A DNA stretch of 64,000 bases from assembly GCF_000003815.2 (NCBI RefSeq), contig NC_049980.1, forward strand, positions 22,147,249 through 22,211,248, written 5' to 3'. The notes beneath the pieces are model-generated. The model was not told the origin of the DNA. It made no database searches and worked only from the letters and a program-made list of their open reading frames with translations. The position numbers and the translations under genes were made by a program. Positions 1 through 64,000 of the stretch are shown one piece after another. How positions within the stretch are numbered: the first letter of the stretch is position 1; every line of letters starts with the position of its first letter. The DNA is from Branchiostoma floridae. Taxonomy: Eukaryota; Chordata; Leptocardii; Amphioxiformes; Branchiostomatidae.

Positions 1-3000
1 CCGCCGTCCATTTTGAAGGTGTCCACCGCGTATTTGCGACGAATCTCGTCCAGCCGTCGGACGTACCAGTCGCCGGCGTCAGGGTTGGTGAAGTCCACCA
101 CCCCGGCCGTCCCGCGCCACCAGCCGAACAACCCGGGAATGGTCCCGGTGGAGTCCATCACCATGTATCTGTCGAAGAAACATATAAATACCGGCTAAGG
201 ATAGTGTTTACTGTGAATGAAAGTACATTATATCATTCTTGAGCATGGAATTGATTTGGGTATCACATTTGCATCGTCATAGCGTAAGTATTCTTCACAC
301 TTTTCATGGCGGTCTTAACTCTCTGCATTGTATTTTGAAGATCAGATCAACAAGCTCCTTGTTCGCCTGAGAATGGATGTTGAAAACTACTGGTAGCCTG
401 AGTACCATGCTATTTCCGCCGGGCTCCTTGCACTCGCTGCCCTATTTCCAGGTATGAATAGGATGGTACTCAGGCAAAGCTACTGGCGGTGATAACTATA
501 ATTTTGTATCATTGGTCACTGTCCTGTTTGTCTGTGTTTTGAATATCCCAAAGCCATGCCCATGCTAAAATCATTTTGGTGCTACTATCCCGGAATCACG
601 CGTACCCTCTTTTCATGGCCTCCTGGAAGGCGTCCGTCCAGGCGTTCAGGTGAGGCACAACCCACGCGGTGATGCGGAAGCGCAGGCTGTGCAGCGCGCC
701 GATCATCCCACTGGCGTCTGGGAAGCGCTCCCTGTCGAAGTCGATGGAACCGTGCTCCTCAGACCACATGTCGTCCAACTCTATGGTGGACCAGTCGTCA
801 CTGCTGGGAAAGTTTAACACTCGCTCCCAGGTTCTGTGAGACAGATAACACAAAAATGGTGATCTTCATGGGATAGATGGAGGAGACGCTCCTCCAAGGC
901 GAGGGGACCAGCCAGGAACCAACGAATATGCTTGGAGATATAAGATTTAACCTTTTTTCATAGTTAAAACGCTTGAAAACATTGAGAAACAGAGACAGAC
1001 ACTAAAGATCACTAAATATAGTGCAAATACCTGATCTCCTCTGCAAAATTCATGATAGTAGACTGGTTGATCCACTGCCCGTAGCGGCCCCCTGTGGAGT
1101 AGATGGGCGCCCTGTACATGACTTCGTCGCGATCGTCCGGTATCCCCCGGGGCTTGCGGAAGTACCTGTCGGCCATGAAGTCGTGGATGTCCCTTAGGTG
1201 TCCGCCGTGACACACGGTGTACTTCAGGACGGGGTACGCGCCGGTGGGGTTGTTGTACGGGTGGGAGAAGTTAGCCATCAGGCACAACTGTGTAGGGAAC
1301 ATGAGTGTTAATGATTAGGTATTATCCACGATGATCCTCTCCAGGTGTAGAGATATATATTTTTCACTTAAAAACAAGAACAAGGAAAGAGATCTATAAT
1401 TTTAATGTCCAGCCAAATTTGTCAGTCATTTACGGTAATTGGTGAATAACCTTAAAGATCACTGTGAAATGCTTCTTTTCGCTACCCCTTTGTGTATTTG
1501 TTTTTATTCTTTATTTACCTTCCTAAGAGCCTCCCTTGTATCTCTCCTCACCTGTTCAGGTTCAGTGACCGTATCGTTGAGGCCAACATGCAAGGGGACG
1601 GAATCGTCCACTTTGATAGCGACGCCTCGCGACGAAACCCAGTATCGCTCTTGAAGGGATCCATACTTCCAATGGTCGGGATAGAATTCGTAGTCATACC
1701 TATAAACAACGTTAGGTGGAATCAGGTAAAGAAATTTCTCTGGCTTTTTTTAAGAGACTCTTAAGTAATACCCCCATTCCACTGGGACGGCGCTCTCGCG
1801 GCGCTCTCACGGCGATGGCAAATTTGACCATCGCGGTGAGAGCGCGGTGGGATCGCCAAGGTCGCCATGGGAGCGCGGTGAGAGCGCGGTGAGAGCGCCG
1901 TGAGAGCGCGGCGGGAGTGCCATCGCGGCGAGAGCGCCGTCACCACGGCGATGGTATGGAGCCCTGCCATACCATCGCCGTGAGAGCGCTGAGGATGGCG
2001 ATGCAACAATGATCGCCGTGAGAGCGCCATGAGAGCGCCAAGAGAGCGCGGTGAGCGCCAATAGGGCTAAACAATGGTATATGATAGGCCCCATTCCACT
2101 AGGACGGCGATCTTACCGCGCTCTCGCTGCGCTCTCAACTATAGATCATGCAGTCTTTATTCTTAAAGAAGTATATTTTGATGAATTTTGTTGTCAAATC
2201 ATACTTTTGTGTCATGAATCACTTCCTAATTGAAATCATGGGTAAAACAAATTGGACAACTACACATACGGTGCTTTATTCAGCGTTTCGAGTCACAGGA
2301 TTACTCCAGATTAGATATAACACAAATTGACGAGAAAGAACTCTGAGAAATGTACAAAATGTACAATGAATTAGATTGAGATAGAATAATCAAGAACACA
2401 AAGGTTTATTATGTCTTATTTTTAAATGTTAACAGAATAACATTTTAGTTTTCATGTTCTTAACCTGTAGATTGAGATTATAGAAGACTTATTTTCAATA
2501 GATCAAATCGTTTCAGTTCAGTTCAGTTCACGTTTCACTATTCTATAATTTACGATAATAACCTGGCATGATAATGATATTCATTTTCAACAAGTTACAT
2601 GGCAAATTCAATTTTAAAAAACAGCAAGTCAAGCGTATGGATAATCTTAGACTCACGCTGAACGACTCTACAGCAAAATTGGATTTGTTTACAGCCTTGA
2701 TTTTGTAATTTAAAATTACGTAAGACGTAAAAGTATGACTTGAAATACAATAAAATACACAAAAGGTAAGAAATCTCGTTCTTTATCTCTGAAATTCGTT
2801 GAGTAATCTTTAAAGTTCTTGGCAGCCCATAAAAATTGCTGTCCTTTGAGTTTTCCGTCGCGCTGAGAGCGCGCTGGCGTCGCAGGAGAGATTCCACTAG
2901 AGCAGCTTTTTCTGCCATCGCGGCGCTCTCACGGCGATGGGGCAAGTTTGCCATCGCCGTGAGAGCGCGGTGAGAGCGCCGTCAAGTGGAATGGGGGCCT

Positions 3001-4860
3001 AACGGCAACGACCAAAATAAACGGAGTCGAATCACGTAGCAGCTCTCACTATTATGAATTTTGTACCATGTATGTAAAAATTGTGTATATAGACTCATAA
3101 GGACGTAAAACGATGTAAATTGTATCTCTGTTATATACTTTGTCTGACCCTTGCCTCTTCCTCCATGACCTCAATGAAAAGCGGCTTGCAGGCCGATTTG
3201 AGCTTTCATGAATAAACAAAGGTTCAAACAAACAAACAAACAACATTTGTATCACTTTTGGCGACGGCTTAAGAGCTGGCTCTATTTGAAAAAGGAATGA
3301 TAAGCCTATACCGTTATATTTCCCAAGCGACATTTTAGACAAGATTGTAGAAAATTGACCATTAAAATTGTTCAGAGATGCAAGTGTACACAAACCTGCC
3401 AGGGTCCCATCGGTGGTCCCATGTGACGTAAGGCTGCATTAAGTAGCTGCCGTTGTTGACGGGCCATCGCTGGTAGAACGTCTCCGAACCCCCGTACCAG
3501 TTCGCCGCAGACGTCGAGTAGCAATCCTTGTGCCAAGTTCATCATAACAAGTGTCAAAACTGGCTCCACAAGGTCATATTCTGATCATGGAGGAAATGAC
3601 TAACTAGTGGCTACAAGCTTCTTACGACCTTTCTTGTTTGCTTATAAAACAAACTTCCAACGGTCGCAATCCAAAGTCACGTTGTTTGCGAGGTGGCGCA
3701 TGGCAGTCAATATGATTCACATTCACTAACACGCACGGAGTGGGCAGCATATACGTAAGTACACTTATACGGTGTAAGCCGAAGTTCGGGGTATTTCCAT
3801 CGTTTTCAATTGCAAGGTGCCTCAATCCAAAGTTAAGTTTCTACATTTCTGGCGAATTTGGTGAGTATAAGCCGGCTCTATCAGACTATGTTGAAAAGAA
3901 TACAAATAAAGAATAGCATTTTGTCTTTTAGAACGATGTAGCGGTACATGCCGTCCACTGTATGCCGTCAGAATGAAATGCTAGCTCTTCAACTAACACT
4001 GTGTCCGACAGCAAGGGGCTAGTTGGGCTGCCGTGGCTGTGCGTGTTGTTCAAACAGTCTAACCAATAGATAAATGATATGTCATGAAAAGGAAGTAGAA
4101 CCTAATCTCCAAGCAGATGTTTGTTGTGCGTTTCCTTTCTTATGGACAAATTGCGAATTGATACCACCAGGAGAAAGCCTCACAAGTCGAAAGACTAAAA
4201 ACCGGAGAAATTTAAAAACTAAGTCGGGAGAAAACTCACTCGCCTGGGAGACTAGTGTTATGCAAAACAAAAGGCGGAGTTATATGCTTCATTTTCTTTC
4301 ACGGCTCATTTTTGTTGAAGTACGTGCATTCTACGGGCCCGGTGAATGCTATTAGTATTCCATACGTTCGGCTATGCCCAAGGAACAAACCACAGGAACA
4401 AACCATAAAATAAATGACTTACCTGCGGAATGAACTCTTCCGAAAGGGGTGTCCATGTCACTTCGTAACACTGGGTTGTGATGTCGACCGAAGTTCCTGT
4501 CGTAGGCCCTAGCAAATTTTCTCTGAGAATTTCTAAAACTGCGACCCCGTCCCATCTCAAACACAGTTTCTCGCGGTCATTCGCATTTCTGCAGTCGGTA
4601 GGAGTCAGATATCTCGAAACGTTCAAACCAAGCCTTCCCTCTAGAGTTATGTTGTTGTTCGTTTGGTTCAAGAAGGTGATCTGTTGTGCGTTTTGCAAGA
4701 ATCGCGCGTCTCCGAGTCTCAACTCAACTTCGGTGTCTCTGAGAAAGTACCAGAGAACCACGCCAACACCAGCCACCACAAGAAGGACCGTTATAACAAT
4801 TATGGCTTGACAAATCCGTCGCCTTCGTTGCTTTCTCACCAAATCGTCGTTGTCGGCCAT
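1..4860 (-). CDS. Glycoside hydrolase family 31 protein, MYORG/SITS-binding type (partial)
   Basis: Exons in reading order: 4860-4423, 3526-3396, 1699-1552, 1287-1031, 833-606, then 168 to the window edge. All have GT-AG borders and phases 0, 2, 0, 2, 2 join without a break, giving about 456 residues; the C-terminal part is outside. The start MADNDDL is followed by a basic stretch and one hydrophobic segment (residues about 16-40), so this is a type II membrane protein with its enzyme domain outside the cytoplasm or in the lumen. Family marks: ANWYGGSE in exon 2, [12 protein letters not shown] in exon 3, IELDDMW in exon 5 and TFKMDGG at the left edge, where the Asp at 8-6 sits at the usual catalytic nucleophile position. 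Vertebrate MYORG acts on alpha-galactosyl/glucosyl sugars; substrate here is unknown. Several lancelet paralogs are possible, so no symbol is given. Confidence 0.88.
394..474. mobile_element. Short foldback element, TAGCCTGAGTACCAT ends
   Basis: An 81-bp element whose ends are inverted copies of TAGCCTGAGTACCAT. It is flanked by near-identical direct repeats (AAACTACTGG on the left, AAGCTACTGG on the right), consistent with a 9-10-bp target duplication with one mismatch. It lies in an intron of the GH31 gene. The ends resemble the element at 38894-39090, so both probably belong to one Mutator-like non-autonomous family. Confidence 0.55.
1769..2999. mobile_element. PIF/Harbinger-like non-autonomous element with subterminal GAGAGCG repeats
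   Basis: Inverted ends (CCCCATTCCACT...GACGGCGCTCTC) face each other at 1769 and 2999, flanked by TAA at 1766-1768 and 3000-3002, a 3-bp duplication typical of PIF/Harbinger. Just inside each end are many copies of GAGAGCG and GGCGATGG in both orientations; a further copy of the end sequence starts near 2090. The centre (about 2150-2830) is AT-rich and has no coding potential. It sits in the GH31 intron between 1699 and 3396. Arginine/serine-rich open frames across it are repeat translations, not genes. Confidence 0.7.
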
Positions 4861-5363
4861 GTTGGAAAAATAAAAGAGCCACCAATGATCACAGTTGTTT
4901 CCGAGTCTCGGTGTTCACCTGTCGAAGGTACCTTTTCAACTTACAGGTTTCTCAACGTTCACGGACTGACATCGCTCGCGTTCTATAAACATAACCTCTG
5001 GATGGGAAAAATCAGTACATAAATTATCCAATTCAAATAATCCGACTAACAGATCAACAAACGGACATAGTCACCCTCTCCCTGCCTTACGTTAGGCCGT
5101 CATTTGAAGCACAGGTCAGTCCGGAAGCCAACTTGGAATAAAACCAGTCGGGCTTGCAGCAATGGCACCTGTTACTGTCACCTTGGAAAACGGTACCGCC
5201 GCGTGACTGGAGCAGGTTTTCTTTTTCCCTACAATGGTCGTCCTGCAGGTTACGTGTGCGTACGTTAGCGTACCTTTTTTGTTTGTATAATCTCTTGTTG
5301 ACTTGCTGGTGAAAGTCTTGGGTACAAAGTCCAAAAAACGGCGGGACGGTTAAACAGCCTATA

Positions 5364-5555
5364 CTCTCCAAGCAGAGGTTACACTCTTTTTTTTTACGTT
5401 TCTAGTCGTTTTTATCGGGCGTTCTATTTTGTACTCTTTCTTGATGTCTCGCGGCCTCGAAAAATCAAGAAAGAGTAGAATAAAAAGCCCGATAAAAAAA
5501 CGACAAAAAAAAAACGTAAAAAAAAACAGCCGGAGCCTAACCTCTGCTTTGAGAG
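5364..5555. mobile_element. Foldback MITE, CTCTCCAAGCAGAGGTTA family
   Basis: The left end CTCTCCAAGCAGAGGTTA is inverted at the right end (TAACCTCTGCTTTGAGAG). The arms continue inward through matching ACG/poly-T and CGTTTTTATCGGGC segments, so almost the whole 192 bp can fold into one hairpin. Related copies occur at 34280-34381, 44330-44432 (one arm) and 50505-50713. Confidence 0.75.
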
Positions 5556-6039
5556 TTTAAGCAGCCCTATAAACAAATAACTTCTTCAGTTTCAGCTCTT
5601 TGTAAAAACAGGAGTGCTATAAGCTTGTATGGTAGTGGAAGGCGATGTTTGGGGATTATCTAAACATCGCCCCCGGATTAGCTACCCCGGATGGTGGTGA
5701 TTTGGAAGTGTCATAGATGAAAATGATGACCAATTCTCTGGTTGACCAATCCTCTGGCTGATCAAATTGTTTTAATTCCATTCCATTCAATTATTCTTTT
5801 ATATTTAATCGGGCAATTGCCTGCATCTTGCACATGGAGTATATTTTCACATGTGAATTCTTTAATTGTGTTTTTTATTCGCTCGCTCGGTCGTTAACTC
5901 ACTCACTCGCTCGCTTTCTCACTCAATCACTCATCTACCACCCAACCATCCAAACAAACAAACAAACAAACAAACAAACAAATAAACAAACAAGCAGAAC
6001 TCCACTACCGTTTCAAACCAGATCGAAACTTTTAAGACC

Positions 6040-6045
6040 TTTATT
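6040..6045 (-). promoter_or_regulatory. Candidate poly(A) signal AATAAA of the fibrinogen-related gene
   Basis: AATAAA on the minus strand, about 416 bases after the stop codon at 6461-6463. The hexamer is the only support. Confidence 0.35.
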
Positions 6046-6460
6046 CGTAGGAATAACATAACATAACTTAATATAAATTAAACTGCTCAGGCCCTGGGAA
6101 ATGCATGAATGGTTGACATCATTTACACTGAGAAATCAATTGTTAATATTAAAAAAAAAAACAGTAATGCAACTAAATTTTGCTTATTCAAAAAAAATCT
6201 ATAACTAGATAAAAAGTCTTGAATGTTTCAAATAAAATAGAATATATTATCGGTGACTATCACACAAGTAACTAAAAGGACATAAAACTAACACAGCTCA
6301 TCGCATTTGAAGTGTTACTACTCAGTTTTAATCGTCACAGCGAACGTTCTGTTTAATCCGCTTTCAGAATCCGGTTTAAATCTAACGTTACTTACTTTGC
6401 GATCTGATCTAGAAAATCACTCGGCCTAATCATCATCCTGGTGGCCTTGAGAGAATCTCG

Positions 6461-9400
6461 TTAGTGTTCTCGTGAGTGTTCTCGTGAGTGTGCCTTCCAT
6501 CCCTTCCAGTACACACCAAGGCCCGTGTTTTCTTCATGTCGGTAGTGATCAGGTTTGAAGTATGGCCCATTCAGGTTCGACCTCGATCTCTCACAGACAC
6601 GTGAGCAGTACCACCACCCACCTCCTTGTTCTTCTGCGCAGTGACGATACGGGCTGTCGTCCTGCCTTGTACTGAAACCACACTGCTGGGAGTTGTAAAC
6701 GAAGGAGTCCGAAGCGTTGCCTTCGTAGCCGCTGACAGTTAACTTGTATTTCTCTCTCTCTCCGGCGATTTTAAACTTGCTGTACTTAGCCCAAGCCGAA
6801 CTGCCGCCCCAATCTTCCAACTCGATACGTAGCTCGTAGTTAGTATCTCCCCCCGTGAGTGCGTGTAAAACTTTGAGACCGAGCCAGTGTTCTCCGGCGA
6901 TGTCACCAAAGCCGTGCCTGCGTACAATGATGCAAATAATACATAAATGGAACGTATGCCCCTGTCACAAACGTCGCAGAAAGGCGTACGATTTGCTCAT
7001 GGGTGGTTTAGATATCAGGTATAATGAGCTACCGCCAAGTAGACAAACCTTGAAACTGACTTTCTTTTACAGAATTCGTGTTGGCTACTGTTGGCGAATG
7101 CGTTTCACAAACGGGCGCGACCCAGTGAGATATCCGCTTTATCATGTGTCGAACATTTCAATGGGACAAAGTCTCATGAGCCTGTACATGTAATTCGAAG
7201 CATGTCGTGGTAAATTCATCTTCTCTTATGTAACGTTTTAGGATTGATGACAAATTGAATACTAGTATATGTGACGTTACCTGTAGTCCCCGATTCGTCT
7301 GTAGAAGTTGACTGAGCCGTCAAACCGGTTCTGTATGACCGTCCAGCCGCCTTGGTCAGCCTCCATCTCACAGTAAACCTGACAGTGAAGAGATATTTCA
7401 TCATGGGAGGAAGCAGCAATCATTCATGCATATACGGTGCTATAAGCTACCATAAATAAAGGCCAACTTCGCCCGTAAATAAGAATGTGTGTTTGAGACC
7501 AACTTACTTCCACAGAGGTTTCCATGTTGTCAGGCTTGATTCTCCACGGTCCACTAGGGATTCTATTCGCCCCCTTTAGGTAACGGAATATCTGGGAAAA
7601 GGAAATACAGAAAATGATGTTAAAAACTACGAACCGTGATTCCTTGACCACCCTGAAGCTTGCAAAGTTTTTGAAATGAAGTCTAAAGGTGGGTTTACGC
7701 GAATGTGTCCGTGTGAGGTCCGTATGGAAGTCTTAAGCTTCTGCCGGGCTCCACAATAGGAATAGTAATAGAAATTGGACAAATATAGCCAGATAACATG
7801 ACCCTCTGAAACGTCATTTCCTGCATTTTCCTGCAGGGCCAAATTTTGCCAGTAGACTAGCGAGATTTGATGAAATTTCCATTAGTGAAAATATGCACAA
7901 GGGGTTCAGCTTGATTTTGTGTGTTTCATCTTATTTTATCGTGGGGGCGACGCCCCCACGGCCTATTTTTTGTGGGGGCGGCCGCCCCCACTGCCCCCAC
8001 GGTGCCGCCGCCACTGCTGGGTATATTCCGGGGGTATCCAGGATGCCCTCAGATTCAGGGAGCGCGCTAGGACAAAGCGCATTTGGGTAGGATAGGTTAA
8101 CGTACCTTGGAGCAGTCGGTGAGCAGTGGCATCACGTCAGGCACAGCGGGCTGACAATCTCCAGAGTCGCCTGCAGAGGGAAGACACTCAGGAGTTTATA
8201 AAGAAGGCTAGGTAACTCCCAAAGATTCAATAACCTTATTCTTACGTCAATACCATTCCAATCAACCTGATAAACCAGTACATTTGCGTGTATGTCGTAA
8301 ATACAGATACAATACTTTAGGCACAACCAGGGAGTACGTTGGATGAAAGTACTCCCTGGTTGAACCTAAAGAATCTTACTATGCAGATAGAATACAGTTT
8401 AGATAATTATTCAATAGAGGCCAATATACAGCACTCATGATAAAACACTTACATTTTGTCCCACATACTGGGAGGCCTTACATTTCTTACTCAAAACGTG
8501 GCTACTTCTCGCACAAATACCTCATTCAATTGTTGATTTGAACTTGTTTTGCCTTACATTTATGTCGGAATTTCGTTATCTTACTATGTATTATGTATAT
8601 ATCTTTTTGAGTCCCTTTTATTTTATAGAAACTCCTTGTTGTAGCCGATGACGCAATTCAGACAATATTCGTCTTATCTATGTACGTAAAAGGGCATGGA
8701 TAGCTACCTTCATGCAGACGTGGGATGGGAGGGGGGTCTTTGAGGCCCAAGCGAACTTTCAGGACTTTTCCTATAATTCATTTGGCAACATTTTTATCAT
8801 AATGAGTCAATGGGATTAAATCTTAGCTCTTTTCGGCTAACGTTTCCTCGTAGATATTCCTCGTGGATATATCTAATTCAAAAGAACGGTTCTTACCCTT
8901 ATCCACTATACCCGCCTGCTCACACAACTTGTTGATCAGTGCTTGGACAGGGAGTTTTGCCGTTGAATTACCTGATTAAAAAAAAAAGAATCATCAGCCT
9001 TCAATGTGCCAATACACCAGGTACCCACTGCTGGTTTCTTTTTATTGCATGTTAATGTCTGCCGATGATACACTAGTACTGAGCTTTGGATTTCACAATC
9101 CTCACGGGAACCATGACCCTGACCCTGACGGCCTGACCCAAATAGGATCGTGGTTTTCAGCGTTCATGATCAATATCCCCATCATGACGAAATGTCCGCC
9201 TTTCTGTGACGTCAAAAAAGTCTTGATTTGAACGGTACGTCACTAGTTTTCCGATAGGTTAAGTTTTCATGTAAGTTTTGTTTGATTCACAGCTAGGACT
9301 CTCTTTCAGAACCCAAATACTTTCAAGTTGAAGTTGAGGTAGAATATAAACTCGAGGAATAACAGACAACGCTTAATAGCATAGCTCAAACGTTATAACT

Positions 9401-9708
9401 TTATCAGTAATGATCACACACTGACAATTCGCAGGTAAAACGTAAAAGAAAGAAATCACCCTCAATACTCACGGCTTCGTGACGCCCAAAAGAATACTCG
9501 ATTTTTTCTACATGTAATACTAGCAACACGTACCTGTGCCACAGTTCGCCTTACATACGACGTTGACTACCTCTGCTGGCAATGAAAAATTCTGTGGCGT
9601 GTCTTCTTCTACCAGGGATAACGGGAGCGCCTCAGCCTGGCCCAGTACTTGTAACAATGGAAGCACAGCCAGAAAACAAAAGTTCAAGCAAATCGGCAAA
9701 CGTTCCAT
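6461..9708 (-). CDS. Secreted fibrinogen-related protein (FReD/ficolin-like lectin)
   Basis: Exons in reading order: 9708-9534, 8971-8897, 8170-8106, 7591-7508, 7378-7281, 6917-6461; phases close exactly to 317 codons plus stop. Residues 1 to about 27 are a signal peptide (MERLPICLNFCFLAVL...). A linker with two N-glycosylation sequons (NFS, NST) leads to a fibrinogen-like globe from about residue 100: IFRYLKGANRIPSGPW, VYCEMEADQGGWTVIQNR, HGFGDIAGEHWLG, YELRIELEDWGG, GGWWYCSRVC, SNLNGPYF. Proteins of this family bind carbohydrate or acetyl groups and serve in innate recognition or clotting-like roles. Odd points: an insertion with two extra Cys after GGWWY, and a stop (6463-6461) that comes before the conserved end. 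The sequence SLKATRMMIRP follows the stop in the same frame (6454-6422). A TATA box lies upstream at 9805-9799. Confidence 0.9.
7935..8000. repeat. GC-rich hairpin repeat in intron
   Basis: GTGGGGGCG and CGCCCCCAC occur repeatedly in opposite orientations, able to form short very stable hairpins. It lies in an intron of the fibrinogen-related gene. No coding potential was seen. Confidence 0.5.
8314..8370. repeat. Short palindrome, about 20-bp arms
   Basis: TTAGGCACAACCAGGGAGTAC is matched by an inverted GTACTCCCTGGTTGAACCTAA after an 11-base loop. It is in an intron of the fibrinogen-related gene, probably a relic of a small inverted-repeat element. Confidence 0.6.
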
Positions 9709-9798
9709 CTTTCACCTTGTCCCTAACTAAAAAGTGCTCGGATGGGATGCAGGTAAAGAGAGCTACTACATTGAAACAACCGACGGCTTGCAGCAACC

Positions 9799-9805
9799 TT
9801 ATATA
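9799..9805 (-). promoter_or_regulatory. TATA box of the fibrinogen-related gene
   Basis: The minus strand reads CTATATAAGG about 90 bases upstream of the ATG at 9708. Position and sequence fit a core promoter with a short 5' leader. Confidence 0.55.
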
Positions 9806-10229
9806 GATGACAGGTGGAATGCGCGTAGGATGTTAAGCATTGTCAACTGTGACTTCCGTGAATTTTGTCGGACGTCCGGCCTCGGTCGGAAACCATCGCT
9901 ATTATTCAAATCAAATTGACTGGACCCATGCGTGGGCCATTGGTATCCTAAAAGGTGTGGCAAAGTACTAGTAGGCAATGTTCAGTAGGAAATCGAACCT
10001 GATATTCTGTAACGTTATCTGTATCTATAACACATCAATCCTTGGTTGAAAATTTTGGTTATAAAGTATGTTAGTTAGCTAATGGACAGAATAAAGTATC
10101 AAAGTATCAAGCACATGTTCTTGAAGGCATGAACTACACATATTTCTTGTTCTTGTCTAAGCTGGCATAAGGCATATCTACCAGTTTACTCATTTCATAC
10201 ATCATTCATCGTCTGGACATTTATCTCTA

Positions 10230-11580
10230 GGTGTTGGAAAGACGCAGGTCAATGTCGACATTGGGCCCCCTGGTGTCTGACCTTGGTAATGCAGCAGAAA
10301 TTCCTTTTTTTAAAATCTTTTGACCCGGTGTGACAGCGATCTCGCCCCCCCGGCGATCTCGCCCCCCCGGGATCACTAGCGTTTTCGCCCCCCTTTAGCG
10401 TTTTCGCCCCCCCCCCCCCAAGAGCAGCTGGCTACTACATATTACAGGTGCCCTACCTGGTACGATACTGCACCTGGGGAGTAACGTATATGGTGTGTTA
10501 CCTGGTACCTATATGGCACCTTATTACCGTACCGTAAGATGTCCTACCTCGAAAGTCGATACTATATTGTTCGGTGCAAACATGACATTGAAATGAAAAA
10601 GACAATTTTTGCAGCTGAGGTGGCATAAAAACAGTGCTACTGCGAACGTATAAATCAACACCGTCTATGGTACGGAATACGTCAGCTATATGTTTTCAAT
10701 TGGTCACAGTGTTTTCTTTCTTGTGCTGGAAACATTTCCAAAGCACTAACAAAAACACACGTGAATAATAGTTTCTCATTATTAACACTATCTACGCGCA
10801 AGTTGATATAGCTGTTGCTAAATGCTACACAAACACTGGTAAAGTACCTGTCTTAAGAAACACGGGTAAATGCATCAGTTCCTAAATACTAGAAAAAAAA
10901 GTCATGTTGGAGGTGAAGATATCCCTTGGCCAGGTGCATATACCAAAATGTGCGTTATTCTAATTAATACCTGGTATTTGCATAATTAATAAAGACATTA
11001 CATAGTTCTTTTGTGGTCACTTCATGGTAGAGACTTCATATTGGAGATATATAGGTTGCTTGAGGACAGGTGAATACAATGAAATACATCTTATGTCAAG
11101 ACTCAGGTATATGCAATAATGGGAATACAAGGGACCCAACCCTCCTTGTCTGAAACAACTTCAACTATCTTATTACCATGTAATTACGTTAATATTGATA
11201 CTATGAATGGAGTTATGTATCAAACTCGTGTGCTTATATCATTCTAAAACTACATTTTGTGATTTATACCAATCAACTTCTAAAATGTCATGTAAACCCC
11301 TTTTTGGGGGGGGGGGCGAAATCGCTAAAGGGGGGCGAGGTAGGGGGGCGAGATCACTAGCCGGGGAGGGCGAGATCGCTAGTGATTTCGCCCCGGGGGG
11401 GCGAGATCGCTAGTGATTTCGCCCCCGGGGGGGCGAGATCACGGGGGGGCGAGATCGCTGTCACACCGGTCGTGATTTTTTGGTGGCAGATAGCTTGTGA
11501 TGTAACGAAGAAGTGGTGTAAGTTTAGGCCCCCTAGCAGCTTTGTCAATATCTTCAAAGGGGAATAGCTGAACAAAGGAA
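10230..11580. repeat. Older dispersed repeat, split by the element at 10325-11469
   Basis: The pieces 10230-10324 and 11470-11580 match, in order and orientation, two adjacent parts of an uninterrupted copy at about 44740-44970. Shared landmarks are GGTGTTGG(A/G)AAGACG, TGGGCCCCC, TCTTTTGACC, GGTGGCAGATA and CCCCTAGCAG. The family is the one also seen at 26640-27880. Confidence 0.65.
10325..11469. mobile_element. Inserted element with CCGGTGTGACAGCGATCTCG inverted ends
   Basis: The terminal sequence CCGGTGTGACAGCGATCTCG at 10325 is inverted at 11469. Inside each end are tandem GGGGGGGCGAGATC/GATCTCGCCCCCCC units, then an AT-rich noncoding centre (10440-11290). About 1.15 kb, no coding capacity; superfamily unknown. 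No clear target duplication was found. Confidence 0.6.
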
Positions 11581-12143
11581 TGACCAGACCGAACTCTTGT
11601 TTCCAAGTCCTTCGTAGCTATCGGGAAGGGAAGGGAATGGAAGGTCGATCGACGTACCCTAAGCAGATTTACAAGTGGCAAGGCCACATACGATAGTATA
11701 AAAGCTGGCCAATGAGTAAAGCAGGCCAAGGGGAGTCAGTTTCATAAAAGATGACGTTTCATAAAAGATGATGAAAGCTGGGCAAGGAGCATGTGCATAG
11801 CTGACTCCCTATGGCCGGGTATACTCTTCGGCCTGCTTTCATGCTGTAAATCTGGAACCGAAACGAGCACTAGTATTTGGACATCTGCATGAAAGGAGCC
11901 ATTTACACTGTCCTAGTTCCGTCGGATAGATAAAATGAAAAACAGCTGCCAACAAGAGCTCATCGCTACCTGATTGGTCAACACTCTCAAGGATTCGGAA
12001 ATTTCCGTGTACTTCTGACCAATGGTCAATTCCTTTGGGAATTTTGACATTTAACGGAAAATGTCGAGAACAGCCGAAGGGTACCGAAGTCAACTTCGGG
12101 TGCCAATCGGGAGGGAGCCTGTGGTGCTGGAAGTGCGGGAAAG

Positions 12144-15100
12144 ATGGCGGGTATTTGGGATGAGGTCGTGGACCATAACCAAACTGCTGAGTTTTGCAGA
12201 TTGCTTGGAGTCGAGGTGGATGCAGCGTTAGGTAACGTTTANNNNNNNNNNNNNNNNNNNNNNNNNNNNNNNNNNNNNNNNNNNNNNNNNNNNNNNNNNN
12301 NNNNNNNNNNNNNNNNNNNNNNNNNNNNNNNNNNNNNNNNNGATGTAGTTAACTTGATCCAAACACTCATCTCGCGTGTGGGAAACACTTACCCAACCCA
12401 TTTGCTCGTGCTTGTGCAGCGCCTGTTTCCCCGACTTCAAAATTTCCATCATGATGCATCAGTCATACGTTTCCGATGGATTTTGTCCATTCTTTGTGGA
12501 CACACAGCAGCATATCGAGTTTATTTACATTATGTACGTGTAGTATGTTGGAAAGATGATTTTAACTGTCGTATGTTTGTACAAAACAGATTTCTTACTT
12601 GCTGTTCTTCCAACGTATAATTTATAATTTTTGGCTTAGGTTTATACGCCTCATGGCGTTGCGAACTTCTACTGCAAAGTTCAAATTGTTTTCTGTTTGT
12701 TTACTCCCAGTTTTAACCACTTTGCACTGGAAGTTAATCTTTGGTAGAATGTATGATTATTTTGATATATTCCCCTTGACTTTTGTTGTCACAATTGAAG
12801 TGAAGAAATGACGCTTTTTTGTGGCATGCACATGATTTCCATACGTTACTTTCTCGGGTATTTTGTAAAATTACGGCATCCGTCATTCACCACTTTTCAA
12901 TCGCAAATATGTTATTTGAATGAAAATGACTCTAAACTCTAATGCTGTTTCTTCAGACACTTACCAGCCAGGTCTTTGTTTATTTGCTTCACAGAGGACA
13001 TCACAAAGGCATACAGACAAAAGGCATTGAAGTGTCATCCTGACAAGGTACTGTCATCATTTTGCACTTAGATGTTAGTCAGACAAAACTTTGAGCAACC
13101 ATTGTTTGAGTGCTTTGTTATGACAACTCTTTTGATGCCAATATTGTAAATTTATGTTTCTTTGCATTGAACTTTCTAAAAATCTTGGAAAATCTTTAAC
13201 TAGTTCTTTTTACTTTTCTGCTGTGTTTGTTTGAGTGTAGCCCTGCATACTCTATTACAAAGTCGGAAAGTTTTGTTACAGTGAAAGTAAACCACCGCAA
13301 GAAATAATTTTCCTCTGATAATTTTCCTCAGTTTTTCACAGTCCGTATTCAGCCTGTCTGGGCCATTTTTCAATCCCAAATTATCTCAAAACCACCATGA
13401 ACGCTCCATTTTCTCCCTACAAATATTAAATCCCCACAATCCTCTTTTGCACTGCAGTACGTCTAGTATTTTCCCTATCAAATAATCTGTGCAATCTACT
13501 GTCCATGGCTGGGCCTTGGGAGCCGGCTGGATGTTGAGCGGGCAGGTATAATTCACTAATTTATAAATCCAACTTAATCAGTCTTCCCATCAAAGTGTCC
13601 CAGAAATACTACGTGTGAACAACGGAATGACTTGTTTGTGCCATGATTTGTATGTTTTTGTTTCCGTTTCGTAGAATCCAGAATGACCCCCAATGCAACA
13701 GCCAAATTTCAGGANNNNNNNNNNNNNNNNNNNNNNNNNNNNNNNNNNNNNNNNNNNNNNNNNNNNNNNNNNNNNNNNNNNNNNNNNNNNNNNNNNNNNN
13801 NNNNNNNNNNNNNNNNNNNNNNNNNNNNNNNNNNNNNNNNNNNNNNNNNNNNNNNNNNNNNNNNNNNNNNNNNNNNNNNNNNNNNNNNNNNNNNNNNNNN
13901 NNNNNNNNNNNNNNNNNNNNNNNNNNNNNNNNNNNNNNNNNNNNNNNNNNNNNNNNNNNNNNNNNNNNNNNNNNNNNNNNNNNNNNNNNNNNNNNNNNNN
14001 NNNNNNNNNNNNNNNNNNNNNNNNNNNNNNNNNNNNNNNNNNNNNNNNNNNNNNNNNNNNNNNNNNNNNNNNNNNNNNNNNNNNNNNNNNNNNNNNNNNN
14101 NNNNNNNNNNNNNNNNNNNNNNNNNNNNNNNNNNNNNNNNNNNNNNNNNNNNNNNNNNNNNNNNNNNNNNNNNNNNNNNNNNNNNNNNNNNNNNNNNNNN
14201 NNNNNNNNNGATTTGGAATTGGCATTTTCGGTCCTGTTTGTCACTCACGTGGGACATACCTGATGTACAAATGTATGTTTTTTTGAGTTATTGATCAGAT
14301 ACTGATTCTCTGCAGTTGTTCAGGATGTAAAATTGCCCTCTGCCATGTCACAGCAGCCTACCGTGGATGCGACAGTTAGAGTTAGCTGACCAACATGCAC
14401 AAAATATTTACAGTAAATACTAGTAACAAAAGCATGATGCGATTCAATTGCTGTGGGCGTGAGCCTATTGAAGGTTGCATAAACAACCATTCTAAAATGA
14501 GGCAAAATGGCTTCACTGATTGGTGTAACTAATACCCCTTAGCATTGCATAACTTGACTAGATTCACATACTCAATAGTAACTCATTATCCAGTTTTTGT
14601 CCAATGTTCCATTGTTGAGTCAGGTCAGAATTACACATTAAAAACATGGCCCCCCGCTCAGCGACTTGAGTGGCATGATGAGTCACCTCTCGATGTGACT
14701 CAAGCCAACTAGGGAGAAAAAGGTATGCAAGTATCTGGAGTTGACTCCGGAAAGTGTGACTGTAAATAGGGTCATTGTCACATCAAAAAGTTCTGCATTT
14801 TCTACATACCAAGGAAGGGGTGTGTGGGTCTTTCATGTGGTCACAACAACAAATAAGCTTAAATGTACTAACAGTATACAGTTTCTACCAGACTTGACTG
14901 AATTAATAATTACTGAATACTAGTTACCTTGGTATACGCTAGCTTAGACCACTTACATATTGGGCTCGAATACTTTTTTCTGCATTGAAANNNNNNNNNN
15001 NNNNNNNNNNNNNNNNNNNNNNNNNNNNNNNNNNNNNNNNNNNNNNNNNNNNNNNNNNNNNNNNNNNNNNNNNNNNNNNNNNNNNNNNNNNNNNNNNNNN

Positions 15101-18100
15101 NNNNNNNNNNNNNNNNNNNNNNNNNNNNNNNNNNNNNNNNNNNNNNNNNNNNNNNNNNNNNNNNNNNNNNNNNNNNNNNNNNNNNNNNNNNNNNNNNNNN
15201 NNNNNNNNNNNNNNNNNNNNNNNNNNNNNNNNNNNNNNNNNNNNNNNNNNNNNNNNNNNNNNNNNNNNNNNNNNNNNNNNNNNNNNNNNNNNNNNNNNNN
15301 NNNNNNNNNNNNNNNNNNNNNNNNNNNNNNNNNNNNNNNNNNNNNNNNNNNNNNNNNNNNNNNNNNNNNNNNNNNNNNNNNNNNNNNNNNNNNNNNNNNN
15401 NNNNNNNNNNNNNNNNNNNNNNNNNNNNNNNNNNNNNNNNNNNNNNNNNNNNNNNNNNNNNNNNNNNNNNNNNNNNNNNNNNNNNNNNNTAGGCGAAAGG
15501 AGTGGGCTTTGTAAAAGTTTTAGTGTAGGTGTGCACCTGGTAACAGAACTCCTATCGGTAGGAGTGTCACTGTTGAACACCTGGCAACAGAACTCCTACA
15601 AAACTGAGTGACATTTCTCTTTCAGATTTTCAGGGTGAAGAGGCGTGGGAATATTTTGATGAAGAAGATGATCCAGAAAGTTTTGCAGAGTTTGTAAGTG
15701 ATGTCTTGCAACTTTCTATTCTGAAATGTGCATGTTTTTTTGTTGTTTTAAATTTGATTCAGGCACAACTTGGAAAAGGCTACACATTACAATGTATGGC
15801 TTTATGATTTGGGTTGTTGACATTCAATAGTTGTAACAGCTGTATATAATTTTGTGAATACAAAACAACATTGAATAATCTCACTTGGATTAGTAGTAGT
15901 GGTATCCATTATTTGATCATACTGCTGCTGGGATCCCTGACACAGCGGAAGGCAGCAGTCGGCTAGTCTTCATAGTATCGCACTTCCATGCGGCTCTGTC
16001 CATAGGGGCCACCCCTGTTAGACCGCACACCTTGATGGTCCCTCCTAACACACTCCATCCAAGTGTAGTATTGTTTTATACAATTTGATGCATTGTTTTT
16101 TATACATTCCTTAGTTCAAGTAAATATTTTGCTCAGCTAGTACTAAAACTGTTATTAAATTTGTCACAAATGTTGTTGTTTTGCTTTTCTTTCAGTTATT
16201 CTTTTTGGTTCTGAGGGACCTTTACAGAAGTGAGTATATATAGATCTCATTATCAGGGCAATTCTTGTTTGAATGATACCTTTTCTGAATCTTATACTGG
16301 GTTTCCCCCAACATTTCCTATCTACTGTAAATGTTCCAAATGTTCACAGTGGCTTAGTTTTGACAGTGACGTCTTCACTGTGAATTCATGACCGTGCACA
16401 GGGTTGGACAAGTTTTCTAAAATTCACTTGTCCTATCGGGCAAGCACATAAAAAATTTACTTGCCGGAACCAACTTTTCACTTGCCCAAAATTCAAATGA
16501 CTGTCACTTTTATATGTGTTTTCTATTCCAGCAATGGAATTTTTATAATTGTCTCTATTTTTCAATGTTGACCATTTATGTCATGACTGTAAAAGGTAAC
16601 AAGTATAAAATCTCACTCAATGAAAAAATCTTACTTGCCCGATCGGGCAAGTAGGGTAGGTCGTGCACTTGCCCGAACAACACTTTCACTTGCCCGGGAC
16701 AATGGGGCTAGTAGACTTGTCCAACCCTGGTGCATTTGAATGTGTATTTGCATTTACTACTACTGCAATACTACTACTAGTATTTTCACAAACTAAAAAT
16801 ATGAATGCCTCCTTTCTCCCTTCTTTCTTTTACCAAAGTCCCTGTAAAAATAAATTTGCAGTAGTGGTATGAAATGTCCTTAGTGCAAACCAGGGAACTT
16901 TGGAACAACTATGGTTAAATGATTTAATACACAACTAAATCTTGCATATTTTCTTCTACTATGTGATTCTGAATTCCTTTTATATATTAGTGCAGTTTCT
17001 CAATGTCCAGGGCATATCTTTATTATTAGTTTCTGGTAGTAGCTACTTGATGACTCTCCTTTAGATATTGGATGTGTACTATAACCCCATCTGTGGCCTA
17101 CCTGTGTTAAGGTTAATGTTTGTCTCTTGTAGGTGGGTATCAACCATCAGAGAATGATGAGTATTTCATCTTCACACGTTTGAACAAGGTTGGCTATTAA
17201 ACGTTTTTTTTTTTTTCGATTTAATACATCATATCTATGATAGGGGGTTTGCCTTTTTATATGTGGTTACAAAACACTGAGTACTAAAGCCTTTTTCTCA
17301 AATATTGAGCAATTACAGTTAGTTTGATAGAAAATTTATGATCAAATATGAGTCATATTTCTTCAACTTGATGAACTATGTGTATTGTGTTTATATTTAG
17401 TTGATAAACTGACAGCTTACCAGTACAATGTTGTATGTAAAAACAATTGACCCAAACACAATGCTTACCATCTTTCCCAGAAATTCAGGCGGTACAGAAC
17501 TGAAGATGAGGACTTCACAGAAGAGGAGGTTTGGTTGATTTCATGTAGCTTAGCAATGATAGCTAGTGGGGGATACATGATGATATCATAAGTGCACAAT
17601 TAAATATATGTGAATCTTAACAATGTTCAGACTCTCCAAGGTAAATCATTGACAGTTAGAATACAAATTACACTGGAAAAAGATGCCATCTTTCTTTTTA
17701 TGCTCCTACAGATACATCAAACTTTATTTTGTAACCCTTACCCCCAAGTAAAATGTTCCCCCTACATATTGTTAGTGATCATACTTTTAAATCTCCCATC
17801 ATTTTACAATTGCTCTGTTTTACATAAAATAACTTTATTAGTAATTGCTGAATACACAAATAAAAATGTAAGACTGAGATTATAAAGAAGTACTTGTTTC
17901 CAATTGTTAAAAAAGGCTATTTGTTGAACACACTTGCCATTTTTATGATACAGTGAAACCTGCCTTAGGGGTCACCTGAGTATAGGGGCCACCTGGCCAT
18001 TGCGGTCACTTTTTGTCGGTCCCTTGGATTTTTCCCATTGACGTAAGCATTAAGAAATAGTCTATAGCGGTCACCTGTCGAATGCGGTCGCGGCCAGCCG

Positions 18101-21100
18101 ATTTTCAGTCCGGCCGCTATGCCAACACTGCCGATAGCGGTCACCGGCGCGACTGGCCGGCCGCGTTACGCCGCGCTAAACCCACGCGGGGTTCACTTTT
18201 TTTCAATTTCTGCACTACATCAGCAAAATGAAGGCTCAACTTGGACGATTTACGAAGGAAACATTGAATAAAGAAACATTTTACAAAATTATGTGATTTT
18301 ATGCGAAGTTTTTCCACCAAAGTGTTGTTGGAGTTTTTCTCGTCGCAGACTCTTTGCACTCTACCCTTCTCTACATCGTCATTTCTGTGCAGACTGAAAG
18401 AATATATGGACAGATTTTACAAGTAGACCGTCCGTTCATGTATCTGATGTTATAGGCTCTTGAAATCCATGTGCGATGGTCTAATTTTCGTATTCCGCGG
18501 GCCAAAAATATCGGAATTGTATTTGCGTNNNNNNNNNNNNNNNNNNNNNNNNNNNNNNNNNNNNNNNNNNNNNNNNNNNNNNNNNNNNNNNNNNNNNNNN
18601 NNNNNNNNNNNNNNNNNNNNNNNNNNNNCAATTCTAATTTCAGTGAAGCGACAAATTGATTATGGTATAAAACGATAAGAATCAATTAAATCAACGTTAT
18701 TTATGTAAGAACTAGACGAAGTTGGATTTTTGTCAAAGAAATAATCCTACGTATAGACAGTTTTATTTCGACGTGACCACCTTGGCATAATGGCGCATGC
18801 AGACAAGTCAAGCCAAGCCTTCCTGAACAAGTGAAAGTTTTTGTGGCGTTTTGATGTTTAGAAATGATTATGAACTTGTTATCAGCAGTGATTGAACGTC
18901 TAATTTTTGCCGGCAACTAGCGGAATTTACACGATTTGTCTATTCGATTGGCAAAGTTGCCGGAGACGCAGAAAAGTCAGATCGAGGAACAAAGGAAAAA
19001 TGGCGGCGCTGACTTCGTGTTCAGACAAGAGAACCAAGCAAATGTCTGTCCGTTTTGACTCAGACATACGATGTCGAAGGCTTCGACTCCCGAGGGACAC
19101 GCATTGACGTTGGTCATTCGGCGTTCCGAGAACGGCAATTCCCCCCGTCAACTAGCGGCTGATTTCGGAGCAGGTGTCGGTCGGACTCAGATTAGTGTTA
19201 ATGTCTAAATTATAGTAACGTTACACTGTCTTCTAATGTCATGATTGACATACATTTTGACTATACAGAAATAAGGGAGCAGCTACAGTGCTGTAGCAGT
19301 AGTAGTAATACAAATCTATTTGATTAAACTGTTTGTTTTAAACTCATATTTAGTTTAAATGTATAACTTTATAATATTGTCAATAAATACTCAGTATCTC
19401 AACGGAAGCTGAATGCCTTGTCACTTATTGCTTGTGGTGAAATGTACTGGTACCTTTTTGGCTATACTGCCTATAGGGGCCACCTGCCCATAGGGGCCAA
19501 ATTTGGTCAGTCCCTTGAGTGACCCCTATAGACAGGTTTCACTGTACTTTACAACTTTGTGTTGTATTCATGTCATCTGCAGCTGCAAAGACTTCATTGC
19601 AACAAGGACTGCAGCAAGGATAAGGCACCAGGAAAGAAAAAGGTTTCAGTCTTGTACTTAACTTGTTTAAGAAATCTTTTCCATTGCCAGTGTGTATGAA
19701 TAATGATAGAGTGTATGTCTTGATTTTGATTTTGTGATACACGTTGAAAAACTTTGAAAAAATCTAGGCAATAGATAAGACTGAATTTTTTGTGTCTTTA
19801 AGTATGACAACTGAACTATTTTTGCTATTTTTAGTATACCTTAAAAGGTGTAGCAAGTGACATAGTAAACAATAATCTATTGATAAACAAAGGAAATCCT
19901 CAAGATGTACAGCATAGATTTGTAAAAGTACTTTTAATTTCAAGTAACCAAAGTGTTGATATCTTCACAGAGGGGAAAAAAGAAGACGCAGCTGGACAAA
20001 CCGTCACAAAATGCGCAGGTAACTTTAAATGGAACTATGTTGTATTTGGTGGCTGTTCAGGCCTTTGTAGTGTTGCCACATACAACATTCAAGAGAATGC
20101 AGTCATACTTGTATGTTGAGATCTCTACAGTAAGGCAATTATGGCTTTTGTTCATGAATAAAGTTGACATTTCTAGTTAAGCAAACCTCCCTTATATCTA
20201 GTAATACCTTTCTGTGTATGGTTTGACCTGTGCTATTCACAATGTGTGGTTCTCACGCAGTGACTACATGTAGATATTGGTATGTCTTGTACAACATATT
20301 TTATCTTATACATTTTGTGCTTTCTTCATAGCAGAGTCGTCCAAAGAAAACAAAAAAGCAGCTAAAAGCAGAACAGTACAAGAGAGAGCAGGTTGGTAAC
20401 TGAAGTACAGATAAAGGTTTCTGAATTTTTTTGAAGTCTTATTATTAAAGCTTATATTTAGCAATCTCTTCTTTTCCCTGATATGTTTACCAAGAAAGTG
20501 AGTGAAGTAATACAGCAAAGTACATTCTTTGGTAGGAAATCAAGAAGTTGGCTGAGGAGATTGAGAAGAGGAATGCTGAAGAGCTGGAACGTCTGAAGAG
20601 ACAGAAGGAGAAGGAAAAGTCTGCCTCCATGAGGTGATTATCTTATTTGCATTGCAGGCCGTTTTAACCCCCTCTCTGCTGCCTAACCTCATAATCAATA
20701 CAGACTTGGTGCCAAATGCCTACCTTGGCAGGCAGAAGGGTTGTGACTTTGTACGAATTAGGATGATTTTTATACTTGCGGGATATCTCTTACTACATGA
20801 TTGCATGTGCTAGCTTTTAGTACTGTAAATGCAGAAATGTTCGCGGTGGATTAATGTTCGCGGTTTTCGCGGCTGCCGCTTCACCGCGAATTTAAAACCA
20901 CCGCGAATATTTTTCCATAACAGTAAGAGATTACAGTGCATGGTGCTACCGCGAAATTAAAACCACCGCGAAAACTCCATTTCTCCATTTTCCGCGAACT
21001 TAAATGCATGTACAGTACTTTTAAGTTAACCTAGTTCCTTCTTCATGCCTGAGTCTCAGGGACTATGACTATGTACTACCTATGAGTTCTTTATACAACT

Positions 21101-24100
21101 TATACCGAAGTGCATAACGTAGTTTGATGTTCTGATATGTTTTGTGCTGTATTATTGAAGCAAAGAAGTAATTCTCTGTATTATTCTGATGCCTTACAGC
21201 AAGTCCAAGTGTGTTGATCGACACATTCCTGTCAGTCTCTCTGACATTGCAAATTGTGTATCTACCCTTACCAGACTGCATCTTGACATTACAACTCTAG
21301 GCATGATGCAGACAAACTGTTCAGTGACTTGTCCTGTGCAGAGACGAAGGTTGGTAGGAAAACTCAGCCAAGTTTGCCCCAGGCAAATGCAGAGTTTGAG
21401 GGGAGTGCAGATGACCCACGCAGTAGTGCCCACACAGAGGAAAGGGATGCACGGGTTAGCCCACGGGAGCTGCGGAGACAAAAGAAAGAGAGAAAGAAGC
21501 AGGAAAAGGAAGCACATTTGAAGGTGTGAACAAGCATGACGTTAGCACTATTTCAGCATTTAATCATAGCTAGAGTCCATTCCAAGACACCATGCGGATG
21601 TTTGTTGGCATTGTTTAGAATTGATTTTAAAGTTTTGTAATTATATGTCTAGGACATTTGATACTTCAGAAATATTTTTAACGCTGTTTCAACTTTATAG
21701 ATATTTCCCTGGTCCTGTAAAACTTTGGAAATATTCATGGTGTGGAATTGGATACTTCTAATGGTTTCTAAATAATGATAACAGCATTCTACCATTATTT
21801 ACCATTTTCTACCATTTTTTGTAAATGGTTCGGTGGGCTGGGAAGATAGCAATTCACACATCCTTGCAAAGTACTAATTATAAATATCGCCTAAAAAACC
21901 TCATGGTGTCTTGGAATGGACTCTATGTGAAAGATAGATAAAATTGATTTGATTTTTTAAAGCTATGGACCATAGAAAGAGGCTGACTTTTCATATTTTC
22001 CAAGATTTAAACTCTTGACAAATTGAATGGTACACTGTATAAGGTATAAATTGTATATGTTTGAAAGCCACTTGCATGCATATTTGTTTATTTGATTATG
22101 TTGTTCTACATTACAGCATTTAAACTTTATCTGAACATGTAAAAGTGTTTATATAATGTTGTAAAAATGTAATTTGAGCCTAATGGTTCTGTTGTGTTTT
22201 TGAATTATCAGTATTTGTCTCTTTGTTCAGATGAAGATGAAGACAGCCCTAGACACTCCGGATGCCAAGAGTCCAAAGTGGTAAGGTCATTTTGATTGGT
22301 TAAACATTTTTATGTGAAATTACCTAATTTCCTTGGAAATAGCCATTTATGTTGCCCAATGTCTGGTGAATTGTGTACTTACAATGCTGTGTTATTATGC
22401 TGTGGCTGCTGCTCGGACATAAGGATAAATTTCTGTGGATCCAAACGGCTAGGATTTATCCACACTTTTCTTACTAGATCTTGTGCTTTAGATAACGATG
22501 TGTTGTTATTGTGAATGGTTTCTCATGTTCTCTCATCTGTGTGTAGTCCAGTGCTTAGTAACCCTGCCTCTGGACCAACAAGTCCTGAGTTCAATTCTGG
22601 CTGTGTTCTTCACCCGACATGCATGTAACTGGAAAGGGTCACAGTCCTTAGGCAGTGGTCCACTGTAGAAGAAAGAAGAAAGAAAGAAATTCACGGGTCT
22701 AAGTGGCAAGTGTGCAGATGTTGACACACTGGTAGCACCAAATCCATAGGTGTTTTTTGGCACCTCTAGACAGATTAGCCGTGAGGCTTGGTGGGCATCG
22801 CTCCACCGTCATGGGGGCAGGGGCATGGCGAGTATCGAACTCAGGACCTACTAATTCTGATTCTAACGCTCTAGCCATTGCGCCACACAGGCACCCCCTT
22901 GTGGTCCACTGTACATTGTGCTTTTTTAAAAGTACAAAAACTTTACATCACATTTGTCTTCCTTGTCATGACCAGTAGAAGAGTAGCTCAATTGTTCATT
23001 AAGTTTATTTCAGCAAACTTGGATTGAAGTCACTTTCTTTTTTTTATCAGTACTACCATCAACACTACAGAGGAGCACACTACAGAGGACTTACAGCAAG
23101 AAGCCTCTAGTGTGGTTGATACAGATGTGCGGAAGGCAAAGCTAGATGCTTTCAAAGCCAAGTGTCTGGCACAGAAGAAACAAGATGTTAAGCCTCCCAA
23201 ACAGGTAACTTCCAAGAGTTTGTCAGCTTGATTGACAGGTACCACCCACAGAAAGTTTCAATCTTTCTTGTTAGGTATGAGGGTAATTTAAGTCGTGGTG
23301 TATGTCTTTTGATTCATCAGTTGTTTTTGGATGTAATCTGAAGAGACTTAAAGCAGTGTGCAATGTCTGCATAAAAAGCAATACCGGTATGCATGATGTT
23401 GCAATTGATTTGTCTGGAAACTATTCATCTGGAAAATATTAGACAAAGAGTGTTTTTTTTTATGTCAAACAATTTGTCAAATGTCTACATTTTGTTGTAC
23501 TAGGATCTATTATCAACTGAGTCAAAACTTTCATCACATGTTGATGTGAGTTGCTCATCTACAACTACTCAAGGCATCAGGGCACCAGCACCCCAAATCT
23601 GTGATGAAGTACTGCTGGAGAGACATATGCAACAGTACCATGAGCTGATGAAACAGCAACCACGGAGCCACACACAGGTGATAATACTCAATGGAATACA
23701 TTTAAGGCACCCAATGTAGTGACTGCATGGGAAAGATATTGTATTCTGGATACTTAAGAATCTTGAATCTTTCACAGAAGTATATTTTTGCAGTGACTTC
23801 TCCACAGCATACTCATGATACTCCCTTGTGTGACTACTGTCAAAGGAAACATTCAATGTCATGCATATACAGATATGTGTCGCATATATGACAAATCTAC
23901 TGCAGAATTGTTTCAGTCACAGAATAAAACGACCAAGGAAATGTATTTATAGCAAAAATCCAATGTACAAAATGTAGTAGTCTTTCACAGTATATTTCCC
24001 ACTTTGATGTATGGCCAAACTCTACGTCTTGTTTCAGTATTGTATTGCTTAGTGACTTGCACTGAATTTGAGTTGATGATAGGAATCAATGCAGTGAGGA

Positions 24101-27100
24101 CACCTGTCTTGCCTCTGCATTGCAAAGCAGTGTAGTTTATCAGTTGTATCTGTTGCAGATTCAACTGAGTGTGGAGAGACAGCCAGAATCGATGCACACT
24201 TGGACAAACCAGGAGAAAAAAGGCGAACACAACCATGTAGGTGTCTGCATATACCTAACAATTACAACAAGCCAGGAGTATAAGCTATCTCTTACAACTT
24301 TTATAAAGCAGGTTATACTTCTCCACAGTGACTAATGTTTGAAGAAAACTTGCTGTAGTTCCTTTAGATAGAATCGTAAATTTGATTTGTTCGATACTGG
24401 GCAATACCCAATTAGTTGGTGTCAGGTGTCCATGGTTTGATACTGTGCAGCTATTGTCCTGTTATTCTAGCTATAGGCTGATAAGATTCTCTCATCTCAT
24501 TTTTGTACATTTGTAACAAACTGTTAAGATATAATGAGTTTTTGCTGTGTGCAGGAAAATTGGCAGGAGTTACGGCGCTCGGTGTTGCAGCGGGAAAAAG
24601 AGCGGGAACTGCAGAGGAACAGGCAGGAGCAGGAGACGCTGCGGCGAGAGAAGACGTCACCACACAGTACATCAGAGGAATGGGCTGGACCCTCTGGCAA
24701 CACTGATGATACACAGGATATGTGGGATTCCCCTGGGCAGGCAGCAGCCGGCATGGCCAGCGGGTACAACCATTCCAGTCAGCCGCGAGGGGAAAGGTGT
24801 CATCCTGGAGGTGATTAAAGAACTTTCTATGGAGTACTTGATACTGGTAATCTTGAAACTTTTGATTCTGCTGCTGCTAGGGTCCCTGACACGGGTATGC
24901 AGCAGTCTTCACAACACACTTNNNNNNNNNNNNNNNNNNNNNNNNNNNNNNNNNNNNNNNNNNNNNNNNNNNNNNNNNNNNNNNNNNNNNNNNNNNNNNN
25001 NNNNNNNNNNNNNNNNNNNNNNNNNNNNNNNNNNNNNNNNNNNNNNNNNNNNNNNNNNNNNNNNNNNNNNNNNNNNNNNNNNNNNNNNNNNNNNNNNNNN
25101 NNNNNNNNNNNNNNNNNNNNNNNNNNNNNNNNNNNNNNNNNNNAAGTTTAGCATGTAGAGCTGACATCTCACCATGGGGTTTGACACCACAGATCCATCT
25201 AATCATGGCGTTGCAGCCACTGAAAAAAAAACCATATGCTTCATCTCAATAAGCTGGGCGTTGGATTGCACTGCACATGTGTAGCAACATGCATTGTGGT
25301 TAATATGTGAAAGATAGACCTCTAACTTAGATAGTAAGTAGTTCTTGTTTAGACTGTGCTCAGTGCATGTCCAATTTTGTTTTTTGTCTCAGGGGCCTTT
25401 TGACATACATTTTCCTGTGTATGAGCGGTTTAATTTGTGAACTGTTGAGGATAACTTTCCCTTTCCCTCCAGGCAGTGGACCTGTGTATGAGGAAGTGTG
25501 GGAGGAGTCAGAGTGGGAGGAACAACACCAGGCCCCTCCAACATCCCAAGCCTGGAGGAACACCAAACCTGCCCCTCCACCTGCTGTCAACCGCTGGCAG
25601 GAAAGACTGGTAAGCAACTTCACTTGGTACTTGTGACGTCCAGTCGTTCCTAATGTGTACTAATTTTGGTGACTACAGTGCTTCCTTTTTAGATAGTAAT
25701 CCGAGGGCTTGAAATGTCAACTGCATATTTAGATTAGTCTGGGTAAATTGTAACCTGGCGCATCCCCGTCTTGTAATTAGCCAGCGAAAGGGTATGTCAC
25801 CCCGTAAGGGGCGGTATCACCCTGTCGTGTGTAAACATGTGCGAACATGTGTGATCACGTCGACCGATGATGATGATGATGATGTAACCCAAGATATTTC
25901 TGATGTCAAGCACTCCTGATGAATATGTCAAGACATGCTGACCATTTTGTAGTAGAACATAAACTATGCAAAGAGAGAGCTGAACATGAAACTTGCAGTT
26001 TGTTTCCCAACTCATGCACCATAAACATATTTGCTCTTAGGCCTAGTAAAAAAATGCATTTCCTGTTTACCGACCTATCCTAGAAAAATGTCAACCCTAT
26101 CTTTTTAGGGGGGGGGGGGCGTAGCAGAGTCAAATAGTTTCCAGTTCAAATGTTTATTTAGCCTGCTTCCTATTCAAGTGAAAAAATGGCTTGTCCAGTC
26201 AAATGAAGGGTAGATGTCTCCACAGATTTGTAACCATTATACACAAAATGAATGGTACAGGTAAACTGTGTCTGGTACAGATGGTTTGGAATGTTACCTG
26301 CACAGGTATGTATGGTATGTAGAAAAAAGTGAAACAAATCCTGGTGTTTATTCATGGATTGTTGATTTGTTATCTCTTACATGTATTGTTGATTCTTACA
26401 CAGGAGTTGATGTCCCTCTGCCCGAGAACTGAGCAGGATGAAGAGGAAATGTTAAGGAAAGCGATCGAGCTCAGTCAGCAACAAGCCCTGGAGGATGAGC
26501 ATCGCAGACAGTAAGTTGTCATGAAACTTCTTCAAAATAATCTCTAACTAGAGTTCCACGAACACATACCTTTGCCAAATAAACCAGGTTTGTTATGCAG
26601 AATGATGTCTGTAGACAAATGCGTTACTCATTTCATTTCTTTATAATCATATGCTTGGAGTTGGTTTATAAAATTTTGGCATTGACTATGCAAATTAGAT
26701 CCCAAGTTACAATCAATTGATATCAAATTGTAGCAAGCATTACTTAAGCTATTAGCATACCAAAAATCATGATGATCCTTTGATCCATTCTTGACTTATT
26801 CTCTTTCAAAGTCTTTAAATACACCTCTTACTCTCTTCCCTCTTTCTCAGTTACATATGTGACAACTTTCATTGATGAAAGTACTATAATGGAATACAGT
26901 GGATTTATGAACATTTCCTAATCAATTATGCAAATTAGCTGTTAATTTGCATAATAAGTATCACATTATATAAGTCTTCACTTAGGCTATCTACATGCCA
27001 AAAATCATGACGATCCGTCAACACGTTCATATTTTCTCATTAATTATGCAAATGAGATCATCATTTGCATGGTAAATATGTATTGACATTTCTCTCTTTC

Positions 27101-30100
27101 TCAGCTACATATGTGACAAGTTTTAAAGTCCTATCATGGAATGTAGTGAATTTATAAATATCCTCATTAATTATGTAAATTAGCTGTTGATTAGCATAAT
27201 TGGTATCTCATTATGTAGGTCTTCACTTACGCTACCTACATACCAAAAAGCATGATGATCCGCCAAAATGTTCATATTTTCTCATTAATTATGCAAATGA
27301 GGCCATCATTTGCATAATTGATATCTATCAACATTTCTCTCATTCCCAGCTACATATGTGACAAGTTTGAAAGTCCTATCATGGAATGTAGTGGTTTTAT
27401 AAATTTTCCTAATTAATTATGCAAATTAGCTGTTGATTTGCATAGTTAGTATACCATTATGTAAGTCATCACTCATTCTATGTACATACCAAAAATCATG
27501 ACGATTCGTCAACACGTTGTAGAGTTATTCTCGTCCAAAGTTTGAAAGGAAACCGGCGCCTGCAGTTCCAAAAAAGCTGCTAGGGGGCCCAAACTCCCAG
27601 CACTTACTCTCTGCCTCAAGGGCTATCTACCACTCGAAAATCATGATCACAGCATCCAGAACAGGAGATATCAAAAATTGAGGTTCTGCTGCAGTACCTT
27701 AGCAAGCCGCTAGGGGGCCCATTATCGAACTTGACCTTCGTTTTCCCGACCCCTACCCACCTACCAAATATAATCGGGATACATCAAAGGCTTCTCGAGT
27801 TATGCTGTTAACACACACACACACAGACACACACACAGACTCACAAGCCTAAAACATAACCTTAGCCATTCTGGCAAAGGTAATAACAGCCTCGTTCAAC
27901 ATGTGTGTCCTAAGCTGTTTTTAGTTTAAAGTGAAGGTTTATTGCTCGGTGAATATTTTGTCAGGTTCCTTAAGCATGGGTTAGATGGGTGTCTTCATAA
28001 AAATCAAGCAGTAGGTGAAATCTTATGTTAGATTAAGTTGAATAAGATTTCTAATACATACAGAGTCTAACAAACAGATTTTTACTCTTCCTCTTCTGAA
28101 AACCCTTGTGGTCCCATTGCAGTGGCTAGGGACATCTTCATAATGTAGTTTTTAAGGCACAGTATCATTTCGTAGGGTACTGCTCAGTGCATACAAGACT
28201 CGACTTCTATTCTAAAGGCTGTCTAATGCTAGTTTATTAATACAAACATCATCACACATCATGCTTCTCGATTGATGACATAACATTACTGTTGTAGGAT
28301 AAGAAATGCTTCCTTTCGTGTTTTTTACTTTACCAACTTTTTGTTCCGTCTAACTTGCCAGGGTGAAGTTTGAGAAGATGATAGAAGAACAGAAGAGGAA
28401 ACAGAATACGTTGGCAGCTGACCAGTTTCCCTCCATCAGTGCACAGTCCAGGAGAGATCAACCTTACAACATGGCTAGCCAACAGGACTTTCCACCAATA
28501 AGAAATGGAACATCTACGGATGTTAGACAAGCAGGGTCCAGCTTTGCAACTTGTGCCAGAAAGTCAAAGGCCCAATGCCTAGAAAGTCTGCCAAGGTCCC
28601 ATGTTGGGATGGGTATGCCAGTCAGTGAGGATTGGGAATCAGATCTAACAGAGGTAGTTCCCCACCCACCCCCGACAAATGAGATTACAGGGCAACATAA
28701 ACCCATGCAGAGACCCAGTAGTTCTCTGTCATCAGCCAATCCCATTCCTCACAACACATCAACGAAGCCAAACCTTGTAAATCCAGACGATAACGTTACT
28801 GAGAACACCACGTGGCTTCTCTCTGGGAAGTCTGTATCAGACCAAACGTGGGAAGCCACTGGAGATGAAGCTGTTTCTAGAGAAAGTGTGAAAACGGACA
28901 ACTTTGGTTGTTTTGGGTCAGCTGGCAAAAGGGTGTCAATCTCAAGCAGCGACGATAGTGGAGGTACCATCTTTCACAATACACCCCACCATGGTGGGAA
29001 CACAGACAGAAAGGACAATGGACATGTGTTCAGCAGTTCCAATGTAGATGTGAACATTGTAAGTCAAAGTGAACAGGCTACTTTGACAAGTAAAACAAGT
29101 GGCCTTGATTGCCCCAGGGAGAATGGTCCAGCCAGGGAAATATTCCCCAATGTACAAAAGAGTCCACCAAAGAGGCACCTGTCTGGTTGTGGAGACTCAG
29201 AAGACAGCAACAAGTCTCTCAAGGCAGAGGCAAGATGTGCATTCGCAGGAAATCCCTCTGCTGTCTTCCCTTTTAGTGCAGCACATCCAGAAGGTTTCTC
29301 CCAACTCAGGAATATGGCAGCTCAACCACAAGTCAGCGCACCCCCAGGTTTGCCTGCTCCTCCAACCATTCCAGGAGTGCACATCAAGGTCCCTTCTGGG
29401 TTTAATGAGCCTGAGATTGGTCCTTTGAGGAACCCGTCTCCTCCCCAGTCGGACAGTGTAGGTGTGAACAACTCCTTCCCTCCTCGGATGACTCCGCTTC
29501 CAGTGGCCGTGCCACCGCCTGGCGTCCTGCCAGGTATTCCACCCACCATGTTCCCTCCCTACCCTGGCTACCCAGCATTCCCAGCTTACCCCTTCCCCGG
29601 CATGTACCCCTACCTCCCCATGCCAGCTATGCAGTCCCCTGTGTACATGTACTCCCTCCAACAAGTGCAGCGCGGGATAGGCAAGTTGTCCAGCAATGGT
29701 GGAGAAGGAAAGAAGGATGACGAAGATAACCATCAAAAGGCGGCAAGTTACTCAGGAACTCCCGTTCACCCTACACAGGCAGGTCCTGTCCAGGCAGCTA
29801 ACACAGCAGCATCCTCAGGGAATCCCACTGCAGCCAACTCATCTACAACCACACCGCACATGGTGCCCTCTGCTCCTCAATCAAACCATAGTAGCATAAA
29901 TGGGCTTGAAGACTTGCAGGGAAGACATCAACTTCCCCATCAATATCCCAAGTGTAGGAGTGATGATGATGAAACAGCAAAAAGTGAAGAAACTTTTGAC
30001 AGGAACACACCCTACAACATGCAGTCTGTTGATAGTGAGGAAGATACTGTTGCACACAGAGTGACCAAGAGGACAGCTGGGCATTCCAGGTGGATGGGAA

Positions 30101-30744
30101 GTAGACCCTCTTCTGTTCGCCATGCTAAAGAGGAGGCCGCTGATGGAAGATGCGAGACCAGTGCTGCTGCATTGGAAGGAGACTCCAAGAGAGAACCGAC
30201 AAAGACTGGTGGTCTTTACAACAGAATGAGGACAACTTTCAAGGTAGAAATTGCGTTTCAGTTCTCAGTTGTGACAAAATTCCAAGGCTTTTCAGAAAAA
30301 CAGCTGGTAACCCTTAATTGTTCTTTTCATTTCAAGTACGGTATTATATATTTGTTGAAAATAGCTCAAAAAGTGCAATGAATATAAGATTGAAAGAGTT
30401 ACATAGAGTAAGAACGCAATACACATAAAAATACAAAACAGGTGATGGTAAACAAGTGTAAACCAGTTGGTGTTCAATGATAACAATAACCAACCTGCAC
30501 CATCAACTATAATAATATAAAAGTGAACAATTTCTAAAATATCACAAATTTGTATTATGAAAGCAAAGTTGATCCTCATAGTAAAAAGCTTAGGGTACTG
30601 TCATTGTGTTGCTATGTGTATACAAAGTCTGAAATTTGCAGTATTACAGACCATGCTTGTATTTTGCAGAGAGCACCTGTGGCACCAAGATTTCAACGGT
30701 TGCAAGACCAGCAGCAGCAAAGGGACAGGCAACAAAAACCATGA
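12144..30744 (+). CDS. Large J-domain protein with ubiquitin-interacting motif and proline-rich tail
   Basis: Exons: 12144-12231, 12995-13047, 13675 into gap, 15626-15693, 16196-16229, 17133-17188, 17481-17528, 19583-19642, 19971-20018, 20335-20391, 20536-20633, 21301-21523, 22231-22280, 23051-23204, 23504-23677, 24159-24236, 24555-24810, 25473-25609, 26404-26510, 28362-30243, 30670-30744. About 1250 residues are visible and more lie in gaps. The N-terminus is a J domain: CRLLGVEVDAALEDITKAY with HPDK at the exon 2 end, so it should stimulate an Hsp70. Then follow an acidic stretch (EEAWEYFDEEDDPESF), a hydrophobic LFFLVLRDLYR, lysine-rich segments, a charged coiled coil (EIKKLAEEIEKRNAEELERL), a tryptophan/acidic segment, a UIM (EEEMLRKAIELSQQQALEDE) and a Pro/Tyr-rich region (29340-29665), ending APRFQRLQDQQQQ. 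I do not recognise the whole protein. Exon 3 has a frame break next to a gap. Confidence 0.82.
12242..12341. other. Assembly gap (100 N)
   Basis: A run of 100 N in intron 1 of the J-domain gene; the round size suggests a gap of unknown length. Confidence 0.99.
13715..14209. other. Assembly gap (495 N)
   Basis: It cuts exon 3 of the J-domain gene, so the second half of the J domain (helices III-IV) is missing from view. Confidence 0.99.
14991..15489. other. Assembly gap (499 N)
   Basis: Lies between J-domain gene exons at 13675 and 15626; one or more exons may be hidden here. Confidence 0.99.
16399..16729. mobile_element. hAT-like MITE with CAGGGTTGGACAAG ends
   Basis: CAGGGTTGGACAAG at the left is inverted as CTTGTCCAACCCTG at the right, and both ends are followed inward by repeated ACTTGCCC motifs in both orientations. 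It is flanked by GTGCA direct repeats (16394-16398 and 16730-16734). CAGGG termini are usual for hAT, but the expected 8-bp duplication is not intact. It lies in an intron of the J-domain gene. Confidence 0.6.
18529..18628. other. Assembly gap (100 N)
   Basis: A run of 100 N within the Tigger-like element. Confidence 0.99.
19071..19208 (+). pseudogene. Tigger transposase N-terminal fragment (CENP-B-like HTH)
   Basis: A 45-residue frame starting MSKASTPEGHALTLVIRR and continuing SENGNSPRQLAADFGAG then GRTQIS. The pattern of an Ile-Arg-Arg helix, an Asn/Gly turn, a Gln-Leu-Ala helix and a Gly-x-Gly-Arg turn before Gln-Ile-Ser resembles the first DNA-binding helix-turn-helix of CENP-B and Tigger transposases. 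There is an apparent insertion in the turn and a stop soon after. The DDE catalytic domain is absent, so this is a relic. Confidence 0.55.
20821..21017. mobile_element. MITE with TACTGTAAATGCA ends and TTCGCGG subterminal repeats
   Basis: TACTGTAAATGCAGAAATG at the left is inverted as CATTTA(A)...CATGTACAGTA at the right. Inside are TTCGCGGT and ACCGCGAA motifs in alternating orientation. The outer TA may be the target duplication. A second copy lies at about 39143-39345, and fragments are seen at 16325-16390 and 55855-55900. It lies in an intron of the J-domain gene. Confidence 0.65.
22541..22897. repeat. Two tRNA-derived SINE heads in opposite orientation
   Basis: A plus-strand tRNA-like segment (about 22545-22605) has an A-box-like part and B box GAGTTCAATTC. 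A minus-strand one has B box GAGTTCGATAC (22842-22832) and A box TGGCGCAATGGC (22885-22874). The stretch between is unrelated to the gene exons. Neither folds as an intact tRNA, so both are read as SINE copies in an intron. Confidence 0.5.
24922..25143. other. Assembly gap (222 N)
   Basis: Lies in the intron between J-domain gene exons ending at 24810 and starting at 25473. Confidence 0.99.
26640..27880. repeat. Tandem repeat array with ATGCAAAT units and an (AC)n tail
   Basis: About four units of roughly 240 bp, each with TTTCTC...CAGCTACATATGTGACAAG, ATTAATTATGCAAAT and AAAAATCATGA(C/T)GATCC(G)TC. The array is followed by a unique part with CTAGGGGGCCC twice and ends in an ACACACAC tract (27812-27840). 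Related copies are at 10230/11470, 43560-43990, 44640-45230, 47340-48020 and 48130-48270. The class is unknown; no terminal inverted repeats were seen. It lies in the J-domain gene intron before 28362. Confidence 0.65.
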
Positions 30745-31528
30745 GCTACAAGACCTGATTTTATGACTAAGGCTTCAGTAAGGATGCTAGCTAAGACAGT
30801 TATTAAAGTGGAAGCTACATGTATGAGTATGACTATACAAAGCTTTATAGATATGTGGTAGTCTTTTATTGAGGACAGATACATTAGATATACGACACAG
30901 ACAACAGTGCTTTGTTTTTCCTTTTATGGAAACATAGGAACCTAAGATGTAAAGACTATTACTGCTTGTTTGCTGATGGAAGAGATGAAGAGCAGCTAGG
31001 TTGTTCTTCTGGGGATGGCTTTCCTATCCCTCTAATGTGAAGGTTCCATGGCCAGCTTTGGGTGTGAAGGTTCACACTACATTCCTGTGCTTAGGTAAAG
31101 TTTACAGCCAGAGAAGTCTTTTTGGGGGGGGGGGTGATAACCAGCTGACACAGCGGGGTCAAAATAAAAAAAAACTTTCAAAAAATATCAATATGAAACT
31201 CATACAGACTTAAATATATGCACAAGTGTGATTGGGCCCTTATGTTAGCAGCAATATCAAAGGTTGTATTAGAACTTAGTATTTACCATTTTGTTCAATA
31301 TAGTCATTATTAATGTTGTGTATTTGTAGTAGCTAACATTTAGTTTTGTTGACAGAATAGTTTTGATTCAAGGTTTCTGTTTTGTTGCTCCAGCAAAGAC
31401 TACTACAAGCATGCATGACTAGTGCTCAAATTGGTGTGGTCTAACATTTCACTGTACTGCATTTCTCAGTTTCACATGAGGTATATGCTCTTTTGATCTC
31501 CTTGTGCCAAAAGACTTTTTAAGTTATA

Positions 31529-31534
31529 AATAAA
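31529..31534 (+). promoter_or_regulatory. Candidate poly(A) signal of the J-domain gene
   Basis: AATAAA about 785 bases after the stop at 30742-30744, the clearest hexamer downstream. Confidence 0.4.
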
Positions 31535-33616
31535 GACTGAACTCAACCAACACTCGGAAGCATGGGGACTTACTCAAATTGTAGGCTGACTCAGCCTTGT
31601 TCACAGAATGGCCCGTCTATGCAGCTACTTCTAGGACATGACATTAGATTTAGAGACATGTTACTGCAGAAACTGGTTGTGATTGCTAGATAACCAATGT
31701 CGCCCTGCCGTCCCTGTTTAATGTTAGGTGGCAGGCTTTAAAGTAAACAGCTTCCTTCACTCTATTGCAAAGAAATCTGTCTTCAAATGTAGGATTTTCA
31801 CTTTGTCCGGCAAAACAGTGTCCTGGAGATTCTATGTGAATATGTTTAGATACTTTATTTGGAGAGAAAAATTGCGTAAATCCCAATTTGTGCCAGTTTT
31901 TGTTCTGTTAAGTTCAGTCTTCTTTCATAATGTCATTTACCAATGCAGATGAACTATCGTGGTAAGATTTTTAATTTGATGAATATGGTACACGTAAATG
32001 CATTTTGATAGGGCTGAAAACAAGTCAATGAGAGGACATTTGGCAAATAAAACAGAAATGTTGGAATGGTAACTTCTTTGTATTTGTGTGATACATACTT
32101 AAATTCTGTATTACACTTCTGTAAGATCAGGGTGTGCTACCGGGTAGTAGGAAATTAGGACAAAACCCCTTCGAATGCTGAAAAATCTTACTACATTTTG
32201 TATTTTTTTATTGCATCAAGTTGTGTATAAACAAATACTTCCTTTTCAAAGACAGATGTACAACGCCTACCCACATGTTGGTGGCCTGCATCAGGGCCAG
32301 CTGAACTGTGTGGTGATTCTGTTAGATGATGATACTGAATACCATTGCAGTCCATTCAGAGCCAGAGCTTCTGATTATATTTTGCCAGATTTGCATGCAC
32401 ACACAGACAAATAATAATGTACCTCCATTTCCATAGAGATGATGATAAAGGTATTGTCTGTTCAGGCAAAGAATTTATCTTTTTTTCAGAGTTGAAATGA
32501 AGCTGTCACATGTCATTCCTGTGTGTATATCATCCACAGTCATTTAAAGGTCACTAGCCAGCAGAAATGTCATGCATTTTGGGCCGTGAATTGAGCGTCC
32601 TTTTCAAAGTAACCTGGCCATTAATTGCCAAAGTCTAGTTTATGTAGTAGGTCATATGGTATTGACTTTAGAATCCCATGTTGTGTTGTTAAAACGTACT
32701 TTGGCACACTTAACTTCAGTGGGTCACTGCATTTGGATGACCTAAAACACAGCACAGTATTAAACACAGTATAAAAACACCAGAAAAACGGAAATACCCA
32801 ATAAAAAGGTTTTCAAACGTTCCTCCAAATACTAGTACATGTAACTACATCCATACGCCATTTGAAAGCCGAATCAAGGCATTGTGCGTTTTTTTTTTTC
32901 ACGCTATTGAGAGCAAGGTAGCTATTTAGGTTGATTCTATCAAGCAGTTGGTGATATTGTCAAGCAAAGGCGCGTGCCTGTGCTTTGTCCCTGTGGGGGT
33001 CAGTGTTGTTAAATCGGATACAATTGCCCAAGTAAGTTAGACACCCGATCAGTATCGGCCAACAGTAGTGGTTATGCAAGCAGGTGTTGATGTGAAAGAG
33101 CGTAATACAGTACTATGTTTTCTGACGGGTCAAGCCTTTCTATCAGTTCTCCACCTTATTTTATAGGCAGTCAGAAAAGCGTTGTGATTCTTTAGTGCTT
33201 CCCGCGATATCTGCTTGGAGTACCAGTCGTAGCCTTAGGCTTAGCCCCACATTGCTCCTAGTACCGATCGGCCAGGCCCTACGGAAGAGGGCCCAATCAG
33301 CGAGAAGCAAAGTGTGTAAGTAGTCTCACGTGGTATGAAGAAATTGAGATGTCCATTCAGAAAATACAACAACATAACGCATTGTGCTAGAAGTACCCTA
33401 CATGTAGCAACAAAAATATGCACAAACTACTGCACTTAATGCTACTTTTAAAACGCCGCAGACGCCCACCTCTCGCCACGTAATTAATGAAGAAAGTTAT
33501 ACATTATATGGCAAGGAACTGTCAGCATGGTTGGTACCCGGTACCCATATATGCGCACCGCAACTTGCGCAAGTTTATGGCTTGCCATTTCCTCAGGCCA
33601 TTTCTATGTTTGCTAT

Positions 33617-33733
33617 CTAGCCTGGGTCCCATCCGATTACCGCGGGCTCCTAATACGCTGAAACATATTTTTTTTTCAGAGTAGCGAAGATAGGCCTGAG
33701 CCCGTTCGTAATCGGGTATCACCCAGGCTGTAT
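33617..33733. mobile_element. Inverted-repeat element, TAGCCTGGGT ends
   Basis: TAGCCTGGGTCCCATCCGATTAC on the left pairs imperfectly with the inverted GTAATCGGGTATCACCCAGGCTG on the right. It is 117 bp long and similar in its ends to the TAGCCTGAGT family. No target duplication was recognised. Confidence 0.5.
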
Positions 33734-34279
33734 TTGCCATGCATAAGGTTTTTAATGGTCACAAAGGGAGAAAAGATTAGTCATTTAGTGGATCTTTTAC
33801 TTTAGTCTTTACTCTCCACGAGTTGATCATGAGTTGATTTGAGATAATTACTATCCATAATTAATGGCAGAGATGATCTTCCCCAAAACGTCTGCTTGGA
33901 GGGTAAATGGGTCTTTTCGTCACCCTGGCAACTACAGAATCAAATTCTTTTGCTTTTGTCTTACAGAACTAACATCAATTCCCATAATTCAAAAGGATGC
34001 CATAACACCGCCACATAAAAGAAATCATGAATTTAAAGTGATTTAAAGAAATGTATGATGACCAATGTAGCATCGCCGGTATTTAGGTGTTCAATACAAT
34101 CTTGAGAAGGCCCCTAATATATCAATGTTTTTGTGGTGGCAGTATTTTTATGGCTCCCGGTGGAATTATGAGAGTTGATGGTAACGTTATGTCCTCACGG
34201 TGTGGCGGTTATATTGGGTGATTGGGTGTTTCTAATATTAAACATTGACCCGAGGGATTATCCAGGCAAGTATGCCTAT

Positions 34280-34381
34280 TCTCAAAGCAGAGGTTGGGGC
34301 GCGTAGATAGTAGTGGTCGAGATCTTTACTGCCTCGCGAGCGAGTAAAAATCCGCGACCGTCCAACCTCTGTCTGGAGAAT
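34280..34381. mobile_element. Foldback element related to the CTCTCCAAGCAGAGGTT family
   Basis: TTCTCAAAGCAGAGGTTGG is inverted at the right as CCAACCTCTGTCTGGAGAA. The interior also has inverted CTCGCGAGCGAG. A short, diverged member of the family at 5364-5555. Confidence 0.55.
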
Positions 34382-34889
34382 AAAGATATGCCCAGAAAAC
34401 TCCAAAACTGTGCAGAACTCTCCTTCTCACTTGCGTATCAAGAATTGATTGTCGATGTCACGTCACAGGTTATTCTAGATTCGACACTTTACCCAATGGC
34501 ATGCACATGACTGTGACAGGCACCATGCACACAGTGGACCGGCCAGAAACCCCAACGGTACATCTGCTTGGTCGGATTAGTTTACGAGCACAGCGTGACT
34601 GAGAATGCGGATCACGCGATGTATGGTGTGTTGCATTGCTTCGGGTCAGGTCATTTGGTGAGGGGTTTTCTATAATTGAAAGATTTAATGAATGAGCGTA
34701 TTTCTACAAAAGACACATTTTCATACTCATGACATATAAAGTATTTTGTTACAAAGACATCTTTTAATACAATAACGACTTGGAGATGAGTTGAGGGAAT
34801 GAAATTGAATCAATCACATCTAAGGGACCCCGTAGTAGAAATGAACCCGCCACTCGGCCCATTCTCAGACTTGTCAACCCGCCGACAAC

Positions 34890-37800
34890 ATGTCAGAAAC
34901 CGGCGCCCTGCCCATCACTGACAAGTCGCCTTCCAACGTCAGCTACCTCACGACTGTCCTGTGCGCCATTGTCGTGTACTTCTGTGTCTTCAAGTTCGTG
35001 TCGCCATGGTTGCTTCGAGCCGTTTTTGGAAAGCGTTACGCGGCGCTTCCGGGTCCCAAGAGAAAATTTCTAGACGAAGCGTGAGTACAGAAATATATAG
35101 AGTAAACGTCACCCCGAATGGCGTGGACTGGTCGATTATACATTTGCCCTTTGTACTTATCAAATAGTCAAAGGTACGGACAGTATTCTATACTGGTTCA
35201 CGTGTTAAAAGGACCGGTCGCCATTGCAAATACTGTACACGTGCTCATCGCACATAATTGAATGTAGCCGTCACGGTCATTCAAAGAGAAGAGGTTTCGC
35301 CCCAAGAACAAACATAATTTGAATACGAAGGAACAAACCATTTCAGGCAACCTTCTACTCCATTCAGCTATAATCAGCTGATCTACACAATGTCTACTTC
35401 TGCTATGACTACACGTTGTAAACGCCCATTCAGAGAAATAGGCAAATAGTAATCCAGACATTAACATATCGACGTTGCACACCAAGAGCGGAGAAAGGTC
35501 AACATGACACGTCCTCCTCTAAAACAAGTGCTTTTAAAAAAGCTGGCATTTTGCCAATGTTTGCGTGTGTGAACGTTTTTTTCTAGTTATTAGAATGTCA
35601 TATAAATAGAACAGAGTAACTAAACCTGATATTGGCGCATGGAGAGATTCACATATGTGCCTGAATCTAGATCTAGACGCCACCTGTTAAAATTTGCGTG
35701 AACTGCAGCAAATTTCACTACACTGCCTGTTTTTGAGTGAGCTCTGTTGCGGGGCATTTTTAAGTTTTTTTTTTTAATTTTTATTTCTATTCGGCAAAAA
35801 AACGAAGCGGCGAATCCGTTAACCAAAGAAATAAATTGGTGTGGCCAAATGGATGTAAAAATTAGTATTTTAATGGATGTAAAAAAGAAAAAAAAAAAAA
35901 TCTACCTCCCCGGATTCGAACCGGGTGCATTGGTTTAGAATGCGTAAACTTTAACCACTGCGCCAGTGCGAACATGTTGGAAAATTCCTGTTTTAACAGG
36001 TTTAGAAATGTTTGGCATGGATTGAACAGGTCCGTTCATCTCAACATCACAACGGCGACTATTCTGGCCTCAGAGCATTTTGCCGCTAAGGCGGCAAAAT
36101 GCAAAAAGTGATAGCCCTGCTTACTTACAGATGGAAACTGGGAAGATTAACTTAGGCCACAGCAAGTAAATTTTATGGATGACATCAGCGTGCGCATTAA
36201 TTTCGCCTGATTTCAGAAAAAAAAATTTTTTTTTTCTTCTGCAGGGATGGTCAACACGACGATAAAGTACCAAAATGAACAAATATGTTGTATTGTAGCC
36301 TAATAATTGTACTTGTAGAAGTGACACTTGCGAGGTACCCAGGGCTGTAGTTGTAGAAATGAAACTTATTGGATAGTTGTAAAAGTGACACCAATATGGA
36401 AGCCATGAGTGTGGTTATCAACTTTGTTGGTGATGCCAGTCTACCACACTAGTGTCACTTTTACCACACCAGTACATGTCTTGAATACAGGAATGAATGC
36501 CTTGTTGGCTCTGATACCATGTTTTGCCCCTTTAATTCTTGTTGCAATATTCATCACAATTTTATGGTGCCTATTTTTGAAAATGTAGCCATCTTGTTTT
36601 TTTTCACCCATCTTGTTTGTTTTTTTTGCCCTATCACACTATTTTTGCAGTCTGTAGAGGATGTCATCCATAAAATTAACTTGCTGTGGCCTTAAGGAGC
36701 CAACACATTATTTGCCCCTAGGCGACTAGGTAAATTTTGTTACACCTCAATTCGTAGCAAAAGCTCACATGGCTCATAGCGAGTTGACCAAATTTTGCAT
36801 AATTGCCGTCCTTGAATTTACAACCATGTGATTAGGGTTCCGTCAGAATTCACTGTATAGAGATGTCATGACCTGCAGACTTATAGAAGACATGGGTAGA
36901 ATTGTTTTCACTACCTTCAAATATGCACTCAATCCTAGCAATACTCAAACCTTGCAATACCTTTGCAATTAGCCATAGGGCATGTGCTTGCAGTTAACTT
37001 GTTTTGATTGGTATTTCATGACACTATCTTTTCATCTACAGAGGAGCATGCACCTGTTTCTCCACAGTGATGGGCTGCTGGGCTCTGTATATACACTACT
37101 TGGACACACACATAAACAGCACTCTACTTCGGTAAGATTCACAGCAAATATGTATTGAGTCAACTACAGTTAAGAAATTTATTTGTGATGGGATTTTCTT
37201 TTGTGGTCGGAGGGAAAGGGGGTCTTAGGGGTGTTACTAGAAATCATAATCATATAATGAAAATACACATATGCCGTGTCATGATTCTGATCATGAGTAG
37301 AACTGCAAAAGTAAAACTACTTCCAAATTTGTTACCTTGAAAATAACACCAGTTAATCTAATTGTCGGGCACTTATAAACATCTGATTTGCTATAAACCC
37401 CCCACCTACACCTAACCTATATGTCCATGTCCATGTCCATGACTGGATTAGATGGAATTACTTACTATGTCACATTTGGGGCTGCATTTATGTTCCTGCA
37501 GCCCAATTTAGTGGGGAGAAGTAGTTCCAGTCATTATTGCTCTGAGCAAATTGAGTGCCAAAAATTGCAATGTACAATGTACTTATTGTATACCGGACAA
37601 CAGTGTAAAAATGAACTCCATTGATTTATTATAGAACCTGATGATAATATTCAATTACAACAACAACTGTAAATATAACTTGTGTGTTGCAGCTATGACT
37701 ATCCTCCGGTGCGGCACAACTGCTGCATCTTGCTGGGATTCTCCATTGCTGGTATCTTGGTTTCTCTAACTAAGTCTTGTGTCAGTCTCCCCCAAGAGCT

Positions 37801-40800
37801 GGCCAAGTCTTAACCATGCATTTCTCAGTTTTACATACCAGACGTAATAAAAAGAATGCCATTATTCATATCTTGAATGTACTTTTCAGGACATGACTCA
37901 AACTTTGGCACTAACTATTTAAGAGAGACCTTGTCTTCCTAGTTTTTACGTTTTTGCCATTAAGGTATTCAGGTTGGCTAAATTGGCATTTTGACCTTCC
38001 GTTGTTTTCTCATTAATGAATTAAGAAGGTATGGAGTCTTAACGAATATTGATAGATGGACATGACAGAATTCTAAATCTGATTTTTCTTTGGCCATATT
38101 GATGACGTCATCAGGTTTTATTGCCCCTAATATTATTTTTTTAATGACAAAATACAGCACTTTGACACGTACCACTGCTATTAAACTATGTTTTTAATGT
38201 GCATAATGATGAAAGCTACAAACTCAAGGTTGTGCAAATTGATATCTACTTACTATCTGTAGTTATTAAAAAAATGATTTTTTTTAATTAGATGAAAACT
38301 AATATTTCTAATTACTACAGATCATTAGTCGATATCAATTTGCGCAACCATGGGTTTGTAGCTTTCATCATTATGCACATGAAAAACATAGTTTTATTGC
38401 AGGGGTATGTACCAAAGTGCTGTATTTTGCCATTGAAAAAAATGATGTCAGGGGCAATAAAACCTGATGACGTCATCAATATGGCCCCCAAAAAATCAGA
38501 TTTAGAATGTTGCCATACCCATCTATCAATATTCGTTACAGCTCTATTCTTTCTTAATTCATTAATGAGAAAACAATGGAAGGTCAAAATGCCAATTTAG
38601 CCAACCTGAATTCCTTAACCAGTGCACAGAAAGCTGAAATTCATTTTTTTTTATATTAATGGGTCTGGTATGTTGTCTATGTGGCTGCTATTATTTTGAT
38701 ATAATTGCTAAATGCCTGCTTCTTTTTCATATTCCCTCTGCTTGCCTGCTCCATGATTTTCCTGCAAAAATCCTGATCTATTGAATTGGACTGATACATC
38801 ATCAAAGGTTTTATCAAATGCTAAAGGCTGGACCTGAAACAAATAAGAATGGTTTTGTTGCATGAAAGTTTATCTGTGTTTGTAGTTGAAGTCTAGCCTG
38901 AGTATCATCCTCCGTAGTAACCGCTGGCTCACGACTTTCGCTTGCNNNNNNNNNNNNNNNNNNNNNNNNNNNNNNNNNNNNNNNNNNNNNNNNNNNNNNN
39001 NNNNNNNNNNNNNNNNNNNNNNNNNNNNNNNNNNNNNNNNNNNNNAAAGTCGTGAGCCAGCGGTTACTAGGGAGGATGATACTCAGGCTAGTTGAAGTCC
39101 ATAGCAAGTCAACAGTATGGATGACATCCTCTGCAAATGCAGAAAATTTTGCGGTGGTTTTATGTTTGCAGTTTTTGCCTTGCCAATTCACCACGAACTT
39201 AAAACCTTTGCGAATATTTTTCCATGGCAGTAAGAGACTACTGTGCATAGTGCTACCATGAACTTAAAACCACCGTGAACAGTCCTTTTTCCCACTTCCG
39301 CGAAATGAAATCCCCGCAAACTTAAATGCATTTACAGTATTTACTGGCTCAATCATTTTGCTTGCTAACTATGGATTGAGCCAGTGGTTACTTCTGAAGA
39401 TGGTAACCAGGCTCTGGGAACAATCCCCAGTAGTAAACCACTGTTGTTGTTTTTTGCACTCACACTAGATTTTGAGTCTGTAGTAGTATGGGAAGTACGG
39501 TTCCATGCTACTAATGACTCAAAATGTGTGAGAATGCAACAACAACAATAAAAAATGTGCAAAACCAAATACATAATGTGTTCGATTTTCAATATATAGA
39601 ATCTAGGTCATAAATATTGTATATTCTTCTATTCAAGAAGCGGAGAAAGAGACACTATTATGTACTACAACTACACTCAGCATACGAGAGTCGAATGAGA
39701 CATTTTGCAATTACAGAATATATACTAGGCTTGTAGATGTCATTCATAGATTTACTTGCTATGGCCTTAATATGATACAGAGGTAGAATACTGTTCAAAC
39801 TGATGCACTATTCCTTACGTTCATTGTTCACATTTGCACAAGATTCATAGCGTAATAGTGGCGTATGCCCAAGACTAAGTGTTCCTTCCTTGGAATGCCC
39901 CCTGTAGATTTATACTTGTATTACATGTAGTAAGTGCAGCATGCTGACCTCTCTCACGAGGCTTATACCTAGGTTATGTATGTACCTGCATACCTAGCCT
40001 CATGTAACAGCATTTCTGGCAAAAGGCTATCTGAAGTGTTAGGTTGAAAAGTACAAGGGACGTTCAATAAGTTCTGGGCCTCACCCAGACACAAGGGACT
40101 CAACCCAAATTAAATATTTTGACAATGTCTAGAATTTTTCCCCTTGTTTTTGGGAGAGGCAAAGTACTTGTTGAATGTACATTGTACAGCTACCAATACA
40201 TGCATGTAATGGTACATATACACCCCGTGGTACCAATACATGCATGTAACGGTACAAATACACCCCATGGTTGTCAGGAGGCTGAAAAACATGATGTGTT
40301 GTTTCAGATATGATCGCTAAGTTTGTGTTTGTGGGTGAAAGTGAGATGGGGATGATGACTTTTATAGTGCATCACCTGGTGACTGTCACTATCAGCTGTG
40401 TAGGAGCTGTGAGTATCCATTCTACATATCATCAAACTAAAGTCATACATGAGATACATATATGTACTAACGATTTCTTGCATTTCAAAACTATCTATTT
40501 AATCATTTATATTTAACATTAGAATAGTATCAAAGGCTTTTGAACTTACCTTTTAAATTATTATGACACCAAAATGGATAACATTTTGTTTTAATCTTCA
40601 ATGACAAGGATAGAATGTAGAAATATTATTTTGTAAGTTTCCAAATGTTAGTCAAATGATATTATCATTGTTGAATATGATACACAATTCTTCTATTTTG
40701 GTTTTATGACTACTAGTACTTGAAGAAACACAGTACTAAAGTAAGAATAGAGGAAATAAATTTTACCTGGTTAGAATAAAAAATGATTGTCCAAACTAAT

Positions 40801-42530
40801 TAATGATTGGCAAAATTTACAAGTATATTTGATTATTTAGATACATGTTCTAGTATAGCAGTTATTTTTGAAGTCCTGCTTTGGATAGCAGTGTGTGCAA
40901 TATACATTGTTAATGTTAGCATGTTCTAAATAGACTTATTGTTTGTTTCCAGTGTACAACCTCACTTCCTTTCTACGTCAACATGGGGCCTATGTTGGAA
41001 TTTTCCAATCCATTTCTTAATATGAGGTAAGTTTATAATCACTTTAAAAATCTGGAAAAGCTTCTAAAAAGGTTTTTATGTAATGTGCTGGGGTTATGAA
41101 AGACGCAGACACTAAGTGGTAATCATGGAAGGTGATATCAGATCTGTTCCATAAGCTCTGTCCTGCTTTATAGGATGTTTGTAAAGCTTCAATGAAATNN
41201 NNNNNNNNNNNNNNNNNNNNNNNNNNNNNNNNNNNNNNNNNNNNNNNNNNNNNNNNNNNNNNNNNNNNNNNNNNNNNNNNNNNNNNNNNNNNNNNNNNNN
41301 NNNNNNNNNNNNNNNNNNNNNNNNNNNNNNNNNNNNNNNNNNNNNNNNNNNNNNNNNNNNNNNNNNNNNNNNNNNNNNNNNNNNNNNNNNNNNNNNNNNN
41401 NNNNNNNNNNNNNNNNNNNNNNNNNNNNNNNNNNNNNNNNNNNNNNNNNNNNNNNNNNNNNNNNNNNNNNNNNNNNNNNNGTCCAGTGCATCTAATGATG
41501 GATGGTTCTATTTGTACATCTTCATCTAGTATCAATGATTTGTGAGTCTCGATGTGCAAAGTAATAACAATACCCAAAATGGAACAAAGGTATATGGTAA
41601 ATGGGATGACTGTGTACATAACATGCCCCATTTTCCTCTTTGCTCATGATGTTATTCGTGTTTTGTTTAGGACTATCCTAAAGGAGTTGGGATTCCCGGC
41701 ACTGTCAACGCCATACAAGATCAACGGCATCCTGTGGCTACTGTCCTTCTTCTTAGTGCGAATAGTCATAACGATCTTTGTGGCTTGGTATGTATGCTGA
41801 AGTGGTGTCAATCAGTGAAATACTGTAGATTCATGTTAAGTTTGCTGCACTTTAATCATCTTTTATTGAAAACCCAGATGGCAAGATGGTTATTCAAATA
41901 CCAGGTCCTTTTGAACACTGGACTGAATTGATCACTGACCATATATGCCACATGTTTCCCTGGGCAAGAGAGGATGCAATTTAGGCTCACTTCTAGCATT
42001 TAGTTGTGGATCAATTTGCCAAAGGACAGACCCCATTCCAAACTCCAGCACCATTGCAGAGCTGCTCTTGCAAGACCAGAGTCTGGTGGGAATGGGTGTG
42101 AGTTGGATAAAAACTAGGGTTGTACAGTAATTGTAATAGGTCTACCTTCTAATTGTAATTTTGGCTCCATTTAAGAATTACAAAAATTTAACCCACATGT
42201 ATATATATATAATTACAATTTTGTGGCAATAGGGGGTCTATTGATTGATATAAGTTATCCAATGTAATTTCTTCCAACTTTTTCTGATGATTATCATCAA
42301 GAATCCTTCAACTCCAACATGGAGTCTAATGTTTATGTGTTTTCCTCAACCTCAGGTACAAGTTTGCTCCCTTGATGCTGACCAGCGAACTATACGAGCA
42401 GGTTGAAGCTATTACCCTCGTCGCCATCTTCACTGGAGGGCCATTCTTCAATATCCTCAGTGTCTACTGGTTTATCAAGATATGGCAGGGGACATTAAAA
42501 GTACTCAGGGGTGGTCATAAAAATATCTAA
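34890..42530 (+). CDS. TLCD4: TLC domain-containing membrane protein (TLCD4/TMEM56 type)
   Basis: Exons: 34890-35080, 37042-37131, 37693-37751, 40308-40408, 40953-41026, 41671-41787, 42356-42530. Phases 2, 2, 1, 0, 2, 2 close to 268 codons plus stop, close to the usual 260-odd residues of TLCD4. It begins MSETGALPITDK and has several hydrophobic spans, for example residues 18-42, the WALYIHY region, LLGFSIAG, WLLSFFLVRIVITIF and NILSVYWFIKIW. The TLC-family double histidine is at residues 135-136 (FIVHHLVT), and PFYVN and FLNMRTILKELG are further family marks. TLC proteins are multi-pass membrane proteins linked to lipid handling; the TLCD4 reaction is not established. Introns hold many mobile elements, including a 660-bp palindrome. 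Confidence 0.88.
35901..35976 (-). repeat. tRNA-like sequence, SINE relic or tRNA pseudogene
   Basis: The minus strand carries A box TGGCGCAGTGG (35965-35955) and B box GGTTCGAATCC (35922-35912) with a good T arm (CCCGG/CCGGG) and a 5-bp anticodon-like stem. The acceptor arms do not pair and base 37 is not a purine, so it is not called as a working tRNA. It is followed by an A-rich stretch on the plus side and lies in TLCD4 intron 1. Confidence 0.55.
36155..36691. mobile_element. PIF/Harbinger-like MITE, GGCCACAGCAAG ends
   Basis: GGCCACAGCAAGTAAATTTT at the left is inverted at the right, flanked by TTA at 36152-36154 and 36692-36694. The 537-bp interior is noncoding. A truncated copy in opposite orientation is at 48300-48780, and end fragments occur at 39097-39115 and 39737-39775. 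It lies in TLCD4 intron 1. Confidence 0.75.
37960..38620. repeat. 660-bp palindrome (two arms of about 300 bp)
   Basis: The left arm begins TTAAGG(T)ATTCAGGTTGGC and the right arm ends with its inverse, GCCAACCTGAATTCCTTAA. Matching pairs continue inward (AAATTGGCATTTTGACC, CATTAATGAATTAAGA, GATGACGTCATCAGG, TGCATAATGATGAAAGCTAC) to a short AT-rich centre near 38270-38300. It is noncoding; probably a large foldback element or an inverted pair of one repeat, in TLCD4 intron 3. Confidence 0.85.
38894..39090. mobile_element. Mutator-like foldback element with 9-bp target duplication
   Basis: The left end TAGCCTGAGTATCATCCTCC is inverted exactly at the right. GTTGAAGTC flanks both sides (38885-38893 and 39091-39099), a perfect 9-bp direct repeat. 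The centre is a 100-N gap. It inserted next to a Harbinger-type end fragment. It lies in TLCD4 intron 3. Confidence 0.75.
38946..39045. other. Assembly gap (100 N)
   Basis: Exactly between the arms of the inverted repeat at 38894-39090. Confidence 0.99.
39143..39345. mobile_element. Second copy of the TTCGCGG-type MITE
   Basis: It shares GAATATTTTTCCAT, GCAGTAAGAGA, GTGCTACC and AAACTTAAATGCAT...TACAGTA with the copy at 20821-21017. It lies inside a longer stretch bounded by Harbinger-like end fragments (39097 and 39775). Confidence 0.6.
40182..40273 (+). repeat. Two-copy tandem repeat of about 46 bp
   Basis: TACCAATACATGCATGTAA, then GGTACA(A/T)ATACACCCC(A/G)TGG, occurs twice in tandem with a few differences, just upstream of TLCD4 exon 4 (40308). 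Confidence 0.75.
41199..41480. other. Assembly gap (282 N)
   Basis: Lies in the TLCD4 intron between exons ending at 41026 and starting at 41671. Exon phases on both sides agree, so no exon need be missing. Confidence 0.99.
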
Positions 42531-44329
42531 TGTCATGCTTCCTTACTATCAGTAAGTGCCCTGCAGGATATCCTGGTTTAGAGCATCTGAAGTGGGGTCC
42601 ATCCGATGAAATGTCGAGGATTAGAGTACAATCCAAGTTAATCCTGTATGTCCTGACATCAGCAGATAGCTGCTTACTTACCGGTGCTTTGATGGGAGAA
42701 GGCTGCGTACGTAGGATCACTGTGCTCCACTCTCATTGTAGGTGTGCTAGGGACACAAAGGTTACAGTGACCTATTAATGATGTCAATTGTCATGCTGCT
42801 GTTTCATCCAAGTTGATAGTTGATACTTTGTAGTAGTGTTTACAAATCAGACAGCCTCATTATGTAGTATTTCACTCATAATGAATGGTAATGGTGCTAG
42901 TAATTGGAGTGGGAAAGTCCACTCTACTCTACAGTTTTGTTCAGAAAGGACACTGGAGCAGCATAGTTCCCATAGAGAGACTTTAATCAAGCCCACATTC
43001 AGACATGTTTTGCTAGTGTGGCTTCTTCAGTGGTAGGACTGTATGAACACAAGTACAATGCAAATGGTATTGGTGCTAATTACCGTGTATGTCTTAAAGT
43101 AATAAAAACAAGTATGTGAGGTGTTGGTGGTTGATAGACACACAACATCTGTATACATGTATTCATAAACTTCTCTGTCATCCAATCAGTGTTGGTTACA
43201 TGGCTAGCAGGCAGAAGGAAGGTTAAGCTTCTTGTAAAACTTCTCAACGAGTCGTGCCAACAGGCCGGATATCTGTGTTGTACTTCTATTTAGCTGAATA
43301 GGCAGCTTTAAAGAATTTTCTTCTGAGTCATCGATGAATTATTGTTATCTTCTCATGCTGGTTTCACATATTTTTTTCCTCCGGCTGTTAAAATGTTACT
43401 TAAAAAGTATTAATACGGACATGATTTAAACACATGAGGTGCAATGTGATTTTTGCTTCAGCAATAGTCCATCTAGAATTGAATAAAAAAATGTAGTGAT
43501 GTAATGACATTGTTTCAGTTTATTTTGTCATGTAGTTCATCTATTGTTCATGCAGTAAGTTACTACACCTTATGATCACAGCATCCACTCAAGCAGGACC
43601 TGACATGTAGTTTTGTGCTAAGGTGACCATTGTATGGTCCTTCATTTCTCAGTTACTTGTCACAAGGTTGAATAGTCCTATCAGGAAATGTAGTGTTTGT
43701 ACATTGGTTGAAGCAAATTAGGTCCCTATTTGCAAAATGTTCATCTAATCATGTTCATCTAAAGCTCCCTACATATAAAAAATCATAACCCACCAACCCC
43801 TTCTTGAGTTCAACACTTTCCAAAATTTTCACAAAGAAAGACCCTAGCAGTCTCAGCACAAGCTGCTAATCATGTCCAACTCGTCCGCTGAACAAGAGCT
43901 ATCAACCTTACAATTAGGTGGCCGTAACATCTTCAGAGCAAAAGATACAAAAACCAGGGCTGTTTTTTTTTTTACATAGCAAGCCACTGAGGCACCCCAA
44001 ATCTAATCATTTAGGCAAGACCTACTCCACATTCTCATTGATTATGCCAATGAGCCCTCTACGGTTCCACAGCTTGGTGCTTCTTCATTGGCAATTTTCT
44101 TTCTGACAGCTGAACTTTCTGACGGCCCGTATGTCGTGTGGGCCTCGCTAAATCCTTTGGAGCCGGCCTCTGGACAGCGCACATTACTGTATTGAATGCA
44201 TTGCAAAGTTCTTAAATTTTCTATCGTAGACCTGTGTTGTTTTTTCTGCATCCACCCATCTGTACGTTTGGTAAGACATGTTGAGAAAAGTTCTGTTACT
44301 GGCAATTCATAGTGAGCATAAATTCTTTG

Positions 44330-44432
44330 CGGCCTAACGAGACATCAAGAAAACAGTACAAAGTAGAAAGCCTGATAAAAACGCATTGAAAGAACGTCAA
44401 AAACAGCCGGAGCATAACCTCTGCTTGGAGAG
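44330..44432. mobile_element. One arm of a CTCTCCAAGCAGAGG-family foldback element
   Basis: It contains AAAGCCTGATAAAAACG, then CAGCCGGAGC and ATAACCTCTGCTTGGAGAG, the right arm of the element seen complete at 5364-5555 and 50505-50713. The left arm is missing. Confidence 0.6.
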
Positions 44433-44639
44433 TATATATGGACAATCATTTTTCAATTCCAAGAATTCCCCTGATATATCGCCAGTGACGCAGAAACACC
44501 GTCTTGTGGCATACGTGCAATCACTCTTCACCCTGTCCTTTATCCATAGGTTAGTAGGCCAATCTGATGTGTGTATATCTGGAATATGTAATGTCAAGAT
44601 GAGTTAAGGGTGGTCAGACGTGCATGTGTGTGTGTGTCT

Positions 44640-45230
44640 TTATGTGTGTCTGTGTGTGTTTGTGTTTCCGTTATGTTTCCGGATATTTGTGGTCAGCATA
44701 ACTAAAGAACCTCTGGATGGATTACCATTTGGTATGTGGGTAGGTGTTGGGAAGACGAAGGACAAGGTCAATTTTTGGGCCCCCCGTATGTGACCTTGGT
44801 ACTGCAGCAAAAATTCCGTTTTCTGTATCTTTTGACCTGGATGCGCTATGATCTTGATCTTTCGGTGGCAGATATCATAGATAGCTTGTGATGTAAGGAA
44901 TAGATGGTGTATGTTTGGGTCCCCTAGCAGGTTGCTCTGGAACTGCAGGGGCGTTTTTCTCAAAATCTTCTAAGGAGGATAACTGGACAAGGGAGCGACA
45001 AATTTGGATGATATTTGGTATATAGGTAGCTTAGACAGTGATGTTCATAATCAAGTGCAAATTATGCAAACTGGCACTTAATTTGCACAATTAGTGAGGG
45101 ACATCTATATTTGTAGTGTTTGTCTCAAATACCTGTCATATATGTAGTTTGTGCACGTGCCTTGTGGAACATTAACAGATATCAATTATGCAAATACGTT
45201 CCTAATTTGCATAACTAATGTAAAAGCCTG
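44640..45230 (-). repeat. Inverted copy of the (AC)n/ATGCAAAT repeat family
   Basis: It starts with a GTGTGTGT tract, then GTCAGCATAACT, TGTGGGTAGGTGTTGG, GGGCCCCC, CCCTAGCAGG and GCAAATTATGCAAA, the reverse order of the copy at 26640-27880. It preserves the sequence that is split at 10325-11469. Confidence 0.65.
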
Positions 45231-46290
45231 ATTATGTATATAATTTCTCTGAATGGTAAAAACCAATGTAAGTTCTCTAAATGTGTACATAAACAAGCAT
45301 AGATTATCTAAATGTGGAAATCATTTACATAATCAGACTATTTCATGGAGATACATAAACTCTTGTTTGAACTTTTGTATGAACTCTTGTTTGAGTACAG
45401 AGGAATGCTACCACTGTGCTCTTATGATAACGGATGTTGATTTATATGGGCGCCCTATTGACTTGCTGGGCATGCTGTGAAATATGTCACCTACCACAAG
45501 ATGTTAGGGGTGTTCACAAGTACATGTTCTCGCAAAGAAAAGGCATAAGCTAGTGTCTCATTGCTTCATACACGAAAGAAAATAGAAGATACTAAGCTAG
45601 TCCATATGTATCTGGTTAACTTCGACAGTAGTAGGTTCAAAACGTAATATCACATTATCCGCACGAAGTTGGATCTTGTCACTTGTTCCACCTGAACTGT
45701 GAAAATGTCGCGCCACATACCACGTAGATCTACATAAATACTATGCTACCATAACTAGGCAAATCTGTCTGGGTCATCTGTCATACTGAAGGTAGCAGTT
45801 GTCGTTGAAAGCCTTTAAGATATAACTCTCAATACTATAAAACGGGAAACCTTTTAATTCCAGTTGGTCAAAATCCTGTACAAATGTCATGGCCTGGGTA
45901 ATAACGCCAGTCAAACATTTTGATGGATTTGTCAAAAGTTCGGGGAGCAATACCACTTGATACCGACGGACAAAGACAAACCGCTGTGTGCGGGCGTGTA
46001 CCTGCGTCATCGCGTGAACAATAAGAGTTCGAAGATCTCAGACCTCCGTTAGATATAATTCTTGAAAGATCTTTTTGATTGTGAGCTTCTCGGTGACTTT
46101 TTCTTATAGATAATGCAAATAACATCCAAAGCCATATTGTCTTTGTGTGGTTATGGTCATCTTTAATTCACTGACATATGCCACAAGTATGATGTTCTAT
46201 CAGTTTAATATCACTGAGGAACAATAATGCGAATGAGTACATATTTGCATGATTGATATCTAGTATTGTTCCGCCAACACTACATTAAGC

Positions 46291-46976
46291 TAAGGGCACA
46301 ACCCACGATTCCTCAATTAGTCGCCTTCTATGTATCAGTAATACCCATAGGATGACAATCTGTAACTCTAATGTGCCTTATACACTGTAATACTAAACCT
46401 TGTATGTTCTCAGACAGATTTCCAGCATAAAATAATTCAGGCCAATTCAAGTTGTTGTTGACAAAGATATCTATCAAGATACTAATAGTTCCTACAGTCA
46501 AATTGCTGATTTTTCACAGTACATTAAGTTTGTTCCCCAAACAGGTCCTCCCAAATCATGCAATAAAAGAAACTAAGGAAAAAACTAAATCTATGTCCTT
46601 CATACCCTAGTGACCAGGTAACCCTGATGTCACTGAAAGTCCAGTCAGAGGCATAGTTACCTCCCAGCACCGGGGTTAGTACGTGCTGTCTACGTGCCAA
46701 AACGTGGGAAATCATTAGGGATCCGTATTGGTAAGTATCGCCTCCGCACGATCCCGTAGGGAATCCGACGGAATTTGGAGCACGCAGACACGCCGTAGAA
46801 CTTTACGTGCAGGCAAAACTTTGTGTGTCATTGAGCTGCGGATTCGCCCCCGCACGTGCCAGTACGGGCGACGCGCCTGCCTTGTACAGCCTGAACGTTT
46901 TCAGAAATACGTGGCGGACGTGGCCTCCCAAAAAAACACGCACGGACAAATTGCCCGTACGTCGGGTTGTGCCCTT
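46291..46976. repeat. Inverted-repeat partner of 54547-55307 with AAGGGCACAAC ends
   Basis: It begins AAGGGCACAACCC (46292) and ends GGGTTGTGCCCTT (46976). The part 46307-46680 matches 54926-55307 in opposite orientation with few differences. The part 46680-46976 matches the short element 54549-54862. It is noncoding as far as I can see. Confidence 0.7.
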
Positions 46977-48299
46977 AGCTTTGCGTATATCGCATGCATC
47001 GAATTACCATAATGAAAAATAGAATTCATAAACTTTCGTCGTCAATTGTACAAGACTAAGTCTTAAGTTATATCCCCATAGTTAAGGCAACAGAAAATTG
47101 GAGACAGGAAATGAGAATACCGTTGACACCTTGTGAGACTTTCCTGTCAGAACGTTGTGCGTCTACCCGCCACTACCCCGTGCAGTTCCCGGTAACCATG
47201 TGATTAGACGCACCTAGAATATGGATATGGATATATCAAGTTGGAAGTTCATCTGTGTTGGTAAAAGTCATTCTGAATCTTGAATATCAGAACATTAGTC
47301 AAACTGTAAGGCCACATTTTTATGGATGACAGACTGTGAAAATAACAAGAGTTCGGAGACCTCATCTGCATGAAATATTAATTTTTTCGTAAATTTCTTG
47401 TTTTATCTTGTCTCTGTAATCATGCAAATATGGCTTATTATGCAAACATGGCTGTAAATCCATTTTAAATTATGGTTTCTCTACCAAAATGATAGAATAC
47501 ATTGTACATGTGAAAGTCTATTCCTTTGGCAGAATTCCATTTTATAATGAATTATGCAAATGACTCACATTTACATCTTAAACTATGGTAATGTACACCT
47601 TTGATTAACTAAGTTACACATGTCACATATGAAATGGAAGTATCATTTACCAAGGAATCACGGAATAGTCACATTAACTATACAAACCCTAATTTGCATA
47701 GTTGGTACCTTTAAATGTTCCACCTGCCATAAAGTACAGATGTTACACGTTATGGTAATAAATGGAATAATAGATAATGAAGTTCACAAATTACACAGCA
47801 AGCAACTTGAGGGCCAAAATTGACTTTGACCTTCATCTTCCAAAAACCTATCCACATACAATGTACTCTATAATCACAATTAATACAAAGGTTCTATTAA
47901 GAGTTAACTTAAAAGTTTCAATGATGAACACACAAACAGACACACCCCTCTTGGTAAATTGCATGGCCCATAATGATGGCCCACTTAGATGTAACTTGAC
48001 CCTTATGTAGCCAGGGGCAACAGAAACCTTCCTTTGGAGACTATCTATGCGCCTCTGGAGTTACTTCTGTTAACAATTAAAACCAAGCAGATGTAGGGTA
48101 ACCCTCAATTAAAACAAAAATCAACATGCTGTACCAGGTTCAAAGTCAATTAGGCCCAAAATCAAACTTGACCGTCTGGCCACCACACCACACCAATGTA
48201 CCAAATACCATTGCAATAGCACGCTGCGTACTAGAGATATGTCGCCGGAAACGCACCAGAACACACAAAACACGAAAATCAAAACTATAACTGTATTTC

Positions 48300-48780
48300 A
48301 CGCAGGTAATGAGATAGGGCAAAAAAGATGGGCAAAAAAACAAGATGGCTAAATTTTTAAAATAGACACCATAAACGTTATGACAAGAGTTGAAGTGACA
48401 GAAAATGGTAGCACCGCTAACAAGGCATCCATTCCTGTATTCAATAAGTGTAACAATGTAGTAAAAGCGACACTATCGTGGTAGACTGGCAGCACTTACC
48501 AAGTTGACAACTACCCTTATGACTTCCATAGTGACTTCACTTTTACAATTACAACCATCCAACTAGTATTACCTCTACAATTACAGTCATAGCTACTTTG
48601 CTGGCGTCCCTTCTTCAAGTACAATTATCATTTATGCCGCATCACAACATATTTCCCGTTTTGTTACTTTCTCGTCATGTTGACCATTTCCAAAGAAGAA
48701 AAAAATCTTCTTTTTTTCGAAATCAGGCAAAAATTAATGAGCGCGTTAATGGCATCCATAACATTTACTTGCTGCGGCCT
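48300..48780. mobile_element. Truncated Harbinger-like copy, opposite orientation to 36155-36691
   Basis: Shared order with inverted sense: GCAAAAA...AAGATGG, CAAGGCATCCATTCCTGTATT, GTGGTAGACTGGCA, CTTTTACAATTAC, TCAGGCAAAAATTAATG and ATTTACTTGCTGCGGCCT at the end. The other end is lost. Confidence 0.65.
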
Positions 48781-49452
48781 AAAGCGCTTACCAACAAGCT
48801 AGTCGGAATCTTATCGTTGAGCGCTTTAGCACGGAAATAGTGTATAAAATCTCTTTTTTTGACTGGACAGAGACCAATTTATTTGCTGCATGCATTTCTC
48901 TTTAATAGAAAAAAGAATAAAAAGAGTGCGGTGTCTGCCTCTCCATACAAGTATTCAAACGTTTTGCCATTTGATCGTGTGTGGGAAATCAAAAAGCTTC
49001 CGAGGGGCTTAGCCCGGCTTAGGGCGATTTAGAGTCTGAAAGTACCCACGACTTTACGGCTTATTGTAGACTTCTCAGAAACTGATACCGTTACAGACAT
49101 AATGGTAATCAATTAAGCAGCCTTTTATATGATCAAGATTACTACCTGTCAGTCAAAACTTTATCTTTATATTCTTATGAGGCTTAAGAAAACATTGGCT
49201 TTTTCTATGCCACCACATGTTTAGAAACATGTCAGCCGGCAGGTGGACAGCCACGTGAGATGTTCTCTTCAAACTACTCCCTGTCCACCAATATGTTGCC
49301 TTCATGTTGCCAAATCTTCATTTTCGGTTACAGTCATACCTGGCTGGCCAACCATCTGGCCGAGCCTACCACCTCCAGCTTAGTCCAATCATACATAGTT
49401 AAAACTCTTTTGTCTGGAGCAACCACCCCTATCCATTGAGTGATTGTTGAGA

Positions 49453-49578
49453 GGAATAATTTGCTTTTTTCCTACTGTAATAAGACCCATTGTTGAAAAG
49501 ACCGTTTGACGTTTACATGGCCTCATCAAAAAATCACCTCCGGTCTTATTGCAGTAAGAAAAATTCAAATTATTCCGG
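49453..49578. mobile_element. Short inverted-repeat element, about 33-bp arms
   Basis: GAATAATTTGCTTTTTTCCT and CTGTAATAAGACC are matched inverted by GGTCTTATTGCAGTAAGAAAAATTCAAATTATTC. It is 126 bp long, just upstream of the prokineticin-like gene. Confidence 0.6.
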
Positions 49579-49687
49579 ACGGTAGAGAAATCCTAATAAG
49601 GGAAGCAACGTTACAAAAGGTCGCCAGGGTTTAACGGCCTTTCCTAATGACGCAGTTTCGGCCTCACCATGACTTCCGGGTTTGGGG

Positions 49688-49693
49688 TATAAG
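49688..49693 (+). promoter_or_regulatory. TATA box of the prokineticin-like gene
   Basis: GGGGTATAAGAAATAG lies 65-70 bases upstream of the ATG at 49758, a good core-promoter position with a short leader. Confidence 0.55.
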
Positions 49694-49757
49694 AAATAGA
49701 GTGATGTCTGTGACTTACTTTTTGCCGTGAGAAAAAGCTGATAAGCACATCATAGAC

Positions 49758-52676
49758 ATGTGGAGCCCTGCCCTGCTGATGGTCCTCACTTTGGCAGCGC
49801 TACACCACTCCACCGGCCTTGTCGTCACAGGGGTAGGTGGGCTCTGCCCTTGGTGCTGATTACTGGACTCTTTCCTTGGTGCTGATCCGGCAAATCTCTT
49901 CTTTTGCAACTTATTCATATGTGCATTTTCCAGCACTACATGTAGCATATGTTAATAACTGATCGTAGTCTTAGCAAAATATAAGCCTAACATCCAATAC
50001 AATGTAAAGTTCGGCTTGTGTGCAGCGTTTGAAACGTATTTTGTGTGGTTTTGGGGTTATTGGAAAAGAGCAGTGCTTGAAAGATGTGCAACACTTCGTT
50101 TTTTTTTAAAGACTCAAAAAATTAAGTCAGAGCCATACATATGCTTTTATAATGAGGAAAGGCGCAAGTACACTAGTGCATTGGGCTATTTGGATAAGGA
50201 AATTTAGAAATCTGATGCTTTATTGAGACAAATGGTGTTTATATCCTTTGCAGACCTGTCAGAATGACCAGGAGTGCATCGCGGCAAGGGACGAGGCGGG
50301 TTCTTGCTGTGCGCTGTGGAGCCCGGGCTCGGACCTCCACGTCTGTAAGCCCGCAGGCAGGACCGGCGAACCCTGCCACGCGGCCTCGAACGTCTTACCG
50401 TGAGTTGCAGAACGTTCTCTAACATATCTTACCTCAAAACAATTACTGGATTAAAGGTGTACTCAATTTAAGGATAGGGCAGTGATTGAAGGCAGTTTTC
50501 TGTACTCTCCAAGCAGAGGTTAGGCTCCGGTTGTTTGTTTTCAACGTTTCTTCAGTCGTTTTTATCGGGCTTTCTGTTTTGTATTTTATCTTGCTTTGTC
50601 AAAACCTAACGTTTGGCTGTCGCACTTCAAGAGAAATAACAAAATAGAAAGCCCGATAGAAATGACTAAAAAACGTTAAAAAAACATCTGGAGCCTAACC
50701 TTTGCTTGGACAGTAGTTTTCTGGTCGTTTTTAGGTAATACCTTGCATCCAGCTACCCTGTTGCATTGTACGACAGTATATACGGAGAGAATATGCGACA
50801 TCATAGCTTTTTACGAACGCGTCGAAAAGCCGGGATCTAGCTCATACCAGTCTGCTTGTACTTATTGTTACCGAAATATGTAACAGTTAGAAAATGAAAA
50901 TCGAAGGTCGTCTATGGGAAAATAGGGTTGCTCCACTCACAAGGGGGCTCCTTTTAACACTCGAAGCCAAGCCGAGGGTGTTTAAGGAACATAGCAACAC
51001 AGCTACCCTCAGAGGAGCAGAGAGCCCATGTTCTAGTAGCTGATTTCCAATGATACATACTGTCTAACGCCGTCAGCTTTGGTCCATATCAGTAATTTAT
51101 CAGACTTTGGTTAGAGTTTATATATCCAGGCCATTTAACAATGACATATAGAGAGCAAGTGTTAAAAAATGAAAGGCAAAAAAAAAAAACGGTTAACCAG
51201 CTGTCCCGTCCACGGTAGCGGTGACATACAGACTGTTAGCTCAGAGAGCGTTTGTGTGCCAGTGTCAAGTAGACATGTGGGGTATTCATGAGAGTTGACG
51301 CGAAACAAGAAAGGGATTCATATTCTTAACCTAGTACGATATCATAGCCCTGTCTACAAATCATAAATGCTTCACGGAGGCTTGTGTCCTGTGGACTCTG
51401 GTTATGTTTCCCGATAGGCAACGTTTACAACCGTTATCGTTTCCCGATAGGGCAAACCATCTTGTTTTTGCTGGTGTGTTCTTCTTCTAATTCTGTCGTC
51501 TGTAATTAACCATTCAGAGCTTAGAACTGCAATAACATCAGCACTTTCAAAAACCAAGTAGATAAAGGGTGGACCGGAATCAGGCAGATGCAGAGTGGCC
51601 TTTTTACTGGCACACAATACGAGCTCAATTGTATAGTATAATCATGACCTGGTCAAAAAACATGCAGATGTCGGGTGGCTCGTTTTTGACTTGCACACAA
51701 TACTATAGGGCGAGCCTAATGGTATAGTATAGTTATGTTAATGACCTGGTCAAAAAACAAGCAGATGTCGGGTGGCTCGCTTTTGACTTGCACACAATAC
51801 TATGGGGCGAGCCTAACGGTATAGTATAGTTATGTTAATGTCCTGGTTAAGAAACAAGCAGATGTCGGGTGGCTCGTTTTTACTTGCACACAATACTATA
51901 GTATAGGGCGAGCCTAACGGTATAGCATAGTTATGTTAATGACCTGGTCAAAAACCAAGCAGATGTCGGGTGGCTCGTTTTTTACTTGCACACAATACTA
52001 TAGTATAGGGCGAGCCTAATGGTATAGTATAGTTATGTTAATGACTTGGTCAAAAAACAAGCAGATGTCGAGTGGCTCGTTTTTTACTTGCACACAATAC
52101 TATAGGGCGAGCCTAATGGTATAGTATAGTTATGTTAATGACCTGGTAAAAAAACAAGCAGATGTCGGGTGGCTCGTTTTTTACTTTCACACAATACTAT
52201 AAGGCGTGCCTAATGATATAGCATAGTTATGTTAATGACCGGGTCAAAAAAACAAGCAGATGTAGGGTGGCCCCTCTTTTTTACTCGCTCTAAATACTAC
52301 AGGGCGACTCTGTAGAAAATTATCCCACAACTTTTTCATCACGAAATTGTACATGTAGATTCCAGATCAAAAGGGTCTGTCCTTTGCCAGCGGTGGACCA
52401 AAAACTCTATGTTATGTGAGTATGACGACATTCAAGCAGTAAAGTAGGGCATCCGTATTTATATGATGGCCATACCCGTTGCTATATTGATGCAGTTCAA
52501 TGCACCCGTACCTTAGTGGTTTCTATAGACGTCACACTTTATTTACGTCACACGTGCCTTTCAGATACCCATTCAACGGGCAGAGACGCTTCTGGAGGTG
52601 CCAGTGCGCGGAGGGACTACTTTGCGTCACCGAACCGGGCAGTTTGATCGGTCGCTGTTCTTCAGTGGACAAGTGA
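49758..52676 (+). CDS. Prokineticin-like (AVIT family) secreted peptide
   Basis: Exons 49758-49832, 50254-50399 and 52565-52676 have GT-AG borders, phases 0 and 2, and give 110 codons plus stop. Exon 1 encodes a signal peptide (MWSPALLMVLTLAALHHSTG) and the first mature residues LVVTG, directly followed by TCQNDQEC in exon 2. The mature part has exactly ten Cys with the prokineticin spacing pattern: C, C, CC, C, C, CxC, C, C (TCQNDQEC, SCCALWS, HVCKPAGRTGEPCH, RCQCAEGLLC, GRC). GRTGEPCH and the short C-terminal tail SVDK also fit. Vertebrate prokineticins act on G-protein-coupled receptors and need an N-terminal AVITGA; here it is LVVTGT. A colipase or dickkopf-type fold is the alternative, but the VVTG start and exon layout favour prokineticin. 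A TATA box is at 49688; a possible AATAAA is at 53262. Confidence 0.85.
50505..50713. mobile_element. Foldback MITE, CTCTCCAAGCAGAGGTTAGG family
   Basis: CTCTCCAAGCAGAGGTTAGG and CTCCGG at the left are inverted at the right (GGAGCCTAACCTTTGCTTGG), with matching AACGTTT and TTTTTATCGGGCTTTCT inside. It lies in intron 2 of the prokineticin-like gene. Confidence 0.75.
51560..52316 (+). repeat. Minisatellite, about 7 units of 97-102 bp
   Basis: Units begin ATGACCTGGTCAAAAAAC at 51644, 51741, 51838, 51939, 52041, 52138 and 52235. Each carries GCAGATGTCGGGTGGCTCG, TTGCACACAATACTATA and GGCGAGCCTAA(T/C)GG. A decayed unit precedes at about 51560. The longer spacings come from an extra TATAG and small indels. 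It lies in intron 2 of the prokineticin-like gene. Confidence 0.9.
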
Positions 52677-53939
52677 ACAGGCTCGACATCTACAGATACA
52701 TTGTACCATCTATATGGGGAGAAAAAGTGGCAGTGATACGAATACGTATTTATGGCTTTAAGTGCGGACATGTTATCCCAAATTACATTGATTGTACTCA
52801 AGGGACTCATGTTTTCCTCTGTACTAAGCCATGTTGATTTGTTTATATGGATGACCTCCTCTGGGAACCCCAGAACTGATGCGAGCGTGCAAACAACAAA
52901 AGGTTGGGCCTAAAAAATGTTGCCTTTCTTTTGAAATCAAATTGTCAGGAAGGTTGGACAAATGCTTAAAATATAATGTATGGTATACCGAACAATAGAT
53001 TTTTTCAGTTTTGATATTTCACATCTTCATTGACTTTTGAATTTTCTTGATGAGAATGACGATGCCATCCATATCAAATCAAACCAACATTGCCTTCATG
53101 TATTGACCAATACTACTTAGTGTGGATACAGTTTCTGGTCCGATGGTCACCCTCTTACAGCTGGTCTTGTAGGGGATTACAAATCATCTGTTTGTGTTTG
53201 GAAGCTAATTCGTTTTAAAAATCAACTACTCATAGAATGAAATGGGACCATGGCTTTCAAGAATAAAAATCTGAACTACCAATATACTGTGTCGTTTTCT
53301 TCCTTAATGACTGTTTTTTGTTGTTCATTTCGGTGTCCGTATACATGATTAATGACAATACCTGCACCACATGTAGAGTACCAAGACGAATGTTAGAACG
53401 ATAAACGGTATAAGTTAGAGGTGTTGACTACGACCTTTGATATCTACTAGAGAGCCATCTGTAAACAGAAGATGGAAGGCTACAAAGTCTACCCTTTAAG
53501 GATGACGTATTACTCGTAATCTTGTAATCATAGCAAAAGTGGGCCACGTCGGTTCTTGAGTAGGTATGTAGTAGTGCCTACGTGCCAGATTGAACACTGA
53601 CTTTGACTTTATTGACGATGAGGATTTGGGAATAGAACCCCTAAGTGGACGGGTACGGCGTAGGAAAATTAACGCCGTCGTGACCAAATATCGTCGGTGG
53701 GGATCCTTTTCTTACACAGATTTCGGCCGAAGTGATGTGGATGTTGAATGGAATCCTGTCTTAGTAGATAAATGGAGACCAGCCCTAAATGGTTGGATAT
53801 TGAAACAAAACTTTTATCTAATACAACAACACCATAAAATTAAGGTACATATGAGTTTACAAAGGTGGTATCTTGTATATGATTGGACCAATTGTCAATA
53901 AAACGAAATAACGAACTATGATGCAGGTAGCTAAGTCAG

Positions 53940-54120
53940 GATACGTCGCCACCAGGGATAATGAGTGGGTTACGTCCCGTATCAAAGGACTCATTAATAT
54001 CATAAGAGAGAGAGAGGCATAAAGCCTTTATGTCAGGAGACACTACCAGCTTCAAACGCCTACGTAATAATCTACAACACTACATGGAGACAGAAGTAGA
54101 TCATCTAAAGCACGGCGACA
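53940..54120 (+). pseudogene. LINE-like retrotransposon fragment
   Basis: In two frames broken by a shift near 54015 it reads EWVTSRIKGLINIIRERE and then HKAFMSGDTTSFKRLRNN. The second looks like the linker between endonuclease and reverse transcriptase in many LINEs (Lys-Ala-(Tyr/Phe)-x-Ser-Gly-Asp, then Phe-Lys-x-Leu-Arg-Asn). No reverse transcriptase core follows, so it is a short dead fragment. Confidence 0.45.
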
Positions 54121-54261
54121 CACGTAAGTACGCCTTGTGAAGTCCTTGCATCGGATGGGAGCTCGGAAGAAGAGGGAGTTTGCCGACCTCTTGCATAGAC
54201 TGTGATTAACTGATTAACCTTTTTCGCCCGTTTGGTCGAATGTTTCCTATGACATTAATCT

Positions 54262-54350
54262 AAGGGCACAACCCGCCGTACGTGCAACTTCGTGCTGCCC
54301 ACGCAGGCCACGTACAAAAACGCGGGATCTTTTTGGATCCGTAAGTGCAC
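54262..54350. mobile_element. Partial AAGGGCACAACCCGCCGTACG element
   Basis: It begins TAAGGGCACAACCCGCCGT, sharing the end and the CACG-rich subterminal motifs of 54549-54862. Its right end is missing. Confidence 0.55.
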
Positions 54351-54548
54351 GTTAAGTTCATGAAAAACTTTCTCTCCATTCATAAATGCCTAAACAATGT
54401 ATCCAGAGTACCACATAAGGTTGATGCATATTAGAGTTGTTTGAGGTGTTTAGGCAGACTGGGTTAGAAAGACCAAAGACATGGCTATCAGTTGTCGTAA
54501 GAAGGCAGTGAACCCCCTTCCACTCACAAGGACGCCTTTCTAAAGCTA

Positions 54549-54862
54549 AGGGCACAACTCTTTGTACGTGCAATTTGTCCGTACGTTGTTTGTTTTTTAG
54601 ACCACGTCCGCCACGTATTTCTGAAAACGTTCAGGCTGTACAAAGCAGGTGCGTCGCCCGTACTGGCACGAATCCGCAGCCCGATGGCACACAAAGTTTT
54701 ACCTGCACGTAAAGTTCTACGGCGTGTCTGCGTGCTCCAATATCCGTCGGATTCCCTACGAGTTCGTATGGAGGCGGCATTACCACTTACGGATCCCAAA
54801 AGATTGTCCACGTTTTGGCACGTAGACAGCACGTATTTGCACGCACGGCGGGTTGTGCCCTT
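54549..54862. mobile_element. MITE with AAGGGCACAAC inverted ends
   Basis: The left AAGGGCACAAC is inverted at the right (GTTGTGCCCTT). Subterminal CGTACG/ACGTGC motifs occur in both orientations. It is homologous to 46680-46976 in inverted sense. It is 314 bp long with no coding capacity. Confidence 0.7.
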
Positions 54863-54925
54863 TATATATAATAGCTTAACCGTGCTGTACCACTTGCAAA
54901 GTCGCAATGTGCTCCCATACCACCA

Positions 54926-55307
54926 CTAACCCTGGTGCTGGGAGGTAACTATGCCTCTGACTGGACTTTCAGTGACATCAGGGTCACCTGGTCACTCAGG
55001 TATGAAGGACATAGATTTAGTTTTTTCCTTAGTTTCTTTTATTGCATGATTTTATCTTAAAATGTATGGGAGGACCTGTTTGGGGAACAAACTTAATGTA
55101 CTGTGAAACATCAGCAATTTGACTGTAGCATTTGACTTGATAGATATCTTTGTCAACAACAACTTGAATTGGCCTGAATTATTCTATTTTGGAAAACTGT
55201 CTGAGAACATACAAGGTTTATTATTACAGTGTATAAGGCACATTAGAGTTACAGATAGTCATCATCTGGGTATTACAGATAGATAGAAGGCGACTAATTG
55301 AGGAATT
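54926..55307. repeat. Inverted duplicate of 46307-46680
   Basis: Long near-identical runs in opposite sense, for example GGAGGTAACTATGCCTCTGA, GACATAGATTTAG, TTGTCAACAACAACTTG and AAGGCGACTAATTGAGGAAT. A frame reading SDWTFSDIRVTWSLR and ending at a CAG/GTATGA donor-like site is kept in both copies. Confidence 0.75.
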
Positions 55308-55902
55308 TTCTCCACAATAATATCATATCATTAAAAGCCTAAAACACACCAACTAATACAGTGAAAGTTACACATTCAGGTACTAATAATATGCACCAAA
55401 TAGTAATTACTCAAGCAACTGGATATGATTTTGGAAACGGTCAGACGTTGATATAAAACCTGTTCTCCAACAAGATCTCTTCAGTGTCACTGATGACAGA
55501 TAACAGATGTTATCTGAAACGTGTGACTGTTTCCAAAATGACCACAATAATACTAGCAGCTATATGGAAATATATCTGAAGTAACATTTATTTAGCAAAA
55601 GTACATTCTATTCTGAAGCTTTGGTCCAGGTTTCTTCTACAGGAAGACCATAAGGGCAAAGGCTGTATTATTTGATTTCATCTTTATTCCTTATGAATAA
55701 ATCAAACAATAAGATTTCTTCTGGACCAAAATCTACAACTTACTGTACAATGGAGTTACATGTAGCACTTAGAGGGTAAGCAGGAAGGAGACAGAACTGT
55801 TACAGCAATTTTCAGGGTGGTTTTGAGTTTGTGGTGAAGCAGTCACCACAAAAAAAGTGAACATAAAACTAGCCCGAAAATTTCTGCATTTACAGTGTTT
55901 AT

Positions 55903-58900
55903 TCACTTCTTCTCTCCTTCTGCATTCTGTTGCCTAGCAACAGCCAAGATGTCCCCTGCCCCCTTACTGATCAAGAGTTTGGCCATATCAATCCCAAGAT
56001 CCTCTGCTGCCTTCAGGGCCTGATGGGAAATGGTCTGTGCCACCACGCTGACATACTGCTGCTGGTCTGCTGAAGAGGAACTCTACAACAAAGAAAAAAT
56101 AACAACACAGCATTAAATGAGTTTTTGATCAGACCCTTCTCAAGTTGGTATGACAAGAAGCGTGTGTCACATAACCTAAACAACTTGAGAAGAGTCAGAG
56201 GAATGACCAATAGCTTGTTGTTTGGAAATAACGTGTAAAAAGTTTACAATGTTTATTGCAGATGAACCATCATACCAATCTAAGGAGATGTCTGCTGATT
56301 CCAGTTTTCTGTATGAATTAAAGAGGTGAATTTTTTAGCCAGCATATATGCAAAAGGTGAGATATTCTGGCAAAACACTAACTGGTTCTCTTTTTCACCA
56401 TCTCCACAGGCCTGTGAAGCCCCTATTCTTACAGAAAAGCATATACATATACATGCAAATGTGGATTTGAGCAACACCCACACAAGATAAAAGACTATGG
56501 TGACATGGTCTGAATAATTATATGCATTGAGTTTTGGACTGCAGAACTAACATGTTGTCCTTTCCATACTGTATCAGCATCAGTGATGGACACCTATACA
56601 TGCCTTATGCCCCACCTGTGTCTGTGTGTCAGACAGAGCTGTCTGCATCGTCTCCTTAAGGCACTCCGACCCGTCCAGACTCAGGACTGCTCCGGTCAGG
56701 TACAGCTGTAAGGTGGACCAAACACAGTGATAGGAAAACAAACAAAGGTTCAAGCACACCAAACAAACAAAGACCTGTGTTAAAGCAGTCAACCAACTGG
56801 CCCAGGCAACCACCCCCAGTCACAAGCCACATTGATTAAAAGTATTTTACATAACATTAGTTAAAACCTAGTAAGTTGACCTGAGTACATTTTCACATAA
56901 CATTAGTCCATCCCATCCTGTCCTCAGCAACCACTTGTCCTCAGTATCCATTTTTCAATAACAGTCCCATGTGTGGAAGCTGAATCCAGGTTTGATTGTA
57001 CAGGTGGGTGTCTTATTATGAATACATCCCTATTGGAATAGACCTTAGTCCTGACCCATCTTGACTTAGCTCTGCACCTTTCGGGTAGAGCTGCAAGGCC
57101 TGATAAATGTAAAATGTGGCAAAGCGTTGCCTTAGATAATGAGTGTTAGCTATGGGTAGAAATCCTGCTCACCCTCTGGCCTCTGGCAAAATTTTATCAG
57201 CTTTTGTATGCGTTGATTTTGAAGACTTGGGCCACTATATGGTTGTTTTTGAATGTTAGAGACTCTGTTTGGAATGCTAACTCAGATTCATGGGTAAAGT
57301 ACAAGAGAAAAGAACAAATACAAAGACTTGACTCTAACCAAACAAAAGTATGCTTTACTTCTCACCTCCTTGTCTTTAATCTCAGTGTAGACAGCCACTG
57401 GTGTGCTGCAGCCTGCTTCCTGAACAACATAGTTACTTCAGTCAAAGTCAGAACACAGTAACACAATGTTCTTAAATTCTAATAAACTATGGTAGGCATT
57501 GTACAACACCTGTACACAAAGCATCACCAAATACTTCAAAAGACCTACAGACTACAGTTTAAACTTAAAGCAATGATGTACAGTAATACTAGGAAAACCA
57601 ACTCAAAACATTGGACACCATATCAGAAATGGACTGATTGTGTAAAGAAAAACATAATTACCAGTTCCCTGAGCAGAGCCCTCTCTGTCACACAGCGTAG
57701 CAGGGTCTCCTCATGATTCAGCTTGGACACCAGAGCAAGGGTGTCAAAGTCATTGGCACGAACTTCCACTGCAAGGGCACCCTGCAGAAAGGCAGTTACA
57801 GACTAAAGTACTGTTTCTAACTGTATTGGCCTGTTCCCCCCTCTTCTTCTATGGCTTACTAATCTTATGTATTGATAATTTGCTACTTGACGTAAATTTG
57901 TGGTTTGCAATCTTAGTACTTAAAGTGTATTCCATGGAAATCAATTCTCACCAGAATGAATACAATTATCAAATAACACTATAAAATTCAGGGCTGTCTC
58001 CAGGATGCCTCTCCTTCCTCAGATGGAAATTTGCTTATTGGAAAGGAAAAACAAATTACAGCCCATCCATCAGAAAATCTGAACTTCATAACATGAAACT
58101 AAAATAACAGAAGATTTCAACAAATGGGCTTAAAAACAACGATTGGGATGGGGTAAAAATTGTGGAGACAGCCCTGATACAAGTACATCATTATCTGCAC
58201 ATCATTAAGCACTCCTCTGGTTGTATCATCTAACTGTTCCCACAAACACACATACCTGTCCCACTGCGTACAAACACTCGTCAGGCATCAAGGTCTGACT
58301 GATCCTGCTGTCCCAGTCCATCCGTTTCACCCCTGCAGCGGCTAGCACCAGAGCACTGTACATGTCATCCTCATCCAGCTTACGCAGACGAGTGTTCAGA
58401 TTCCCTCGCTGTGTACATGTTAAGGGGGCTGCCACTTGACTGGAATTCTACCACAACTCACAATATCACAGATTTCATATCCAATGACTCTAAACTTATT
58501 GAAACAATTTGGGACTTTCTATCTCTATAATGAAAGAAAAACACATTTCCTGACACATAACAAGTAACACAAAGTAGGACACTTGACACCTTGTTTCATA
58601 CTCAATACAGAAAGGATACCACACTCTCGAACTTCAGGTGTGGATATTTCCTCTTCAGCTGGGCAACTCTCCTAACTGAGCTAGTTCCTATCACACTGAG
58701 GACAGAGAGATGTTTATTAGTGATTGTAAATTTTTTTGGTGTTATAATCTTCATAGCAGTTAAATGCTGAAGCTATATGCAATATTGACAGAAAAAAAAT
58801 AACTGTTTGTTATACATATGGTATGGTGCGTTATGCTGAAGGGCAGGTATTCTGGTTATATGATACATATTCATTGTATCGACAACTAAACTAAGAAACA

Positions 58901-60731
58901 AAAAGTCAGCAATAGGTATGTCCTAACCTGTTTTCTGGCAGATCTGCCAGGCATTTTGTTGCGTGTTTAGGGTGCATCAGGACAGCATCGTAGGGGTCCT
59001 CCCTCCTGTAGGCAGGTAATGTCATGGTAGATGTTGTCATTATATCATACAATGAGCAATCTAAATCTATCCTTGTGGATGCAGTGTTAAACTGAAGGAC
59101 AACTACTGCCAAGTTTAAAGTCAAAATTTGCATACTTACTCCAGCACAGCACCAATGACCATATTAGGAGGCAGAGTTGACTGAAGATCCTTCAATGAGT
59201 GCACCACAAAGTCTACCCTGTAAAGACATGGAGGGAAAACATATACAATAAGCTTAAATGGGGTGGTATGCAGAAAAAAGGAAGGGTAGCAAGTACTTAA
59301 TATAAACTTATCATTGCTTGCTCTTGTCACTACAGAAACCAATGAATGAACTGCAGTATAAAAAGTCGCAGTCAGACAGAAGAATACCCACCGTCCATCA
59401 TCCAGTGCCTTCTCCAGCTCCTTTGTGAACAGACTCTTCTCTCCTATCTAGGATAACATTCAAGTGAAAAGTTGCACTGGAGTGAACTAGTCCATAGAGT
59501 GAAGCAACCAGAGGAATAAAAAATCTTTGAAGATGTAATGTGTGCGTATCTGAGTTTGTCAACAAGTTGGATACCAAAAGTGCATTGTTTCTTATGAAAG
59601 TTTTTTTTCCAAGAACAATTTCCATAAGGTATTTATTCTTACTGGTTTCTATATTCTTTGCCTTCATTTCAACATTGTGAGGCACATAAATACCTTTGAG
59701 AGGGCTGTGTCAAGAATCTTGTCACCCGTAGTAGACATGGAAACTGAAAAAAAAGAGTGCCATTGTAAGTAATGCTTCATAAAAAAAAGGTTATCTACAG
59801 AATATTTTTGATAACATTAGTTTACCTTAATGTATATATGTCTATGGGCTAGTTCCTGTGGACTACATGAATAAGTGACATTTGGTTCTTACTTATTTCA
59901 AAGTCTACATCGTCACACAGTTTCTTGAGGGACGCCACCACACTGTTGGTCTGGATCATGGCAAGCTAGATCAACAGGAGAAAAGTTTAAGGTAAATGTC
60001 TCTTCAAACATGTCTACATAACGTCACTAGTTCCTCACTGCTCACCTCAACTTTCTTCACCAATTCCAAAAAAGCTACTCTCACCAGTCAAGACAAGAAG
60101 ATGTTATGTAGAACATTTAAAGAAAGGTAGAAAATCAATTCAGAAAGTCAGTCTTCTTCTTTTTGCCACAATGGAGGAAGTTCATGCTCTTGAAAATCAA
60201 AATCTTAAATGTCTGTCGATTCCTTAATTAATGATTAGGCCGAGGTTAGGCCACACCAATTTCATTTCTTGTTTCTCGGATTTTTTTCAGAAAAAAATTA
60301 GGTCGGTCGGTCAAAAAAAAATTTAAAAAACTTTTGCAAAAAGTCGGGGGTAGGAGAGATCGAGGGGCATACTCAAGTTACAGTTAATTTAGGGGGTCCC
60401 TGGTAGCAAAGTCCACAGTTTAAAGAAAAATTATAAACGTACCATCCAAAATAGGCACGTACAGCTACTGGAATTTGAGGCCTATAGTTAATTTGAGAAA
60501 GGAGAGGCTGTAAAATTTTGTCAACACGAAGTGTGGCCTGGGAATTCGAAAAGTTTTTTTTTTCAAATCAGAAAAAAATAGGGTTGTGGAATCCAAGAAA
60601 CGACAAATAAAATTGGTGTGGCCTTATATTCTTGACAAGCCGTAATGATAATAATATGCACAGTTCTGTACCTGGCTTTTTCTTGTCCCAACTCGAACCG
60701 TCTTCCTTCCCTCGGTGGTTTCCGCAGACAT
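55903..60731 (-). CDS. HMBS: Hydroxymethylbilane synthase (porphobilinogen deaminase)
   Basis: Twelve coding exons in reading order: 60731-60672, 59965-59893, 59743-59694, 59447-59392, 59217-59140, 59005-58928, 58695-58620, 58408-58256, 57781-57662, 57419-57366, 56705-56616, 56082-55903. Every junction is GT-AG and in phase; the product is 355 residues. The enzyme joins four porphobilinogen units into hydroxymethylbilane in cytosolic haem synthesis. Visible marks: [36 protein letters not shown] with Lys89 and catalytic Asp90, GTSSVRR with Arg140-Arg141, [26 protein letters not shown], and [10 protein letters not shown] with Cys252, the residue that carries the dipyrromethane cofactor. The C-terminal [12 protein letters not shown] also fits. 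The stop overlaps a possible AATAAA. The start gives the cytosolic-type N-terminus [10 protein letters not shown]. It is head to head with SKIC3. Confidence 0.97.
60249..60623. mobile_element. PIF/Harbinger-like MITE, GGCCACACCAATTT ends
   Basis: GGCCACACCAATTTCATTTC at the left is inverted at the right (AAATAAAATTGGTGTGGCC), flanked by TTA at 60246-60248 and 60624-60626. The 375-bp interior is noncoding. It lies in HMBS intron 1. Confidence 0.75.
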
Positions 60732-62119
60732 CCTGGTTCTTTGCACGTGAAGTCCGCTAGTTGATATATTACAGAAAACTACAGGGAAAAAATCATAACA
60801 CAAATTACAGCTATCCCAAAGAAGAACTGATAATGGCTATTCCATCTGTGATTTATGCCTGGGATCGATGGCTAAGAGTGAGTTTATGCAGTGCTCCAAA
60901 GAGAAACTTCTTGTTGTTATTATTAGATAATGCTTCACTGGTGCTCCGTTCTGAAGAGTTATTGAAAGACAGAAGTCAACTACAACCAACTTTATTCCAT
61001 GATTATTGAATAAGAGTAGAATCTGCATCAAATTCATAGTTCAAAAACCTCTTTTTTCGGTGTTAACGCACGTGACGTTAGGTTCTCTGAGATCTTTCCC
61101 ACGCCAATTATGCAAAATATAATATGCAAATCTTTCCTGATCGATCACAAATAAAGCTAACATATGGCACTGTGTGGTAACGTTACGTGGTGTGCATAAT
61201 ATGTAGGACGAGCAAGCGATTGAAGGTCGATGGAAAGGAATTTTTCACGAAGCATTAGTCACATAAAACCCCTCAACGTTATCTTATACAATACTCACCC
61301 ACAACACTTTCCCTATGATTACTTGAACACTTTGAGTGACTTTTTAGGAGCAGCAAGCTAGTCTAGCAGAAAATGTGATGGGATGATAGCTTGTGATGAC
61401 CCTTGAACTTTCACCTAAGAAAGCGATAAAACACTTACATGTGGACAGTTCAAACATGTAGAGTAGGGGTTAAAACACAAATAAATAACAGTCAAAGATG
61501 TTCATAAAATATAATTTGGTTTCTTAAAGATTATTTATACCTACCATTCAGACCTGGATTGCAGAAAAATACTTTCAGTCTGTCTCTACGTTTTGTCGCC
61601 CTCAAAAGTCGAAAGTTCCGGGTTGGCATCATTTCTTGCACTTTTGTCTGTCTTTCTCTCCTTTCATCGCCGAATGTGTGCCCTGGAGACAATAGCAAGT
61701 ATAGTAGAAGATAACGGCTTATCCGGTTAGTTGTTTGGAATACAGAGGTTTATCGATGCCATTCGGAAAAGAATTTTACACCAAACGTGTGCCTCAGCTC
61801 ACCAACGTGCCTTGTTAAGTTGTTTCATGATGAGCACAGCTCAGTCAGAGTGTCCATGTTCTAGAGTTTCCATAGGAAGGATACGTGGTTGAGTGAGGGG
61901 GCGTGGTGTGTGAAAATGTATAGAATTAGTTAGGAGGGGGCCAGTGTTTCGCCTGAAATTCTGTCAAACCAAGGAAAATATGATGTGTTCATCGTAAGTC
62001 GCTGTCAATTTTTTTCTCACCCATGAACCGCCCCCCCCCCTCCAACTGATGAATTTGCCCTGACCCCTTGCAGACCTGCTGTCCACTGAACTGACGTCAC
62101 AGCTGGATGGTTCAGGATC
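60732..62119. other. HMBS-SKIC3 divergent promoter region
   Basis: It contains an E-box CACGTG at 60744-60749, 15 bases upstream of the HMBS ATG. A possible HMBS 5' non-coding exon on the minus strand ends with donor GTAGGT (61544-61539), with acceptor CTAG at 60757. A SKIC3 5' UTR acceptor (CCCTTGCAG) ends at 62073. No TATA box was seen. Confidence 0.45.
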
Positions 62120-63876
62120 ATGTCCAGTAAGGAGACCAAAGCAGCGCTGAAAGCAGCTCGGGAGGCTATCAGGAAGAAGGAATACAAGGAGGCTCTGAAA
62201 CATTGCAAGGTGACTGATAAATGGCAACTTACCTGTAAAAATTTCATACCCTATAACGTTATCTGTACACAATTATTTTTAATACAAAGAAGTACATGCC
62301 AAGGAGATTTGATCAGTCATTGACAGCTTGATCCTGCTCAAGTTGAAATGACCTGAAGCCTATATCATGTGACCTGAATGTAAGCGTGATGCAGGGCTTT
62401 AGCCAGCTCGAAATTTTTTTCCGTCAGCCAATTACAATCGTCGCGAAAACCGCGAAAATTAATTAGAAGGACTGAACTGAGACCTTGAAAAACGGGTTTT
62501 AATGAGATTATCGTATGCGAAAGGGCGCCGACACACATTGTCAACAATCATAACAATAGCAAAACAAACAGTGTGTGGCTTTTACGGCTGTGGACGGCGT
62601 CCCCAAGCCGCCTGTAGCTTCCACCAAGGATTGTTGTCCGTCAAGGTTGACCAAGGAGCTTTTATTAGGCTGATAAAAGCTCCTTGGGCTGACGGATTGG
62701 TTTTAAACATTTTCCGTCAGACGCAGCAAATTTCTGTCAATTGACGGAAAAACGGACGCTGGCTAGACCCCTGGCGTGATGCCAGCAACAGGTCAAAGGT
62801 GACAGGCAGGCAGTATCGGCCCCCGTCTTGGTTGAGCTAGAGGACTAATCAAAAGCTTGTTGGTAAGAATGTTGAATGGAATTAAAAATAAATAGAGTGT
62901 AAACCCTTTTTGATATCAATAACCATTACCTTCATACCAGTATTTTCCAATACTTAGTTAGACACATTTTCATTCACTGTGACAATCACAGCAACCAAAA
63001 ATCAGCATGCCACAACGATTGACCAATAATTGGTCATTCGTTGTGGCATCCTGAGTTTTTGTTGCTGTGGTTGTGGTTTTGCTTGAAATATATTTTATAA
63101 TTTTTGCTATCAAATTATATTGACAAATCTCCATTCCAAATTCTTATATGCAACTTATTGTTGATATCAACTTTTTAATGTAACATAGAGATTATCGAGG
63201 TCTCAAAAATGTTGAACTAATGTTGAACCAAATTTATTACATTAAACCATTCTATGAATATCACTCAACATTGTTCTTATTAGGTATGTTATTTAAATCT
63301 ATCAACAGGATGTCCTGAAACAAGACAAGAACAACTACCATGCGCTGGTGTTTGTGGGCGTGGCAGCAGCTGAGTTGGACCAGCCTGACCAGGCACAGGC
63401 GGCGTACCGGCGGGCAGCGGAGGCCGAACCAGACCAGCTGCTGGCATGGCAGGTCTGTGTCTGGTTGTAAAGGACATTCAGGCAGCTCTGTCTACCAGTG
63501 TGGACCGCTGGACAAAGCTTCCTGGAAATGCAGTGTGAAGACTTTTTTTGTCTACCCTTGCACAGTATAATCAAATAGTGGATACTACACTCGACCATCT
63601 TTTAACAGCACAGTAGCCTGGCAAGCATATTATGGTTATATTGATGTTTCACAGTTTGCACCTCATGTGATGAAACATTCTCAAGAGTGTGTAGTGATAT
63701 GAAAGTCTAGGAAAACATTATAGGAGCAAACACAAACCAAAAATGTGTGCTTGATAAATGAAGAGAATTTGTGATAATCTACAGGGTCTGTGTGGGTTCT
63801 ATGAAAAGCTGAACAGACCTGACCAGAGGCAGGAACTGTCTGATGTCTACAGCAGACTGATGAAGCTGTGTCACAG
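62120..63876 (+). CDS. SKIC3: SKIC3/TTC37, TPR subunit of the Ski complex (5' part)
   Basis: Coding exons 62120-62209, 63309-63452 and 63785-63876 are seen (phases 0, 0, 2); the gene continues beyond the window. It begins [20 protein letters not shown], then [46 protein letters not shown] and [17 protein letters not shown]. These are the first TPR helices, very like vertebrate TTC37. The full protein (about 1560 residues in vertebrates) is the scaffold that, with the SKIC2 helicase and SKIC8, feeds RNA to the cytoplasmic exosome. The ATG lies 47 bases inside an exon whose acceptor is at 62073, so a non-coding first exon exists upstream. Confidence 0.93.
62392..62773. mobile_element. hAT MITE with perfect 8-bp target duplication
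   Basis: The ends CAGGGCTTTAGCCAGC and GCTGGCTAGACCCCTG are inverted, and GCGTGATG flanks both sides (62384-62391 and 62774-62781). Internal TTTTTCCGTCAG/TGACGGAAAAA repeats are also inverted. It is noncoding, in SKIC3 intron 1. Confidence 0.85.
62987..63070. repeat. 84-bp palindrome
   Basis: CACAGCAACCAAAAATCAG and CATGCCACAACGATTGACCAAT are matched by inverted sequence right up to the centre (ATTGGTCATTCGTTGTGGCAT, then GTTGCTGTG). It is in SKIC3 intron 1, probably a tiny foldback element. Confidence 0.75.
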
Positions 63877-64000
63877 GTAAACATTGGCGATGATGTGTCT
63901 ATCAATGAATATCTTAGCAGCTAACATACACTTTCCACTAGAGGCTGTTACTGCCCTGCGATGGCTGAATGACCAAAGATTTCATGGATTGTGAGGTCGC

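Follow-up and report, generated by a model that had tools for sequence, protein, structure and literature searches.

The closest described relatives of the gene presented here are the vertebrate ligands PROK1, PROK2 and Bv8 and their snake homologue MIT1; prokineticins are small secreted signalling proteins, described chiefly in vertebrates. In human PK1, the signal peptide and AVITG are encoded by exon 1 and the ten Cys by exons 2 and 3 (PMC8877203), while the PROK2 mutations G32R, in the AVITGA motif, and C34Y have been assigned to exon 1 and exon 2 respectively (PMC3624607). A splice insert of PK2 lies after residue 47 (PMC2694302). In the proposed mode of action of these vertebrate proteins, the core contacts the N-terminus of the receptor and its second extracellular loop, while the tip enters the pocket between the transmembrane helices (PMC8877203, PMC9776816). 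Changes in the AVITGA hexapeptide abolish agonism or create antagonists (PMC8877203, PMC2694302, PMC3624607). The vertebrate PKR receptor genes carry an intron within DRY (PMC8877203).

More distant members include the astakines and other protostome proteins, which share the prokineticin-type Cys domain (PMC11521371, PMC8398477). A 2021 paper describes non-vertebrate prokineticin precursors without the AVITGA start, and its passages on protostome prokineticin-domain members report that these lack AVITGA and that related receptors are not known from protostomes (PMC8398477). A 2024 paper treats AVIT as a chordate signature, present in chordate ligands (PMC11521371). The dickkopf C-terminal domain and colipase belong to the same colipase-type fold family (PMC8877203, PMC2694302). 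On the receptor side, a 2008 study counted twenty PKR1/2-like genes in Branchiostoma floridae, its passages on these receptors containing no discussion of the ligands described here (PMC2246102).

Here we describe a gene from a stretch of 64,000 nucleotides (64 kb) of Branchiostoma floridae DNA, referred to as the window, together with its relatives and the candidate receptors in the same genome.

Gene anatomy and family assignment of the window locus

The gene (49,758-52,676, plus strand) consists of three exons (Table 1) which splice in frame across GT..AG introns, with donors GTAGGT and GTGAGT and acceptors TTTGCAG and TTTCAG. The product has 110 residues and ten Cys (positions 27, 33, 43, 44, 56, 66, 86, 88, 94 and 105) in the order typical of the prokineticin family, as a preliminary description of this DNA had proposed. 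It begins with a hydrophobic, signal-like stretch reaching HHSTG, followed by LVVTG, where exon 1 ends in phase 0, and then by T and Cys1. Exon 1 thus carries a signal-like peptide and an AVITG-type tip, and the likeness of this break, just after VVTG, to that of vertebrate genes, also noted in the preliminary description, agrees with the passages on human PK1 and PK2. A small-residue rule listed five cleavage sites, among which cleavage after residue 20 (before LVVTG) fits, as does cleavage after 13 or 14. A strict first-exon scan of the 64 kb window, in which a signal peptide had to be followed by two hydrophobic residues, TG and a GT donor, returned a single site on the plus strand, exon 1 of this gene, and none on the minus strand.

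Table 1. Features of the prokineticin-type locus (positions in the window)
Feature	Position	Strand	Remarks
TATA-like element	49688..49693	+	70 bases upstream of ATG; string match only
Exon 1: signal-like peptide and LVVTG (AVITG equivalent), phase-0 donor GTAGGT	49758..49832	+	
Intron 1, placed as in vertebrate PK genes	49833..50253	+	human placement from papers
Exon 2: Cys1 to Cys6, prokineticin domain	50254..50399	+	
Intron 2, between Cys6 and Cys7 (phase 2, within codon 74)	50400..52564	+	
97-base tandem repeat, 6.7 copies, within intron 2	51644..52307	n/a	
Exon 3: Cys7 to Cys10 and stop	52565..52676	+	
AATAAA, possible poly(A) signal	53262..53267	+	586 bases after stop; string match only

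Among Pfam profiles, Prokineticin (PF06607) alone exceeded its cut-off for the product of the window gene (54.4 bits, cut-off 21.6, E 1.6e-14), the dickkopf profile reaching 15.9 bits against a cut-off of 27. The best PDB sequences were MIT1 (47.6 bits, 1.5e-11) and Bv8 (40.5, 2.4e-9), followed by dickkopf-1 (17.2). This comparison upholds the prokineticin-type identity first put forward: the best match was to prokineticin, not solely to colipase or dickkopf. L020, an exon of dickkopf type from this genome, passed both cut-offs, with 28.6 bits for dickkopf and 23.6 for prokineticin. The window gene is not the top prokineticin scorer of the genome (L037 reached 60.5 and L025 58.2), and all eight paralog constructs or domains scanned passed the Prokineticin cut-off. 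At the level of sequence, these results establish the locus as a member of the prokineticin family with the anatomy given in Table 1.

In many ways the gene resembles PROK1, PROK2, Bv8 and MIT1: it shares their ten-Cys order, an AVIT-type start that begins five residues upstream of intron 1, the place of that intron and a second intron at about the same place between Cys6 and Cys7, in addition to the profile and PDB sequence matches. Counted back from the PF motif, intron 2 agrees to about a codon with the PK2 insert site, using what we take to be the residue numbering of human PK2. In contrast to these ligands, the window gene has the tip LVVTGT rather than AVITGA, which keeps V2, T4 and G5 and carries the changes A1L, I3V and A6T; three of the six positions differ, and not one hydrophobic residue as had been stated. 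The Trp of the Cys4-Cys5 loop lies at CC+3, two residues before the place of Trp24 (CC+5) in the vertebrate ligands; a Trp at CC+3 is found in 16 of the 30 sequences examined (window gene among them). The Cys2-Cys3 loop has 9 residues, compared with 4 in the vertebrate ligands.

The surroundings of the gene offered nothing to compare with the synteny of vertebrate PROK genes, since for 10 of the longer ORFs (from 403 of 55 residues or more in the window) no Pfam profile matched at E 0.01. A 675-residue open frame (28354-30378, plus strand) has neither a Pfam match at E 0.01 nor a PDB sequence match. Neither the Rfam nor the tRNA scan found anything in the window. A 245-base tandem repeat (2.7 copies) occupies 26836-27518, and stretches at about 13.6-14.3, 14.9-15.6 and 41.1-41.6 kb translate to X and are runs of N, either assembly gaps or withheld sequence. 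No relative was confirmed in a collection of prokaryote contigs, an uninformative result.

A family of paralogs with varied tips

The window gene is one of 29 prokineticin-domain loci in the genome assembly (513 Mb, 431 contigs). A search with the family profile gave 23 matches, among them L020, which was excluded from the locus count as dickkopf-type, and a search with the window domain gave 39 matching stretches. The latter comprise two from the window gene, 28 counted loci (26 at E 1e-4 or better and two at 0.0056 and 0.018) and nine which were left out because they represent second exons, initial parts or weak fragments (C199:342360, C13:21251613, C10:16824734, C10:16830886, C2:15356630, C13:21271589, C2:15278883, C1:5047606 and C4:13071198). 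The paralogs are 33-57% identical to the window gene, and 43% or more in 22 of the 28. As in the window gene, 21 of the 23 paralog loci with Cys1 in the matched exon have a phase-0 acceptor precisely one codon upstream of Cys1, the exceptions being L043 and L053.

Gene structure downstream of Cys1 is more varied. The complete ten-Cys pattern occurs in one open frame or exon in 16 of 27 paralog loci tested, and these therefore do not have intron 2. Some others are split by introns, and a second intron is found at differing places; that of C2:15278309 is two codons from the window gene's, in the same phase. The Cys2-Cys3 loop is 7-9 residues long in 22 of the 23 paralog loci which show it and 4 residues long in L034, the length also seen in Bv8 and human PK2. 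A single local radiation is suggested by these lengths, L034 being either an exception or a later change. Prokineticin-domain loci also form local clusters (G000:C13:21.23-21.27 Mb, C10:16.82-16.85 Mb and C2:12.3-15.4 Mb), which indicates tandem duplication. The tip MPITG, with Pro at position 2, is shared by two almost identical ligands on different contigs (L048 on G000:C3 and L050 on G000:C6), which form a recent duplicate pair. In a 22-domain tree that includes 20 sequences of this genome, the window gene is nearest to the vertebrate pair (distance 2.07, compared with 2.51 for L037 and 2.55 for L025). Along with L025, it branches close to that pair, with support values of 0.006 and 0.67, too weak for an ortholog of vertebrate PROK to be named.

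First exons, in which a signal peptide runs into a hydrophobic tip at a GT donor, were found upstream of 13 of the 28 paralog loci. Their tips are AVITG, MVVTG, LVITG, IIITG, FVVTG, IVITG, VVVTG, MVITG, LVLTG, AIITG, MPITG (twice) and IIMTG. Including the window gene, all 14 located first exons have an AVIT-type tip, a figure into which the TG ending is partly built because the strict scan and both patterns described below required it. The variation by position is A/L/M/I/F/V, V/I/P, I/V/L/M, T and G. Position 1, which was not built into the search, is M in four tips, L in three, I in three, A in two, F in one and V in one, so that A1 is absent from 12 of the 14. In several paralogs, cleavage could leave six residues rather than five. 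Exact AVITG occurs in one paralog, L025 (with L063; G000:C9, exon 1 match 9846133-9846150, domain 9849108-9849344), whose tip is nearer to the vertebrate start than that of the window gene. The preliminary description had suggested that the window gene may be an intermediate between astakines and AVIT-bearing ligands. We reject this, because AVIT-type tips recur within the family and one paralog has exactly AVITG.

Near the paralogs, the strict scan covered 157,711 sense bases, with overlaps between pieces counted twice, and recovered 10 distinct first exons; its antisense control gave one match, which proved to be the genuine exon of L042, a neighbouring locus. A genome-wide tip pattern gave 88 matches, against 56 for the reversed pattern. 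Six of these, picked by reading the list, fall within 5 kb upstream of a ligand locus on the same strand, where 0.012 would be expected; four were already known and two were new. A wider pattern (215 matches against 185 in the control) added one new site, from the first places listed. All three new sites proved on reading to be signal-peptide exons. No first exon was found for 15 of the 28 paralog loci: nine were scanned over only about 1.5 kb upstream, and none appeared in some 4 to 8.5 kb scanned for L028, L030, L031, L049, L053 and C2:15278309. Looser upstream scans gave no convincing tip ending other than TG.

PKR-like receptors in the same genome

The genome also contains PKR-like G-protein-coupled receptor sequences, as the preliminary description had suggested might be looked for. 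With a stretch of human PROKR2 as the query, scoring covered 130 of 611 initial candidates, and 33 of the 130 listed matches were tabulated, retaining those with 40% or more identity, a query start up to 37 and a query end at 100-140. This yielded at least 22 TM1-3 exons, 40-64% identical to this PROKR2 query, which end at DRY (query position 101) or a little beyond it, near the place where an intron interrupts the vertebrate PKR genes, and reading of the 130 listed matches revealed no further qualifying one. The figure compares with the 20 PKR-like genes of the 2008 count (PMC2246102). A stop lies inside 15 of the 22 matched stretches and some of these matches may be pseudogenes; in L068, the one stretch of the 15 that was read, the stop lies in the splice donor just after ER of the DRY equivalent.

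When its two exons are joined, L068 is 41% identical to the PROKR2 query over 289 residues (237 bits). Among the best 60 of 716 solved structures, its closest match is the prolactin-releasing peptide receptor (137.7 bits), and no PKR occurs among those 60. Linkage between ligand and receptor loci does not reach significance: two of the 22 receptor loci lie no more than 500 kb from a ligand locus, against 1.05 expected (P 0.31), in a list of 31 ligand places which includes the window gene, the dickkopf-type place and one fragment. As a whole, the preliminary interpretation stands for the prokineticin type, the signal-like start, the ten Cys, the exon 1 break and the PKR-like exons in the genome, and falls for intermediate status and the single changed residue.

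Proposed action, alternatives and significance

We propose, with a probability of roughly 0.8, that the window gene encodes a secreted prokineticin-type ligand which would activate PKR-like receptors through its LVVTGT tip. The signal peptide would most likely be removed after Gly20, leaving LVVTGT before Cys1. The ten-Cys part would fold, as its homology to Bv8 and MIT1 implies, into a compact colipase-like core with five disulfides. By analogy with the vertebrate prokineticins, this core would dock on the outside of a PKR-like receptor while the tip would enter the transmembrane pocket, switching the receptor on. We infer that the gene is expressed. Counting against this proposal are the three tip changes, the Trp at CC+3, the alternative cleavage sites, the stops in 15 of 22 receptor matches and the non-significant linkage of ligand and receptor loci.

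Because the tip starts with Leu and not Ala, the protein might instead bind PKR-like receptors and block or bias them. In vertebrate ligands, A1-to-Met or an added Met produces antagonists, and loss of A1-V2 removes activity or gives an antagonist (PMC8877203, PMC2694302). The frequency of tips without A1 in this genome argues against such a role, since the receptors here are probably adapted to other starts, and we consider it improbable. An astakine-like growth factor acting without a PKR-type receptor would belong to the same Cys domain family, and the protostome members, in the passages of PMC8398477, lack AVITGA and have no known related receptor. The AVIT-type tip of the window gene, its vertebrate-type intron 1 and the PKR-like receptor exons in the same genome are, however, features which set it apart from the astakines and other protostome members as described (PMC11521371, PMC8398477), and make an astakine-like factor a good deal less probable than a blocking ligand.

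The window gene could also be a decaying or unexpressed copy, as several loci of the family look fragmentary and only the 16 of 27 noted above have the ten Cys in one frame, some others being split by introns. Its own frame is intact, however, with both introns and with TATA-like and AATAAA strings, and its distance to the vertebrate pair is the smallest among the 20 sequences of this genome; decay is, in our estimate, marginally the less likely of these last two. A dickkopf- or colipase-type protein would account for the weak dickkopf similarity in Pfam and among PDB sequences, but the scores for prokineticin are far higher and L020, as a contrast from the same genome, behaves differently. 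Neither the dickkopf C-terminal domain nor colipase is known to have an AVIT-type start. This identity was dropped on the scores and we give it almost no weight.

In sequence terms, the genome possesses a large ligand family with varied tips, alongside PKR-like receptor exons in similar number. With 29 ligand loci and at least 22 receptor exons, it is tempting to imagine a prokineticin system expanded on both sides, a network of many ligands and many receptors in which diversified tips and receptor pockets would follow a matching code. Such a code would be comparable to that of the chemokines. We put this forward tentatively, as a reading which we would not yet favour. In the literature searched, itself consulted through partial texts, we found no description of a lancelet prokineticin ligand family; one may be contained in the alignment figure of PMC11521371, where chordates are represented, in the supplements of PMC2246102 (predicted peptide ligands) or in subscription papers. 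The varied tips, together with the many receptors, may be the new part.

In the lancelet, exact and near AVIT starts, the exon 1 boundary and PKR-like receptors occur together in one genome. From this co-occurrence, the mechanism in which AVIT acts on a PKR would date to the chordate ancestor or before. The natural series of tip variants, together with the candidate receptors, makes the supposed strictness of the AVITG requirement directly testable.
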